64,000 nucleotides of DNA from Endomychus coccineus (lineage: Eukaryota > Arthropoda > Insecta > Coleoptera > Endomychidae): the NCBI GenBank assembly GCA_958510875.1, contig OY294067.1:31608912-31672911 (forward strand). The letters run 5' to 3'. Positions 1-64,000 of the stretch are shown piece after piece. The notes below the pieces were generated by a model, which worked only from the letters and a program-made list of their open reading frames with translations, did not search any database and was not told where the DNA came from. The first letter of the stretch is position 1; the number at the start of each line of letters is the position of its first letter. The position numbers were made by a program, and so were the translations under genes.

Positions 1-405
1 ATATGTAGGCTCTTGAATTGTAGCTTCTTAATAATTTGGCAATTGCTCAGCTATTTATTTATTTTGGTTTGATATAGAGATAAAGATGTTTATTTTGGTT
101 TGATGTTGATATTCATTATGATGATTTTGCAATAGATGGCATCAGAATTGTGTGTAATTCTGGCGAATTTTCAATCCACTCAACTCTGGTCTAGTCTCAT
201 GCTACCATTGTAGATTCTGGGTAGCTTCTAGAATCCTGTTATTTAGGGTCATAGAGGGTATTAGGTTCGTTACTCTATGAAGGTATGAATGTGCAGGCAC
301 TTGAATTGTAGCTTTTTAATAATTTGGCAATTTCTCAGTTATTTGTTCATTTTGGTTTGATATAGACATAAAGATGTTTATTGTGGTTTGATGTTGATAT
401 CCATA
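1..405. repeat. satellite array, left of the Polinton
   Basis: About 1.4 monomers of the ~289-bp satellite that resumes at 13988. The monomer carries recognisable landmarks such as gattttgcaatagat, ctctggtctagtctc and actctatgaaggtatgaat. The left piece matches the variant monomer at about 15618-16020 (shared variants attatgatg and atggcatcag), which shows it is the distal end of a higher-order repeat. Bases 400-405 (tccata) are the left copy of the Polinton target-site duplication. Confidence 0.9.
400..405. repeat. target-site duplication, left (tccata)
   Basis: Six bases immediately before the Polinton end AGTAGG. They are identical to 13988-13993. The uninterrupted satellite reads gatatccataacaatg, as at about 14273-14288, which confirms that the duplication arose on insertion. 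Confidence 0.95.
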
Positions 406-639
406 AGTAGGTATGGCGTCACTTGGGGCGGCCAGACAGCGAGCCTTATCAGATGTAGGCAACCAGTAGCGCATGCGCGGTAGTGTATTATCAGCTGGGT
501 AGATGGTGTGACCTCTAGGGTGTGGTCGTCTCTGACCTTGGTGGTAGAGCGATCAGCTTGTATATACAAGATCGTTCAAGGTAGACAGCAAGCAATATGT
601 GAGGTTAGGGAGAACTTCAATGTAAAGCAGCATCAAAAT

Positions 640-717
640 ATTTTTCTACACACGGGAATCGAACCCGAGAAATGAAATCCAAAAGCCAGCTCCTTAACCG
701 CTCAGCTATGGAGGAAT
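640..717 (-). other. tRNA-like sequence with pol III A and B boxes (left TIR)
   Basis: On the minus strand the sequence contains TAGCTGAGCGG (A box, 698-708) and GGTTCGATTCC (B box, 655-665), spaced as in a tRNA, with a TTTT run just downstream. A D-arm (GCT...AGC) and most of a T-arm (CGGG/CCCG) can be paired. The acceptor stem and anticodon arm pair poorly, so a functional tRNA is unlikely. A pol III transcript or a tRNA-derived remnant is more likely. The same sequence is present on the plus strand in the right TIR. Confidence 0.55.
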
Positions 718-2397
718 TGAGAACAAGCGATTTTAATGTTGTAGATATAACCGCGGGGTATCCGGTCTGAGTGATAAGTGCGAGTATATTGCAGTCTATA
801 TGATGCAGGTAATTGTTTTACATGACGTTAGTCATGCAGGTATGTCACGAAGCGAGGTATGGAATGTGAGACTTCATAGCGCTAGCCCATAGGGGTTTTG
901 AAATAGTGTTGTTTGTACATGCCGTCAGTCACGTGATTTTTGAAAGAGACCGGGCATTCAACGGAGGTATCATGGGAGGGCTGCTGTTCCTTGAATGCAT
1001 AAATGGAATGTTATATATAGTATAGAAATGATATCTTCTGCATCTCTCTCAAACGCGATGTTTATAAGGAAATTACTTTCAAAAACGTTTATTCAAGCTG
1101 TCTGTACCTTACTTGATTGCTATATTACAAAATGCAATTTCAATCATCTTAAACATATATGGAAATTATTTTTAGTATACAAAATGGAGTTGGGAGACTT
1201 CAATGGGGTATGGAATGTGAGGTTATACAGATTGTTTATGTATGACGTTAGTCATGTGAATTTGAATGAAGCTGGCGCGATCTCCAACGAGACAGGTGTG
1301 TATGTGAGGTTATACAGAGTGTGCAGGTATAATGATGTCTATCACGCAGGTCTTCAACGAGGTATCTACCTTGCAGGAGCCTTCAATGAAATGTGAGGTT
1401 GTTTGTACATGCCGTTAGTCGCAGGGTTTTGTCTGAGTTATAATGATATCGTACGCGGCGCATTGTCTGCCCCCACAAGTCTTCAATAAGGGCCATAACA
1501 TCTAACATGTGATAGTTTACAAAAATGCTGCTTCTCATAATAGCGATATTATGAAGCGTTTGCAGAAATAACTATTAAATCATCTAAGGACTTTTTGCTT
1601 GATTAGTACTAGCGAGTACAATATTCGTTATAATATTATAAGTATGCATCATTAGCTTACTTGTGCGATAAGGTTGTGCCAAATCATGTCCAACAGCAAT
1701 GTATTCAACTTGAAATTATCGTAATGATGCGCGCGATCCTTCAATGTTAAAGTAGTTTCATAAGTTATCCGAAAGTAAAATGAATATATAAAATGTTTTT
1801 TCCAAAATTAGTTCCGAAGTAAACATAATTCGCTATAATATTCATTCATGTATGTTACATAAATTATCCTATATAATTCAAATAAGGTTGAACAATATTC
1901 ACTATCATTTTTTGCGGTAGAGCTACAGCTCGCTCGAGAGAGATAAGAAAGATACGCCGATCACCTTCAAACGCGATGAGAATACTTTATTTTAAATCAC
2001 ACATATAGTATGTATATATTCGAATCATATTGATTGTAAATCGCATAATATGATCCGAAATCTAGCTGCTGCTGGGTGTAGCCCTATACAGAATCTAGAC
2101 GAAGCGGTGTTACGCATCACGATGATTATTCGAACTGTCTGTACAGCTCGATTGCTATATAACAAAATACATTTTTTTAATCATCTTAAACATATAGATG
2201 TGCTAATATAATTTTTTTTTTCAGTATACAAAAATATACTAATAAAACATTTTTCATCGACACACATTTCTTCATAGGATAGTTGGCTTTTTATAAAATT
2301 CAATCAATTTCAATGGGAAACATATATGCGAGGGAGTTTTATAGAGATCGAACTCATTTCCCCAACCTCCCAAGAGGTAGAACTATGATGAGGAATA

Positions 2398-2906
2398 GAT
2401 GTGGATAATAACCATATGAATATCTTCATAAGCGCTAATCTATACGACATTCAAACACGTGCTTCATAAAAGTCTGAATATTGAGTAGAGCTATAGTATC
2501 TTCTTCATAAGCGATCATTATCATCATTCAGACACTTGTTTAGCACGTGATTCAACAGCCTGGCATCATCGTTCACGAACTATGATGGGCTGATGAGGAA
2601 TAAAATACCAATAATAATTATATAAATATCTCCATTAGCAATCTGTACTATTTTCCTTCACGAGCACGACTTTTACAAACTCCATACGTTCGCGTAAAAG
2701 ATTATAATGATAAACACATTTTTGTTCACGGGTTTACATAATCATATGAATATCTTCATAAGCGCTAATCTATATGACATTCAAACACATGCTTCATAAA
2801 AGTCTGAACATTGAGTAGAGCTATAGTATCTTCTTCATAAGCGATCATTATCAACATTCAGACACTTGTTTAGCACGTGATTCAACAAGCTGACATCATC
2901 GTTCAC
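2398..2906. repeat. 330-bp repeat units in left TIR (one full, one partial)
   Basis: A segment starting near catatgaatatcttcataag and containing the palindromic stretch catcgttcacgaactatgatg is repeated once with 330-bp period. The same unit occurs four and a half times in the right TIR. The unit carries the motif GCACGTGATTC and an inverted repeat around cgttcacgaac, which resembles the 68-bp palindrome array just inside this TIR. Confidence 0.85.
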
Positions 2907-3402
2907 GAACTATGATGGTTCGATGAGGACTCAAACATTGAACAGATGAATCTTTGAGGTTAAATATCTGCTGTAGAAATTACCCCACCTTTATTACCTT
3001 TTATTTGACATTATCGATATTTCCCATGTAACTAACCTAAAGCTATTTTGTATGCAACATTGTTATCATTTGCGAACCTTCGAGAAATTTGGCTGGGGCT
3101 AAATGAATATGTTTGACTATTATTACCTGTAGATTTATTTGAGATTCTTCAAGTTTGAGATTGATAACCCACATGAAGAAAGAAGCTTCAACGAATTGAT
3201 ATCAATGAATATTCGCTATTCTGAATGTGACAACTTTATCGGCTTCAACACTCGAGATAAGAGAGAATATTTACCGCTGATGTAGGGAAAATCAATATGA
3301 TGCATACAAATTGGGGGTGGGTGAGAACATCAGACTATAGCTTTATGTGTATCGAAATACATAAGGATTTTGACGAGTAAGTGGTGTTTTATTGAATTGA
3401 AG

Positions 3403-3800
3403 ATCCGGCGACCATCGTTCACGAACGATGATGACGTCACTGCTTCATACCAATGACAGTAACTGATTCAATCCGGCGACCATCGTTCACGAACGATGAT
3501 GACGTCACTGCTTCATACCAATGACAGTAACTGATTCAATCCGGCGACCATCGTTCACGAACGATGATGACGTCACTGCTTCATACCAATGACAGTAACT
3601 GATTCAATCCGGCGACCATCGTTCACGAACGATGATGACGTCACTGCTTCATACCAATGACAGTAACTGATTCAATCCGGCGACCATCGTTCACGAACGA
3701 TGATGACGTCACTGCTTCAAGCCAATGACAGTAATTGATTCAATCCGGCGACCATAGTTTACGAACTATGATGACGTCATCATCGTTCACGAACTATGAT
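3403..3800. repeat. 68-bp palindromic tandem repeats (5 copies plus a diverged partial)
   Basis: Copies start with atccggcgacc at 3403, 3471, 3539, 3607 and 3675, exactly 68 bp apart, with a diverged sixth copy from 3743. Each contains CATCGTTC-AC-GAACGATG, an 8-bp inverted repeat with a 2-bp spacer, followed directly by TGACGTCA, itself a palindrome identical to the CRE/ATF core. The array lies between the left TIR and the CACGTG array, upstream of all genes. A role as replication origin, recombination site or enhancer is inference. Confidence 0.92.
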
Positions 3801-3891
3801 GGGCTAATGAGGAATAAAATATGAATAATCATAATGTTTGTAATACATTCATGCACATGTTTTATCGCATGATTCAACACATGCTTTAACA

Positions 3892-4485
3892 TTCAGACAC
3901 GTGTTTCAGACACGTGTTTCAACATTCAGACACGTGTTTCAGCATTCAGACACGTGTTTCAGACACGTGTTTCAACATTCAGACACGTGTTTCAGCATTC
4001 AGACACGTGTTTCAGCATTCAGACACGTGTTTCAGACACGTGTTTCAACATTCAGACACGTGTTTCAGCATTCAGACACGTGTTTCAGCATTCAGACACG
4101 TGTTTCAACATTCAGACACGTGTTTCAACATTCAGACACGTGTTTCAGACACGTGTTTCAACATTCAGACACGTGTTTCAGACACGTGTTTCAGCATTCA
4201 GACACGTGTTTCAGCATTCAGACACGTGTTTCAGACACGTGTTTCAACATTCAGACACGTGTTTCAGCATTCAGACACGTGTTTCAGCATTCAGACACGT
4301 GTTTCAGACACGTGTTTAAACATTCAGACACGTGTTTCAGCATTCAGACACGTGTTTCAGACACGTGTTTCAACATTCAGACACGTGTTTCAGCATTCAG
4401 ACACGTGTTTCAGCATTCAGACACGTGTTTCAACATTCAGACACGTGTTTCAGACACGTGTTTCAACATTCAGACACGTGTTCCA
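3892..4485. repeat. array of about 33 CACGTG (E-box) sites
   Basis: Alternating 20-bp (cattcagacacgtgtttca plus a or g) and 13-bp (gacacgtgtttca) units give about 33 copies of ACACGTGT in under 600 bp. The core CACGTG is the canonical bHLH E-box. The open frames across the array in all forward phases are an artefact of the repeat. The array ends about 100 bp before the first TATA box, in enhancer position to the structural genes. Binding by a host bHLH factor is inference. Confidence 0.92.
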
Positions 4486-4588
4486 GCATTCATACCTATT
4501 TAACATGTATTTGATACCTGATTTTGACAGAACCGTAGAAGCACCTAACCGCGCGATCAGACATACACAATATAACATCATCATCTAG

Positions 4589-4596
4589 TATATAAA
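4589..4596 (+). promoter_or_regulatory. TATA box of the packaging ATPase gene
   Basis: TATATAAA in the context CTAGTATATAAACAA. It closely matches the TATA box before the penton-like gene (TTAGTATATAAATAG at 7590-7604). It lies only 25 bp upstream of the first ATG of the ATPase frame, so transcription may begin at or just after that ATG, and the next methionines (codons 12-13) could be used. Confidence 0.6.
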
Positions 4597-4613
4597 CAAA
4601 TGCTTATTAACAT

Positions 4614-5339
4614 ATGTTCCAGTATGATTTCGATTCGCCTTCAGGCATGATGAAGATTGTTAAGCAAAAAGACTCGTTGAGTATTATGAACTTAGGGTCA
4701 AGCAATGAGAATGTTGAACAACCACAACGTCACAGCTCTTTGCTGCCTAATACTCTACGAACAATAATCTGTGGTCCAAGTAATTGTGGGAAAACAAATG
4801 TGATGTTATCTCTATTGTTAGATGCTAACGGCCTGAAATTTGAAAACGTGTACATATATTCAAAGTCTTTACACCAACCAAAATACCAGTTACTAAAGGA
4901 GACATTGAAGAAAATTGAGGGGCTTGGATATTTTCCTTGTACCGAAAGTGATGAGGTCATAGACCCCACAGAAGCGAGACCTAATTCAATCATAATATTC
5001 GATGACGTGATGTTTGGGAAACAGCAGAAAATTCGGGCTTATTTTTCAAGAGGGAGACACAACTCAATTGATAGTTTCTATCTTTGCCAGTCTTTTGCTA
5101 AATGTCCAAAACATGGATTGCGCGACAATGCCAATTGCTTGATTATTTTCAAACAGGATGAGCTCAATTTGAAACATATATTCACCGATCATATAAGTAG
5201 CGACATGTCACTCGAAAAATTCAAAGAGATATGTAGCGTATGTTGGAAAGATAAATATGGATTCCTTATGATAAACAAAGACTGTGATATGAACAAAGGA
5301 CGTTATCGCAAAGGTTTTGATAGTTATATATACATCTAA
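4614..5339 (+). CDS. A32-like genome-packaging ATPase (FtsK/HerA fold)
   Basis: 241 residues. A Walker A motif GPSNCGKT lies at 54-61 and a Walker B strand IIIFDD at 126-131. It is followed by RGRHN...YLCQS at about 146-160, the pattern of the sensor region in A32-type packaging ATPases of Polintons and related large DNA viruses. In that family the enzyme pumps DNA into preformed capsids. It is the first gene of the structural block, 42 bp ahead of the next gene. The true start is ambiguous: the TATA box is so close that translation may begin at methionine 12 or 13, which would leave both Walker motifs intact. The frame has no stops or shifts, and all motif residues needed for ATP binding are visible. 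The family call is strong; activity is inferred. Confidence 0.9.
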   Translation: MFQYDFDSPSGMMKIVKQKDSLSIMNLGSSNENVEQPQRHSSLLPNTLRTIICGPSNCGKTNVMLSLLLDANGLKFENVYIYSKSLHQPKYQLLKETLKKIEGLGYFPCTESDEVIDPTEARPNSIIIFDDVMFGKQQKIRAYFSRGRHNSIDSFYLCQSFAKCPKHGLRDNANCLIIFKQDELNLKHIFTDHISSDMSLEKFKEICSVCWKDKYGFLMINKDCDMNKGRYRKGFDSYIYI

Positions 5340-5343
5340 CATG

Positions 5344-5351
5344 TATATATA
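5344..5351 (+). promoter_or_regulatory. TATA box before the DUF8207-like gene
   Basis: TATATATA directly after the ATPase stop codon, 38 bp upstream of the ATG at 5382. This is a normal distance for a short-leader transcript. It suggests each structural gene has its own promoter. Confidence 0.45.
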
Positions 5352-5381
5352 CTTTCAATTGAAATAGACAACCCGCTCAGC

Positions 5382-6428
5382 ATGGACGTGGGTGTGCTAA
5401 AGAAAAAACAACAATTGAAGAAAAAAATTTGGGAGTTAGCAAACGTTGTGAGGAAAAAATATATGGCTGTGAAATTGGGTAAAGCTGAAAATGATGAGAT
5501 TCTAGATAATATGTTCAGGAATGTATCTAAACCTCTGGAGGAAATTGCGAGAAATGCTGAAATAATCAAACAAAATTCGTTGGTTAAACCTAAAAGTATT
5601 GTTTCTACAGCAACACAAATGGAGAACATACCAATCCCAAATATTGTAACTGAAGGGGAAGAGTTCGTATATAACCCCCAAAATACTGAGGAGGATGTAT
5701 TTACCCTCGAACCTACTATCGATCAGATTCGTGAAGAATTCAGAAAACATAAGAAAGATAATGCAGAGGCTACAGAGGAGTTTCTGCAACAATACCCCAC
5801 ATTAGCACGTTATTACTTGGAAGGATTCCTATTGGATGATGATGTCAAGAAATACGATGATAGAATGGGATTGCAATATAATTCAACTTTAGACAAATGG
5901 TTCATGGGTAATCAACCTATAGAAATTGATAGTGAGAGTAATATAATTATCAAGGGTACTCCGTTCAAGGGTACCACAGGACTGTATAATTTGATATTTT
6001 ATAGAGATGTTCTACCTGATACTTACACTGTGGAAGATGGGAAAAATTACAGTCAAATGATGGAAATGACTAGTGCCCATAGGCGTAATAACGATCCAGC
6101 TGATCGAATAAGAAACATTGTAAAATACAAAAATGTACTGAAACCTTTGATTAATTCCATGAAAAAACCCAGAGCCAAAACATACACTGGAAGTGCATAT
6201 ATCAAAAATGATATGCTTGAATATAACGAGAAACCTATCGAATATGTTTATTGGGATGACGTTAACGAAATGGTGGATAGACTGAGACTTCTTGTTGCAT
6301 CCTCGCATGCCGGTAACCATAATGAGATAATCTCTATAATAGAAGAATTGATAGAGGCAGGGGTAATTGAACAAAAACCAGGTGTAAGACAAATTCATCT
6401 CAGTTATAAAGATGGTTTCAATGGATAA
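5382..6428 (+). CDS. DUF8207-like Polinton structural-block protein
   Basis: 348 residues. Residues 1-60 are Lys/Glu-rich and predicted helical or coiled-coil; 85-130 are acidic; a globular segment at about 165-260 has the GTTGLYNLIFY ... YTVEDGKNYSQMM pattern that I recognise from the DUF8207 family, common in insect and cnidarian genomes beside such capsid genes. No enzymatic motif, signal peptide or membrane segment is visible. The last 17 bp overlap the start of the next frame. Its constant place between the ATPase and the penton-like gene suggests a virion or assembly protein, but its function is unknown. Family identity comes from pattern memory, not a search. Confidence 0.75.
   Translation: MDVGVLKKKQQLKKKIWELANVVRKKYMAVKLGKAENDEILDNMFRNVSKPLEEIARNAEIIKQNSLVKPKSIVSTATQMENIPIPNIVTEGEEFVYNPQNTEEDVFTLEPTIDQIREEFRKHKKDNAEATEEFLQQYPTLARYYLEGFLLDDDVKKYDDRMGLQYNSTLDKWFMGNQPIEIDSESNIIIKGTPFKGTTGLYNLIFYRDVLPDTYTVEDGKNYSQMMEMTSAHRRNNDPADRIRNIVKYKNVLKPLINSMKKPRAKTYTGSAYIKNDMLEYNEKPIEYVYWDDVNEMVDRLRLLVASSHAGNHNEIISIIEELIEAGVIEQKPGVRQIHLSYKDGFNG
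6405..6410 (+). promoter_or_regulatory. possible TATA box of the fibre-like gene
   Basis: TATAAA inside the 3' end of the preceding gene, 7 bp before the first ATG of the next frame. If used, transcription would start near 6432, and the in-frame ATG at 6451 would be the first available start rather than 6412 or 6421. Confidence 0.3.
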
Positions 6429-7065
6429 GTTTGGCAGAGCCTCCTCTTCCATGTGGATATATGATACAAATGTATTTAATAATAATTTCAAACAAGTTCA
6501 CGGACAAGGATTATTCCTAACGAGCGATGGAAGTTATGATATGGAAAATCGTAGATTGTGCAACGTAAAATCACCGAATGATGATGGAGATGTTGCAAAT
6601 AAAGTATATGTTGATAAATTAACACACAAACTGAATCTGAAAACGGAAACCAGTCTTAAAGATACCTTCAATGTTAGGGTTGATAATTTGATCAAAGATA
6701 TCAACAAGGATCTGGATGAACATAACTTAACGAATGACAAGGTTATTCTCAACATTGATAAACATCTGATGGACATTCAGAATAAATATAATGGAATGGG
6801 AATCTATATAAAATCAGAGTATAAAACAATCAGTGATAGTGTAAGGGAAAACAGAAATGAATTGAAAGAGATCAATAACACATTTAACAGTGTGAACATC
6901 CGTCTAAATGACATTACTAGTAAAGTGGAGGCGTTAGAACGACGGATGACATCTGTGGAACCTTCTAAGAAGAGACCTTCATCATCCATAACATCAAAGC
7001 AGGCCTCTGTGAAACGTATATCTCCAAATCCTGTGAATATACCCAAAAAATTAATTCTACACTAG
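6412..7065 (+). CDS. fibre-like coiled-coil protein of the Polinton
   Basis: 217 residues from the first ATG; starts at 6421 or 6451 are also possible. Residues about 40-65 contain MENRRLCNVKSPNDDGDVAN followed by KVYVDK. This resembles the N/DxxN-KYVD segment that precedes the shaft in trimeric tail-fibre and attachment proteins. Residues 65-180 are heptad-rich and helical, and the C terminus is basic and Ser/Pro-rich. The frame overlaps the preceding gene by 17 bp. A role as a trimeric virion spike or fibre is inference from this layout. No knob domain is evident, so it could instead be an internal scaffold. Confidence 0.6.
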   Translation: MVSMDKFGRASSSMWIYDTNVFNNNFKQVHGQGLFLTSDGSYDMENRRLCNVKSPNDDGDVANKVYVDKLTHKLNLKTETSLKDTFNVRVDNLIKDINKDLDEHNLTNDKVILNIDKHLMDIQNKYNGMGIYIKSEYKTISDSVRENRNELKEINNTFNSVNIRLNDITSKVEALERRMTSVEPSKKRPSSSITSKQASVKRISPNPVNIPKKLILH

Positions 7066-7374
7066 ATTTCCACATTGATAAGATGAGTGAAAACAAGTTG
7101 TTCATGAGCTTCATGAGCACAGAAGAAAGAACTTTTACCAGCGTCGAACATACATAAAAGGACTTCAATATAGGTGGAAGGGGTAGGAATATGCAATACG
7201 ACTAGGACGATGAATCAAGAGTCAAGATTGAGATATTTGAAACATATATTGTTAAGATTATACTTAAGTCTTTTGTATTGAGATAATTAATAAAAAAAAA
7301 TTATTTTGAGATCTTTGGTCTTCCCCCCGCCCCTCGTTAAATAACGGTGCAATCTTGAATTCTCATCAGTCTGT
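7066..7374. other. spacer between fibre-like gene and PLA2-like remnant
   Basis: About 310 bp without a convincing gene. It holds a poly(A) signal AATAAA at 7289-7294 followed by an A-run, which could end the transcript of the fibre-like gene, and a C-rich patch near 7324-7334. Confidence 0.6.
7289..7294 (+). terminator. candidate poly(A) signal
   Basis: AATAAA in the spacer about 225 bp after the fibre-like stop codon, followed by a run of A. Confidence 0.4.
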
Positions 7375-7593
7375 ATGGAAGCGTGCGTGGGAGAAGTTGT
7401 TCTCAATACGCTTATAAACAAGCTCCCGTTTGAACTTCAAATCAATACCAGGGGCAAAATTAGAAGAACGGTTGAGGAGATTCAGGGTATCAATTCATTC
7501 GATAAAGCTTGCCGTCTACACGATATTTCATGCAATATAACACTTATAATTGTAGCCAGTTATATTTGGAATTGGTCGACTAACATTTATTAG
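7375..7593 (+). pseudogene. degenerate phospholipase A2-like (parvovirus VP1u-type) reading frame
   Basis: 72 codons. Residues 7-21 (EVVLNTLINKLPFEL) and 38-50 (GINSFDKACRLHD) match the start and the catalytic-helix region of the small phospholipase A2-like proteins encoded by many Polintons and by parvovirus capsids. The His-Asp catalytic pair is at 49-50. The glycine-rich calcium loop expected between these blocks cannot be seen; residues 22-37 are unrelated and basic. The sequence after residue 52 no longer resembles the family. The family function is membrane breach during entry; this copy is probably inactive. It could be a frameshifted copy rather than a short gene. The upstream 310 bp offers no further domain. 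Confidence 0.6.
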
Positions 7594-7604
7594 TATATAA
7601 ATAG
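7594..7604 (+). promoter_or_regulatory. TATA box of the penton-like gene
   Basis: TATATAAATAG, a full TATA consensus, in the context TTAGTATATAAATAG. It lies 36 bp upstream of the ATG at 7630, which favours that ATG over upstream ones at 7606-7612. Confidence 0.65.
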
Positions 7605-7629
7605 ATTGTTGATGAAGTTTTCATCAATC

Positions 7630-8373
7630 ATGTCTCAGACGTTCACTATCACGGGTAAGAGCTCTCGTTTATCTGTAGATTTCCACCCACCTATAGAACT
7701 AGATCCTCATTCATATTATTCTATCGCACTTGTTGGCTTGCATACGTACAATAGCATTCCGAACATTGAAGAAGGTTTTAATAAATTTTATTATGAAGAT
7801 GTGAAGGGTGAGGAAAAAGTAGTTACTATACCTACGGGGTCCTACGAGTTGACAGACATCGAAGATTTCATACAAAGTACAGTTTGTGGGATAGGAGTGA
7901 AGCAAGAAGAGCGTGACCGGAAATTATCAATAAAATCTAACAAGAACACTCTACACACAGAGCTGAAGAGTGATTTTAAAGTGAATTTTATTCCTAAAGA
8001 TAGTATAAGCGAACTGTTGGGATTCAGCAAAAAGAAATTGACATCTCGTGAACTACACGTATCTGATCGACCTATAAACATAATCAAAGTTCAAACTATA
8101 CGCGTAGAGTGTAACTTAACCGCGGGAGCATATTATAACAATAAGATAGCTCATACGATATATGAGTTCTCACCTCTTGTACCACCTGGGTTTTCCATTG
8201 ATATAGAGCCGAAGAATCTTATTTATCTACCGGTCATCAGCAAGACGTCCTTCGATAACATCACGCTGAATATTTTAGATCAGAATTGGAAACCGGTAAA
8301 TTTTCGTGGAGAAGAAATTATTATACGATTGGAATTGAAAAAGATCGCTAGGGATTATGGCTCACAACAATAA
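7630..8373 (+). CDS. penton-like minor capsid protein
   Basis: 247 residues starting MSQTFTITGK. The start at 7630 is chosen because the strong TATA box at 7594 would place the cap site near 7624; the frame is open further upstream. The sequence is beta-rich throughout with SYYSIALVGLHTYNSIPNI at about 28-46 and IPTGSYELTDIE at about 66-77, patterns I associate with the single-jelly-roll minor capsid (penton-type) protein next to the major capsid gene in Polintons. No enzymatic motif, signal peptide or membrane segment is seen. The stop codon TAA is part of an AATAAA (8369-8374), a possible poly(A) signal. The role as the vertex protein is inferred from family and position. Confidence 0.75.
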   Translation: MSQTFTITGKSSRLSVDFHPPIELDPHSYYSIALVGLHTYNSIPNIEEGFNKFYYEDVKGEEKVVTIPTGSYELTDIEDFIQSTVCGIGVKQEERDRKLSIKSNKNTLHTELKSDFKVNFIPKDSISELLGFSKKKLTSRELHVSDRPINIIKVQTIRVECNLTAGAYYNNKIAHTIYEFSPLVPPGFSIDIEPKNLIYLPVISKTSFDNITLNILDQNWKPVNFRGEEIIIRLELKKIARDYGSQQ

Positions 8374-8374
8374 A
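8369..8374 (+). terminator. candidate poly(A) signal overlapping the penton-like stop codon
   Basis: AATAAA whose TAA is the stop codon of the penton-like gene. This is a compact viral-style arrangement. Confidence 0.35.
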
Positions 8375-8453
8375 TAATAATCCAATACTCACCACCACTC
8401 ATTATATGAAAGGAATTCAACTGAGAAGGTTGCAGTAGCCATCACTTGAGAAC

Positions 8454-8669
8454 ATGGGTTTGGATTTTAGCAATAAAAGACATCTCCATAGTGGTCATCA
8501 GTCATTATCTACAACGAGCTCGAGGGAGAAGGTTGCTTCTGCATCACTGTCATTGAAGAAGGAGAAGGTTGCTTCTGCATCACTATCATTGGAAAATATA
8601 AATTTTTTGAAGTCCCTTGGTTACAATGTCGGAAAAACTTCAAATATTCAACGAGCCAAACTTCATTGA
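8454..8669 (+). CDS. small basic protein with a duplicated EKVASASLSL segment
   Basis: 71 residues. The decapeptide EKVASASLSL occurs twice (about 25-34 and 37-46), a 36-bp direct repeat in DNA. The C-terminal part has ENINFLKSLGYNV, a short motif I associate with small proteins encoded before the capsid gene in related elements. The last 44 bp overlap the start of the capsid gene in another phase. No domain or membrane segment can be named. It may be a real virion peptide or only the upstream open frame of the capsid mRNA. Confidence 0.45.
   Translation: MGLDFSNKRHLHSGHQSLSTTSSREKVASASLSLKKEKVASASLSLENINFLKSLGYNVGKTSNIQRAKLH
8595..8604 (+). promoter_or_regulatory. possible TATA box of the major capsid gene
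   Basis: AATATAAATT, about 30 bp upstream of the capsid ATG at 8626 and inside the small overlapping frame. It would give a leader of only a few bases. Confidence 0.35.
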
Positions 8670-9828
8670 AGACATCATCCGGGAAGAAACTCATACCTAC
8701 TATCCACACACAACATCTTTTGGCAACAGCGATGAAATTGAGATATTAATCAATCAACAAGATGTGTTGGTAGATTTGGCATCGTCTGCTTTATTCATCG
8801 AGGCAGAATTCCAGCCAGAAGCAAGTGGTGATGGTGAATATAAACTAACGAATAATTTCGGAGCGTTTCTCTTCGAATATATTAGTTATGAATTGAATGG
8901 AAAAGAGATAGACAAAGTACGTGATCCTGGTATTGTCAGCACCATCAGAGCTTATCTAACATATGCCAAACATGAATCTATACCTCTAGCTATTTCTGGA
9001 TGGTCATTTAAGGATGCATTGAGTTCAGTCTACAATAATAAAATCAATTTATGGATACCGTTGAATTTTCTACTAGGCCTATTCATTGACTATAACAAAG
9101 TCTTGAGTGGAAAACATAAGCTGCGCTTGATAAGGTCTCGAACCGATAACGATTGTTATACCAATAGCACAGGTACGAAGAGGGCTAAAATAAATGTGAA
9201 GACGATAGCATTAAAAGTGCGACATGTGTTTCCAAGTGATCAGGTTAAATTTCAAATGTTGGAGAATTTGAGTGCTGAGAAGCCTATTTTGATTCCATTT
9301 CGCAGCTGGGATCTGCATGAAAATCCGTTGATGAAGGAGAGCACTCGTGACATTTGGGCTGTTAAAACATCAATGAATTTGGAACGACCCAGATATGTGA
9401 TTTTAGCTTTCCAAACTGATCGAAAAAATAATCCTGTTAAGCACAGTGCATATTTCGATAATATAAACTTGCTAAATGTAAAATTATACTTGAATTCAGA
9501 GTGTTATCCATATGAAGCAATGAAATTGAATTTCACCGACCAGCAATACGTGGAAGCATACCAGATGTACTATGATTTCCAGAAATCATTTTCAAATAAA
9601 ATAATAAGCGAACCCATGTTAGATTATATAGCATTCAAGAATAGAGCAATTTTTGTGATTGACTGTTCAAAACAAAACGATGCTATAAAGTCATCAACAG
9701 TTGACGTCAAACTAGAGATGGAAAGTTTCCTGAATTTCCCCAAAAACACCAGGGCTTATTGCATCATCATTAACGATCGTATAATGGAGTATTCTCCAAT
9801 TACAGGATCAGTTCGGAGTTTAGTGTGA
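8626..9828 (+). CDS. major capsid protein, double-jelly-roll type (Polinton)
   Basis: 400 residues starting MSEKLQIFNE. The ATG at 8626 is the first in frame; upstream codons (TTG at 8617) are not starts. Residues 33-60 (motif SDEIEILINQQD at 35-46, then an FIEAEF strand) match the N-terminal strand of the Polinton/adintovirus double-jelly-roll capsid protein. The rest is beta-rich with a SWDL...NP...T.IWAV segment in the middle and a C-terminal ...LEMESFLNFPKNTRAYCIII block. The length is somewhat short of large hexons but fits this family. The frame is intact. It is the last gene of the block, with AATAAA at 9875-9880 about 50 bp downstream. Assembly into particles is inferred, not shown. 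Confidence 0.85.
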   Translation: MSEKLQIFNEPNFIEDIIREETHTYYPHTTSFGNSDEIEILINQQDVLVDLASSALFIEAEFQPEASGDGEYKLTNNFGAFLFEYISYELNGKEIDKVRDPGIVSTIRAYLTYAKHESIPLAISGWSFKDALSSVYNNKINLWIPLNFLLGLFIDYNKVLSGKHKLRLIRSRTDNDCYTNSTGTKRAKINVKTIALKVRHVFPSDQVKFQMLENLSAEKPILIPFRSWDLHENPLMKESTRDIWAVKTSMNLERPRYVILAFQTDRKNNPVKHSAYFDNINLLNVKLYLNSECYPYEAMKLNFTDQQYVEAYQMYYDFQKSFSNKIISEPMLDYIAFKNRAIFVIDCSKQNDAIKSSTVDVKLEMESFLNFPKNTRAYCIIINDRIMEYSPITGSVRSLV

Positions 9829-10137
9829 AGAACCATGAATCTGTTATTATTTTAATTCTAAATGTATTTTTCTAAATAAATGTTATTATTATTATTTTTG
9901 GTATTTTATTTCTCTCACTTTCCCGCAAGACATCACAATAATGAACGAGCCGTTTGGTAAAGTACAGTCCCTTGGATCAACCCATCAGGATTGTAATCTA
10001 AATTTTAAATATCGCTTCAGGTCTAGAAACAAAAATGTATGCAACTATCTAATTAATAAATATAAAAGTGATTCAGATTATTATGTTATCTTTTCAATTA
10101 TTATAATATGTAGTACCTAGTGGTTATAAGACAGTTT
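9829..10137. other. non-coding spacer between the capsid gene and right TIR
   Basis: AT-rich, with the capsid poly(A) signal and no open frame of note. No integrase, polymerase or protease gene fits here. Together with the TIRs this accounts for all remaining DNA in the element. Confidence 0.7.
9875..9880 (+). terminator. poly(A) signal of the capsid gene
   Basis: AATAAA 47 bp after the capsid stop codon, followed by T- and GT-rich sequence. Confidence 0.6.
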
Positions 10138-10496
10138 GCGGTAAATATTCTCTCTTATCTCGAGTGTTGAAGCCGATAAAGTTGTCACATTCAGAATAGC
10201 GAATATTCATTGATATCAATTCGTTGAAGCTTCTTTCTTCATGTGGGTTATCAATCTCAAACTTGAAGAATCTCAAATAAATCTACAGGTAATAATAGTC
10301 AAACATATTCATTTAGCCCCAGCCAAATTTCTCGAAGGTTCGCAAATGATAACAATGTTGCATACAAAATAGCTTTAGGTTAGTTACATGGGAAATATCG
10401 ATAATGTCAAATAAAAGGTAATAAAGGTGGGGTAATTTCTACAGCAGATATTTAACCTCAAAGATTCATCTGTTCAATGTTTGAGTCCTCATCGAA

Positions 10497-11995
10497 CCAT
10501 CATAGTTCGTGAACGATGATGTCAGCTTGTTGAATCACGTGCTAAACAAGTGTCTGAATGTTGATAATGATCGCTTATGAAGAAGATACTATAGCTCTAC
10601 TCAATGTTCAGACTTTTATGAAGCATGTGTTTGAATGTCATATAGATTAGCGCTTATGAAGATATTCATATGATTATGTAAACCCGTGAACAAAAATGTG
10701 TTTATCATTATAATCTTTTACGCGAACGTATGGAGTTTGTAAAAGTCGTGCTCGTGAAGGAAAATAGTACAGATTGCTAATGGAGATATTTATATAATTA
10801 TTATTGGTATTTTATTCCTCATCAGCCCATCATAGTTCGTGAACGATGATGCCAGGCTGTTGAATCACGTGCTAAACAAGTGTCTGAATGATGATAATGA
10901 TCGCTTATGAAGAAGATACTATAGCTCTACTCAATGTTCAGACTTTTATGAAGCATGTGTTTGAATGTCATATAGATTAGCGCTTATGAAGATATTCATA
11001 TGATTATGTAAACCCGTGAACAAAAATGTGTTTATCATTATAATCTTTTACGCGAACGTATGGAGTTTGTAAAAGTCGTGCTCGTGAAGGAAAATAGTAC
11101 AGATTGCTAATGGAGATATTTATATAATTATTATTGGTATTTTATTCCTCATCAGCCCATCATAGTTCGTGAACGATGATGCCAGGCTGTTGAATCACGT
11201 GCTAAACAAGTGTCTGAATGTTGATAATGATCGCTTATGAAGAAGATACTATAGCTCTACTCAATGTTCAGACTTTTATGAAGCATGTGTTTGAATGTCA
11301 TATAGATTAGCGCTTATGAAGATATTCATATGATTATGTAAACCCGTGAACAAAAATGTGTTTATCATTATAATCTTTTACGCGAACGTATGGAGTTTGT
11401 AAAAGTCGTGCTCGTGAAGGAAAATAGTACAGATTGCTAATGGAGATATTTATATAATTATTATTGGTATTTTATTCCTCATCAGCCCATCATAGTTCGT
11501 GAACGATGATGCCAGGCTGTTGAATCACGTGCTAAACAAGTGTCTGAATGTTGATAATGATCGCTTATGAAGAAGATACTATAGCTCTACTCAATGTTCA
11601 GACTTTTATGAAGCATGTGTTTGAATGTCATATAGATTAGCGCTTATGAAGATATTCATATGATTATGTAAACCCGTGAACAAAAATGTGTTTATCATTA
11701 TAATCTTTTACGCGAACGTATGGAGTTTGTAAAAGTCGTGCTCGTGAAGGAAAATAGTACAGATTGCTAATGGAGATATTTATATAATTATTATTGGTAT
11801 TTTATTCCTCATCAGCCCATCATAGTTCGTGAACGATGATGCCAGGCTGTTGAATCACGTGCTAAACAAGTGTCTGAATGATGATAATGATCGCTTATGA
11901 AGAAGATACTATAGCTCTACTCAATATTCAGACTTTTATGAAGCACGTGTTTGAATGTCGTATAGATTAGCGCTTATGAAGATATTCATATGGTT
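10497..11995. repeat. 330-bp tandem repeats in right TIR (about 4.5 copies)
   Basis: The block ttattggtattttattcctc recurs at 10801, 11131, 11461 and 11791, exactly 330 bp apart, and the units between are nearly identical. The outermost copy is partial, stopping where the sequence changes to ttattatccacatc near 11995. The left TIR has only about 1.5 units, so copy number changed in one arm only. Confidence 0.92.
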
Positions 11996-13675
11996 ATTAT
12001 CCACATCTATTCCTCATCATAGTTCTACCTCTTGGGAGGTTGGGGAAATGAGTTCGATCTCTATAAAACTCCCTCGCATATATGTTTCCCATTGAAATTG
12101 ATTGAATTTTATAAAAAGCCAACTATCCTATGAAGAAATGTGTGTCGATGAAAAATGTTTTATTAGTATATTTTTGTATACTGAAAAAAAAAATTATATT
12201 AGCACATCTATATGTTTAAGATGATTAAAAAAATGTATTTTGTTATATAGCAATCGAGCTGTACAGACAGTTCGAATAATCATCGTGATGCGTAACACCG
12301 CTTCGTCTAGATTCTGTATAGGGCTACACCCAGCAGCAGCTAGATTTCGGATCATATTATGCGATTTACAATCAATATGATTCGAATATATACATACTAT
12401 ATGTGTGATTTAAAATAAAGTATTCTCATCGCGTTTGAAGGTGATCGGCGTATCTTTCTTATCTCTCTCTCGAGCGAGCTGTAGCTCTACCGCAAAAAAT
12501 GATAGTGAATATTGTTCAACCTTATTTGAATTATATAGGATAATTTATGTAACATACATGAATGAATATTATAGCGAATTATGTTTACTTCGGAACTAAT
12601 TTTGGAAAAAACATTTTATATATTCATTTTACTTTCGGATAACTTATGAAACTACTTTAACATTGAAGGATCGATAATTTCAAGTTGAATACATTGCTGT
12701 TGGACATGATTTGGCACAACCTTATCGCACAAGTAAGCTAATGATGCATACTTATAATATTATAACGAATATTGTACTCGCTAGTACTAATCAAGCAAAA
12801 AGTCCTTAGATGATTTAATAGTTATTTCTGCAAACGCTTCATAATATCGCTATTATGAGAAGCAGCATTTTTGTAAACTATCACATGTTAGATGTTATGG
12901 CCCTTATTGAAGACTTGTGGGGGCAGTCAATGCGCCGCGTACGATATCATTATAACTCAGACAAAACCCTGCGACTAACGGCATGTACAAACAACCTCAC
13001 ATTTCATTGAAGGCTCCTGCAAGGTAGATACCTCGTTGAAGACCTGCGTGATAGACATCATTATACCTGCACACTCTGTATAACCTCACATACACACCTG
13101 TCTCGTTGGAGATCGCGCCAGCTTCATTCAAATTCACATGACTAACGTCATACATAAACAATCTGTATAACCTCACATTCCATACCCCATTGAAGTCTCC
13201 CAACTCCATTTTGTATACTAAAAATAATTTCCATATATGTTTAAGATGATTGAAATTGCATTTTGTAATATAGCAATCAAGTAAGGTACAGACAGCTTGA
13301 ATAAACGTTTTTGAAAGTAATTTCCTTATAAACATCGCGTTTGAGAGAGATGCAGAAGATATCATTTCTATACTATATATAACATTCCATTTATGCATTC
13401 AAGGAACAGCAGCCCTCCCATGATACCTCCGTTGAATGCCCGGTCTCTTTCAAAAATCACGTGACTGACGGCATGTACAAACAACACTATTTCAAAACCC
13501 CTATGGGCTAGCGCTATGAAGTCTCACATTCCATACCTCGCTTCGTGACATACCTGCATGACTAACGTCATGTAAAACAATTACCTGCATCATATAGACT
13601 GCAATATACTCGCACTTATCACTCAGACCGGATACCCCGCGGTTATATCTACAACATTAAAATCGCTTGTTCTCA

Positions 13676-13758
13676 ATTCCTCCATAGCTGAGCGGTTAAG
13701 GAGCTGGCTTTTGGATTTCATTTCTCGGGTTCGATTCCCGTGTGTAGAAAAATATTTT
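13676..13758 (+). other. tRNA-like sequence with pol III A and B boxes (right TIR)
   Basis: A box TAGCTGAGCGG at 13685-13695, B box GGTTCGATTCC at 13728-13738, and a TTTT run at 13755-13758 that could stop pol III. The D- and T-arms can form but acceptor pairing is poor, so this is a tRNA relic or a pol III small-RNA promoter rather than a working tRNA. It is identical to the left TIR copy and points outward from the element. Confidence 0.55.
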
Positions 13759-13987
13759 GATGCTGCTTTACATTGAAGTTCTCCCTAACCTCACATATTG
13801 CTTGCTGTCTACCTTGAACGATCTTGTATATACAAGCTGATCGCTCTACCACCAAGGTCAGAGACGACCACACCCTAGAGGTCACACCATCTACCCAGCT
13901 GATAATACACTACCGCGCATGCGCTACTGGTTGCCTACATCTGATAAGGCTCGCTGTCTGGCCGCCCCAAGTGACGCCATACCTACT

Positions 13988-13993
13988 TCCATA
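13988..13993. repeat. target-site duplication, right (tccata)
   Basis: Identical to 400-405; the satellite monomer continues directly with acaatgattttgc. Confidence 0.95.
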
Positions 13994-16900
13994 ACAATGA
14001 TTTTGCAATAGATAACATCAGAATTGTGTGTAATTCTGGCGAATTTTTAATCCACTCAACTCTGGTCTAGTCTCCTGCTGTCATTGTAGATTTTAGGTAG
14101 CTTCTAGGATCATGTTATTTAGGGTCATAGAGGGTATTAGGTTCGGTACTCTATGAAGGTATGAATGTGTAGGCTCTCGAATTGTAGCTTTTTAATAATT
14201 TGGCAATTTCTCAGTTATTTGTTTTATTTCGGTTTGATATAGACATAAAGATGTTTATTTTGGATTGTTGTTGATATCCATAACAATGATTTTGCAATAG
14301 ATAACATCAGAATTGTGTGTAATTCTGGCGAATTTTTAATCCACTCAACTCTGGTCTAGTCTCCTGCTATCATTGTAGATTCTAGGTAGCTTCTAGGGTC
14401 GTGTTATTTAGGATCATAGAGGGTATTAGGTTCGGTACTCTATGAAGGTATGAATGTGTAGGCTCTTGAATTGTAGCTTTTTAATAATTTGGCAATTTCT
14501 CAGTAATTTGTTTTATTTTGGTTTGATATAGACATAAAGATGTTTATTTTGGTTTTGGTTTGTTGTTGATATCCATAACAATGATTTTGCAATAGATAAC
14601 ATCAGAATTGTTTGTAATTCTGGCGAATTTTTAATCCACTCAACTCTGGTCTAGTCTCCTGCTGTCATTGTAGATTCTAGGTAGCTTCTAGGATCGTGAT
14701 ATTTAGGGTCATAGAGGGTATTAGGTTCGGCACTCTATGAAGGTATGAATGTGTAGGCTCTTGAATTGTAGCTCTTTGATAATTTGGCAATTTCTCAGTT
14801 ATTTGTTTTATTTTGGTTTGATATAAACATAAAGATGTTTATTTTGGTTTGATGTTGATATCCATAACAATGATTTTGCAATACATAACATCAGAATTTT
14901 GTGTAATTCTGGCGAATTTCCAATCCACTCAACTCTGGTCTAGTCTCCTGCTGTCATTGTAGATTCTAGGTAGCTTCTAGAATCGTGTTATTTAGGGTCA
15001 TAGAAGGTATTAGGTTTGGTACTCTATGAAGGTATGAATGTGTAGGCTCTTGAATTGTAGGTTTTTAATAATTTGGCTATTTCTCAGTTATTTGTTCATT
15101 TTGGTTTGATATAGACATAAAGATGTTTATTTTGGTTTGATGTTGATATCCATAACAATGATTTTGCAATAGATGACATCAGAATTTTGTGTAATTCTGG
15201 CGAATTTTCAATCCACTCAACTCTGGTCTAGTCTCCTGTTGTCATTGCAGATTCTAGGTAGCTTCTAGGATCCTGTTATTTAGGGTCATAGAGGGTACTA
15301 GGTTCGGTACTCTATGAAGGTATGAATGTGTAGGCTCTTGAATTGAAGCTTTTTGATAATTTGTAAGTTTCTCAGTTATTTGTTTTATTTTGGTTTGATA
15401 TAGACATAAAGATGTTTATTTTGGTTTGATGTTGATATCCATAACAATGATTTTGCAATAGATAACATCAGAATTGTGTGTAATTCTGGCGAATTTTTAA
15501 TCCACTCAACTCTGGTCTAGTCTCCTGCTGTCATTGTAGATTCTAGGTAGCTTCTAGGATCGTGTTATTTAGGGTCATAGAGGGTATTCTGTTCGGTACT
15601 CTATGAAGGAATGAATATGTAGGCTCTTGAATTGTAGCTTCTTAATAATTTGGCAATTGCTCAGCTATTTATTCATTTTGGTTTGATATAGAGATGATAA
15701 AGATGTTTATTTTGGTTTGATGTTGATATTCATTATGATGATTTTGCAATAGATGGCATCAGAATTGTGTGTAATTCTGGCGAATTTTCAATCCATTCAA
15801 CTCTGGTCTAGTCTCATGCTACCATTGTAGATTCTGGGTAGCTTCTAGGATCCTGTTATTTAGGGTCATATAGGGTATTAGGTTCGTTACTCTATGAAGG
15901 TATGAATGTCCAGGCACTTGAATTGTAGCTTTTTAATAATTTGGCAATTTCTCAGTTATTTGTTCATTTTGGTTTGATATAGACATAAAGATGTTTATTG
16001 TGGTTTGATGTTGATATTTACATAACAATGATTTTGCAATAGATAACATCAGAATTGTGTGTAATTCTGGCGAATTTTTAATCCACTCAACTCTGGTCTA
16101 GTCTCCTGCTGTCATTGTAGATTTTAGGTAGCTTCTAGGATCATGTTATTTAGGGTCGTAGAGGGTATTAGGTTCGGTACTTTATGAAGGTATGAATGTG
16201 TAGGCTCTCGAATTGTAGCTTTTTAATAATTTGGCAATTTCTCAGTTATTTTTTTTATTTCGGTTTGATATAGACATAAAGATGTTTATTTTGGTTTGTT
16301 GTTGATATCCATAACAATGATTTTGCAATCGATAACATCAGAATTGTGTGTAATTCTGGCTAATTTTTAATCCACTCAACTCTGGTCTAGTCTCCTGCTG
16401 TCATTGTAGATTCTAGGTAGCTTCTAGGGTCGTGTTATTCAGGATCATAGAGGGTATTAGGTTCGGTACTCTATGAAGGTATGAATGTGTAGGCTCTTGA
16501 ATTCTAGCTTTTTAATAATTTGGCAATTTCTCAGTAATTTGTTTTATTTTGGTTTGATATAGACATAAAGATGTCTATTTTGGTTTGTTGTTGATATCCA
16601 TAACAATGATTTTGCAATAGATAACATCAGAATTGTTTGTAATTCTGGCGAATTTTTAATCCACTCAACTCTGGTCTAGTCTCCTGCTGTCATTGTAGAT
16701 TCTAGGTAGCTTCTAGGATCGTGATATTTAGGGTCATAGAGGGTATTAGGTTCGGTACTCTATGAAGGTATGAATGTGTAGGCTCTTGAATTGTAGCTCT
16801 TTGATAATTTGGCAATTTCTCAGTTATTTGTTTTATTTTGGTTTGATATAAACATAAAGATGTTTATTTTGGTTTGATGTTGATATCCATAACAATGATT

Positions 16901-19660
16901 TTGCAATACATAACATCAGAATTTTGTGTAATTCTGGCGAATTTTCAATCCACTCAACTCTGGTCTAGTCTCCTGCTGTCATTGTAGATTCTAGGTAGCT
17001 TCTAGAATCGTGTTATTTAGGGTCATAGAAGGTATTAGGTTTGGTACTCTATGAAGGTATGAATGTGTAGGCTCTTGAATTGTAGGTTTTTAATAATTTG
17101 GCAATTTCTCAGTTATTTGTTTATTTTGGTTTGATATAGACATAAAGATGTTTATTTTGGTTTGATGTTGATATCCATAACAATGATTTTGCAATAGATG
17201 ACATCAGAATTTTGTGTAATTCTGGCGAATTTTCAATCCACTCAACTCTGGTCTAGTCTCCTGTTGTCATTGCAGATTCTAGGTAGCTTCTAGGATCCTG
17301 TTATTTAGGGTCATAGAGGGTATTAGGTTCGGTACTCTATGAAGGTATGAATGTGTAGGCTCTTGAATTGTAGGTTTTTAATAATTTGGCAATTTCTTTG
17401 TTATTTGTTCATTTTGGTTTGATATAGACATATAGATGTTTATTGTGGTTTGATGTTGATATCCATAACAATGATTTTGCAATAGATAACATCAGAATTG
17501 TGGTTAATTCTGGCGAATTTTTAATCCACTCAACTCTGGTCTAGTCTCCTGCTGTCATTGTAGATTTTAGGTAGCTTCTAGGATCGTGTTATTTAGGGTC
17601 ATAGAGGGTACTAGGTTCGGTACTCTATGAAGGTATGAATGTGTAGGCTCTTGAATTGTAGCTTTATAATAATTTGGCAATTTCTCAGTTATTTGTTTTA
17701 TTTTGGTTCGATATAGACATATAGATGTTTATTGTGGTTTGATGTTGATATCCATAACAATGATTTTGCAATAGATAACATCAGAATTGTGTGTAATTCT
17801 GGCGAATTTTTAATCCACTCAACTCTGGTCTAGTCTCCTGCTGTCATTGTAGATTTTAGGTAGCTTCTAGGATCGTGTTATTTAGGGTCATAGAGGGTAC
17901 TAGGTTCGGTACTCTATGAAGGTATGAATGTGTAGGCTCTTGAATTGTAGCTTTATAATAATTTGGCAATTTCTCAGTTATTTGTTTTATTTTAGTTTGA
18001 TACAGATATAAAGATGTTTATTTTGGTTTGATGTTGATATCCATAACAATGATTTTGCAATAGATAACATCAGAATTGTGTGTAATTCTGGCGAATTTTT
18101 AATCCACTCAACTCTGGTCTAGTCTCCTGCTGTCATTGTAGATTTTAGGTAGCTTCTAGGATCGTGTTATTTAGGGTCATAGAGGGTACTAGGTTCGGTA
18201 CTCTATGAAGGTATGAATGTGTAGGCTCTTGAATTGTAGCTTTTTGATAATTAGTAAATTTCTCAGTTATTTGTTTTATTTTGGTTTGATATAGACATAA
18301 AGATGTTTATTTTGGTTTGATGTTGATATCCATAACAATGATTTTGCAATAGATAACATCAGAATTGTGTGTAATTCTGGCGAATTTTTAATCCACTCAA
18401 CTCTGGTCTAGTCTCCTGCTGTCATTGTAGATTTTAGGTAGCTTCTAGGATCGTGTTATTTAGGGTCATAGAGGGTACTAGGTTCGGTACTCTATGAATG
18501 TGTAGGCTCTTGAATTGTAGCTTTTTGATAATTTGTAAGTTTCTCAGTTATTTGTTTTATTTTGGTTTGATATAGACATAAAGATGTTTATTTTGGTTTG
18601 TTGTTGATATCCATAACAATGATTTTGCAATAGATAACATCAGAATTGTTTGTAATTCTGGCGAATTTTTAATCCACTCAACTCTGGTCTAGTCTCCTGC
18701 TGTCATTGTAGATTCTAGGTAGCTTCTAGGATCGTGATATTTAGGGTCATAGAGGGTATTAGGTTCGGTACTCTATGAAGGTATGAATGTGTAGGCTCTT
18801 GAATTGTATCTCTTTGATAATTTGGCAATTTCTCAGTTATTTGTTTTATTTTGGTTTGATATAAACATAAAGATGTTTATTTTGGTTTGATGTTGATATC
18901 CATAACAATGATTTTGCAATACATAACATCAGAATTTTGTGTAATTCTGGCGAATTTTCAATCCACTCAACTCTGGTTTAGTCTCCTGCGGTCATTGTAG
19001 GTTGTTCTAGGGTTGTGTTATTTAAGATCATGGAGGGGATCCGGTTTGATACTCTATGAAGGTATGAATGTAGGTTCTTGAATTGTAGCTTTTTGATAAT
19101 TTGGCAATTTCTCAGTTATTTGTTTATTCTGGTTTGACATAGACATAAAGATGTTTATTTTGGTTTGATGTTGATATCCATAACAATGATTTGGCAATAG
19201 ATAACATCAGAATTGTGTGTAACTGGCTAATTTTTAATCCACTCAACTCTGGTCTAGTCACCTGCTGTCATTGTAGATGGTTCTAGAATCGTGTTATTTA
19301 GGGTCATAGAGGGAATCCGGTTCGATACTCTATGAAGGTATGAATATGTAGGCTCTTCAATTGTAACTTTTCGGTAATTTGGCAATTTCTCAGTTATTTG
19401 TTTATTTTGGTTTGATATTATCATAAAAAATGTTTATTTTGGCTTGATGTTGATATCATAAAAATGTTTTTGCAATAGATAACATCAGAATAGTGTGTAA
19501 TTCTGGCGAATTTTTAATCCACTCAACTCTGGTCTAGTCACCTGCGGTCATTGTAGGTTGTTCTAGGGTTGTGTTATTTAAGATCATAGAGAGGATCCGG
19601 TTTGATACTCTATGAAAGTATGAATGTAGGTTCTTGAATTGTAACTTCAGCAATTTGGCC
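13994..19660. repeat. 289-bp satellite array with a seven-monomer higher-order repeat
   Basis: About 20 monomers. The landmark ccataacaatga starts at 13989, 14278, 14573, 14862, 15150 and 15439, steps of 288-295 bp. Monomer variants recur in the same order after about 2.03 kb: the variant with attatgatg/atggcatcag lies at bases 1-405 and again at about 15618-16020, which is 2029 bp once the 13588-bp Polinton insertion and duplication are subtracted. The period weakens after about 17350, and monomers from 19000 on are diverged and shorter, as expected at an array edge. Confidence 0.9.
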
Positions 19661-22019
19661 AATTAAATTGTGTGTAATTCACACCACCTTGACCTGGTGA
19701 CCTGCTTTCATATTTCATCATTCTAGAATGGTGATACCGAAAATCGTGTTCGATAGTCCACGAATTTGTGGTTTCTTGAATGTCGCCTTTCATTAGTTCA
19801 TTATTCTAAAACATAAAAGACGTAATAGATCGTTATAAAACAGTAATATTTGGAGAGACGCCGCAGATAATAAGTCTGTTTCATGAATCGGTGCTTGTAC
19901 GAAATCTTTCCGTTTCCTCTTCTTATTTTCTTATATCTCACTCGCTTCCACTCTTGCTGTAAAGCATTCTTCAAACACTTTGCATATTAATAATCCTGTT
20001 TTCATCGAAGATTTTAATCGAGCTCACCAACTATCTTGGAAGTTGGCACCGAATTGCGGAGGGTGGCGAGTCCAACTTTGATGATGTATTATATTATAGT
20101 ATATTACTATATAACTGTCCGATTCATCTTTTAAAACCAGCCTTCTTTTACTTTCAATTTATTGAAATAAACACTGTTCTTGTCATTTAATATCATTGCT
20201 GATCGTTTTGGGTTTTCAATTTCATTTTAGCATGGCGTCAAGTTCAAACCATCCGGCGCTGGTATTTTACTTTCTTTGTAGATATTTTTGGAGCTGTTAT
20301 TTGGAGAGGAAGGGACTATAATATGTGTTACGATAGAATTTGTAGAATTTAATTGAATTATTTATTTATTTCAATAAACTTATGTTTGTCTTTCTTTTTT
20401 TGTACACGGTCATATGGATACTGCGAGCTGATGGCATTCGGAATATTATAGTGGCCAGGATGGACAGAAACAAACACCAGGCAAGTTAAAGGTAAGAATC
20501 GAATCTGCTGTTATAGTCCAGTCAATGAAGCATTTTTACTATCAATTTTTCTCCAGTAAATGGATTTTCATAAAATTAGGTTCCAGGATAGTTGGTGTTG
20601 TAAATGAGAACTCTTAAATTTTAGGAGTTATTGTTCTAACCTATAAAAAAAGTACATATAAAATAATAAATAAATAAAAGTCCAATAGAAATAACAATGG
20701 TATACATGGATTTTTGAGTCCATAATGCAACTTTTTATCCTTACAATTTTATTGAAAAAATGCATACACTCCGAGTTATAGCCCTTTTAAAAACAGGGGG
20801 GGGGGACGAACCTTAAGTATAAAGAACCGTAAAAGTTATTTGAAATGAGTGGAGGTTGTTAGTTGTTAAAAAATTAATACTTTTGGCTTATACTATTTTT
20901 TTAAACAATTATTTTACAAGAAATATTAAGGAAAATCAATTTAAATTGATCTATAAAAAGGCTATAACTCGAAGGTCATGTATTTTTTCGAAAAAATTAC
21001 AAGAATAAATGTTTTTATTTTGAGAGCAAAAATCCATTTTCGTCAATTTTGTCATTGTTAAGGGGTAGTCGAATTTATTAGATAAAAGTTTGAAATGTTT
21101 TAATATTGCTGACGAATTCTTAATAAGCGGCCCCAAAAACCCCTTTGTTGTGAATTTCATCAAAATCGAACCAATAGATTTTGATTTGGAAGATGCCAAC
21201 CTTTATTCTCGATTTACCGTATCTCAGGCAACGCGATCAAAGCTCAATAACTCGGAAACAATGTGTTTTCTTTTTCAAATTACTAACGAAACATGTTTAT
21301 TTGGCATTAAGCTAGATGCTCCAGGCATTTTCTAAGTTCCAGGATTCACCCTTCCTTTCGTACCCCCTCAAACTTAAGTTGACAGTTTTACGGTTTTTTG
21401 ACGGAAAATATTCATTTTAAAAAAAGTTATAGAGACAAAAAATGTGTATTTTTGATAACAAATGATTTATTTTATCTTAAAATATGATTTTTGCAAATTC
21501 GTGTTTTTATACCGTTTGTCAACCAGTCTTTTAGCTCTAAAAATGCTTCTTGCAAGAATTTTTTTGTTTTTCCTTTGAGATAGAAGTGTCCGGTCGTCAG
21601 TGAACTGCGATTTATAAAATATGTCTCCTTGTGATGTGTAACGTAATGCTCGCAAGTCAATAACTTTGAGTTCCCCCTTTTTTCTTCCAGGCTGTACAGA
21701 CTTATAGTAGGCCAAGGAATCAAATGATTTAGAAAAGGCGTGGTCTAGATAATCATCGTAGGGCCCTGGCTATTTTCGATCTGACCTATAAATTTCAGCA
21801 TATATTCACCCGGTATGTTTCTGATGCGTGATTTGTTTTCTTTCTATTTGGGCATGCATTTTCTTTCCATTTGTGAATTGCCGACCTCAAGGAATTTTTG
21901 CTCAATGGTGATTTCGTGTGAGATTGTTCGGTTCACTAGCGCATTTGTCCGTTTCTATATTTACATCCATCACTGTATACAACTCTGGAGACAGACATCT
22001 AACTACCGAAAGAGTCGAT
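19661..22019. other. no gene recognised; AT-rich flank of the satellite
   Basis: Short open frames only. A G-run lies at about 20800-20809. Short stretches around 20757-20790 and 20955-20992 (ctccgagttatagccc and ggctataactcgaagg) are inverted relative to each other, possibly ends of a decayed MITE. The last few hundred bases may be LINE 5' sequence leading into the reverse transcriptase remains at 22020. Confidence 0.5.
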
Positions 22020-23640
22020 GAACAGAATGACCGTTGCAATAGTGACTTTCGTCTGTTCACCGACATAGTCAATTACAAGGTGAAGTGGGCTATATCCGAG
22101 TTCGCACCGTACAAATCCCCAGGCGAAGATGGATCTTCCCGACTCTCCTACAAGAGGGTCAGGAAATCATCAAGCTATTGGTGAAAATCTTCTGATTTTG
22201 CGTAGCCACTGGCTTTATTCCAAAGCTATGGCAGGCAGTGAAAGTCGTGTTCATTCCAAAGGCTGGTAAAACTGATTATACCCAAGCTAGGGCATTCCGC
22301 CCTATTAGTCTAACCTCAATCCTATCAAAGGCAATGGAGAGACTGATTGACATACACTTGAGAGATGACCCACTGAAGGCCTATCTCTTATACTGTCGTC
22401 AACACGCCTACCAGGCTGGCCTCTCAACTGAAACGGCCTTGCATCATCTAGTCACACGAATAGATGGTGCTATGGCCCGAGAGGAACATGCCCTTGGGCT
22501 ATTTATGGACATCGAAGAGGCATTTGATAACACGTCCGTCGAGTCTATCTGCTTAGTCGCTGAGGAGCATGGAATCGGTTCAACATTAGTCGCAACATAA
22601 CGGATGCGTTGTACAAACCACCGCTACAAAAGGCTGCCTTGGTGTCTTGTAGTCGATGGACTCTTGGAGGAACTGGAAGAGGCTGTGTTCTATGCCCAAG
22701 CCTATGCCAATGACCTGGTTGGCGTCACCTTTGGGTCGCTGTGTGAGCTGCAAAACACGCTGCTCAGCATGGTGGACGGCTGCTGCCGCCGGAGGGACTC
22801 CTGACAACACGAAAATGGTTCTGTTTACAAGGAAACGTAAGCTGGGCACACTTCCAGAGATTACTTTTTCTGCAAAGGGTGGGTGGAGTTTCTGGGAGTA
22901 ATCTTAAACTCTAAACTGACCTGGCGCGAACACTTAGAATATCGAGTGAAGAAGACCTCTGCGTCCTGTTGGGCGTGCAGAATAGCTTTCAGTAGCACAT
23001 GGGGATTGCAGACAAAGATTCTGTATTGGATCTATACCGCTGTGATCAGGCCTATGGTCACCTATACTCCGGTAGTGTGGTGGTCGGGGAGAAGGACTGG
23101 TATGTCCCCCGGACCGACTGCAGCGGCTTGCATGCATAGGCATATTGAGCGGTATGAGGTCGGCTCCAACGAGAGCCCTTAAAGCTCTCTGATTACCACC
23201 TCTACACTTATACATAAAAACTAAAGCCATGAGAACGGCGTATAGGTTAAAGGGCCTAGGCCACTGAACCAAAACGCACTACTCCCGTGGACAGTCAGCG
23301 ATTTTAAGTAAGTCTCTAAATGCCCCATACTATAAATGAAGCAAGATAGCATGATCCCTGCTATATGTCTCACTTCTCCCAAAATCCTCATGCCGGATAG
23401 AGGAGACTGGAGTAACGAAACTCACCCTACCGCCAACAGGTGGGCTCGTATGGCGAATGGTTCACAGATGCGTCCAAGGTAGGTCAGGCTTCTGGGGCGG
23501 GAATGTATCTAAAAACGCCAAAGATCACTATCTCAGTATCTCTAGGCGCTTACTGCACGATTTTTCAGGCGAAGGTCTACGCAATATCGACTTGTGCCAT
23601 GGAAAACCTGCGAAGAAACTAATGTAAATAGGCGCATATA
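22020..23640 (+). pseudogene. LINE copy A, reverse transcriptase and RNase H start (LOA/Lian-like), broken
   Basis: Several phases joined by frameshifts encode reverse transcriptase blocks in order: KVKWAISEFAPYKSPGEDG (about 22080), FIPKAGKTDYTQARAFRPIS (about 22245), a FMDIEEAFD segment (about 22503), AYANDLVGVTFG in place of the catalytic YADD box (about 22700), then the thumb (FLGVILNSKLTWREH at about 22885) and the start of an RNase H domain (WFTDASKVG, about 23458). Reverse transcriptase plus RNase H on an APE-type LINE fits the LOA/Lian group. The catalytic box is mutated and the frame is broken many times, so it is dead. The second copy at 37345-39330 guided the reading. Its 3' part continues at 25178 and 26205 after two insertions. 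Confidence 0.82.
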
Positions 23641-25127
23641 CACACATCAAAAAAATGTAGGGGTTAGCGATATCTTCAGGGTTTCGTCACTTGGTAATGG
23701 GAAATTTAATACAATTTTTGTTACCCACCTAGAACATAAACTTTTGTCACATAATTTATTTATAATTTCATACAAAGTTTGCAAATCAATTGAAAGCTTC
23801 AATCTAACTGAAAAGAGTGAAAAATTTGAATTCAATGCACTTAGGATTCTGAGCAAAAAAATTGTCACTGGTCAATGTCTAATACAGAGTGTGTCCACCG
23901 CGATTGTTCAAAACTGCCCTACATCGATTTGGTAAGCTGAGAATAAGGTTATCGATGCTTTCCTGATCAATCGCATTCCATTCTTCAACCAGAGTATGGA
24001 ACAATTGATTTCGTGTCTGGAAGAGAATGTTACGCCTTAAAATTCAAAAATTCAAAAGGCGAATCCAAAACACTTATACCACTCTCATCCAAGTAATCTC
24101 TTACGATCGCGGCGGTATGAGGGCGCGCATTGTCATGCATGAAGATGAAGTTTTCACCTACTGCAGCTGCATACGGAATGACAAATGGTTCTAATATCAG
24201 GTCCCTATATCTAAGAGCATTTACAAACCTCTCCAGCAATACGAGGTCGCTTCTTCCGCCAATGCTGATACCACCATAAAAAACCATCACCGTTCCGCCT
24301 TGGTAGCTGTGAACTTCCTGTGCAGTCCTAAGTCTCCAAACATTTCCAGGTTGTCTCCATACACGAGTACGTCTAGTATCTGGACGTAAACCGAATCTCG
24401 ATTCATGTCTAAACAACACAGGAGTCCATTCTCGCACGCCCCATTCGATGTGATTTCTAGCCCAGACTATTCGGGCCTCGCGATTTCCTCTGGATAATGG
24501 TGGAGCTCTCCATGGACGCCTGGCACGTAAATTGGACTCGTGTAGTCTATTTCTCACAGTTTGGTCACTTATCTGTATATGGTGAGCGTTTCTGAGTTCC
24601 AAACTTAGTTGACCTGCCGTGTGGGTTGGATTTCTCAGAGCTTGAATTCTCAGAAATCTGTCCTGTGTCGCCGTTGTTATTCTGGTACGGCCAGTATGTT
24701 GCTCTCTAACATCACCAGTTTGATTATAACGAATCCTTAAACGACTTATAGTGGACTGGTTAGTCCCTAATTCATTGGCAACAACCCTCTGCGACATTCC
24801 AGCTTGAAGCATTCCAATGGCCCTTAAGTGCACGTCTCTCTGAAGGTTCCATAATTTAGACAAACAACACTACTCAAAATTTCCAATAATTACCATTCGC
24901 TGGTCGGATAACATCCGATTTGATCTGATGAATGAAACAAGGAACGACATGAAGAAAATGAATAGTCGTTGGAAAAAAGAGGAACACATGCCATGATGTT
25001 CAAAATGATAAAAAACTATTGTGTAAATAACAAACAAAGATCTGCAACGCGATAATGCCACGTGGATCTCCGAGAATTAATAAACAATCCCAAAATATGC
25101 TTGACCCTTAGATTCGTTTGATGTGTG
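23641..25127 (-). mobile_element. Tc1-like transposon inserted in LINE copy A
   Basis: The ends are CACACATCAAA (23641) and the inverse TTTGATGTGTG (to 25127), flanked by TA at 23639-23640 and 25128-25129. Similarity between the ends continues about 30 bp inward (tgtaggggttagc against ctaagggtcaagc). It contains a Tc1-type transposase on the minus strand. Length 1487 bp is normal for Tc1. Confidence 0.8.
24030..24863 (-). pseudogene. Tc1-like transposase, catalytically dead
   Basis: 277 codons. Residues 15-45 form the N-terminal helix-turn-helix (GMSQRVVANELGTNQSTIS), followed by a second DNA-binding domain to about 115. In the DDE domain the expected first aspartate of the LFSDESRF-type motif is histidine (VLFRHESRF, residue 153). 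The second aspartate is kept (MHDNARPHT, D244). The C terminus is lost at LDSPFEFLNFKA instead of the SPDLNPxE motif; remnants of the normal C terminus (EEWNAIDQESI on the minus strand) lie at about 23940-24000, separated by a small rearrangement. Thus two of three catalytic residues are missing. Confidence 0.85.
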
Positions 25128-25212
25128 TACATATTTGCACAGCCAGCCGGTCAGCTCTGGGAGCTCTCAAATCACCCAGTCACATCAAGGCTTATCAAAG
25201 AATGTAGATATA

Positions 25213-26202
25213 CAGTTCTCGTCAAATAACTTGGCCCGTACGTCATCAATGGGCGTATCTGATTATGAAAAGTTCTTGATTCACACGTGTTATATTGTTA
25301 GGTTGGTAGTTTTTCTACAGAAATTTCCGTAAGCCACACGCTGCAGAATCAACTTTATCGGTTGTATTCGTACCTAGTAGTGTTCGTCATTCCGAGCTTA
25401 CCATGTTTATTTATAAATATTTCCTGCTGTTATAACCTATAACATTCGTTAGTTTACATTGTTTACTCAGATTATCTTTTTAGAGTGAATATTAGTTTAA
25501 ATACTTTTAATGTATTGTCGTGTATTAGTACGGATTACACTTAACGGACGTGCAGCAGAAATTGTGTTAGGTTCCCTGTGAATGAAGGAATCAGACAGCA
25601 ACGGCATTTGAATACAATTGCATCAGGACATGGTGAAGAACCACATTACCATGATGTTACTATTTCATGAGAACATGACAGTACCTACCTATGAATCTAC
25701 TTCCACTATTTCTGTGATGGAAATTTTGACAAAAAACCTGTTTCCCCAGCAAGACATGTAAATACAATCTACGTAGAAACGCTTTCAGAATAGATTTTCA
25801 ATTTGCTGATGCTCAAGGGGCCTAACATTAATATCGTGGTAATAAACGGTAGCCACATCTCACAATAATGATGAGATTTTGTAAAAAATAACGGAAGCAA
25901 ATGATAAATTGAAATTGTTCACACTTAGATTCGCGATAACAGGAGTCAGGTGTCAGACATAAGATTTGACAATTGACAAGACAGGTCTGCAACTTGACAA
26001 AAATAACGTGATTCAAATACGATAGGACGGGGATGTTTTGTCTCTTTCTAGATCATTACTATGCCATTGACGTATGTGGTTTTCTTAGAAATTATATGTT
26101 ACAATGTTTCTTTATCTAAATCATGAGTATTAGAAGAAGATAGACAATTCATAATGTGCCGATATTATTTCATACAGGTGTCAAGTTATTTGACGAGAAC
26201 TG
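25213..26202. mobile_element. mariner-type MITE inserted in LINE copy A
   Basis: A 990-bp non-coding element with inverted ends CAGTTCTCGTCAAATAACTT and its complement ending at 26202, flanked by TA at 25211-25212 and 26203-26204. LINE sequence resumes directly after it (ctagctgaactataaag), as judged against LINE copy B. No transposase is visible inside. Confidence 0.8.
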
Positions 26203-26204
26203 TA

Positions 26205-26800
26205 CACTAGCTGAACTATAAAGTTCAACTCATCTGGGTCCCTGGACACAGTGTAGTTGAAAGAAATGAAATGACCGACTCCCTGGCCAGGCGAGGGTCG
26301 TCCGGCGCCCCTATCGGGCCGGAGCCAATAGTCGCTTTATTGAATTGCGTGAGGGTACTCGCCCTTCTGGGCCAATTGAATAAAGAACTGTCGGGGAATC
26401 ACCACGCATGAGGTAGGCCAAGTTCTTCATTAAAGAGCCTGTGCCTAGGCTCTCAAAGAAATTCATTTCTCTGAACATAACGGATATCAGAGAGATGACT
26501 GGAATCCTAACCGGTCACCGTCGTCTTAACAAACGCCTTCATACTATGGGTATCGCTGATGATCCTATATGTAGGAAATTCGGAGAGGCGGAATAAACTG
26601 CCTCTCACATCCTGTTGGAATGTTCTGCTTTGACATATCTTTCAGGCACGAACACTTCGGAGATTAAAAACTGCCACCAGAAAAACTTATGGAAGCCAGC
26701 GCTGGCAATATTCAAGGGTTTCTGGCGGGGCACAAACCTGCTAGAATAGAATGAGCTTCTGATCACGGGTCAAATGGCACAGTGGAGACTGTGAAGAATT
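26205..26800 (+). pseudogene. LINE copy A, 3' part (RNase H end and zinc-knuckle region)
   Basis: Collinear with 38680-39250 of LINE copy B: the RNase H end (aactcatctgggtccctg), then the region coding GHR..L..HTMGI.DDPIC and a C/H-rich segment ending in LLECSA. Stops and shifts are present (for example TAA in GAGGCGGAATAAACTGCC). The match ends near 26760. A small LINE piece at about 25178-25210 (cacatcaaggcttatcaaag) lies between the Tc1 and MITE insertions. Confidence 0.75.
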
Positions 26801-28048
26801 ATGTTAAAATAAAATTATAACGGACAAACAAAAAGTAAATTTGAACAGTTTTTCAAAAAATAAATTATGTGACCAATATGATGATTATATTTTACTGTAC
26901 TTAAGTTGGGTATTACTACTGTCACAACTGTTTCTCACTTGTCTTAGGATATTGTTAATTTAAAAAATGTTCATTTGATTATTTTTAATCACAAAAATTG
27001 ATATTGAATTTTAAATGTATTCATAATATCACACAATATTGTTAAATAAATTTTCCTGTGGGAAATTAAACCGAATAAAAAATATGAAAATTATTTAGAA
27101 AAGTTTAAAAACATCAAATCTATAGACCTGTTAGTGGAGTCATTCTACGGAAAAATGAGGCGAGGTTCGTAAAAATTTGATAGAGGTTGGGGAGATGGAA
27201 AAAGCTGTTTCTTGTGATAAGAGTAATGATATTCCAGAATTTCTACAAGAAATTTTTACCGGAACCATCCCAAAAATCCCAAAAACTGGTTTCTGGGCCT
27301 TTTTTTAGGTCAGTTTTGAAGTTTTAATTTTTTTCAACCCCTTAGACTTGTGACTGAGGTTTGGGAGTTGGACCCTTTTATTGTCCATGTTCAAGGAAGC
27401 TTTGGTTCAAATTTGGAGTGTTTGCAATCATTACTTCCCCTAGAATAGATATATATTGTTATGATTTCATTTCCTAAACAATAAAATGATAAAATTAGAA
27501 CTTACCGAACATTGAAAATCAGAAAAGATTAATAAAAAGATATTATATGGAATTAATCACAATCTTAAAAGTTGAATAATAGTTAGTATAATATAATATA
27601 GAATAAAAGTGAAAAACAAGAACTTCAGTGAAAGTGAATAAACGTACAGTGTTACGAAGGAAGAAATCATAATTAAAATGATTACAAAAACTATCATGAG
27701 ATAGCACAAACTATTGAAAAATGTAGATATAAGTTAGGATTAGTAAATTTGAGTTATATAATGTTAAAGAAATGTTATATTATGTATTAGTTATTAATAG
27801 TGACAACTGTCAAATTTATAATAATTATAGGAATAATCATATTAATAATAACCTAATCATAGGTTATCTTATACCAAAGTGTGTGGAAAAATGTAGGCAA
27901 TATGAATATAAAAAGAAGGAATCATCATCATTTAAAATAAGTTGAAAATCGCCAATAATTAAAAAATTAAAGAATACTAAATTCTGATTGGTCGAAGCAA
28001 TTTTATAGACGTCAGATTAGTAACAATGTAAAAGTTCTGTCAGTTTGC
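26801..28048. other. AT-rich DNA without a recognised gene
   Basis: No convincing coding sequence. Bases 27130-27163 (gtggagtcattctacggaaa and flanks) recur inverted at about 29620-29652, a ~32-bp inverted repeat 2.5 kb apart that may mark the ends of a degraded element. Confidence 0.45.
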
Positions 28049-28780
28049 AACAATGACAGGTAAAAATATTGTGTATATCTTATGATGTTTTTTTTTCTGT
28101 ATTTTTCTGTTTTGAATAAATATAAATAGGTTAGTTATTAAAAAGAAAACTACTAAATTCTTTACCTGTAATATGTAATCAGTTATTATATTTATTATTA
28201 TATGTATGATTTTTTGACTCCATTATTGGTATTTTCTTTTTCTGCTTGTTGTACTGGACGAACTGCTGCAGCTGCTAGCTTCTGAATCAGTGATCGCGGA
28301 CCTAAAGGTCTCATCTGTTTCATCATCACTGAAACAATATATATCTGACTCCCATTCATTTGGTATATCTTCATCTTCATATTGGATTTCTTCTTCTTCT
28401 TCCTCTTGACCATCTTTTTCAATTTCTGGGATTGCAGGAATAATGGGGTCAAGTTCTTCAACAACCGCTGATCCCTCGATTATGTTTTCTGCATTTTGGC
28501 AAGTAGTGTTTCTACCAGAATGACATAAATTGCAACAATCCTAGAACCGACTGTCTATGTACCCTACAACATCAATTACAACAAGCAGAAAAAGAAAATA
28601 CCAATAATGGAGTCAAAAAATCATACATATACTAATAAATATAATAACTAATTACATATTACAGATAAAGAATATAGTACTGTTTTTTTTTAATAACTAA
28701 CCTATTTATATTTATTCAAAACAGAAAAATACAGAAAAAAAAACATCATAAGATACACAATATTTTTACCTGTCATTGTT
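28049..28780. repeat. foldback (arms about 205 bp, loop about 323 bp)
   Basis: Left arm 28049-28253 (starting aacaatgacagg) is nearly the reverse complement of right arm 28577-28780 (ending cctgtcattgtt). The arms include the last codons of the acidic reading frame at 28223-28540, so the structure may have arisen by inverted duplication of a gene's 3' end. A transcript across it would form a long hairpin. Confidence 0.85.
28223..28540 (-). CDS. candidate 3' exon of an unidentified acidic protein
   Basis: 106 codons are open on the minus strand, from a splice-acceptor-like TTCTAG just above 28540 to TAA at 28223-28225, with no ATG at the start. The translation begins with a cysteine cluster (CCNLCHSGRNTTC), then a strongly acidic stretch (EEEEEIQYEDEDIPNEWESD), a Ser-rich run and a basic RKRKYQ end. 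The composition is far from random AT-rich DNA, which suggests real coding sequence, but no family is recognised and no upstream exon was found. It could be part of a transposon-encoded protein. A Lys-rich frame in another phase over the same bases is its shadow. Confidence 0.35.
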   Translation of the reverse strand, partial: DCCNLCHSGRNTTCQNAENIIEGSAVVEELDPIIPAIPEIEKDGQEEEEEEIQYEDEDIPNEWESDIYCFSDDETDETFRSAITDSEASSCSSSSSTTSRKRKYQ

Positions 28781-29393
28781 TTATAAAAATAATTTTTATC
28801 TCATAATATTGGTAGGCGTGGTCCACATCATCAGAAGTAACATTTTGTCGCGTCTTGAATTAGAAAAAGCGCAGGTGATGTATTATATACCTATATATTC
28901 TATAATAATTAATATGTGTAGTAAAAAGAAATGTCACTATGTCACAAGCGGACCTCAAATAAATAATGTATATGTTTTCTCACATAGATATGCAAAAAAA
29001 GCCATATCTATACTCTAAGAACAATATTATAGTGATAAAATGGTATTATAATATAATAAAGGTGAGAAATCTGCGCGCGCATATATATATGCCGTAAATG
29101 GCCAAGAAATGGGCTGATGTTATAAAACAAGTTATACCACGTCAAACTATATAAAATAACCTTCAATTTGAGCTCAAAAAGAGTACTCTGCGATTTGTTT
29201 GCCGTAATGGGGGCATCTTCAAAATTTGGGCCAAATCTTCCAAATTTGGATTTTTATCAAAACTATTGGATATTTTAACTTAATCTTTGGATCACTTATT
29301 ATGGTCACCATGATCTACTTTGACACCAAATTTCATCCAATTTGGTGAAGATTTGATCAAAATAGCCCAATTTTAATTTTTACCCCTAAAAAC

Positions 29394-29394
<1 letters not shown>

Positions 29395-29446
<52 letters not shown>
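29395..29446. repeat. (TA)n microsatellite
   Basis: About 26 uninterrupted TA units between aacg and tgtttcttc. It is followed by a sequence with the CTGAAGATGG...GAAACG motif, which often borders transposon ends. Confidence 0.95.
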
Positions 29447-29448
<2 letters not shown>

Positions 29449-29610
29449 TCTTCTTAGGTTCTCGCGGACGTAATGTGTAGAACTGGATTCTCGGGTATTG
29501 ATCCGCGTTGTGTGGTTTCGGTCCTCAAAAGGACCAATTTCACGACGTTTCGGCAAAGTCGCATTTGCCATCTTCAGGTGATTCGACCGTAGAGTCTGGA
29601 AAATCTAGGC
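29446..29610 (-). ncRNA. hammerhead-like motif in a TE end (CTGAAGATGG...GCCGAAACGTCG)
   Basis: On the minus strand CTGAAGATGGCAAATGCG continues to TTTGCCGAAACGTCG: a CTGANGA box, a stem GGCAAA/TTTGCC and then GAAAC, which is the order of core elements in hammerhead ribozymes. A second hairpin (GGTCC...GGACC then GAAAC) follows. Related motifs occur at about 43215-43300. A cleavage site and stem I are not convincingly identified, so this may only be a conserved TE motif. Confidence 0.3.
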
Positions 29611-30535
29611 GAACTGTTCGTCTCATTTTTCCGTAGAATGACTCCACTATGTGACTGCAACTTTTTTGGATTTCAATATTTTTTTTCACGTTCTGCTAAA
29701 TTGAATTATTTAAATAAAATTAATTTCAAATTTTATTAACATATATATCAAATTTCCGTATTTTCGGTCTTTTAACGAAAATTTTCATATCAAGAGCATG
29801 GATCCGCAATATTTTACATGAAAGTACAGCTACCTTCCCTGAAAATTTTGAGACAATCGAAGTGGCAGCAGCTGAGTTATGAATTTTTAAAGAAAAAGCG
29901 ACATTTCTGAGTTTTTCGAGTTTTTTGCGCATACGTCAGCTAAATACGCTAGATATTCTGATTTAATCGGATTCCTGGGAAAATTTCCTATCAATTTGGG
30001 CTTTTCCAAATATTTTTTGGTCCTAAAATTTCATTTTTACCGAAGAAATTTGATTTTGAATTTTTTGACGTTAAAATTGGCCAAATTTTTTTATAGGCCG
30101 ATATATCCAAAATTTGATTTCCATATCGACCTGGAATTTTCAGGATCTAATTTTTTCGGTAATGAGAAAATTTGAACGAAATCGGAGATGTTGACCCATT
30201 GAGCGGTTGCTGTTCTGACGTGGAATGACTCTCAACTAAACTAAAAGTTTTAGAACTTGCAGTTGAAACATTGAGGCGTCTACAACGCCTTGCGGTCGCG
30301 GTATATTTCCCGCCTCTTCCCAGAGATACGCTGATTGGTTAGCAAATTATTGTTATATTCTCCAATCAAATGTCACAGGAGATACCCCCCTCTTCTCGAC
30401 TTGCTTTAAATATGTCCTGATGGTTTATTTAGGATGTAGATATTACAATATCTGATTTACGGGATGCTCCAGCTTCATTTCAACAATCTTTGGAATGAGA
30501 CATTGCCTAAAAAGCCGCGAGAAATTGATCACGTG

Positions 30536-30806
30536 ACTTTCCTCACTTTTGTAAGGAAAATAGTTTTCGAAAATATATTGGGAATGATTTAGAAACCTTC
30601 AATGAAAGTCCTTAAGATATACTCTATAACATTGAAATTTTATTCAAATAGTCTGCATAATGATTTTAATACTCTGTGTTTTATACTGACATCTGCTGTC
30701 AAAATTTGCCAAAGTAAACGTATATAATAAAATGTGACTTCAAATTTTTTTTTTGCCCGATTACGATACTTCCTTTACACTATATACTTGGTGTAGTGAG
30801 GGAAGT
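30536..30806. mobile_element. possible small MITE with ACTTTCCTCACT ends
   Basis: Inverted ends ACTTTCCTCACT (30536) and AGTGAGGGAAGT (30806). A related end (cctacactatataaaa...tagtgaggaaagtaaaaa) recurs at 31869-31908. No clear target duplication was found. Confidence 0.35.
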
Positions 30807-30883
30807 AAAAATATAGAAATGTATGACGTAAAATTTTTTTGGAAATAGATGGCAATCAGGTTTGATACGGTATCAGTTATCTA

Positions 30884-31225
30884 CAGGGCCGGATTTAGAG
30901 GTCTGGAGGCCTCGGAGCAACAAAAGAGTGGAGGCCCCCTGGCCCCAAATTATTTTCCAAATGAAATGAACAATTTTTTCAGTCGAGTTTTTCAATAAAT
31001 AATTTATTGTGAAACCAAGTAAATTCTTTTCGTATTTAACAAACATATATAAATATAATCGGAAACAAGACTTAGCGTAAAAAAATATCAAAGGAGAAGT
31101 TGTTTACTAGTGTTTACTAGTCGAATTTGAAAGATTTTTTTCTCCGAAGTCTATTATGGAGGCCCCTATTTTGTGGAGGCCCCGGGGCTGTAGCCCTGGT
31201 TGCCCTCCCCCTAAATCCGGCAGTG
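30884..31225. mobile_element. hAT-type MITE (342 bp)
   Basis: Ends CAGGGCCGGATTTAG and CTAAATCCGGCAGTG, flanked by 8-bp direct repeats gttatcta/cttatctg (6 of 8 identical). Internal GC-rich blocks ggaggcccc occur near both ends. CAGGG.../...CAGTG ends and an 8-bp duplication fit hAT. No transposase inside. Confidence 0.75.
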
Positions 31226-31983
31226 CTTATCTGATTGAATGAGATATATTGAATAATATGAGATAAATTTCAAAGGAGGTTGCGTTTTGCGTTCTATCTT
31301 TCCATCAACTTTGAACTCTCAAATATCGTGCTAGTGGAAACATGCAAATTGTCGTTGCTGATTTTATTTGAGTTTTACCATCCTCTGCTTGAAGGATACA
31401 AATGATACAACGATCATTTGAAACGATTTGTAAAGTTATAGCTAGAAAAACGGTCAGCAGTTGTTGGAATAAAGTTTCAACGTCGCACAATTGCGATCTA
31501 TTTTTTTGTAGATGAAGCATTTCTTAAAGGAACCCTAAAAATCAATAGTGTATTATTGTTATTGTATCGGAACTGTTTTAACCTTCATTCATTTTGGCAG
31601 GTCAACTATTTACACAGAAAATAGACTGTATCTTTACACTACGGTGACATCACTTGGATATTTCTAACACTTCTGCACTTCTGCAGGTTAAATATATATG
31701 TGTGATATATATTTATAACTAGAAAAACACGGTTGTCTTTATGCTTCAATGAGATCCATAATTCCGCACACACAATGTCAAAAATAGTCTAGATAGATTC
31801 AGAAATGCTCAAAATGGATATATCCGCGAAAATCCGGAAACATTTTTTTTGAGCCGATTACAATACCTACTTCCTACACTATATAAAACGTATAGTGAGG
31901 AAAGTAAAAATGTTATAGACAAACTTTAAAGGAAAAATCTCAACATTATCCGTGATACTTACGTCTGAATGTATCCGTTTCAT

Positions 31984-33046
31984 TCTCAGATATACTACTA
32001 AATAGAGACTCTTTTAAATTTTTGAGTTGGTTATTCACAATGAAAAATTAGAAGAAACCAGTACGATTTTTAGAATAATAATTTTCCTTACCTATGTATC
32101 TCAATTAGAATGTTGATCTTTTTATACTGAATTATAATTCTTATTCTTGCTGCAGCTATTCTCTAGGATGGATTTTACTGTAGAATCAAATAGGAAATAA
32201 TAAAGGAATTAACCTCTGATGATGGAAATTTTTGAAGCAGGAAATAACCACTGCAAAATTATTCGTTATTAATTTCAAGAATAGGCTGGTTTATGTCTCA
32301 CTGTAAAATTTCAAACCATGAGATGTATTAAGAGCTGCAACGTTGCGCCTTTAGTTTTAAGAAGATTTTCTTAGTGGTCTGGAGAAGCCCCAACTTTGAC
32401 AAGGTAGGTGGTTTCCTTCTAAACTATTTTATAATTGAGGAAAAAGTATACATAGATACCAATAAAGGTACTAAATAGAGGCCCTTTTAAACTTTTTGAT
32501 CGATTGTTCACAATGAAAATTAGAACACACCACTAAGATTTCTAGAATAATAATTTTCTTAACCTAATTATATATATCTCAATTAGAACGTTGATCTTTT
32601 CACTGAATTGTAATTCTTATTGTTGCTGCAGATATTCTTTCGAATAGATTTTAGCGTCCAATCAAATAGGAGATAATACAAGAATCAACCGCTGATGACG
32701 GAAATTTATGAAGCAGGAAATAACCACTGCAAAATTATTAGCTGTTATTAATTTCGAGAATAGGTTGGTTTGTCTTATTGTAAAATTTTCAAACCATGAG
32801 AAATATTAAGAGCTGTATCGTTGCTCCTTCAGATTTAAGAAGTTTTTGTTGGTGGTCTGGACTAGCCAACTTTAACAAGGTAGGTGGTTTCCTTCTAAAC
32901 TATTTTATAATTGACGAAAAAGTATACATAGATACAAATAAAGGTACTAAATAGAGGCCCTGTTGAACTTTTTGATCGGTTGTTCACAATGAAAATTAGA
33001 AGAAACCACTACGATTTTTAGAATAATAATTATCTTTACCTATTTA
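31984..33046. repeat. tandem ~475-bp repeats (two and a half copies)
   Basis: Landmarks aatagag(g/a)c-ctttt, gaagcaggaaataaccactg and ggtaggtggtttccttct recur at about 475-bp spacing (units from about 32003, 32474 and 32949). The third unit is cut at 33046 by the foldback element and continues at 36256. A further diverged copy lies at 43590-44015. No coding potential. Confidence 0.8.
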
Positions 33047-33839
33047 CAGGGCGAGTCAAGTTTCTTGTAGACAAACTCCAACAGGAGATAGAACAGATGT
33101 TTTTAAGAAGAAAAGTTCCTATAAACATATGTCGTAGAAGGCTTCGTTTCCGAGATACGGGTGTTGAATATAATTTTTTTTTCTCAAATTTTCATTATGC
33201 TCAGATTTTTTTCATGTTTGTGGGATAATGCCTGTTAATTAAGGGGCATGCGTTAAGAATGTTAAAAAACTTGCACAGTGGAGGAGTTGAGGGGGTGCAG
33301 AATCCCTTTCATAAACAGAACTTCTACGTCAATGAATATTTTTCAAAAAAAACTGTTATTTTCATCATCTACATACAGTTTAACAAAAATATTGTCCCTT
33401 CTTCTGGTTCGAAATTCCTGTGCGTTTCCAAGTTATTTTGATTTCTAATGTTTGATGTGGTACTAAATTAAGTAATTTATTTATTATCAATTATCGGCTG
33501 AATATTCAATTCTTTCAACGAGACCTACCTGAATATGGTTTGTTAAGGATTCTAAAAAGCCGAAATCTTTTATTCTTCATCTATTTCCGATGTAGTCAAA
33601 AATAAATAATTGTTATATCAAGCCATACTCAAATACAAGATTTCTATAGGTTGAAATCTGTTTAATACACTAATTTTAACAATCCTTGTTTATTATGTGA
33701 TGTTGAAATACTAATGTAATACAACTGAATCATAAAAAAAACATTGAATGAACATTGATGTCAATCTTTATGGAGAAAATTTTTGAATTTATAACAATAT
33801 TTCATTAACAATTGTGGAATTAATAACAATCGTTATCAA

Positions 33840-35655
33840 TAAAGTGAGGCATTTATGAAATTTTCATATTTGGCATATTTTTCATATTATATGAAATTTT
33901 TCCGAATTTTTCATATTTCTAACTATTTTTTAATTTTTAGCATATCTGTAACAATTTTACAAACAATTCCTTCCTATACAATTTAACCAAAACATTTTAT
34001 TATTCTTGCGAGTAAAGTAAATTTAAAAGCTCTCAATTTGTGTTGCTTGAATGGTTTTGCATGTAGCTATAATTTTAAGAAAAGGACAATTACTGGTAAA
34101 TCCCAATTATATTGTTGGTGTTTAAAATATTCACTTAATCCGGAAGTAGGTAAAAAACAACCGTCAATATCAAAGTGCTTTCAATCTAATGTTTCCAAAA
34201 CTTCAAGTGAGCAAGAATTCAGGCAAGATTTCTGTCGAGCATTGGTGACGTCAAAAATACCCTTATCAAAACTGTCAAACAATGATTTTCAATCTTTTCT
34301 TCAAAAGTATTGTAAATTTAATATACCAAGCGAAAGAACTCTAAGAAGAACAAAAATTGACAATTTATATTCTTCCTTACTTAATAGCATCAGATTAGAG
34401 ATAGTGAATAATTATTTTTTTATAAGTGTAGATGAATGACAGATGCCTCAGGACATTACATTGCCCATTTAATGATTGGGGCTCTTAAGAATGAACATTT
34501 AAAAAAATCATACTTAATTGCTTGCAAAGAACTTCCTCAAACAAATGCCTCAACTGTTACTAGATTTATACAAGACACTTTAACAAACTTTTTTCTTCCT
34601 GAGGCTATTCCTAACGAAAAGTTTATACTTCTCAGATGCAGCACCTTATATGGTCAAGACAGGCCAAAACTTTTAAAAATTTCATCCGCAATTAATTCAT
34701 ACTACTTGTTTGGCCCATGCATTAAATAGGGTGGCAGAAAAAACTTTCCCCTTGTAAATGATTTGATATCTTGCGTAAAAAAAATATTTTTAAAAACTCC
34801 ACTTAGAATTCAATTTTATAGAGAGCATTTACCTAATCTTCCTCTTGCACCTCAACCCGTTTTAACACGTTGGGGAACGTGGTTAGAGGCTGTTCCTTTT
34901 TATGTCGAAAACTTTACGAAAATAAAAACTGTTATACAAGAATTTGAAGATGATTCTTCTCAGCCTCTCTTACAAGCCAAAAAATTGCTGACCAATCACA
35001 TTTTATGTCAACTAGTTTCATTTATAAAAACCAATTATAATTTCATTTCAAACACTATTATCCAATTAGAGTCATCCAAATTACCTTTGATAGAGGCGGT
35101 AAATTCAATGAAAGAATTTGAGCAAAAATGCAAAAATGTTCCGGGACATATTGGAAACCAAATATATAAAAAATTCAAAGCAGTAATTGATAAGAACCAT
35201 GGCTACAAATTCATTTTACAAGCAGCCAATGCTTTAATAGGAGATTTTGATGAAACATTTACATTGGAACCAGAAATTTTGTCACATTTAAAAAACACCC
35301 CTATTACGTCTGTTGACCTAGAGAGAAACTTTTCTACATTTAAACATATGTATACTGATAGGAGGCGAAACTTTTTGTTACAGAATTTCGAGAAATACTT
35401 AATTTTTTATTGTTTTAATAATTAAATTAATCATGTAAAAATTGTTTTCGCAGATATATTTTTAAATAACAAAATATTGAACCATGTTTTGTTTTGTTTG
35501 AAACTACCCCATTAAAAAGCAATTGATTGTGAAAATTAAAATATTAATTTTTGAATAATTTCATATTTAAATTTTTTTTTCATATTTCAACTAAATTTCT
35601 TTCATATATATGATCATATTTTCTACTTTTTTTTCTTCAAATTTGCCTCACTTTA
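33840..35655 (+). mobile_element. hAT transposon with CGGBP1-like transposase (perfect 8-bp TSD)
   Basis: Inverted ends TAAAGTGAGGCA and TGCCTCACTTTA, flanked by perfect 8-bp duplications gttatcaa (33832-33839 and 35656-35663). Length 1816 bp. It contains a broken transposase gene on the plus strand. It sits between the arms of the foldback element. Confidence 0.9.
34038..35425 (+). pseudogene. CGGBP1-like hAT transposase, two frame breaks
   Basis: Three reading-frame segments (34038-34439, 34436-34729, 34763-35425) together cover a transposase of about 450 codons. The first segment has SISKCFQSN...EQEFRQDFCRALV and IPSERTLRR, typical of CGG-repeat-binding-protein-1-like hAT transposases. 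It ends at ISVDE where a one-base loss shifts the frame; the next segment continues TDASGHYIAHL. A second break lies at about 34700-34760. The last segment ends with a hAT dimerisation motif, VDLERNFSTFKHMYTDRRRN. The gene is only lightly damaged, in line with the perfect target duplication and a recent insertion. The host CGGBP1 proteins of vertebrates derive from this transposase type. Confidence 0.82.
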
Positions 35656-36255
35656 GTTATCAATAACGATTTATAAATAAAAATATAACAAATATTTTGA
35701 CTACATTGGAAAGAGATAAAGAATAAGAGATTTCGACTTTTTAGAATCCTTAACAAACCAGATTCAGGTACGTCTCGTTGAAAGAATTGAATATTCAGCC
35801 GATAATTGATAATAAATAAATTACTTAATTTAGTTACCACATCAAACACTAAAAATTAAAATAACTTGGAAACGCACAGGAATTTCGAAACAGAAGAAGG
35901 GACTGTATGTAGATAGTGAAAATAACAGTTTTTTTGAAAAATATTCATTGGCGTATAAGTTCTGTTTAAGAAAGGGGTTGTGCACCCTCTCCACTCCACC
36001 ACTGTGCAAGTTTTTTAACATTCTTAGCGCTTGTTTTATGCCCCTCAATTAACAGGCATTATCCCACAAACATGAAAAAATCGAAGCATTCTTTTATAAG
36101 TTATAACGAAAATTTGAGAAAAAAAATTATATTCAATACCCTGTATTTCGGAAACGAAGCCTTCTACGACATATTATAAAAGGAACTTTTCTTCTTAAAA
36201 ACACCTGTTCTATGTCCTGTTGGAGTTTGTCTACAACAAAATTACTCATCCTGTA

Positions 36256-36500
36256 TATCCAATTAGAACCTTGGTCTTTTTACCGACTTGTAATTCTTAT
36301 TCTTGCTGTAGATATTCTCTTGGATGGATTTTACTGTCCAATCAAATATGAGATAATACAAGAATCAACCGCTGATGATGGAAATTTATGTTGCAGCAGG
36401 AAATAACCACTGAAAAATTATTCGCTGTTATTCATTTCGAGAATATGATGGTTTATGACTCATTGTAAAATTTCAAACCAAGGTAGGTGGTTCCCTTCGA
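36256..36500. repeat. continuation of the third ~475-bp repeat unit
   Basis: Resumes after the foldback element with ccaattagaacc...gcaggaaataaccactg and ends near ggtaggtggttcccttcg. Its reading against 32560-32900 confirms the foldback insertion site. Confidence 0.75.
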
Positions 36501-37344
36501 AACTACATATTTTATAATTGACCAAAAAGTATACATAGTTACAAACTCTAGGTTCAATAATGAGTTTTTTTGCCATATATTAAATAAAATAACTATTAAA
36601 AGTTCGATTTTCACTAGTTTAAGAAATAAATCTAACTATAGTTTCGATAACACCGTAGCTTCTTCAAACAATTCGTACTTTTAACAGTTATTTTACAATC
36701 GATTTTCGTCACATAATGGCTGATTTTATTCAATTATTATTAATAAACGATGTATCAATTTATTATATTCAAAAAATCGATGTTAGAAGCCTTTACACTA
36801 TGGTAATTTATCATTATGATTAAATGAAAGAACAATTACTTTTTTATCATTACCATTATCAAACAGATACAAAATTATGGAATAAACAATAAACAGTTCA
36901 AGTTTAAATAGGAACTAAAGTACAAGAGGTTTAATGAGAATGGTAACGGAATAATAAGGGAATTATCTGCAATAATTCCTAAAGTAGGTAAATTCGGAAC
37001 ATTACTCTAAACTCTGTTCACTTTGAGTAAAAATGACGTCATACTTGGTTACTTTTACAACCAATTCATTTTACCAATTTCCCTAAGTGCCGCGCTTTCT
37101 TCGTCTAACCAGGTATATTACGTTTTTACGGTTGGCAACACCTCACACAGTTGCCGATTTAAACTGTAAATTTATTAAATTGACTTAACAGTTGATAATT
37201 TGTTGTAAATCTAAATTTTAATTTGAATTTAACTTCAAAAATTCAGAAATTATTGTTCCAAGTACTGCAATTTGCGTCTTAAGCTGTGTACGTTGCGAAA
37301 CTTGTGTAATGTACAAGTTTCGCAACGTACACAGTATATTAATT
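36501..37344. other. AT-rich spacer with a perfect 51-bp hairpin
   Basis: Bases 36575-36680 are similar to 43420-43530 (aaaataactattaaaagtt, ataacaccgta). No gene is recognised. A 22-bp perfect inverted repeat with a 7-base loop lies at 37284-37334, just before LINE copy B begins. Confidence 0.5.
37284..37334. repeat. perfect hairpin, 22-bp arms, 7-base loop
   Basis: Arms CTGTGTACGTTGCGAAACTT plus GT and their exact complement around loop gtaatgt. No flanking direct repeat is visible, so a transposon origin is not shown. Confidence 0.85.
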
Positions 37345-39330
37345 AAACTGAAAATCTCGACTGAAACGGCCTTGCATCATCTGGTCACAAGAATAGATGG
37401 TGCTATGGCCCGTGAGGAACACGCCCTGGGGGTATTTATGGATATCGAAGGGGCATTTGACAACACGTCCGTCGAGTCTATCTGCTCAGCCGCTGAGAAG
37501 CATGGTGTATTGAAGCCATGCTGTCTACGCGTGCGATAAAGGCGCAACGTAATAGATGCGTTGTACAAACCACCGCTACAAAAGGCTGTCCACAGGGAGG
37601 TGTCCTTTCCCTGCTTTTGTGGTGCCTTGTAGTAGATGGACTCTTGGAGGAACTGGAAGAGGCTGGGTTTTATGACCAAGCCTATGCCGATGGCTTGGCT
37701 GGCGTCACCGTGGGGCGGCACTTGGGGACGCTGTGCGAGCTGCAAAACACGCTGCTCAGCATAGTGAATTTCTGGTGCCGCACGGAGGGGCTAAGGGTAA
37801 ATCCTGACAAAACGGAAGTTGTTCTGTTCACAAGGAAACGCAAGCTGGGCACACTACCAAAGATTAGTTTCTGTGGCAAGGTCCCGCATTTCAAAGGGTC
37901 GGTGAAGTTTTTGGGAGTCATCCTAGACTCTAAATTTACCTGGCGCGAACAGCTCGAATGTCGAGTGAGGAAGGCCTCTGTGTCATTTTGGGCGTGCAGA
38001 AGAGCTTTCAGCAGCACATGGGGATTACAGCCAAAGATTCTTTATTGGATCTATACTGCTGTAATTAGGCCTATGGTTACCTACGCGGCGGTAGTGTGGT
38101 GGTCAGGGACTAGGACGGGTATTTTCCAGCGCCCCCTTGACCGTCTGCAGCGGCTTCATGCGTAGGTATACTGAGCGGCATGAGGTCCGCTCCGAGCCCT
38201 TGAAGATCCCGCTGGATTTTCACCTCTGCACTTAAACATTAAAACTGAGGCCATGAGAACGGTGTATAGGTTAAAGGGCCTAGGCCACTGGACTAAAACG
38301 CGCTACTCCCGTGGGCAGCCAGCAATTTTAAGTGAGTCTAAATGCCCCATACTAGAAATAAAGCAAGATAGCATGATTCCAGCTATATGTCTCACATCTA
38401 CCAAAATTCTCATGCCGGATAGAGGAGACTGGGGTAACGAAACTCACCCTACCGCCAACAGGTGGGCTCGTATGGTTCACAGATGGGTCCAAGGTCAGGC
38501 TTCTGGGGCGGGAATGTACCTAAAAAGACCAAGGATCACTATCTCAGTGACTCTAGGCGCTTACTGCACGGTTTTTCAGGCGGAGATCTACGCAATACTG
38601 ACTTATGCCATGGAAAACCTGCAAAGAAATCATCCAGACACATCAAGGCTTGTCAAAGAATTGCAGAGATACACTGGCTGAACTAGCCAGGAGAAATAAA
38701 GTTTAACTCATCTGGGTCCCTGAACACAGCGGAGTTTTAGGAAACGAAATGGCCGACTTTCTGGCCAGGCAACGGTCGTCTAGAGACCCTAACGAGCCGG
38801 AGCCAATGGTCGCTTTATCAAACTGCGTAGGGGATCTCGCCCTTCTGGGCCAACTGAATAAAGAGTGGTCTAAACTGTGGCGAGAATCACCACGCATGAG
38901 GCAGGCCAAGCTCTTCAACAAAGAGCCTGTGCCTCGGTTCTCAAAGAAACTCCTTCCTCTGAACAGAAGGGACATCTGAGAGATGACTGGAATCCTAACC
39001 GGTCACTCGTCTAAACAAACATCTCCACACTATGGGCATCAGTGGCATCACAGATGACCCAATATGTAGGAAATGCAGAGAGGCGGAAGAGACTGCCTCT
39101 CACATCCTGTTGGAATGCCCAGCATTATCATCCCTCAGGCAACAACACTTCGAAGAATCAAAACTGCTCCCAGAAGAACTTATGGAAGCCAGCACTGGCA
39201 ATATTCTGGGTTTTTGGCGGGCCATAAGCCTGCTAGAATAGAATAGGCTTCTGACCACGGGGCGCACAATGGGCCCAACTAAGTGGCTTAAGTGCATCAG
39301 CTGAGTTGTAAATAGGTACGTCTATTTGTT
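37345..39330 (+). pseudogene. LINE copy B (LOA/Lian-like), 5'-truncated
   Basis: Same family as 22020-26800. It starts inside the reverse transcriptase (STETALHHLVTRIDG), followed by FMDIEGAFDN, TKGCPQGGVLS (about 37585), AYADGLAGVTVG where YADD is expected, TEGLRVNPDKTEVVLFTRKR and the thumb FLGVILDSKFTWREQ. From about 38470 an RNase H domain follows (SGAGMYLKRPRITISVTLGA then FQAEIYAI). At about 39030-39130 comes a C-terminal CCHC-like segment (CRKCREAEETASHILLECPA). The catalytic YADD is YADG and at least three frameshifts are present, so it is dead. The 5' truncation is typical of LINE insertion. Confidence 0.88.
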
Positions 39331-40273
39331 TATCTCGACGCGATATGAATTTTCGAAGATGATACTGTCGATCACTCCTGATAAGCTTCTAGCACTAAAA
39401 CTGTGATAACGATAGAAGTTTGTGGCGCAGTGTGAAGTGCATATTGAAGACTACTGCAGGGATCATGTTGGCACATATGGTAGCTCGGCGGAAAAAAGAG
39501 GCTAGGAAAACCAACACCAGAAATATTGAGGAAGATTTTTTAAGCTATTGCATATAGCTTTTATCGCGGGCTTAAAATTGTCGAAATGTTAACTTTGAAC
39601 CTTTTAAAAGGTCGTGATAGCCCCAAAGTGGGTCGAAACTGTTTTGAATTGGTTAATTTTCGATAAATCGAATGACGTTCACGTGAGAAGCGCGTAGCTC
39701 GCGAGTTAGAAAAGTGCAAATTTACTGTACATAGAACGTCTTAACGAGGACTTTTCGCTTGCGGTTTTCGCTCCATGTCGTTAGTTTATGAACGGGGCCA
39801 AATAAATAGCATAGTCTCGGGCCCAAAAATGTCGATTAAATAGGAAAATTTTACTAAAACACTTTGAGGTATTCTCAGCTGTCACCTACAAGCATCTGAC
39901 ATGCGACGTACGAAAGGGAATTTTCTAGCTACTTAAATATACCGAAAGCGAGTAAAAGCTAGCGGCCCATAGCCCAAAATACTTTATTACAACTGGCGCC
40001 GGCCGCACGGGGTTCGAAACGGCCCCAAATTAACAAAATAGAGGTAAAATGTATAAACTCTAACTTACGCGCAGCGAGCTCCTCGAGGATATGTCAAAAT
40101 TATTATGTTCGTAGCTAATTACATAAGACGTCTGGCGTTCATGCAATTGTGTTTTTATACAATTCGAACCTTCTAATTTCGATAGGCTATGTGAAAATCC
40201 CGGAGCCGGAAGCGCTATCGAGATCTGAACGTTAAAACTTTCGTATAAAATTGTGTTTACAAGTCAACTGACA
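39331..40273. other. no gene recognised
   Basis: About 940 bp with no usable open frame and no repeat shared with the rest of the window. It is somewhat richer in CpG than its surroundings (for example ggcgccggccgcacgg near 39996). Confidence 0.5.
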
Positions 40274-40281
40274 CTTGTCAC

Positions 40282-40319
40282 CATAGATAACTCTACTACC
40301 GGTAGTAGAGTTATCTATG
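40282..40319. mobile_element. TIR-only hAT-type mini-element, 38-bp perfect palindrome
   Basis: A perfect palindrome starting CATAGATAACTCTACTAC and ending with its complement, with no internal sequence. It is flanked by exact 8-bp direct repeats cttgtcac (40274-40281 and 40320-40327). An 8-bp duplication is the hAT signature. The end CATAGA is shared with the hAT-type MITE family at 55330-59011. It looks like two transposon ends fused back to back and inserted. Confidence 0.75.
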
Positions 40320-40513
40320 CTTGTCACAGAATACTCTTCATAGAGATCAAGATGATACTCTTTTTTACTCATAATTATATCATATCTATCATAAGAGATA
40401 GGTATTCCAATTTTTCTTGAAGGTTTGGAGGTTATAGGCATAGGCAAAGACACCACCAGCTGAAGAGTTTCACATCTTCGCTTCTCGACACCTGTTCTAC
40501 AAGCTCCTGGAAG

Positions 40514-42386
40514 CAGTGGCGGCTCGTGAATTTTTGAGAGAGGAGGCTGGACATAAAACGTTTTTGTAAAAATATACTCTATTTACAGCCTTTTAACCTT
40601 TGCACAGCGACCGTACCAGCTACTTCAGTGACAAAATTAATTGTTACCCAGCAAGAACCAACGTGGAGGTATGGAGTTTCTCTAGCCAAAAAAATTTTTT
40701 GTTTGTTTTTGTCTTTTATTTTTTTTGGATTTTTAATATTTTTTCTTTTTTTTGAAATTTTTCATATTTTGTTTTTTTTAATTAATTTTATTAACTTTTT
40801 TTATACATTAACGGAATTCTACGGTCTTTAGTTTGCGAAAAATTATCAATAATATTATCAAAAAATGTATCATTTTGTTTTAAGTGTTTTACTAAATCTT
40901 TTTCAATAGATATTAAACTAACATTGTATAAACGATTTTGGCCCATTGTATTTGGCATGTAAGTTTTAATTCGTTTGAGAGTAGAAAATGATCTCTCCAC
41001 CGATGCCGACGTGACAGGAATGGTGAATGTCAAACAAAGTAGCTTATAAAACTGAGGTAAAACTTGTTGCAAATCATTGTCTATCATATATTTTATCATA
41101 TCGGCGTGACTGTCGTACTGGCCTAAAATATCTTTATCCGAGTATATAACGCATAATTCATTGTGCCGTGCTATTTTATCAAAAAATTTATATTTCAGAA
41201 CTAAGTTATCTCAAAGTGTATTGGGGAACTCTTTTGAAAAAGATTCGAAAAATCTTCTATTCGTCAAGTCAAAAAACTTCAATTCATGTAAATCGGAAAA
41301 TCGAATCTCAATTTGACCTTTAATAGTATCTAAAATTTCATAAAAAGTTGTTTATAATGAAGTTTCTTGTCTACCAAATTATGTGTTTTCCTCCTTATCG
41401 CGGGAGGAGCCTCATCAGTTGAAAAATTTTCAAATAAAATATTAAAATGAAATTCTGTATTACGGAAACTTGAAATTTTTCCAATGAGATGTTTCAAACG
41501 ATCTCTTGAATAAATTATATCAGTGAATGTATGTTGTAAAATTTGAAAAATAAGATCAGTTTGTTCAAATATTAAATTAAAATTATCAAGAAAAAACAAA
41601 AATTCTTCATTTTCTAAATAAGATTTTAAACCAACAGCAGCATTTAATGAGACCTGATCTGTTGAAAAGTCGTCACTGTTTAATACAAAATCAAATGTTT
41701 CAATTAATTTGTCTTTATTTTTATGGATGATAAATACTGCACGTGATGTAAAATTCCATCGAGTTGGAGCATTACAGCGAAATCAATGATTTTTTTAAAA
41801 CTTCATCTTGTCAATACTACTATTAGCATTAAATGATCGATTTTGATAGTTACCTGACATTACTAATTCTTTCAAATCCGGTAAAGGCCGTTTATTTAAA
41901 AGAAACTCTTTTTCATATGTTAATTCACTAAATGGATTTTCTAAAAGGCAGCAACTAACTCACTAACACTCATTTTAAATTTACAACAGACAGCAATCTA
42001 ACCTTACTTCGTGGCGTGACAACACTTAAACAAGCACTGACTGACCTACTCAGCAGTGGGCAGAGAGCACGTGTCGTATTTCATAGATTGCGCCGCAGGC
42101 TAGCCTCCAGAGGATGTTGCCATTTTCGCTGATTTACCCAGTTGGCGATCGGAGTGGTCGGAAAAACGGCAATTGCGTTGAACAACACATGCTCAGCGTT
42201 TGAGATATATAGAGAGTCTAGCCTCAGGGCACTGTTGCCAGATTAAAAATAACTACTGAGAACGGGGAATTAATTGTAAAATTTTAAAAATTATCAGAGA
42301 AACAGGAAATAAAATGGAGAATGATCATTAAGATAAATTGGTGAGGAGGCTGAGCCTCCTTAGCCTCCTTCGAGGAGCCGCCACTG
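40514..42386 (-). mobile_element. hAT transposon, ZMYM1-like, internally deleted (perfect 8-bp TSD)
   Basis: Ends CAGTGGCGGCTCGTGA and TCGAGGAGCCGCCACTG, flanked by perfect 8-bp duplications cctggaag (40506-40513 and 42387-42394). Length 1873 bp. It carries a damaged transposase on the minus strand. It was inserted into a minus-strand LINE fragment, whose sequence continues on both sides. Confidence 0.92.
40791..41973 (-). pseudogene. ZMYM1-like hAT transposase, degraded
   Basis: Minus-strand pieces in order: a start MSVSELVAAF at 41973 followed at once by a stop, a TRWNFTSRAVFIIHKN segment near 41760, a middle part (41330-41599), and an intact C-terminal hAT dimerisation domain at 40791-41099 (SVERSFSTLKRIKTYMPNTM). 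The TTF-type zinc finger and much of the DDE region are missing, so the element is an internally deleted derivative. The hATC domain mediates transposase dimerisation in this family. Confidence 0.8.
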
Positions 42387-42394
42387 CCTGGAAG

Positions 42395-42745
42395 TTACCC
42401 TTCGTAGACTCTGGAGAGTATGGCGATGTCATCCGCATAACCTACCGCCTTAATACCAGCACGGTTTAACCTTACTAGTAGCTCATCTCGAAGAAGGGAG
42501 AGTACCCGTCCTTGTGGACACACTTGTGGACACACTTGTGATACCGACCCTTTCAGGGAATAAAACCTTGCCACGTAGTGTCTACCTTCAAGGGTGTCCA
42601 TAATCAACCGTATTATCTCCCGCGGAATATCATATCTGTCCAACGCTTGTTCAATACAGGGCCTAGAAGTCTTGTTAAGGCCCCCTCTATGTCCAAGAAG
42701 GCACTGGTATATTTGTAAATATAGAAACAACGTCCAAGGAAATTA
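42395..42745 (-). pseudogene. LINE reverse transcriptase fragment C (continues at 40430-40505)
   Basis: On the minus strand: a palm segment with GLNKTSRPCIEQALDRYDIP, then VCPQGRVLSLL with a 12-bp tandem duplication (VCPQVCPQ), then the catalytic box GYADDIAIL. The YADD core is intact, but the fragment lacks the rest of the enzyme. LINE coding (NFQELVEQVSRSEDVK) resumes on the other side of the hAT insertion at about 40430-40505. It is of the same broad LINE type as copies A and B but clearly a different family. Confidence 0.75.
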
Positions 42746-42746
42746 G

Positions 42747-42956
42747 TTATACGGGTAGGGGATTGATTTTTTTATAAACATCATTTTTTCCTATTATATT
42801 ATTGTTAGATTTCGATAAATTGTAAGTAGGCGCTTCAATATTACTTACAATGGGTCTTAAAGGTATATCACTTTTATGTAGTTTCGGAAGCCCATAGATA
42901 TAAGGTGCTAGGCCATTATGGCAAATTAATTTATTTTTAAAATTTATTTGTGCCAA
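42747..42956 (-). pseudogene. Penelope-like element reverse transcriptase fragment
   Basis: 69 codons with LAPYIYGLPKLHKSDIPLRP followed by IVSNIEAPTYNLSK, the hallmark fingers region of Penelope-like reverse transcriptases. The polymerase catalytic box and GIY-YIG endonuclease are not present. It abuts LINE fragment C directly. Confidence 0.8.
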
Positions 42957-42977
42957 TACAATTAGTTTAAGAAATAT

Positions 42978-43027
42978 ATTAAGTCTTTCGATGATGGTCG
43001 TGAGACCGAAACGTACGTAAAGACGAA
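42978..43027 (+). ncRNA. degenerate hammerhead-like motif beside the Penelope fragment
   Basis: GTCTTT, CGATGA, a GGTC-GTGA-GACC hairpin, GAAA, a short CGTACG, then TAAAGAC pairing back with GTCTTT. This is the order stem I, core, stem II, GAAA, short stem III, cleavage dinucleotide, stem I of a hammerhead. The CTGATGA box has a mismatch, so activity is doubtful. Penelope-like elements are known to carry hammerheads in their terminal repeats. Confidence 0.4.
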
Positions 43028-43147
43028 AATATAAACCATAAATTCTAATGTGACCTATTTCCCGAGAATTTGTATATAATTCATACCTGGGTCAAGAGTT
43101 TTTATATATTTTACAGATTATTGAAATATCATGAATAATGATTTTCA

Positions 43148-43343
43148 ATTGTTGAAAAATCTTGGCTTTCGGATGGATTCCGCGCCACAATAGCTCGACT
43201 AGATGCCGAGGTTTCGCCAACCATTACAGGTGGCATCTTCAGTTTAAGCCTCAAGCCTGCCCTGAAGATACCACCTGTAATGGTAGACGAAACGTCGGCA
43301 TCAAATCGAGCTATTGTGACACGGAATTCAAGATTTTCAATTG
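43148..43343. repeat. long imperfect hairpin with GAAACG motifs in both arms
   Basis: Arms about 43148-43247 and 43261-43343 are inverted copies (ccacaatagctcga...ccattacaggtgg and complement). Each arm contains a CTGAAGAT...GAAAC motif read toward the outside. The 82-codon frame at 43162-43410 is a by-product of the hairpin. Confidence 0.8.
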
Positions 43344-43474
43344 GCTATCTAAATTATTAAAAATTACGATTCCTTTATTTGAACACTTTTTCAGACAAAT
43401 ATTATTATGAAACTACAATAAAATAACTATTAAAAGTTAGATTTGCAAAATCTAACTAGTTTCGCTAACACCGT

Positions 43475-43503
43475 AAACAAATATTACTTTGTAATATTTG
43501 TTT
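43475..43503. repeat. 29-bp inverted repeat
   Basis: AAACAAATATTAC-TTT-GTAATATTTGTTT. The related sequence at about 36640-36670 lacks it, so it may be a small insertion. No target duplication is clear. Confidence 0.6.
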
Positions 43504-43589
43504 GAAGAAGCTTCTGGGTTCGCGAAACTATACTCACATTTATTTAACTAGTCAAATCCTGAAATCGAACTTTTAATACTTATTTATTA

Positions 43590-44015
43590 TGATTATAATT
43601 TTCTTAACCTATATATATATCTCAATTAGAACGTTGTTCTTTTTACCGAATTGTAATTCCTATTCTTCCTGCAGATATTCTCTTGGATGAATTATAATCT
43701 GCAATCAAATAGGAGATAATAAAGGAATCAACCGATGATGATTTTGGACATGTATGAAGCATGAAATCACCACTGGAGTTATTATCGGAACTTGCAAAAT
43801 TAATCTTCTTTGTCATTAATTTGTAGAATATGTAGGTTTAAATCTCATTGTAAAATTTCAAACCTTGACGAGTATCAAGAGCTGTCTGTAACTTTGCTCC
43901 TTTAGTTTTAAGAAGTGTTTTCCAATTTTTAGGTTGTCTGGGCAAGCCTGAACTTTAACGAGGTAGGTGGTTTCTTCTAAACTATGTTATAATTATTGAC
44001 GAGAAAGTAGATATA
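43590..44015. repeat. diverged fourth copy of the ~475-bp repeat
   Basis: Shares tctcaattagaacgttg, attctcttggatga, caggtaggtggttt-type landmarks with 32570-32900 in the same order. Confidence 0.65.
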
Positions 44016-44479
44016 TAGATTTCAAACAGTCTACTAGAATGGTAGGCAATGGTAGTTTACTTCGTATCATTTTATATCACAATGCCAGGATAAGCGCCAG
44101 TAATCCAGATAAGACTTATTATTCAAGATTTGTATTTCCACGAGAGTTTGAAAAAGGATTATAACAATGGCATTATTTGAGAATACTACTAGATAACACG
44201 AACCGCGATGGATTAGTACTTGTGTCTTAAAAAGATTCCAAAACTTATTCAAAATTGCATAGGTATCTGTTATTCTTTCGAATCGCCCGTTCAATTTGTC
44301 AAAAAAAAATTTCAATCAAAGGTGCACATCCTGAAGATGATATTTCAAATAATTTATGTGAATTTTTTCATAAAATATGTTTTTTTTTTATTCGTTTTGA
44401 TGAGATTATGATTGATGTTCCAAACAGTGTTTCAAGTTTTAGTATCTGCTACAATTTAAAGACTTCATTTTTTGCTATA

Positions 44480-44897
44480 CAGGGTGTATCTAAATAACAC
44501 CGAAAAAATTAAAGGGGTGATTCTGTGATGAAAATTAATGTGAGTGTTTGGTATAAATTTTTTTGAAAAAACCCTCCCAGGAAAAGTTACACCCCTTCGA
44601 AAATTAAAAAAAAAATGGTTTTTCTTTTTCATTTTCCCTGTATATCAAGCTAAAGACACGAAACTTGGTAAACTTTATCTGTCAATAAGAGTACACTTTT
44701 TGAAATTTTTTCAACCCTGAAGTATGCTTAGAAGGGGTTGATTATTTCAACCCCTAAGATATTTTTTCTTACAACTTTTTTTTAGATGAAAATTTTTTCT
44801 TTAAAAAAGTATGACTGAAAAGCCCAATTCATTGACTAACTTTTTTAACTCTACAAGTTTTTTCTAAAACTTGAGCATTTACGAGAAAAAAAATCTA
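44480..44897 (+). repeat. left TIR of the mariner
   Basis: Inverted copy of 46289-46705, ending at gagcatttacgagaaaaaaa. Such long TIRs are unusual for mariners, which mostly have 20-40 bp ends. Confidence 0.9.
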
Positions 44898-45071
44898 ATG
44901 CAATGCATTTTCAAAAAGATGAGCTAACGCGAGTGTATTTTGCGTCAAGTCTAGTGGCCTGTGCTTTGCATAAAAACATTAATACTGACACTAGGATTGT
45001 GTAGTGTCATTTTCTGTCACCCATCTTATTGTTTCACAAGTTTTATGATTGTGTATTGTAGGAAATATTAG

Positions 45072-46157
45072 TTGATTGAAAATATGAATGCATATTCGAA
45101 TTTGGAAATGGCAGATATGCATTTTACATACGGTCGTGCTAACGGTCTTTCATTGGAAGCGCAAAGACTTTATGCTGAACAGTACCCACAGCGTAGACTA
45201 CCCCATCATACTACGTTCACAACTATTCACCGACGCTTGCGGGAACGTGGTAATTTTGAAAAAAGAAGTTATGATTCTGGTCGTACTAGAGAAGTTAGAA
45301 CTGCAGCTGTAGAAGAAGCCGTACTTAATTCAATTGAAGAATTCCCAGAAACTAGTACCAGGAAAATAGCTCGTGTCCTACATGTAAGCCATTCCGTTGT
45401 TTTTAGAATTTTAAAAGAACAAATGTTGTATCCCTATCATCTTCAACGGGTGCAGGCGTTAATGATTCGAGATTTTTTACCCCGTGTGATTTTTTGTCAG
45501 TGGCTTATTAATATGATTGGCCAAACACCACAGTTCTTAGATAATATTTTATTTACTGACGAGGCGAATTTCTCAAGAGACTGTATTAGAAATTTTCACA
45601 ACAATCACCTTTGGGCTGACGAAAATCCTCATGGCTTTTTTGAAGGAAATCATCAGTATAAATTTTCATTAAACGTGTGGCTCGGAATTATTGATAATCA
45701 TTTAATTGGTCCCCATTTTCTTCCGCTACGATTAAATGGTGAAGCATATTGTCATCTCCTTGAAGAATTACCTGTTCTTCTTGAAGAGGTTCCCATTCAA
45801 ATTAGGCAACATTCATGGTTTATGCACGATGGTGCACCAGCTCATTTTAGTATACTTGCAAGAACTCACCTGGATGAGGTGTATGCCAATCAATGGATAG
45901 GTCGAGGAGGACCTGTAAACTGGCCAGCCCGCTCCCCTGACCTTAATCCTTTGGATTTTTGCATATGGGGATATCTGAAATCTTTGATATACACAAACCC
46001 AGTTGAAAATATCGATGATCTGCGAAACCGCATTGTGGCAGGGTGTGAAACTATAAGAAATTCTCCAGGAATATTTCATCGTATACGCAATTCTATGAGG
46101 AACAGGCTAGATGCTTGTATTGAAGCTGAAGGCGGTCATTTTCAACATTTATTATAA
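45072..46157 (+). CDS. mariner transposase with DUF4817-type HTH domain (DD41D)
   Basis: 361 residues, uninterrupted. Residues 8-62 (EMADMHFTYGRANGLSLEAQ then RRLPHHTTFTTIHRRLRERG) match the DUF4817 helix-turn-helix domain common in insect transposases. A second HTH follows at about 95-125 (ETSTRKIARVLHVSHSVVFR). The catalytic domain has D163 (LFTDEANFS), D253 (FMHDGAPAHF) and D295 (RSPDLNPLDFCIWG). The spacing D253-D295 is 41 residues, so the class is DD41D with aspartate as third residue. All three are present. The protein cuts and joins the element's ends at TA sites. The start at 45072 could also be the M at codon 5. An EGGHFQHLL tail is typical of this group. Confidence 0.92.
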   Translation: MIENMNAYSNLEMADMHFTYGRANGLSLEAQRLYAEQYPQRRLPHHTTFTTIHRRLRERGNFEKRSYDSGRTREVRTAAVEEAVLNSIEEFPETSTRKIARVLHVSHSVVFRILKEQMLYPYHLQRVQALMIRDFLPRVIFCQWLINMIGQTPQFLDNILFTDEANFSRDCIRNFHNNHLWADENPHGFFEGNHQYKFSLNVWLGIIDNHLIGPHFLPLRLNGEAYCHLLEELPVLLEEVPIQIRQHSWFMHDGAPAHFSILARTHLDEVYANQWIGRGGPVNWPARSPDLNPLDFCIWGYLKSLIYTNPVENIDDLRNRIVAGCETIRNSPGIFHRIRNSMRNRLDACIEAEGGHFQHLL

Positions 46158-46288
46158 TTGTATTGTCGATATTCGACAGGTTTTTGTTCATTGTTTGTTC
46201 ACTTTTGTTTTTAGTTGTAGAAGTCTCATAATCATAATCATAATTTGGTTGGCTGTTGTTTAATAAAATGCTATTTTACATGAGCTTA

Positions 46289-46705
46289 TTTATTTTTTTC
46301 TCATAAATGCTCAAGTTTTAGAAAAAACTTGTAGAGTTAAAAAAGTTAGTCAATGAATTGGGCTTTTCAGTCATACTTTTTTAAAGAAAAAATTTTCATC
46401 TAAAAAAAATTTGTAAGAAAAAATATCTTAGGGGTTGAAATAATCAACCCCTTCTAAGCATACTTCAGGGTTGAAAAAATTTCAAAAAGTGTACTCTTAT
46501 TGACAGATAATGTTTACCAAGTTTCGTGTCTTTAGCTTGATATACAGGGAAAATGAAAAAGAAAAACCATTTTTTTTTTAATTTTCGAAGGGGTGTAACT
46601 TTTCCGGGGAGGGTTTTTTCAAAAAATTTTATGCCAAACACTCACATTAATTTTCATCACAGAATCACCCCTTTAATTTTTTCGGTGTTATTTAGATACA
46701 CCCTG
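46289..46705 (-). repeat. right TIR of the mariner
   Basis: Inverted copy of 44480-44897, ending with the complement of CAGGGTGTATC at a TA. Confidence 0.9.
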
Positions 46706-46898
46706 TAGATGAAATTATACATTCTAAATTTAGTTGGCTTTTAAGAAAGTGGTCACAATTTGATTGTATTATCAGTTATATGAATTCTTTAAGCACAGTA
46801 AAAGATATTATTAAAATATTAGAGATTCTTATATTAGCCAGCAAAAATTTGGGAGAATCTTTTGACAGTTTGGCAGATGACGATAATACTGGCTTATA

Positions 46899-47464
46899 CA
46901 GGCTGGTACAGTTTATATCATCAGGATTTCACCAGCCAATAGCTTATCGAAAAATAAAGCTACTTTGTATAGTAAAATATGATCGAATTTTGTTTCCTTT
47001 TTGATTTACAGGTTAAAGAAAATAAATTATTTTAAATAATTTGTTATAAATTAATAATGAAAAAAGGTAACCTCCTGAAATTTTGCATAGATCTTTTTTT
47101 TTGTATTCTTTATCAAATAGTGGTTGTAATTATTTTATTTACAACATAGAGGCGTGCGAACGGGTTCCCTCAAAAATACATTATTCGAAAAAATGTACGC
47201 TACTGTTTTTTTTAGAGCACCTGCAACTGAAGAGATGATTTGCCATTCAATTTAGAACCTTTTTTGTATCTTACAATTTTTTGATGACTCAACTCAAAAC
47301 AAAAAAATAACATTATTAATTTATAACAAATTATTTAAAATAATTAATTTTCTTCAAATCAAAAAGGAAATAAAATTCGACCATAGTTTATTATACAAAC
47401 TACCTTTATTTTTCGATGAACTATTGCCTGGTGAAATCCTGATGATATAAACTGGACCATCCTG
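46899..47464. mobile_element. mariner-type MITE (566 bp) with about 160-bp inverted arms
   Basis: Ends CAGGCTGGTACAG and CTGGACCATCCTG with TA on both sides (46897-46898, 47465-47466). The arms, about 46899-47059 and 47312-47464, are inverted copies (gtttatatcatcaggatttc). No coding capacity. It interrupts the unidentified reading frame that begins at 44255. Confidence 0.8.
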
Positions 47465-47570
47465 TATTAGTATCGGAAGAAAACATTCTCATAAAAAAGC
47501 AACAATTTCTTAGAGACCAACTAAATCTTGGATTGTCCAAACGTCATTTTTACTCTTGGATGATTTTATG

Positions 47571-47886
47571 CTAAGGTCAGCTTAAATTTTTTCCAATTTC
47601 CTGGGGCTTATAATTGTATTAGTAGTCTTGAATTCCGACTATCTTACGGTAATTGTAGTCACAAATTATTTATAAATGTAATTTTAAACTTTATTCAAAA
47701 ACAAATTAAATTTGAATACAACGCATATCATATCACAAATTTTAGGCGATGACCTTCCATTCTCTTGACTACCATACAAACTCGAGCATCAAAAACTAAG
47801 CAAGAGTAATGAGTTGTTTGCCATGAGACATGGAGGGGCCATAAAATGTGATTCTAAAACAAAAGGGTTTACATCCTGCACAGTTA
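47571..47886. other. AT-rich spacer, nothing recognised
   Basis: No open frame of note and no clear repeat boundary before the foldback element that starts near 47887. Confidence 0.4.
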
Positions 47887-50258
47887 TCCTATTCCATATG
47901 AAAACAACACTCGTTCCCAGGTCACCATCGGGGATGGCCCTGAAAGTTTTTTCTACCTTTTCTACATTGACAAATATGATGGTTTCCGAAAATTCGGGTC
48001 TTAAGTGTCGATATTGCGCCGAGGAGAACAATATGAAGTTTTTTTGGTCTTTTTTAAGTCAAAAATAAAATTCGTCTTATTATCGTAAAATATTCGAAAA
48101 TTAGCCTAAAAAATTTTTTGAAAGTACATAATCGATCGGAAATTTTCCGTAGAATACGATGCTGTAGTCTGATTAGATATCTTACAAGGAAAATCCGGAA
48201 AATTGGAAAAACAGTTTTTTTATTCATCCCCAAAATACCTATATTTTAATTTCCTTCTAACCTGGCTAAACTCACAAAATGTGTCTACTTTAAGGCGAAA
48301 ATGGTCCGGTAGTGACTTTGGCCCAATTTCACCACAATTTTCACTGTTTTCCAGAATTTTACCGATTTTTCTTAAAAAAAAAACATTTCATTGCCCACAA
48401 TGTAACCAATCGACACCACTAAAAAATTCTAAGCAATTTTTCTCAATTCTCAGACAATTTGTCAAACTCGCAATTGGTTGTAGGTCTGATCACGAAATAT
48501 AGTAAAATACGGATTTTTAAATTATTATAAATTCCTTTATTATAATCCAAAAGATTACATTCATATCCATAAATTTTTCCGTAACAAATTAGACTAATAT
48601 TAAACATCAATATTCAAGTGAGGATGAACTTTTCTTTTGCATATATTGCTTAAATTTGCTTTTCGTGTGACCAAGAAGTTTTATTCGCACAATGTTTCCT
48701 TTCGTTTCAACCGTCACTACTGATAAAATATTGTTATAACCAATGAGGACTTTTTGCTCCTCAGCTGGCCACTTATAATGTTTTTAATAACTGTATTAGA
48801 AGTAAAATTTCAGCTACAAGGAAAAAATAGATCAAATGTATTTGCAATAAAACCTAGTTCCCATGTATCATTCATCACAAACGTTACGTATGTATTGCCA
48901 GCCCATTCGTAAGACACTTTGTTAATTAAGTCAAAAATGAGATCGTAACTTAAGTCATAGCTCACATCTTCGCATGCTAGTGTAGTTTCATTGATGGGTG
49001 TGAATTAATGATATCGCCTGGTTCCAGGGACAGTTTGTACTTTAGGTAATGAACTTTCTCTAAACGCATCAATTTCATTCTTTCCAACTATAAAAGATTC
49101 TATTGTCAATCATTTATGTTTACAAAATTCGTACAGGTCGTCCATATTCAAAATTTGATTATTGACTGACCGAGTCAGACTTTTTTTGCAGCATTTCTCT
49201 TGAAAGTTCCACCTACGCGCCATCACACGGAGATTTTCCATGTGAAGTTGCAAAGAAATTCCCTTTTGCACCAAGTTGATACATTTTTTCATGTTGACAT
49301 AAAAAATTGTAATCTGAGAAATATTCAACTCTTTTTATATTAGGGAATGGTTTTTTTACATAATTTACTAAGGATTTAATGTAAACATTAACTTTGAAAA
49401 CATCATGTTTCAAATCTTCTGTCAGAAAGCATAAACTTTTATTTTTCAACTTGCCTCTTCATCTTAATAGCAAATTACAGTTCGGTGAAGCGAGCAAGAA
49501 TTCTTGGACCAATAACTACTTTGAATTTCATCTTGAATTATAAAATTGTAATTTTGACTAAAATCTACTAGAATTACGCCTTACTTCTATTATTCATTCA
49601 GCAAAGAAAAAAAAAATCGTTTCCTTAAGAAACTTGGACACTTCGAGATCAGACCTACAACCAATTGCATGTTTGACAGTTTTTTACGTAAAATTGTCTG
49701 AGAATTGAGAAAAACTGCTTAGGATTTCTTCCTGGGGTCGTTTGGCAACATTGTAAGCAATAAAATAGGTTTTTTTTAAGAAAAATCGTCAAAAAATCTG
49801 AAAAAGTCTGGGCTAGTCACTACCATACCATTTTCGCCTTAAAGTAGACACATATTGTGAGAGTTTTGCCAGGTTAGAAAAAATTTAAAATATAGGTAGG
49901 TATTTTGGCAAATGAATTTTCAAAAAAAAAAGTCTTTCCCATTTTCCAGATTTTCCTTGCAACATATCTCTAATCAGACTGCAGCATCGTATTCTACGGA
50001 AAATTTTCGATCAATTATGTACTTTAAAAAAAAAATGTGGTTAATTTTCGAATATTTTACGATAATAAGACGAATTTTATTTTTTACTTAAAAAAGGGCA
50101 AAAAAACTTCATTATGTTCTCCTCGGCGCAATATCGACACTTAAGACCCGAAATTTCGGGAATCGTCATATTTGTCAATGTAGAAAAGGTAGAAACAACT
50201 TTCAGGGCGATCCTCAAGAGTGACCTGGGAACGAACGCTGATTTCATATGGAATACCT
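47887..50258 (-). mobile_element. transposon with about 610-bp inverted repeats and a decayed minus-strand gene
   Basis: Arms about 47887-48500 and 49635-50258 are inverted copies, readily seen in cgatattgcgccgaggag / ctcctcggcgcaatatcg and ggttgtaggtctgatc / gatcagacctacaacc. The core holds minus-strand coding remnants. The outer ends are near attccatatgaaa; a target duplication could not be defined. The superfamily is not assigned. Confidence 0.75.
49110..49449 (-). pseudogene. transposon-encoded protein remnant with an SHGKSPCDG motif
   Basis: Two overlapping minus-strand phases. The first contains VEYFSDYNFLCQHEKM and ends FFATSHGKSPCDGA; the second continues RSVNNQILNMDDLYEFCK. I know the FxATSHGKxxCDG pattern from widespread animal transposon proteins but cannot name the superfamily. 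The break after CDG is a frameshift. Further decayed coding may reach 48600. Confidence 0.5.
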
Positions 50259-50920
50259 CTTATATATTTTACAGATTATTGAAATATCATGATTAACGAT
50301 TCACATGGTACATATTTCCAAGTTTTATAATATATAGAATTATTCATTATTCTCAGAGTAATGCAACGAGAGTCTTAAATTCAATAGTATCCATTGCATG
50401 AATTATCCAGAGTTTATTCAATTGGCCATCAGATTATTAAAAATCTACAATTTTTTATTTGAACGGTTTTCCTGACGAATGCAACATATCATTAATAAAC
50501 GATGCATGAATTCATTATATTCAATTTGACATTATTGCTCAAACCTCAAATTTGCGGATATTCCAATTTAAATATCCAGACTGTTCTTTTTTATCAGAAT
50601 AAGTGCCCTCCTGACAAAAAAGGTATCATTCGATCATCAATGTACAGACAAACTAACTGGGAGTTCATAAAATGGTTATTATTTGAATCTCCATATTTGA
50701 ACACATTTCAGACTATGCTTCTCCAAGTAGTGAAGAACCGAATCATAATGTTATTATTCATTATTCATCAGATTTCCAAAATTTCCATTTCAAAAATACA
50801 TTATTTGTATAGACTGCCACTTAAAATAATTCCTAAAATTGAGTTTTTGAATGAGAAAAGTGGTTTAGATTCGAATTAACATCGGAACAAATCATCTCTT
50901 GACTGAAAAGTATCGATATA
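50259..50920. other. dispersed repeat sequence also present at 43095-43400 and 51830-52090
   Basis: tatatattttacagattattgaaatatcatga at 50262 onward recurs near 43107, and sequence around cctcaaatttgcggatattcc recurs at 51960. A 125-codon open frame at 50502-50879 has no recognisable feature. This is likely an old repeat family. Confidence 0.45.
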
Positions 50921-51828
50921 CAGGGTGTTTCAGAAAGACCTCCCGTAAATGCAGGGGACGGTTGATTTTACAAAAATAATCAGATTTTTCATATAATCTA
51001 TGGTCCTATCTTCTTTCGTTTCGGAGATACAAGACGTTGAATTAAAATTTTTTTAAACTAAATTTTGCTGTAGCTCCTGTGCAGTTACAGATATTTTGTT
51101 GAAATCTGGTACTTAGAGGTTTCAGAGAACGCCGAATAAGATGGCTTAGTTAGTTTCAGATTATGCGTAGAGGGCGCTGGGTGTGCGATTTTTCGGCGTT
51201 TCTTTTAGCCTTAATTTTTTTGAAAATAATTTTTTTGTTTTCTTTTCACATTTTTCTGGTTTATAATTTTAAAGGTTGGACAATTTTACATCATTTTGGT
51301 TCAAAGCTCATTGGCATACCGACCTTGATAAGAGTGGGGGAAGCTATTGAAAGTGTAATAATTTAAATCGATGTAGTTTCTGAACGACTCATTCGATTTT
51401 AGTAAACCAGTTTGTATAGAAGAGAAGGTACGTACTTTCAATTGTCGTATCTATTGGTACACGATAAATCCTGATAAAATTGCTAGAGGGCGTAATTTGT
51501 AATTATCACGGTTTTATAAATTTCATCTCAAAAACTTAAGTCATACGATATAGCTTTGACACGATAATCGGAAATTAGATTAAATTTCCAGAAAAAACTG
51601 AACACCGCAGATCGATATTTTTTTGTTTCAAAGTTCGAGAAAAACTCGTTTAAATGAACATACGCGATTTCGGTAGTAAGTAAGTAAATTTGTTAATGAG
51701 TTTTGGTTTTTTCTTTGTGTATCTACGAAACGAAAGAAGATAGGACCATAGTTTATCTGAAAAATCTGATTATTTTTGTAAAATCTACCGTCCCCTGCAT
51801 TTACGGGAGGGCCTTCTGAAACATCCTG
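50921..51828. mobile_element. mariner-type MITE (908 bp) with about 120-bp TIRs
   Basis: Ends CAGGGTGTTTCAGAAAGACC and GGCCTTCTGAAACATCCTG, flanked by TA (50919-50920, 51829-51830). The TIRs extend through cctgcatttacggga and gataggaccata to about 51045 on the left. No transposase inside. Confidence 0.88.
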
Positions 51829-51830
51829 TA

Positions 51831-53679
51831 TAGACTGAGTTCATAAATTGTCTATTTCAAACTCAATATTTCAGCAGATTATTAGATTTCAGACTATGCT
51901 TCTTCCAGTAATGAAGAACTGAATCATAATGCATTAAATTCACTTTATTATTTCTCATACCTCAAATTTGCAGATATTCCAATTCGAATATACAAACTGT
52001 TCGTTTTTATTTTTATCTACTACTACTACTAAAATCAATGTGATCAGTGATTTATATTTGGGATTCATCAGAATAAGTTCCCATATTTTTCCAATATTCG
52101 TTTTTTAATGTACATGTTCGTTTTTGTAGTTGGACAATTAATATACCCAATTACACTCTCCTTGGTTACCTTATGCCAAAATATATTATATTGGCAATTC
52201 TATTTACAATTATTGTGAAAAAGAATTAATAAATTGCATACCTAATTAAATTAGTAATGTTGTGATAAATTTCATGTTTGTATAAGCTGTGATACTTGTC
52301 TTGGTTTGTTGATTTCTGCATAATTCTAGTAGAATGTGTATTTATTTCATCAATCAAAATGTATTTTAGAACTAAGATTGAAATTGACTGTATATCTTTC
52401 ATAATTAAATGTTTGGGTGTGGGGTTTATTCAATTTGGGATATATAGCAGCTAGCTTCAGTTCAGGAAGCTTAGCTAACCAAAATGCTCGAGCAACTCGC
52501 ATATTTTGCCATCTATTAGCAAGTACTAGAACTTGATGAATTTTAGATGTCAAAAATGGATTAACCATAGATTTAAAGTTTTGTGAATTTCTCTAGCATA
52601 GAATGGTAGTAAAATCCATTGTATTGAAATATTCATAGAGCAAAGTATTTTATCCTTAGCATAGAACAAGATTCTTGATAAATTCATAGATTTAAAGTAT
52701 ATAGAATTGCATAGCAGAGCTAAATTTGGTTAAATATTCTATTGTTGAATTATCCATAGATTAAAAAAGTATTTATATAGATCTAGCATAGAACAACAGT
52801 ATTGTTACCATAGATCTAAAGTATTTAAGATTCTCTAGCATAAAGTCATTTTATGGCCGATATAATGTGTTGGGTATTTATGAATTATGATATAACCACA
52901 AATTTGATTCGGGCTTATGGTTCTACCAATAAGGCTAGAGTTTTTATCGTATATTTCTCTAATTAGGTTGATGCGTATATGAGTGAGACTTTGTTTAGTT
53001 TTGGAGTCTCTCTGCTAGTATATATAGCCTCAAACAATAGTCAAAGTATACTGACTATGGCCTCAAACAGGTTTCGTTTTCTTGTAAATAACAATTTTTG
53101 TTGTTCTTTTGAGTAACTGATTTTTGAACAACCATCAATATGTTTCATATAGAAGAAACACATTTTGCCTCCTCAAGATATCTTAGTTTTGAAAGACTGG
53201 CAAGTTCTTCATTCAGGTCAGCTTTTAATAGAAGTATTTTGAAAAGCATCAAGTTTTGATCAATTCTTGAGATACCTAGGATTCTGCAGATATAGTGTAC
53301 CTCTCCTGTATCTAATCTATGAGTGTACCTTTTTTCTTCCACAACTCAATATTTCAGAAGAATTTCAAAGCAATTGGTTCATATTGTTGTAACTCAACAG
53401 TATGAAACTTGAAAGGTCTTGTATGCCTAAGCAACAATAAAAATGAGGCAGCAGACTGGCCTGAGAGGGTGCAGCTTGAAAAATTATCGATGTAGAGCCA
53501 GTGTTTAGCATATCTGCAAGCACAGCTAAAATCTCTTATCGTGGACTGAAAGTTGAATACTCTGTCAAACATAACCAGGTTTAGCCCACTAAACTGTTTT
53601 GTTATAAACTTGTTGAAAACAATAGCTGAAATATATCGAAAGCAAAGCAGATTGAACAATCTACTCTAATTTGGTCTAT
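51831..53679. other. no gene recognised; degenerate repeats at 52540-52860
   Basis: Bases 52540-52860 contain several imperfect copies of a phrase like tctagcatagaac...atagatttaaagtatt, roughly 60-90 bp apart. Short minus-strand open frames (52350-52568, 53354-53659) show no known features. Confidence 0.4.
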
Positions 53680-53900
53680 ACATAGAACTCTGCCACTTAA
53701 ACCACTGTCTAAGAAGACTTGGCTTAATAGAAGATGCTAAATGTTGACTATGTCTTTAGGATGATGAAATGACAGAACACGTTCACTGTGAATGCCCAGC
53801 TGGGGAAAGAAAAATCAACGGCCTTATAAAAAATTCTGAACTTGCTGAATGAACTATAATTAGAAGTGAGCCACAATAGATGACTTAGTTGTGGTAGAGA
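53680..53900 (+). pseudogene. LINE 3' end remnant (C-terminal zinc-knuckle region)
   Basis: Reads CLRRLGLIEDAKC then LCL, then DDEMTEHVHCECPAGERK, with stops replacing some residues. This is the C..C...H....C layout seen at the C terminus of RNase H-bearing LINEs, as in copies A and B at 39030-39130. Highly decayed. Confidence 0.5.
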
Positions 53901-55329
53901 AGAAACCTAAACTATTTCTTCCACTACAATCAGTAAGTCAGATGATGTTTGAAATTCTCTTCTCTCTCTGCATAATTACTTTTGAATAATTTAATTGCAT
54001 CTCGCACTGGTTCGAATTCTAGGATCATTGAAAGTACAAGTTTAGAATGAATTTGATCATAATTAGCAAACAAATTTTCATTTTATTGGTTGCAAATCAA
54101 AATCAAGCTGAAGACTAGAATATTTGCATTGCATAGTTTAAACAATGTTTGGAATTGTTTAAAGTAAATCTTCATATTACATATTGTTTCGTACTCATTG
54201 AGGAGTAATGATTTCGAAGGACCAGTGTAATTTTGATTGAGATAATACAAACTGTTATGTTGAATTAAAAACACTTGGTAATTATAAAATCTATATTACA
54301 ACAACAAACTTATAACAATGCTGAACAGAATGGTAGTTCTTAGACTCTTTTATTATATCTAGATAGTCGTACCGAATATGAAATGTTACTGTTTTTGATG
54401 GCTACTAGAGACTAACGGCTGGGGTAGTTTTCCCTCACCGTTTCTAGCGTCATCTTATACTTTAAGTACGCTCGTACTTAACACATATAATTTATTCTTA
54501 TTGAATTGAGGATCTGAATACATCCTCCATAAATTTCCAAAAGAGGTCACTATTCACCAGGAAAGAATTATTTCTAACTTACATTCCAGTTGCTAGCAAT
54601 AGTAATTATTATCCAACTACTGTTCGAATGAGTTTCTGCTTTCTATAAGATTCATAATCATATTTATCCATGAAAATTTTAAACTCTTGCTAGAGAAAGT
54701 AGTTAAGTAATGAAGAAAGTTGCACTTGACTGTAAAGGTAGGTATGGGTATGATGAAACTAGAAAATTTTCCTTATGTTTAAAATGCAAGTCATTGTTAA
54801 AAACTAATTGATCATACTCTGGAATTTCAATTTCATCTTTTAAAAAACTATTTTTTCCATAATTTATTATTACAACTCGATATTCTAAATTATCAAGCAA
54901 AAATGTTTGCTCTCATTTTCAAGTAAAACTGCAATATCGGCTATATTATTGCAATTTCTGAGCTTGTAGGGTTTATGTCGGATAATTCCCCAGGTTAACA
55001 TAATGGAATATTGATTTCAACCAAAATGTCGAGTGTTTGTGGGTATAAATCTTAACAATTTGAAGATAATTTCATAAATATGTTCCTTTGACGGGATTAA
55101 TTGATGAAATTGAAATTTCGTATTCAATAATAGCGTTCATCGTAGTAAGAGTAATTCAAGTGTTCCATTTCGATATTTATATGTAATTGTATTCAAATTT
55201 GGAGGCATTTCAACATAGTGTAAGATGTGTTGCCTACCCAATCATACAAAGCTAGAATGTTTTCGAATTCTTCAATCTGAGAACATAGAAAAAAGTGATT
55301 GTTACGTCATTAACATACACTGCAGCGAC
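53901..55329. other. AT-rich DNA, no gene recognised
   Basis: Only short open frames. No repeat boundaries found apart from the MITE that starts at 55330. Confidence 0.4.
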
Positions 55330-55587
55330 CATAGAGATCATATAGTATAGGGGGGTAAAGCCCAGTCTTAACGCGAGGTTTCAAAAACTTATCCGTTCCC
55401 CAGTCACATTTGAAATATGAAAGTAACTATAGTACACGAGGTCATCTAAGCGCGCGGTTGTAGGAGAGTAAGGGGAACGAGTTAAAATACTGCAGAGTAG
55501 GGTAAGTCGCGTAAGATCGAACATGGTACGCAACGAATACATAGGCTATATAGGGGCTTTACACCTCTCTACTATAGGATCTCTATG
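55330..55587. mobile_element. CATAGA hAT-type MITE, copy 1 (258 bp)
   Basis: Starts CATAGAGATCATATAGTATA and ends with the complement (gatctctatg). It is flanked by gcagcgac/acagcgac, 7 of 8 identical. Internal landmarks (gtaaagccc, taacgcgaggttt, gcgtaagatcgaacatgg) are shared with copies 3 and 4. Confidence 0.85.
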
Positions 55588-56133
55588 ACAGCGACTCTAT
55601 TAACTAATAACGAGTAGGCGAAGCTAGTCACTCCAGTAACGAGATAAGGTGAATTGGTTTCAAGAAGTCTATCCTTCTTGGATACTTTATTGGTATTATA
55701 ATGGAGTACTTACACAAATCAGGATACATATATATAGAATGTAATATATAAAAATCACAATTTGACATATTAAAACTAAAATGGTTAAAATTTAGAATCA
55801 AAATTAAAATATTCATCTTAATAATAATCCCATTTGCAATCAATACTTCTTCCCTCAATGTTTTTTAAATGGATACCAATAACATGGCCCACTTTGACTT
55901 TTGACTTTCCTTTTGTGTTGTGTTATTTCCTTAAATAGGCTCTCATTTTGTTTTATATAAAGTAGGTTATCCCAGTATATATTATATAAATATTGATGGA
56001 AATGTGAGAATTTTGAGCCTGATAAACACACTCCTCCAGTCATCTCAGTATTTCCTCCCTGCTATCAATCTAATCACCTTCCTCTGCATCAAGTGTTTTG
56101 ATGTATTCCTGTACACTCAATCCTAATATTCAT
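55588..56133. other. 3' flank of zinc-finger gene 1
   Basis: No separate gene. Part of this probably belongs to the 3' untranslated region of the minus-strand zinc-finger gene; no clear poly(A) signal was pinned down. Confidence 0.4.
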
Positions 56134-58130
56134 TCATTTTATATCTTCTTTTCTGACTTCTGTATGTTTACATTTGATGTGACGTTTCAAAGCTGACATA
56201 TAAGGGCTTTCAAAGTCACAATATTCACACTTATGTATCTTCTCTCTAGTATGTATAGAGTTAATGTGACCTTTTAAAGCCGACATTTGAGGGCTTCCAT
56301 AATCGCAATACTCACACTTGTGTAACTGTTCTCTAGTGTGTTTAGATTTGATGTGACTTTTTAAATTTGACATCTGAGGGTTTCCATAATCGCAATACTC
56401 ACACTTATGTATCTTCTCTCTTGTGTGTTTAGAGTTGATGTGACGTTTTAAATTGGACATTTCGGGACTCCCGTAATCACAATAGGTACACTTGTGTATC
56501 TCCTCTCTTGTGTGCATTGAGTTAACGTGACTTTTTAAACCTGACATCTGAGGGCTTCCATAATCACAATAATCACACTTGTATATCTTCTCTCTTGTGT
56601 GTATAGAATTGATATGACTTTTTAAAGCCGACATGAGAGAGCTTTCATAATCGCAATACTCACACTTGTGTATCTTCTCTCTTGTGTGTTTAGAGTTGAT
56701 GTGACGTTTTAAAGTTGACATTTGCGGGCTCTCATAATTGCAATACTCACACTTATGTATATTCTCTCTTGTATGTTTAGAGTTGATGTGAGTTTTCAAA
56801 CCTGACATCTGAGGGCTTCCATAATCGCAGTATTCACACTTGTGTATCTTTTCTCTTGTGTGTATAGAGTTGATGTGACTTTTAACTGCCGACTTCTGAG
56901 GGCTTTCATAATCGCAATACTCACACTTATGCATTTTCTCTCTAGTATGTTTAGAGTTGATGTGATATGTTAAGGTTGACATTTGATGGGTGACATAATC
57001 GCAATACTGACACTTTTGTATTTTCTCTACTGAGTGTTTTGAGTTGACATGATTTTTTAAATCGGACATTACAGGGCTTTCATAATCACAATATTCACAC
57101 TTGTGTATATTCTCTCCAATGTGAATAGAGTTGATATGACTTTTTAAATAAGAGATACAATTGCTTTCAAAATCACAATGTTCACATTTATATGTTTTTA
57201 ACCTTTTGCGTTTCCTGTTAACATTAGTTTCTAAAGCAATTTCACTTGTATTACTGGTGTGAGATACCAAGTTGGGAGATGGAATATTTTGATAAGAACG
57301 TTCATTTTGTCTGTCATGTGTCACCATCTCATTTTCTTCCATGTTTGTTACATCATCACAATTATATCCACTATATTGGCATTCCGATGAGTCTTTTATA
57401 TCCAGAATTTCGATAGAACACTTCTTATCCAAACAATTGAAATTTTCATGGTCACCTTCAATTAAATCTTTGTCATCTTTGATATATTCCTGTGCCAGAT
57501 CTTCCAATTCCTCATCAACACTGCACTTTTCGATTCTGAAAAGGTATGGATCAAATATTATTTTCAAACAATTTAGGTCAAAGCAAATTGGATTAGTGAG
57601 TCGCCCTTGTCATTTGATTCTCCCTAATTTTTTTGATCAATGACATTTAAAATAAAAAAAGATGTTCACTAATGTTATATGTAAAAATCAGAAATTCTAC
57701 AAATTGTCTAATGAAGATACACGAATCTTCCTAAATTTGTTTTTCATCATTCACCCTTTCTGTTATACTTAATGCAACAAAAAAACTGCCACAAGGTATA
57801 AGCTATATTCTTCAATATAGGTACATCATTTTGATTCCAATTTCATGTCTGTTCAATATTTCCAACCACTTTTTAAACAGAGTAAGTTATGGAAATTAAC
57901 TATATAAAAATATGTCATTCATCTTTTATTTGAACAAGTAAATTATCCGCAGAACAGTCCGAAAAGAAAAAGATCAGTTTATTGATAAAAACTTACTTTA
58001 TCTTGAATTCCTGACTTTCTGCAGATTCCTCTTTAATTCTCTTTATATCTATGTATTCAGGAATAATATTTTCATATTTAATTTCAATCTGACTTCCCCA
58101 ATCTGGATCACTCTTTACTGTTGATAACAT
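56134..58130 (-). CDS. C2H2 zinc-finger protein, 12 fingers, two exons
   Basis: Exon 1 is 58130-57997 (ATG at 58130, MLSTVKSDPDWGSQIEIKYE..., donor GTAAGT); exon 2 is 57535-56134 (acceptor CCTTTTCAG). Joined, the phase fits exactly (134 + 1402 nt), giving 511 residues; the in-frame ATG at 57567 lies in the intron. The N terminus is acidic without a ZAD or BTB domain. Twelve fingers follow, C-X2-C-X12-H-X4-H, pattern HKCEYCDYESPQMS.LK.H, joined by TREKIHKC linkers. The aromatic residue sits two after the second Cys rather than four, as in REST/Hunchback-type fingers. Variation among fingers is concentrated at helix positions 3 and 6, which contact bases. A nuclear DNA-binding regulator is likely. 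Tandem paralogue at 59813-61393. Confidence 0.88.
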
Positions 58131-58415
58131 GTTTTTGTTTAGTGATGGTATCAATCTCAATTATTATACAAGGAAAATGAGCATTTAACACAGATACTCT
58201 CTGCATTTAATAAAATACAAACTCTAATGGTGTCCAGGAGTCCAGGGTGAAGTGATGAGCACAGAACAACTATAAATCTTATAAAAGAAGTGTTGGGGAA
58301 TTGACTTCGAAGTTGACACAGAGTAGTATAAACCAATTCTGTGACATAAATAAGAAAAGATGAACAATATCACAAATTGATATTGTGAGTGAGGCTTTTG
58401 GGTGTCAGTTTACAA
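58131..58415. promoter_or_regulatory. 5' flank of zinc-finger gene 1
   Basis: Upstream region of the minus-strand gene. It is similar to the 5' flank of the paralogue around 61394-61640 (for example ggtatcaat/ggtttcata and the cacagaacaact/catagaacaatt phrase), which shows the duplication included the promoter. No clear TATA box. Confidence 0.45.
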
Positions 58416-58449
58416 CATAGAGATCGTATAGTACTATATGATCTCTATG
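58416..58449. mobile_element. CATAGA hAT-type MITE, copy 2: TIR-only, 34 bp
   Basis: Consists solely of CATAGAGATCGTATAGT and its near-exact complement. It is flanked by perfect 8-bp duplications gtttacaa (58408-58415 and 58450-58457). The full-size relatives share the same end sequence, so this is the family's two ends with the whole interior missing. Confidence 0.85.
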
Positions 58450-58477
58450 GTTTACAATTGTTCTGTCAGCTACCAAG

Positions 58478-58697
58478 CATAGAGATCATATAGTATAGAG
58501 GAGTAAAGCCCCTATGTATTCGTTGCGTACCATGTTCGATCTTACGCGATGAGTTATCCGTCCCCTTTTATTAACTCGTTCCCCTTACTCTCCCAGCCGC
58601 GTGTAACTATAGTTGTCCGCGGAGTGGGGAGAGGATAAGTTTTTGAAACCTGGCGTTAAGACGGGGCTTTACTCCTCTATACTATATGATCTCTATG
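58478..58697 (-). mobile_element. CATAGA hAT-type MITE, copy 3 (220 bp), inverted
   Basis: Ends CATAGAGATCATATAG / CTATATGATCTCTATG. Flanked by ctaccaag/ctaccagg, 7 of 8 identical. The interior is in opposite orientation to copies 1 and 4 (gtattcgttgcgtaccatgt first). Confidence 0.85.
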
Positions 58698-58724
58698 CTA
58701 CCAGGCGGGTCGGCACTTCGGCAG

Positions 58725-59011
58725 CATAGAGATCATATAGTATAGAGATGTAAAGTCCCGTCTTAACGCGAGGTTTCCAAAACTCATCCGTTCCCCACTC
58801 CGCGGACATTATAAGGTGACTTTCGAGCGTTAACCATAGTATAGTTACACGCGGTCATCTAAGTGCGCGGTTTTAGGAGAGTAAAGGGAACGAGTTAAAA
58901 TACCGTAGAGTGGGGTACGGTTAACTCATCGCGTAAGATCGAACATGGTACGCAACGAATACATAGGCTATATTATAGGGGCTTTACTCCTCTATACTAT
59001 ATGATCTCATG
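58725..59011 (+). mobile_element. CATAGA hAT-type MITE, copy 4 (287 bp)
   Basis: Ends CATAGAGATCATATAG and ATATGATCTCATG (one base lost). Flanked by perfect 8-bp duplications ttcggcag (58717-58724 and 59012-59019). The interior is collinear with copy 1. Confidence 0.88.
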
Positions 59012-59019
59012 TTCGGCAG

Positions 59020-59812
59020 TCGGTACTTTACTTCGGTAGTACGGGCTGTCAACTATCAATCATTAACGGAAAAAGAAAACCATGGTTTAGTCAATCCTGT
59101 TTTTAATGTGCATGACGATCGCTATGAATTACGAACTCGGATTCAATTACAATGAATGGCAATGCTGATAATAACGACAATCAAATGTCCTCATTTGTAT
59201 AAAGTCACAAACTTAGTATTGACACCGGTTCGCAATCGCATCTCATCAACATTGAGATGTTTCTAGTTATTGATGTGATAGTAACGCGCGGTGAAAAAAG
59301 CCGGGCCTAAATTCTTATTTCCCCCTTCTAAATGGTTTGTTTATGGTCGACAGGTGGCTGATTTTTGATCTCTTAGACTCAATAAAACAGATTCATCTTC
59401 CTCCAATAAAATTTTATAAACAGAACAAACATACTTCCAAATTTAGATGAAGTAAACATTTTGCATAATCACAGTAAAGATTTTAAATTAAACATCCTAG
59501 AATCAGGAAGGTATAAAAAATAATGACAGTAAAATAGTAAATAATTATCAATTATACTTGTAGGTTATTTTCAATGTCTTGTTAAAATAAAGTTCACTGT
59601 ATTCCACTTATTTATACCTTCCTAGTAGATGTAACAAAGGTTTAAAAACAAACCACTGTATGAGTGACATAGCAAGGGTTCCCGAGGCCCTGAAGAAAAC
59701 TATTTTTATAGGGCCCCACTCCACTAAAAGAAACAAGTTTGATATTAAGGAGAAAAAAGTTTGTTTTGGTTGTTTTGATATCTTCTTGTACACTGAGTCC
59801 TGATATTCAAAC
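59020..59812. other. spacer between zinc-finger genes; 3' flank of gene 2
   Basis: No gene recognised. A GC-richer phrase (gggttcccgaggccctga and gggccccactccac) near 59675-59715 resembles the conserved middle of TE-derived repeats. The rest is AT-rich. Confidence 0.4.
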
Positions 59813-61393
59813 TTATAATTTATCTTCTCTCATGACTTTTACATGTTTATTCTTGATGTGACGTTTTAAATTTGACATCTCAGGGCTTCCATAAGCACAA
59901 TACTGACACTTGTGTATCTTCTCTCTTGTATGTGTAGAGTTAATGTGACGTTTCAGAGTTGACATCTGAGGGCTTTCATAATCACAAAACTCACACTTCT
60001 GTATCTTCCCTCTTGCATGTTTAAAATTGATGTGACTTTTAATACTGGAGATGAGAGGGCTTTCATAATCGCAACATTCACACTTGTGTATCTTCTTTCT
60101 TGTGTGTTTACAGTTAATGTGACGTTTTAAATTTGACATTTCAGGGCTCTCATAATTGCAATAATCACACTTGTGTATCTTCTCTTTTGTGTGTATAGAA
60201 TTGGTATGATTTTTTAAATTTGACATCTGAGGAGTTTCAAACTTGCAATACGCACACTTATATATCTTCTCTTTTGTGTGCATTGAGTTAATGTGAGTTT
60301 TTAAATTTGACATCTGAGTGCTTACATAATTGCAATACTGACAATTGTGTATCTCCTCTTTTGTGTGTATTGAGTTGATGTGAATTTTTAAATTTGAAAT
60401 AAGAGTGCTTTCATAGCCGCAATAATCACACTTGTGTATCTTTTCTCTTGTGTGCTTAGAGTTGATATGACTTTTTACAGCCGACTTCTGACAGCTTTCA
60501 TAATCGCAATACTCACACTTGTGTATCTTCTCTCTTGTGTGTTTAGAGTTGATGTGATATGTTAAAGTTGACATTTGAGGACTTTTATAATCGCAATACT
60601 GGCACTTGCGTATCTTCTTTACCGTGTGTTTCGAGTTGATGTGATTTTTTAATGCTGACATCCTAGGGCTTTCATAATCGCAATGTTCACATTTATATAT
60701 CTTCACCCTTTTGTGTTTCCCGTTAACATTAGTTCCTAAAGTAATTTCACTTGTGTTACTGGTATGAGATACCAAGTTAGAGGATGGAATATTTTGATAT
60801 GCAGAAAATTCATTTTGTCCGTTATGTGCCACCACCTCATTGTCCACGTTATCACAATTATATCCACTATATCGGCATTGCAATGAGTCCTTTGTACCCA
60901 GAATTCTGATAGAACCCTTTTTATCTGAACAATCAAAATTTTCATGGTCATCTTCATTTAAATCTTTTTCATCTTTGACACATCCCTGTGACAGATCTTC
61001 CAATTTCTCATCAACAATGCACTTCTCCATTCTGAAAATGTGAGGATCAAAAATTATTTTCAATTAAACAATTACGGCAAAAGCACATTGATTAATGAGT
61101 CAGTCTAATTTTATTCATCAGTGACGTTTAAATAAACGCCTATATAGGATTCTTTAATATACATTATTTTCAGAATTTATTTTCACTTTTTAAACAAAGT
61201 ACATTATGGAATTCTGGTGTACAAAAATATACATTAGTTGTTTATTGATAAAAACTTACTTTATCTTGAATTCCCGACTATCTGTAGATTCCTCTTTAAT
61301 TCCCTTTATATCTATGTATTCAGGAATAATATTTTCATATTTAATTTCAATCTGACCTCCCCAATCTGAATCGTTCATTACTGTCGATAACAT
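59813..61393 (-). CDS. C2H2 zinc-finger protein, 10 fingers, two exons (paralogue)
   Basis: Exon 1 is 61393-61260 (ATG at 61393, MLSTVMNDSDWGGQIEIKYE..., donor GTAAGT); exon 2 is 61031-59813 (acceptor CATTTTCAG). The joined frame (134 + 1219 nt) is open and gives 450 residues; the methionine at 61063 lies in the intron. Exon 1 is the same length as in the first gene with few changes. Ten fingers of the C-X2-C-X12-H-X4-H type follow, with linkers such as TREKIHKC and TKEEIHNC. The first three fingers align with fingers 1, 3 and 4 of the paralogue, so fingers were gained or lost after duplication. As in the paralogue, differences between fingers fall mostly at helix positions 3 and 6. Probably a nuclear regulator; target unknown. 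Confidence 0.88.
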
Positions 61394-61639
61394 GTTTAGG
61401 GATGGTTTCATACAATTTCAAAATTATTATCAAACAGGAACATGTAATAAAATACAAATTTTAATCCTTGTGAAGTGGTAAGCACTGATCATAGAACAAT
61501 TACATACTTATGTATAAAGATGGGAGACTTGATTACGAAACAAGAAAAATTATAGACTTCTTGACGAATATACATAGAGACGGTTTTACAATTACTCTGT
61601 GGCATATGTGCGAAAAGAAAACAATATCGCTGTAAAATT
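61394..61639. promoter_or_regulatory. 5' flank of zinc-finger gene 2
   Basis: Upstream of the minus-strand paralogue, with short stretches shared with 58131-58330 (ctttactg... and gtgataagcac-like phrases). No TATA box recognised. Confidence 0.35.
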
Positions 61640-61659
61640 GTTATGTCCTAAGACTTTTG

Positions 61660-62640
61660 GGGGTTAGCTACCAAACGGGGCGGCAGCTGGCCGATAGCCG
61701 AACGCTTCGGATGAGACTTGCCAGCATGTGGGTAGCCCCGAATATACTGAATAAGGGATCCAGACATAGATATTGATTCAGATGCCCCTCAACCTAACTA
61801 ACCTAAGGTGTGGGATTACTGATGTCCGAACGGCTATGTCATTTATGGTTCCTCTGGAAAACCTACTTGAATCCCAGATCTATGGGGCTCTGCGGATGGC
61901 GACCAACCATTTTCCCATCACTCGTAAGAACTCTTATGAATCAGAAAAATCCAAAAACATACCTACCCATCGAGGCTCCTCCCTCCTTCCCAAAGGAAGG
62001 CTCACCAAACGTGTCTTCATCACCCTCAATCCTCGGAAGGATTCTCCTCGGAGCCTTCCTCTCCACAGCAGGTAGGTTTTTCCTCGGTGCCTACCAGCAA
62101 CCTTACATTCACCGAACACCCCTAGGGCTCTCTCATGAGAACCCCAAGGCTATAAATGCCTTGTCCAATTCGTTGGGCAAGGCCAGAGTAAAACAGCACA
62201 ACATTTATTAGGCCGACAGAAGACGACGTCGGTGTAAGCGAGTGGCCGGGAACATCGCTACGGCGGGTTCCTCAGCCGCCCCGGCGCCTCCGACGACTAC
62301 CGGATGTGCAATCAACTGGTTCTGTAGCCGTCATCATGCGACTCGGAAAAGGGACGCAGAAAGCGGGGTATAATAAACGTCCTCGCACTCCATAGTCTAC
62401 TCCTGAGGACGTCATAGAGTGGGGGAATTCATGTCCATCCTATCGGTCAAAGCTTTGAATTCATGCTTCGAACCAACAAGGCTGTGGGTGTAGATACGAT
62501 GTTGGTCACACGGCGGCCTCTCTTTCCGAAGAGTGGCTATCATAAATGACAGCCTCTATCAAGCCTTGAAACGTCAACCTCCTAGTAGTGGACTCATCAG
62601 CTCTTCCTACAAGGGGGAGGGCGATGATATGGCTGACAGG
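61660..62640 (+). mobile_element. GC-rich block, possibly LINE 5' end
   Basis: Markedly GC-richer than the surroundings, with open frames on both strands (61810-62211, 61773-62075) that code for low-complexity Pro/Ser/Arg-rich sequence. A segment at 62210-62370 reads in Ala/Pro/Arg-rich fashion. Such GC-rich 5' regions with ORF1-like starts are usual in insect LINEs. No definite protein domain is visible, so the call rests on composition and context. Confidence 0.3.
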
Positions 62641-62869
62641 TAAAGGACACCTGACACACCAAGTCACGCAACTACGAAATTTAGTTTGAGACTTCGAATA
62701 TTGGTGTCTATAATAGAAAAAATTTAGAGATGATCATCTGAGTTCAGTCTTAATATTTCTTCTGTCTCCATGATGAAAGAACAAATCTTAGGTTTGAAAT
62801 ATGTCATTGACTAGTTTATTCAAGTAGTTATCCATAACATGATAATTATAAAGTGTGATATAAATTAAG

Positions 62870-63570
62870 ATTTGCCTTGATATACATAAGTTCAACATCT
62901 ATAATCTGTACGTTCCTTTATCTTTCTTACAATATAATATCTTGGGGTTGTGCCAATGATCTTAATAGAGTTCTTGTAATGCAAAAGAGATTAATTTTCG
63001 ACTTAGACTACCGTGTAAGTTGTAGAGAAGCATTCAAGAAATACTCAATTTTAACTGCTTTTCTATTTACATTATGAAGTGCGTCAACTTTACCAGTAAA
63101 TATTTCAACACTTTTCATCAACAATCTAACGTTCATGACTATAACACAAGGACCATAAATCTCCGTTTACCTCCTTACAAAATCACTATGTGTCGCAAAT
63201 CTCCAGTTTATAAATGTATCGTTTTTTATAACGCTTTACCAGTTGACATCAAATCAAAACCCACTTACAATTCATTCAAGAATGGCGTGAAATCATTCTT
63301 CCAACAAAAACCTTTTTACTCTATCAGGGAATTTTTGTCTCCTGATGATTTATAACAATGTTTTTCTGGGCAGAAAATGTACATAAATGTACAGAAAATG
63401 TACATAAATACAGGAAATCTTTTATTATATTATATTATACATATTTCTTACACATACACTACTTACATCTAATTGTCTCAGTAATCATTGTACCAATTCT
63501 TTGTTTAACTTATCTTCTGTACTTTGTATGTTATTAAAGTGAATAAAGATTATTATTATTATTATTATAA
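62870..63570 (+). pseudogene. CR1/jockey-like LINE 3' end with (ATT)n tail
   Basis: Two phases. The first reads NIISWGCANDLNRVLVMQKR then SCREAFKKYSILTA; the second VHDYNTRTINLRLPPYK and PVYKCIVFYNALPVDIK, ending SIREFLSPDDL. This is the C-terminal region after the thumb of CR1/jockey-like reverse transcriptases. A frameshift separates the two near 63065. The 3' untranslated part ends in gattattattattattatta (about 63548-63568), the microsatellite tail of such LINEs. The rest of the enzyme is missing. Confidence 0.78.
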
Positions 63571-63691
63571 GCAGGATTTTCAAATATATAGTATAGGACA
63601 TTGTGGGTCAAACGCATCATGATTTATTTTAGATGTGGTGTTATTTTTTGTATTATGATTTGTACAACTTACAGAATTTGTGTTTATATTA

Positions 63692-63949
63692 TTACAATCT
63701 TTGTATGGGTTTGGGTCTGAGCATTAAGAACATATAGGTATACTTTTCGGATTTGCATTCAATACTTTTGTGGTTATACAATTTTTGGCCTGTCATGATT
63801 TTCGGAAATGCACATCCATTACATTCTGCTATTGCATAAGATGTATCATTCTTCTTGTTGTTTTCTATAAATCTTATTTGCACATTGTCTTGATCAGTCA
63901 GGTATTCATTCTTTTTTTTTGTTGATCCTTGAACATCTTGTAGGCTCAT
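63692..63949 (-). CDS. unidentified small reading frame
   Basis: 85 codons starting MSLQDVQGSTKKK, with a possible C-X2-C pair (AECNGCAFPK) and a His/Cys further on (NHKSIEC), so a single zinc-binding unit is conceivable. No family is recognised and no splice sites were confirmed. It may be an exon of a gene running out of the window, or a chance frame. Confidence 0.25.
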   Translation of the reverse strand: MSLQDVQGSTKKKNEYLTDQDNVQIRFIENNKKNDTSYAIAECNGCAFPKIMTGQKLYNHKSIECKSEKYTYMFLMLRPKPIQRL

Positions 63950-64000
63950 CTATTTTCTTATATAGACAATTGACAATAATTATATTTGTGTCCTACTGAT

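Follow-up and report, generated by a model that had tools for sequence, protein, structure and literature searches.

The element and its ends

The window, a stretch of 64,000 nucleotides (C1:31608912-31672911) of the 906-Mb genome of the beetle Endomychus coccineus, holds a complete Polinton-type element at positions 406-13987. Its exact tips, AGTAGG...CCTACT, are flanked by a perfect 6-bp target duplication, TCCATA, read at 400-405 and again at 13988-13993. The initial annotation had proposed exact Polinton ends (tccata, AG...CT), and these hold, the terminal inverted repeats (TIRs) being much longer than it implied. Repeat comparison places the left TIR at 406-3277 on the plus strand (about 2.9 kb) and the right TIR at 10138-13987 on the minus strand. 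The two arms (406-3277 versus 13987-10138) are 97-99.5% identical in pieces, and the right one is longer because it contains a tandem array of 4.6 units of 330 bp (10486-11997). The 6-bp duplication and the AGT...ACT-type ends in long TIRs known from Polintons/Mavericks are thus present. TIR positions 7-14 form a hypervariable tip barcode (412-419, plus strand), an identical copy of which lies at the right tip (13974-13981, minus strand).

Tandem repeats without a called gene occupy 3403-4492 on the plus strand, with a 68-bp repeat at 3403-3779 and a TTCAGACACGTGTTTCAGCA-type array at 3872-4492. A block at 9923-10460 is common to the polymerase elements described below, where it has the same position relative to an end (72-88% identity to the pieces L070 and L071). 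No tRNA was found by ARAGORN. A tRNA-like stretch lies in the TIR; the Rfam scan gave it no name and returned a single doubtful match (E 0.49).

Gene content of the capsid element

Five open reading frames, all on the plus strand, lie between the TIRs. The first (4614-5339) encodes an A32-like packaging ATPase (Pfam Pox_A32, E 8.2e-6, above the cut-off), and the last (8626-9828) a double jelly-roll (DJR) major capsid protein (PF21738, E 1.3e-89). Both identities are secure, and these are the two particle proteins by which Polintons/Mavericks are recognized. The genes between them are less easily named. A conserved 348-aa gene (5382-6428) matches no Pfam family above the cut-off and is followed by a coiled-coil, fibre-like gene (6412-7065) with weak matches to phage head/tail profiles. 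The penton-like gene (7612-8373) likewise has no Pfam family above the cut-off; it has 467 database homologues and a beta-rich AlphaFold2 model (pLDDT 89.9), and its position, compared with the usual gene content of such elements, makes it a putative penton gene. The best named relatives of the capsid protein are from beetles, namely Sitophilus oryzae (53% identity), Molorchus, Aromia and Tribolium, and IMG/VR scans, run with the capsid protein of the window and with an alignment of 20 capsid rows, retrieved no relative.

An intact set of particle genes had been claimed for this element. The five open frames, the ATPase and the capsid protein agree with that claim, and the label 'DUF8207-like' for 5382-6428 is not supported by Pfam. 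The statement that no unexplained coding space remains needs a correction: a relic of a phospholipase A2 (PLA2) gene lies at 7455-7531 on the plus strand (88% identity to the DNA of locus L079).

The reported lack of replication and integration genes was borne out. Proteins of the same genome, i.e., DNA polymerase B (PolB) of both types found there, the integrase and the zinc-finger (ZF) protein of the polymerase elements, were searched against the element by tblastn; none matched, PolB and integrase at E values up to 1, and the positive controls did. The protein-primed PolB and the retroviral-type integrase of Polintons are therefore lacking within 406-13987; PolB sits in the partner elements. 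Among the six reading frames scanned with Pfam, no adenovirus-type protease family was found.

Copies of the capsid element

The element is one of many. A protein search of the genome, in which the best of 4488 candidates were scored, yielded at least 104 capsid copies that are 99-100% identical, 100 of them without stops. A search with the TIR showed that matching ends pair up, mostly about 12 kb apart. One such pair, C1:52811783-52824167 (L072), was chosen by its ends, its capsid gene being outside the listed matches; all five frames, from the ATPase to the capsid gene, are open over the 5 kb read, at the end of which the capsid frame runs off. Both ends were read in four capsid elements; the duplications are perfect in all four and differ from one another (TCCATA, CAGGTT, GACAGT and GTCTCA).

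Given that the element sits in a satellite array (a 289-bp array adjoins it), one might suspect a one-off internal deletion or an artefact of assembly. Its layout and size recur in independent elements whose flanks, duplications and barcodes differ, which already contradicts that reading and leaves it a negligible probability. The copy number and the open frames of L072 show equally that this is no single deleted copy. Domestication of the particle by the host would account for capsid genes being retained without replication genes. It is nevertheless very improbable, because the copies are many and dispersed, with their own barcodes and fresh target duplications, rather than one conserved locus.

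Of the 30 loci L039-L068, among them the window itself, 23 have the PLA2 relic (window 7486-7530), which is also present in L072. At least three of the seven loci without it have a deletion there. As the relic is common to most loci, the capsid family must have multiplied after the loss of the PLA2 gene.

Selection on the genes

Selection was assessed with a single pair chosen by ends and not by capsid similarity, i.e., the window and L072, which differ by about 2% in DNA. Nonsynonymous/synonymous changes number 3/2 in the ATPase, 6/7 in the 348-aa gene, 7/2 in the fibre-like gene, 1/4 in the penton-like gene and 2/0 in the 170 codons compared of the capsid gene. Over the five genes, 19 nonsynonymous and 15 synonymous changes give a dN/dS of about 0.3 (rough binomial P 0.0013). 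Among 30 capsid loci, dN/dS of the capsid gene is 0.025, a value biased downward because the loci were picked by protein score. The penton-like gene gives 0.23 in 23 copies, one with a stop, from loci picked by capsid protein score. For comparison, dN/dS is 0.11 for PolB type B (13 copies) and 0.52 for PolB type A (5 copies). Constraint on the capsid gene set is therefore likely. A ratio near 1, named beforehand as the sign of relaxed selection, is not seen in the unbiased pair taken as a whole, but the fibre-like gene (7/2) and the capsid part (2/0) do not share in this result.

These data bear on another reading, in which a full autonomous Polinton carries the capsid elements along as passengers (satellites) and their capsid genes persist only since the burst is young. 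The near-identity of the capsid copies agrees with it, and the unbiased dN/dS comes from one pair. On the other hand, five frames have stayed open in two elements about 2% apart, and nonsynonymous changes are fewer than expected under neutrality. We consider this reading unlikely, and further evidence on it is given below.

The proposed polymerase partner element

A search with PF03175 revealed two types of PolB in the genome, 35-40% identical to each other. The tip of a type-B PolB element at C1:194422796 is 91% identical to the window tip over 165 aligned columns, and a search with it retrieved end pairs that flank type-B PolB at a spacing of 18.2-18.6 kb. The element at C7:1228836-1247090 was covered by piecewise reading, apart from some 2.4 kb towards the left end and the 3.6 kb in which PolB lies. 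Its order is an end, a TIR of about 1.2-1.6 kb, a matrix metalloproteinase (MMP) gene, a C2H2 protein gene, several kilobases with PolB-like scraps and no called gene, PolB, a non-coding part and the other end. PolB is an open frame of 1252 aa. The MMP (501 aa) matches Peptidase_M10 (E 4.8e-33) as well as propeptide and hemopexin families, and the C2H2 ZF protein has 186 aa. PolB of type B contains an OTU-like stretch together with polymerase motifs. In the MMP zinc site of the C7 copy the third histidine is an arginine; the residue is histidine in 10 of 10 aligned relatives.

Among the matches listed, the order MMP-ZF-PolB is fixed at 15 loci and the ZF gene lies beside MMP at 45 of 89 MMP places, while four further type-B PolB copies have MMP and ZF in the opposite orientation. 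No MMP is listed within 12 kb of 44 of the 63 listed type-B PolB copies, a missing link to the partner genes that would suit the passenger reading. Downstream of one of these 44, 1.75 kb was read; it is polymerase-element sequence for 904 bp, with no further gene.

Among the matches listed, the 89 MMP places are all more than 15 kb from the 230 capsid places, which comprise the window type and three further types, and tblastn with capsid proteins against the polymerase pieces L069-L071 and L073-L075 gave scraps only (best E 0.17), with matching controls. A weak 40-bp penton scrap is present in two polymerase elements (E about 2e-5). Both polymerase elements that were read at both tips have perfect 6-bp duplications (GAAATA and AATAAA). 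An IMG/VR scan with a two-row PolB alignment gave no relative, and PolB has four remote matches among phage records, the best at 8e-6.

Size classes, common ends and barcodes

The ends listed in several end searches were pooled into 76 TIR pairs, and the following figures hold among the matches listed. The main class comprises 54 pairs of 11.3-13.6 kb (median 12.4). A listed capsid gene is present in 27 of them, and listed PolB or integrase in none, so these genes do not sit at every other locus of the family as a unique deletion would imply. Of the 27 pairs without a listed capsid gene, the single one read has such a gene. Two pairs of 14-17 kb contain capsid, as does one of three at 9-11 kb; seven are shorter than 9 kb. 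Four pairs of 18.2-18.6 kb form the polymerase class, two with MMP, ZF and PolB, one with MMP and ZF and one with ZF and PolB, and have no listed capsid gene. Among the six pairs above 19.5 kb, one holds MMP and ZF, and five hold none of the listed capsid, polymerase-element or integrase genes. Two of these five hold a PLA2 gene, and spot reads of the one on C8 match the capsid element on its left part. Listed capsid and polymerase-element genes occur together in 0 of the 76 pairs, and a listed integrase in 0 of 76. A full gene set is thus seen in none of the 76 pairs among the matches listed, which argues against the passenger reading.

A 54-base stretch just inside the polymerase-element tip recurs without mismatch in at least six pairs that hold a listed window-type capsid gene (e.g., C1:153809961-153822125 and C2:165357605-165369951). 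Being identical in both classes, it indicates that end subtypes are common to both. Complementary gene sets are therefore found on separate DNAs with common ends, the integrase being unaccounted for.

The barcodes were compared in 36 paired elements. TIR positions 7-14 vary and positions 1-6 and 16-22 are invariant, a range of variation that is understated because ends with more than three mismatches to the window tip fell outside the search. Identical 28-mers are carried by both tips in 34 of the 36 pairs, with 22 different barcodes, and different elements have the same 28-mer in 2.5% of comparisons. In the two polymerase elements read at both tips, left and right barcodes also match. Copying of one tip from its counterpart ahead of insertion, by protein-primed/panhandle replication, would be expected to produce such self-matching. 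Adenovirus-type replication is the model for tip-to-tip copying of this kind.

The integrase and possible further segments

The search for the integrase gave 127 matches from the best 123 of 4860 candidates. The types listed are type A, a 314-aa-frame type, a 310-aa-frame type and 70 copies of mostly 330-aa frame. A Polinton-type integrase (rve, E 1.7e-9) sits tail-to-tail with PolB type A. The 314-aa-frame integrase is within 6.3 kb of one capsid type in seven of nine cases, and the 310-aa-frame type is about 3.7 kb from a capsid match in three of five. Full or fuller Polintons, with capsid and integrase so close together, thus exist in the genome and could in principle serve capsid passengers. 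One ZF place on C92 is 8-9.5 kb from type-A PolB and integrase, and a partial integrase lies 7.4 kb from one MMP place. The best integrase match in the parts read of the capsid and polymerase elements has an E value of 0.18. A search with the general rve family was swamped (150 scored of 6521 candidates); three of the scored members lie no more than 16 kb from another listed gene, at distances of 13.8 kb (PolB), 9.1 kb (a capsid match) and 11.2 kb (ZF), and these were taken as background.

Since no integrase was found in the pieces read of either class, the enzyme behind the 6-bp duplications is probably encoded by another family or by a further segment. In the latter case there would be more than two parts: a missed integrase segment, perhaps also a PLA2 segment, with related but more diverged ends, as in a multi-segment virus. 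The duplications show that both classes used a Polinton-type integrase. Furthermore, about 70 copies of the 330-aa-frame integrase and at least 150 PLA2 places have no listed capsid or PolB gene nearby; the exceptions are a capsid match at 5.6 kb from a PLA2 place, with a TIR end between them, and another at 14.4 kb from an integrase. The PLA2-bearing stretch on C8 also has the 68-bp repeat of the capsid element. Nonetheless, none of the 122 integrase places is within 20 kb of the 153 listed ends, nor of 104 window-type capsid places or 63 type-B PolB places, and such additional segments seem quite improbable.

A proposed split Polinton

The reading we lean towards, with somewhat more confidence than doubt, is that the element at 406-13987 represents the capsid-bearing segment of a split (bipartite) Polinton. 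The particle genes would have stayed with one lineage, while a partner of about 18.3 kb would have kept the protein-primed type-B PolB together with genes for a zinc-finger protein and a metalloproteinase of secreted type. On the simplest account, a single Polinton would have given rise, by reciprocal gene loss, to two complementary, co-amplifying elements. The block beside the 3' flank of the capsid gene and the penton scrap in the polymerase elements fit such descent from one ancestor.

Replication, integration and packaging would all take place in trans. The best-supported of these inferred steps is replication: the partner's PolB probably copies both linear DNAs, as both classes have end sequences in common, the start sites of protein-primed replication. 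From what was read of them, both classes would need an integrase supplied in trans, and a Polinton integrase of another family may insert them with 6-bp duplications. It is plausible that the ATPase, capsid and penton-like protein of the capsid segment package both DNAs.

The initial annotation had assumed that polymerase and integrase are borrowed from a full Polinton and had called for a search for same-TIR elements carrying them. PolB does sit in separate elements with related ends; the likely helper, however, is a polymerase element without capsid genes, and no integrase was found in the pieces read of either class. Its alternatives of a two-component lifestyle or a domesticated particle are likewise narrowed, as the complementary element classes favour the former and the many dispersed copies with fresh duplications speak against the latter.

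A bolder version, offered tentatively and on balance doubtful, is a dsDNA virus that is multipartite and integrates into the genome. Its capsid and polymerase/metalloproteinase modules, and perhaps those for integrase and PLA2, would be separate Polinton-like elements with common replication ends, held together by complementation alone, and the barcodes would mark tip-to-tip copying in each replication cycle.

If a split Polinton is confirmed, it would show a route by which a dsDNA element becomes multipartite inside a genome. Moreover, unless particles or their cargo matter, selection would not preserve a lineage with particle genes only, which makes such a lineage a direct test of Polinton capsid action. 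The presence of two element classes in one genome makes trans-replication and packaging testable.

Comparison with known systems

Polintons are usually treated as self-contained units between virus and transposon. In the literature search, which covered part of the literature, no description of a bipartite or capsid-only Polinton family was found.

The present elements resemble Polintons/Mavericks in their 6-bp duplications, long TIRs with AGT-type tips, packaging ATPase, DJR capsid and penton-like gene. In vertebrate Mavericks the tips are most often AGTAGT, and known intact Polintons have PolB and integrase in the same element, with eight conserved genes in vertebrates (PMC8097293, in part). 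By contrast, PolB and integrase are absent from the capsid element. The adenovirus-type protease is found in 74% of Polintons, and the gene loss described is that of capsid, protease and ATPase together (PMC4028283, in part), i.e., the converse of what is seen here.

A likeness to adintoviruses/meldviruses is given by the MMP of the partner element, which is 39% identical to a collagenase named for a Ladona dragonfly adintovirus. Genomes with adenovirus-class virion proteins and no recognisable PolB or integrase have been reported (PMC11071296, in part). These differ in being single contigs, for which the sections consulted describe no partner with matching ends.

Bidnaviruses and the multi-segment bidna-like Vesanto virus come close in organization, as the genes of one virus are on separate linear DNAs and PolB is of the Polinton/adintovirus type (PMC11071308, PMC11071296, PMC8363768; each in part). 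Their DNA is single-stranded and their capsids are of the parvovirus type, whereas the elements described here are integrated dsDNA with a DJR capsid.

TIR arrays and TIR content

In contig C5, at C5:45079669-45137770, three TIR ends matching those of the window element lie on one strand at an exact spacing of 13,985 bp and are followed by two on the opposite strand. These ends form a tandem or inverted array. Within the TIR of the window element, a tRNA-like stretch was spotted by eye at 641-735 and is mirrored in the right TIR; neither ARAGORN nor Rfam calls a tRNA there. The same stretch is found in the capsid elements L002, L003, L008 and L046, and it is absent from all five polymerase pieces compared.

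Genes of the polymerase element and phospholipase A2

The metalloproteinase gene of the polymerase element was located at L073:3-1505 (minus strand), and in this copy an arginine replaces the third zinc histidine. Type-B PolB genes were also seen in head-to-head pairs, with a few kb between the members, at C5:82055657/82060382 and C5:69633328/69640648.

A phospholipase A2 gene (PF08398, E 5.7e-11) is present at C8:1722500-1722750. It was scored at no fewer than 150 places in the genome; the matches listed end within contigs C1 and C2, so the true total is larger. The places are identical across 83 aa, and the frame is mostly 270 aa long. Among the matches listed, few lie within 15 kb of another listed Polinton gene.

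Surroundings of the element and other capsid families

To the right of the element, in 14000-64000 of the window, a 289-bp satellite runs as far as 19647. Beyond it, ORFs resembling, by eye, Tc1-type and hAT-type transposases and a reverse transcriptase fragment were noted; two long C2H2 zinc-finger ORFs lie at 56134-57609 and 59813-61063.

The genome holds further double jelly-roll (DJR) capsid families besides the window type, one with dozens of open copies of equal score. We grouped these types ourselves by score and frame length. Among the matches listed, the commonest mostly has no integrase or PolB nearby; in two types, an integrase lies a few kb from the capsid gene.
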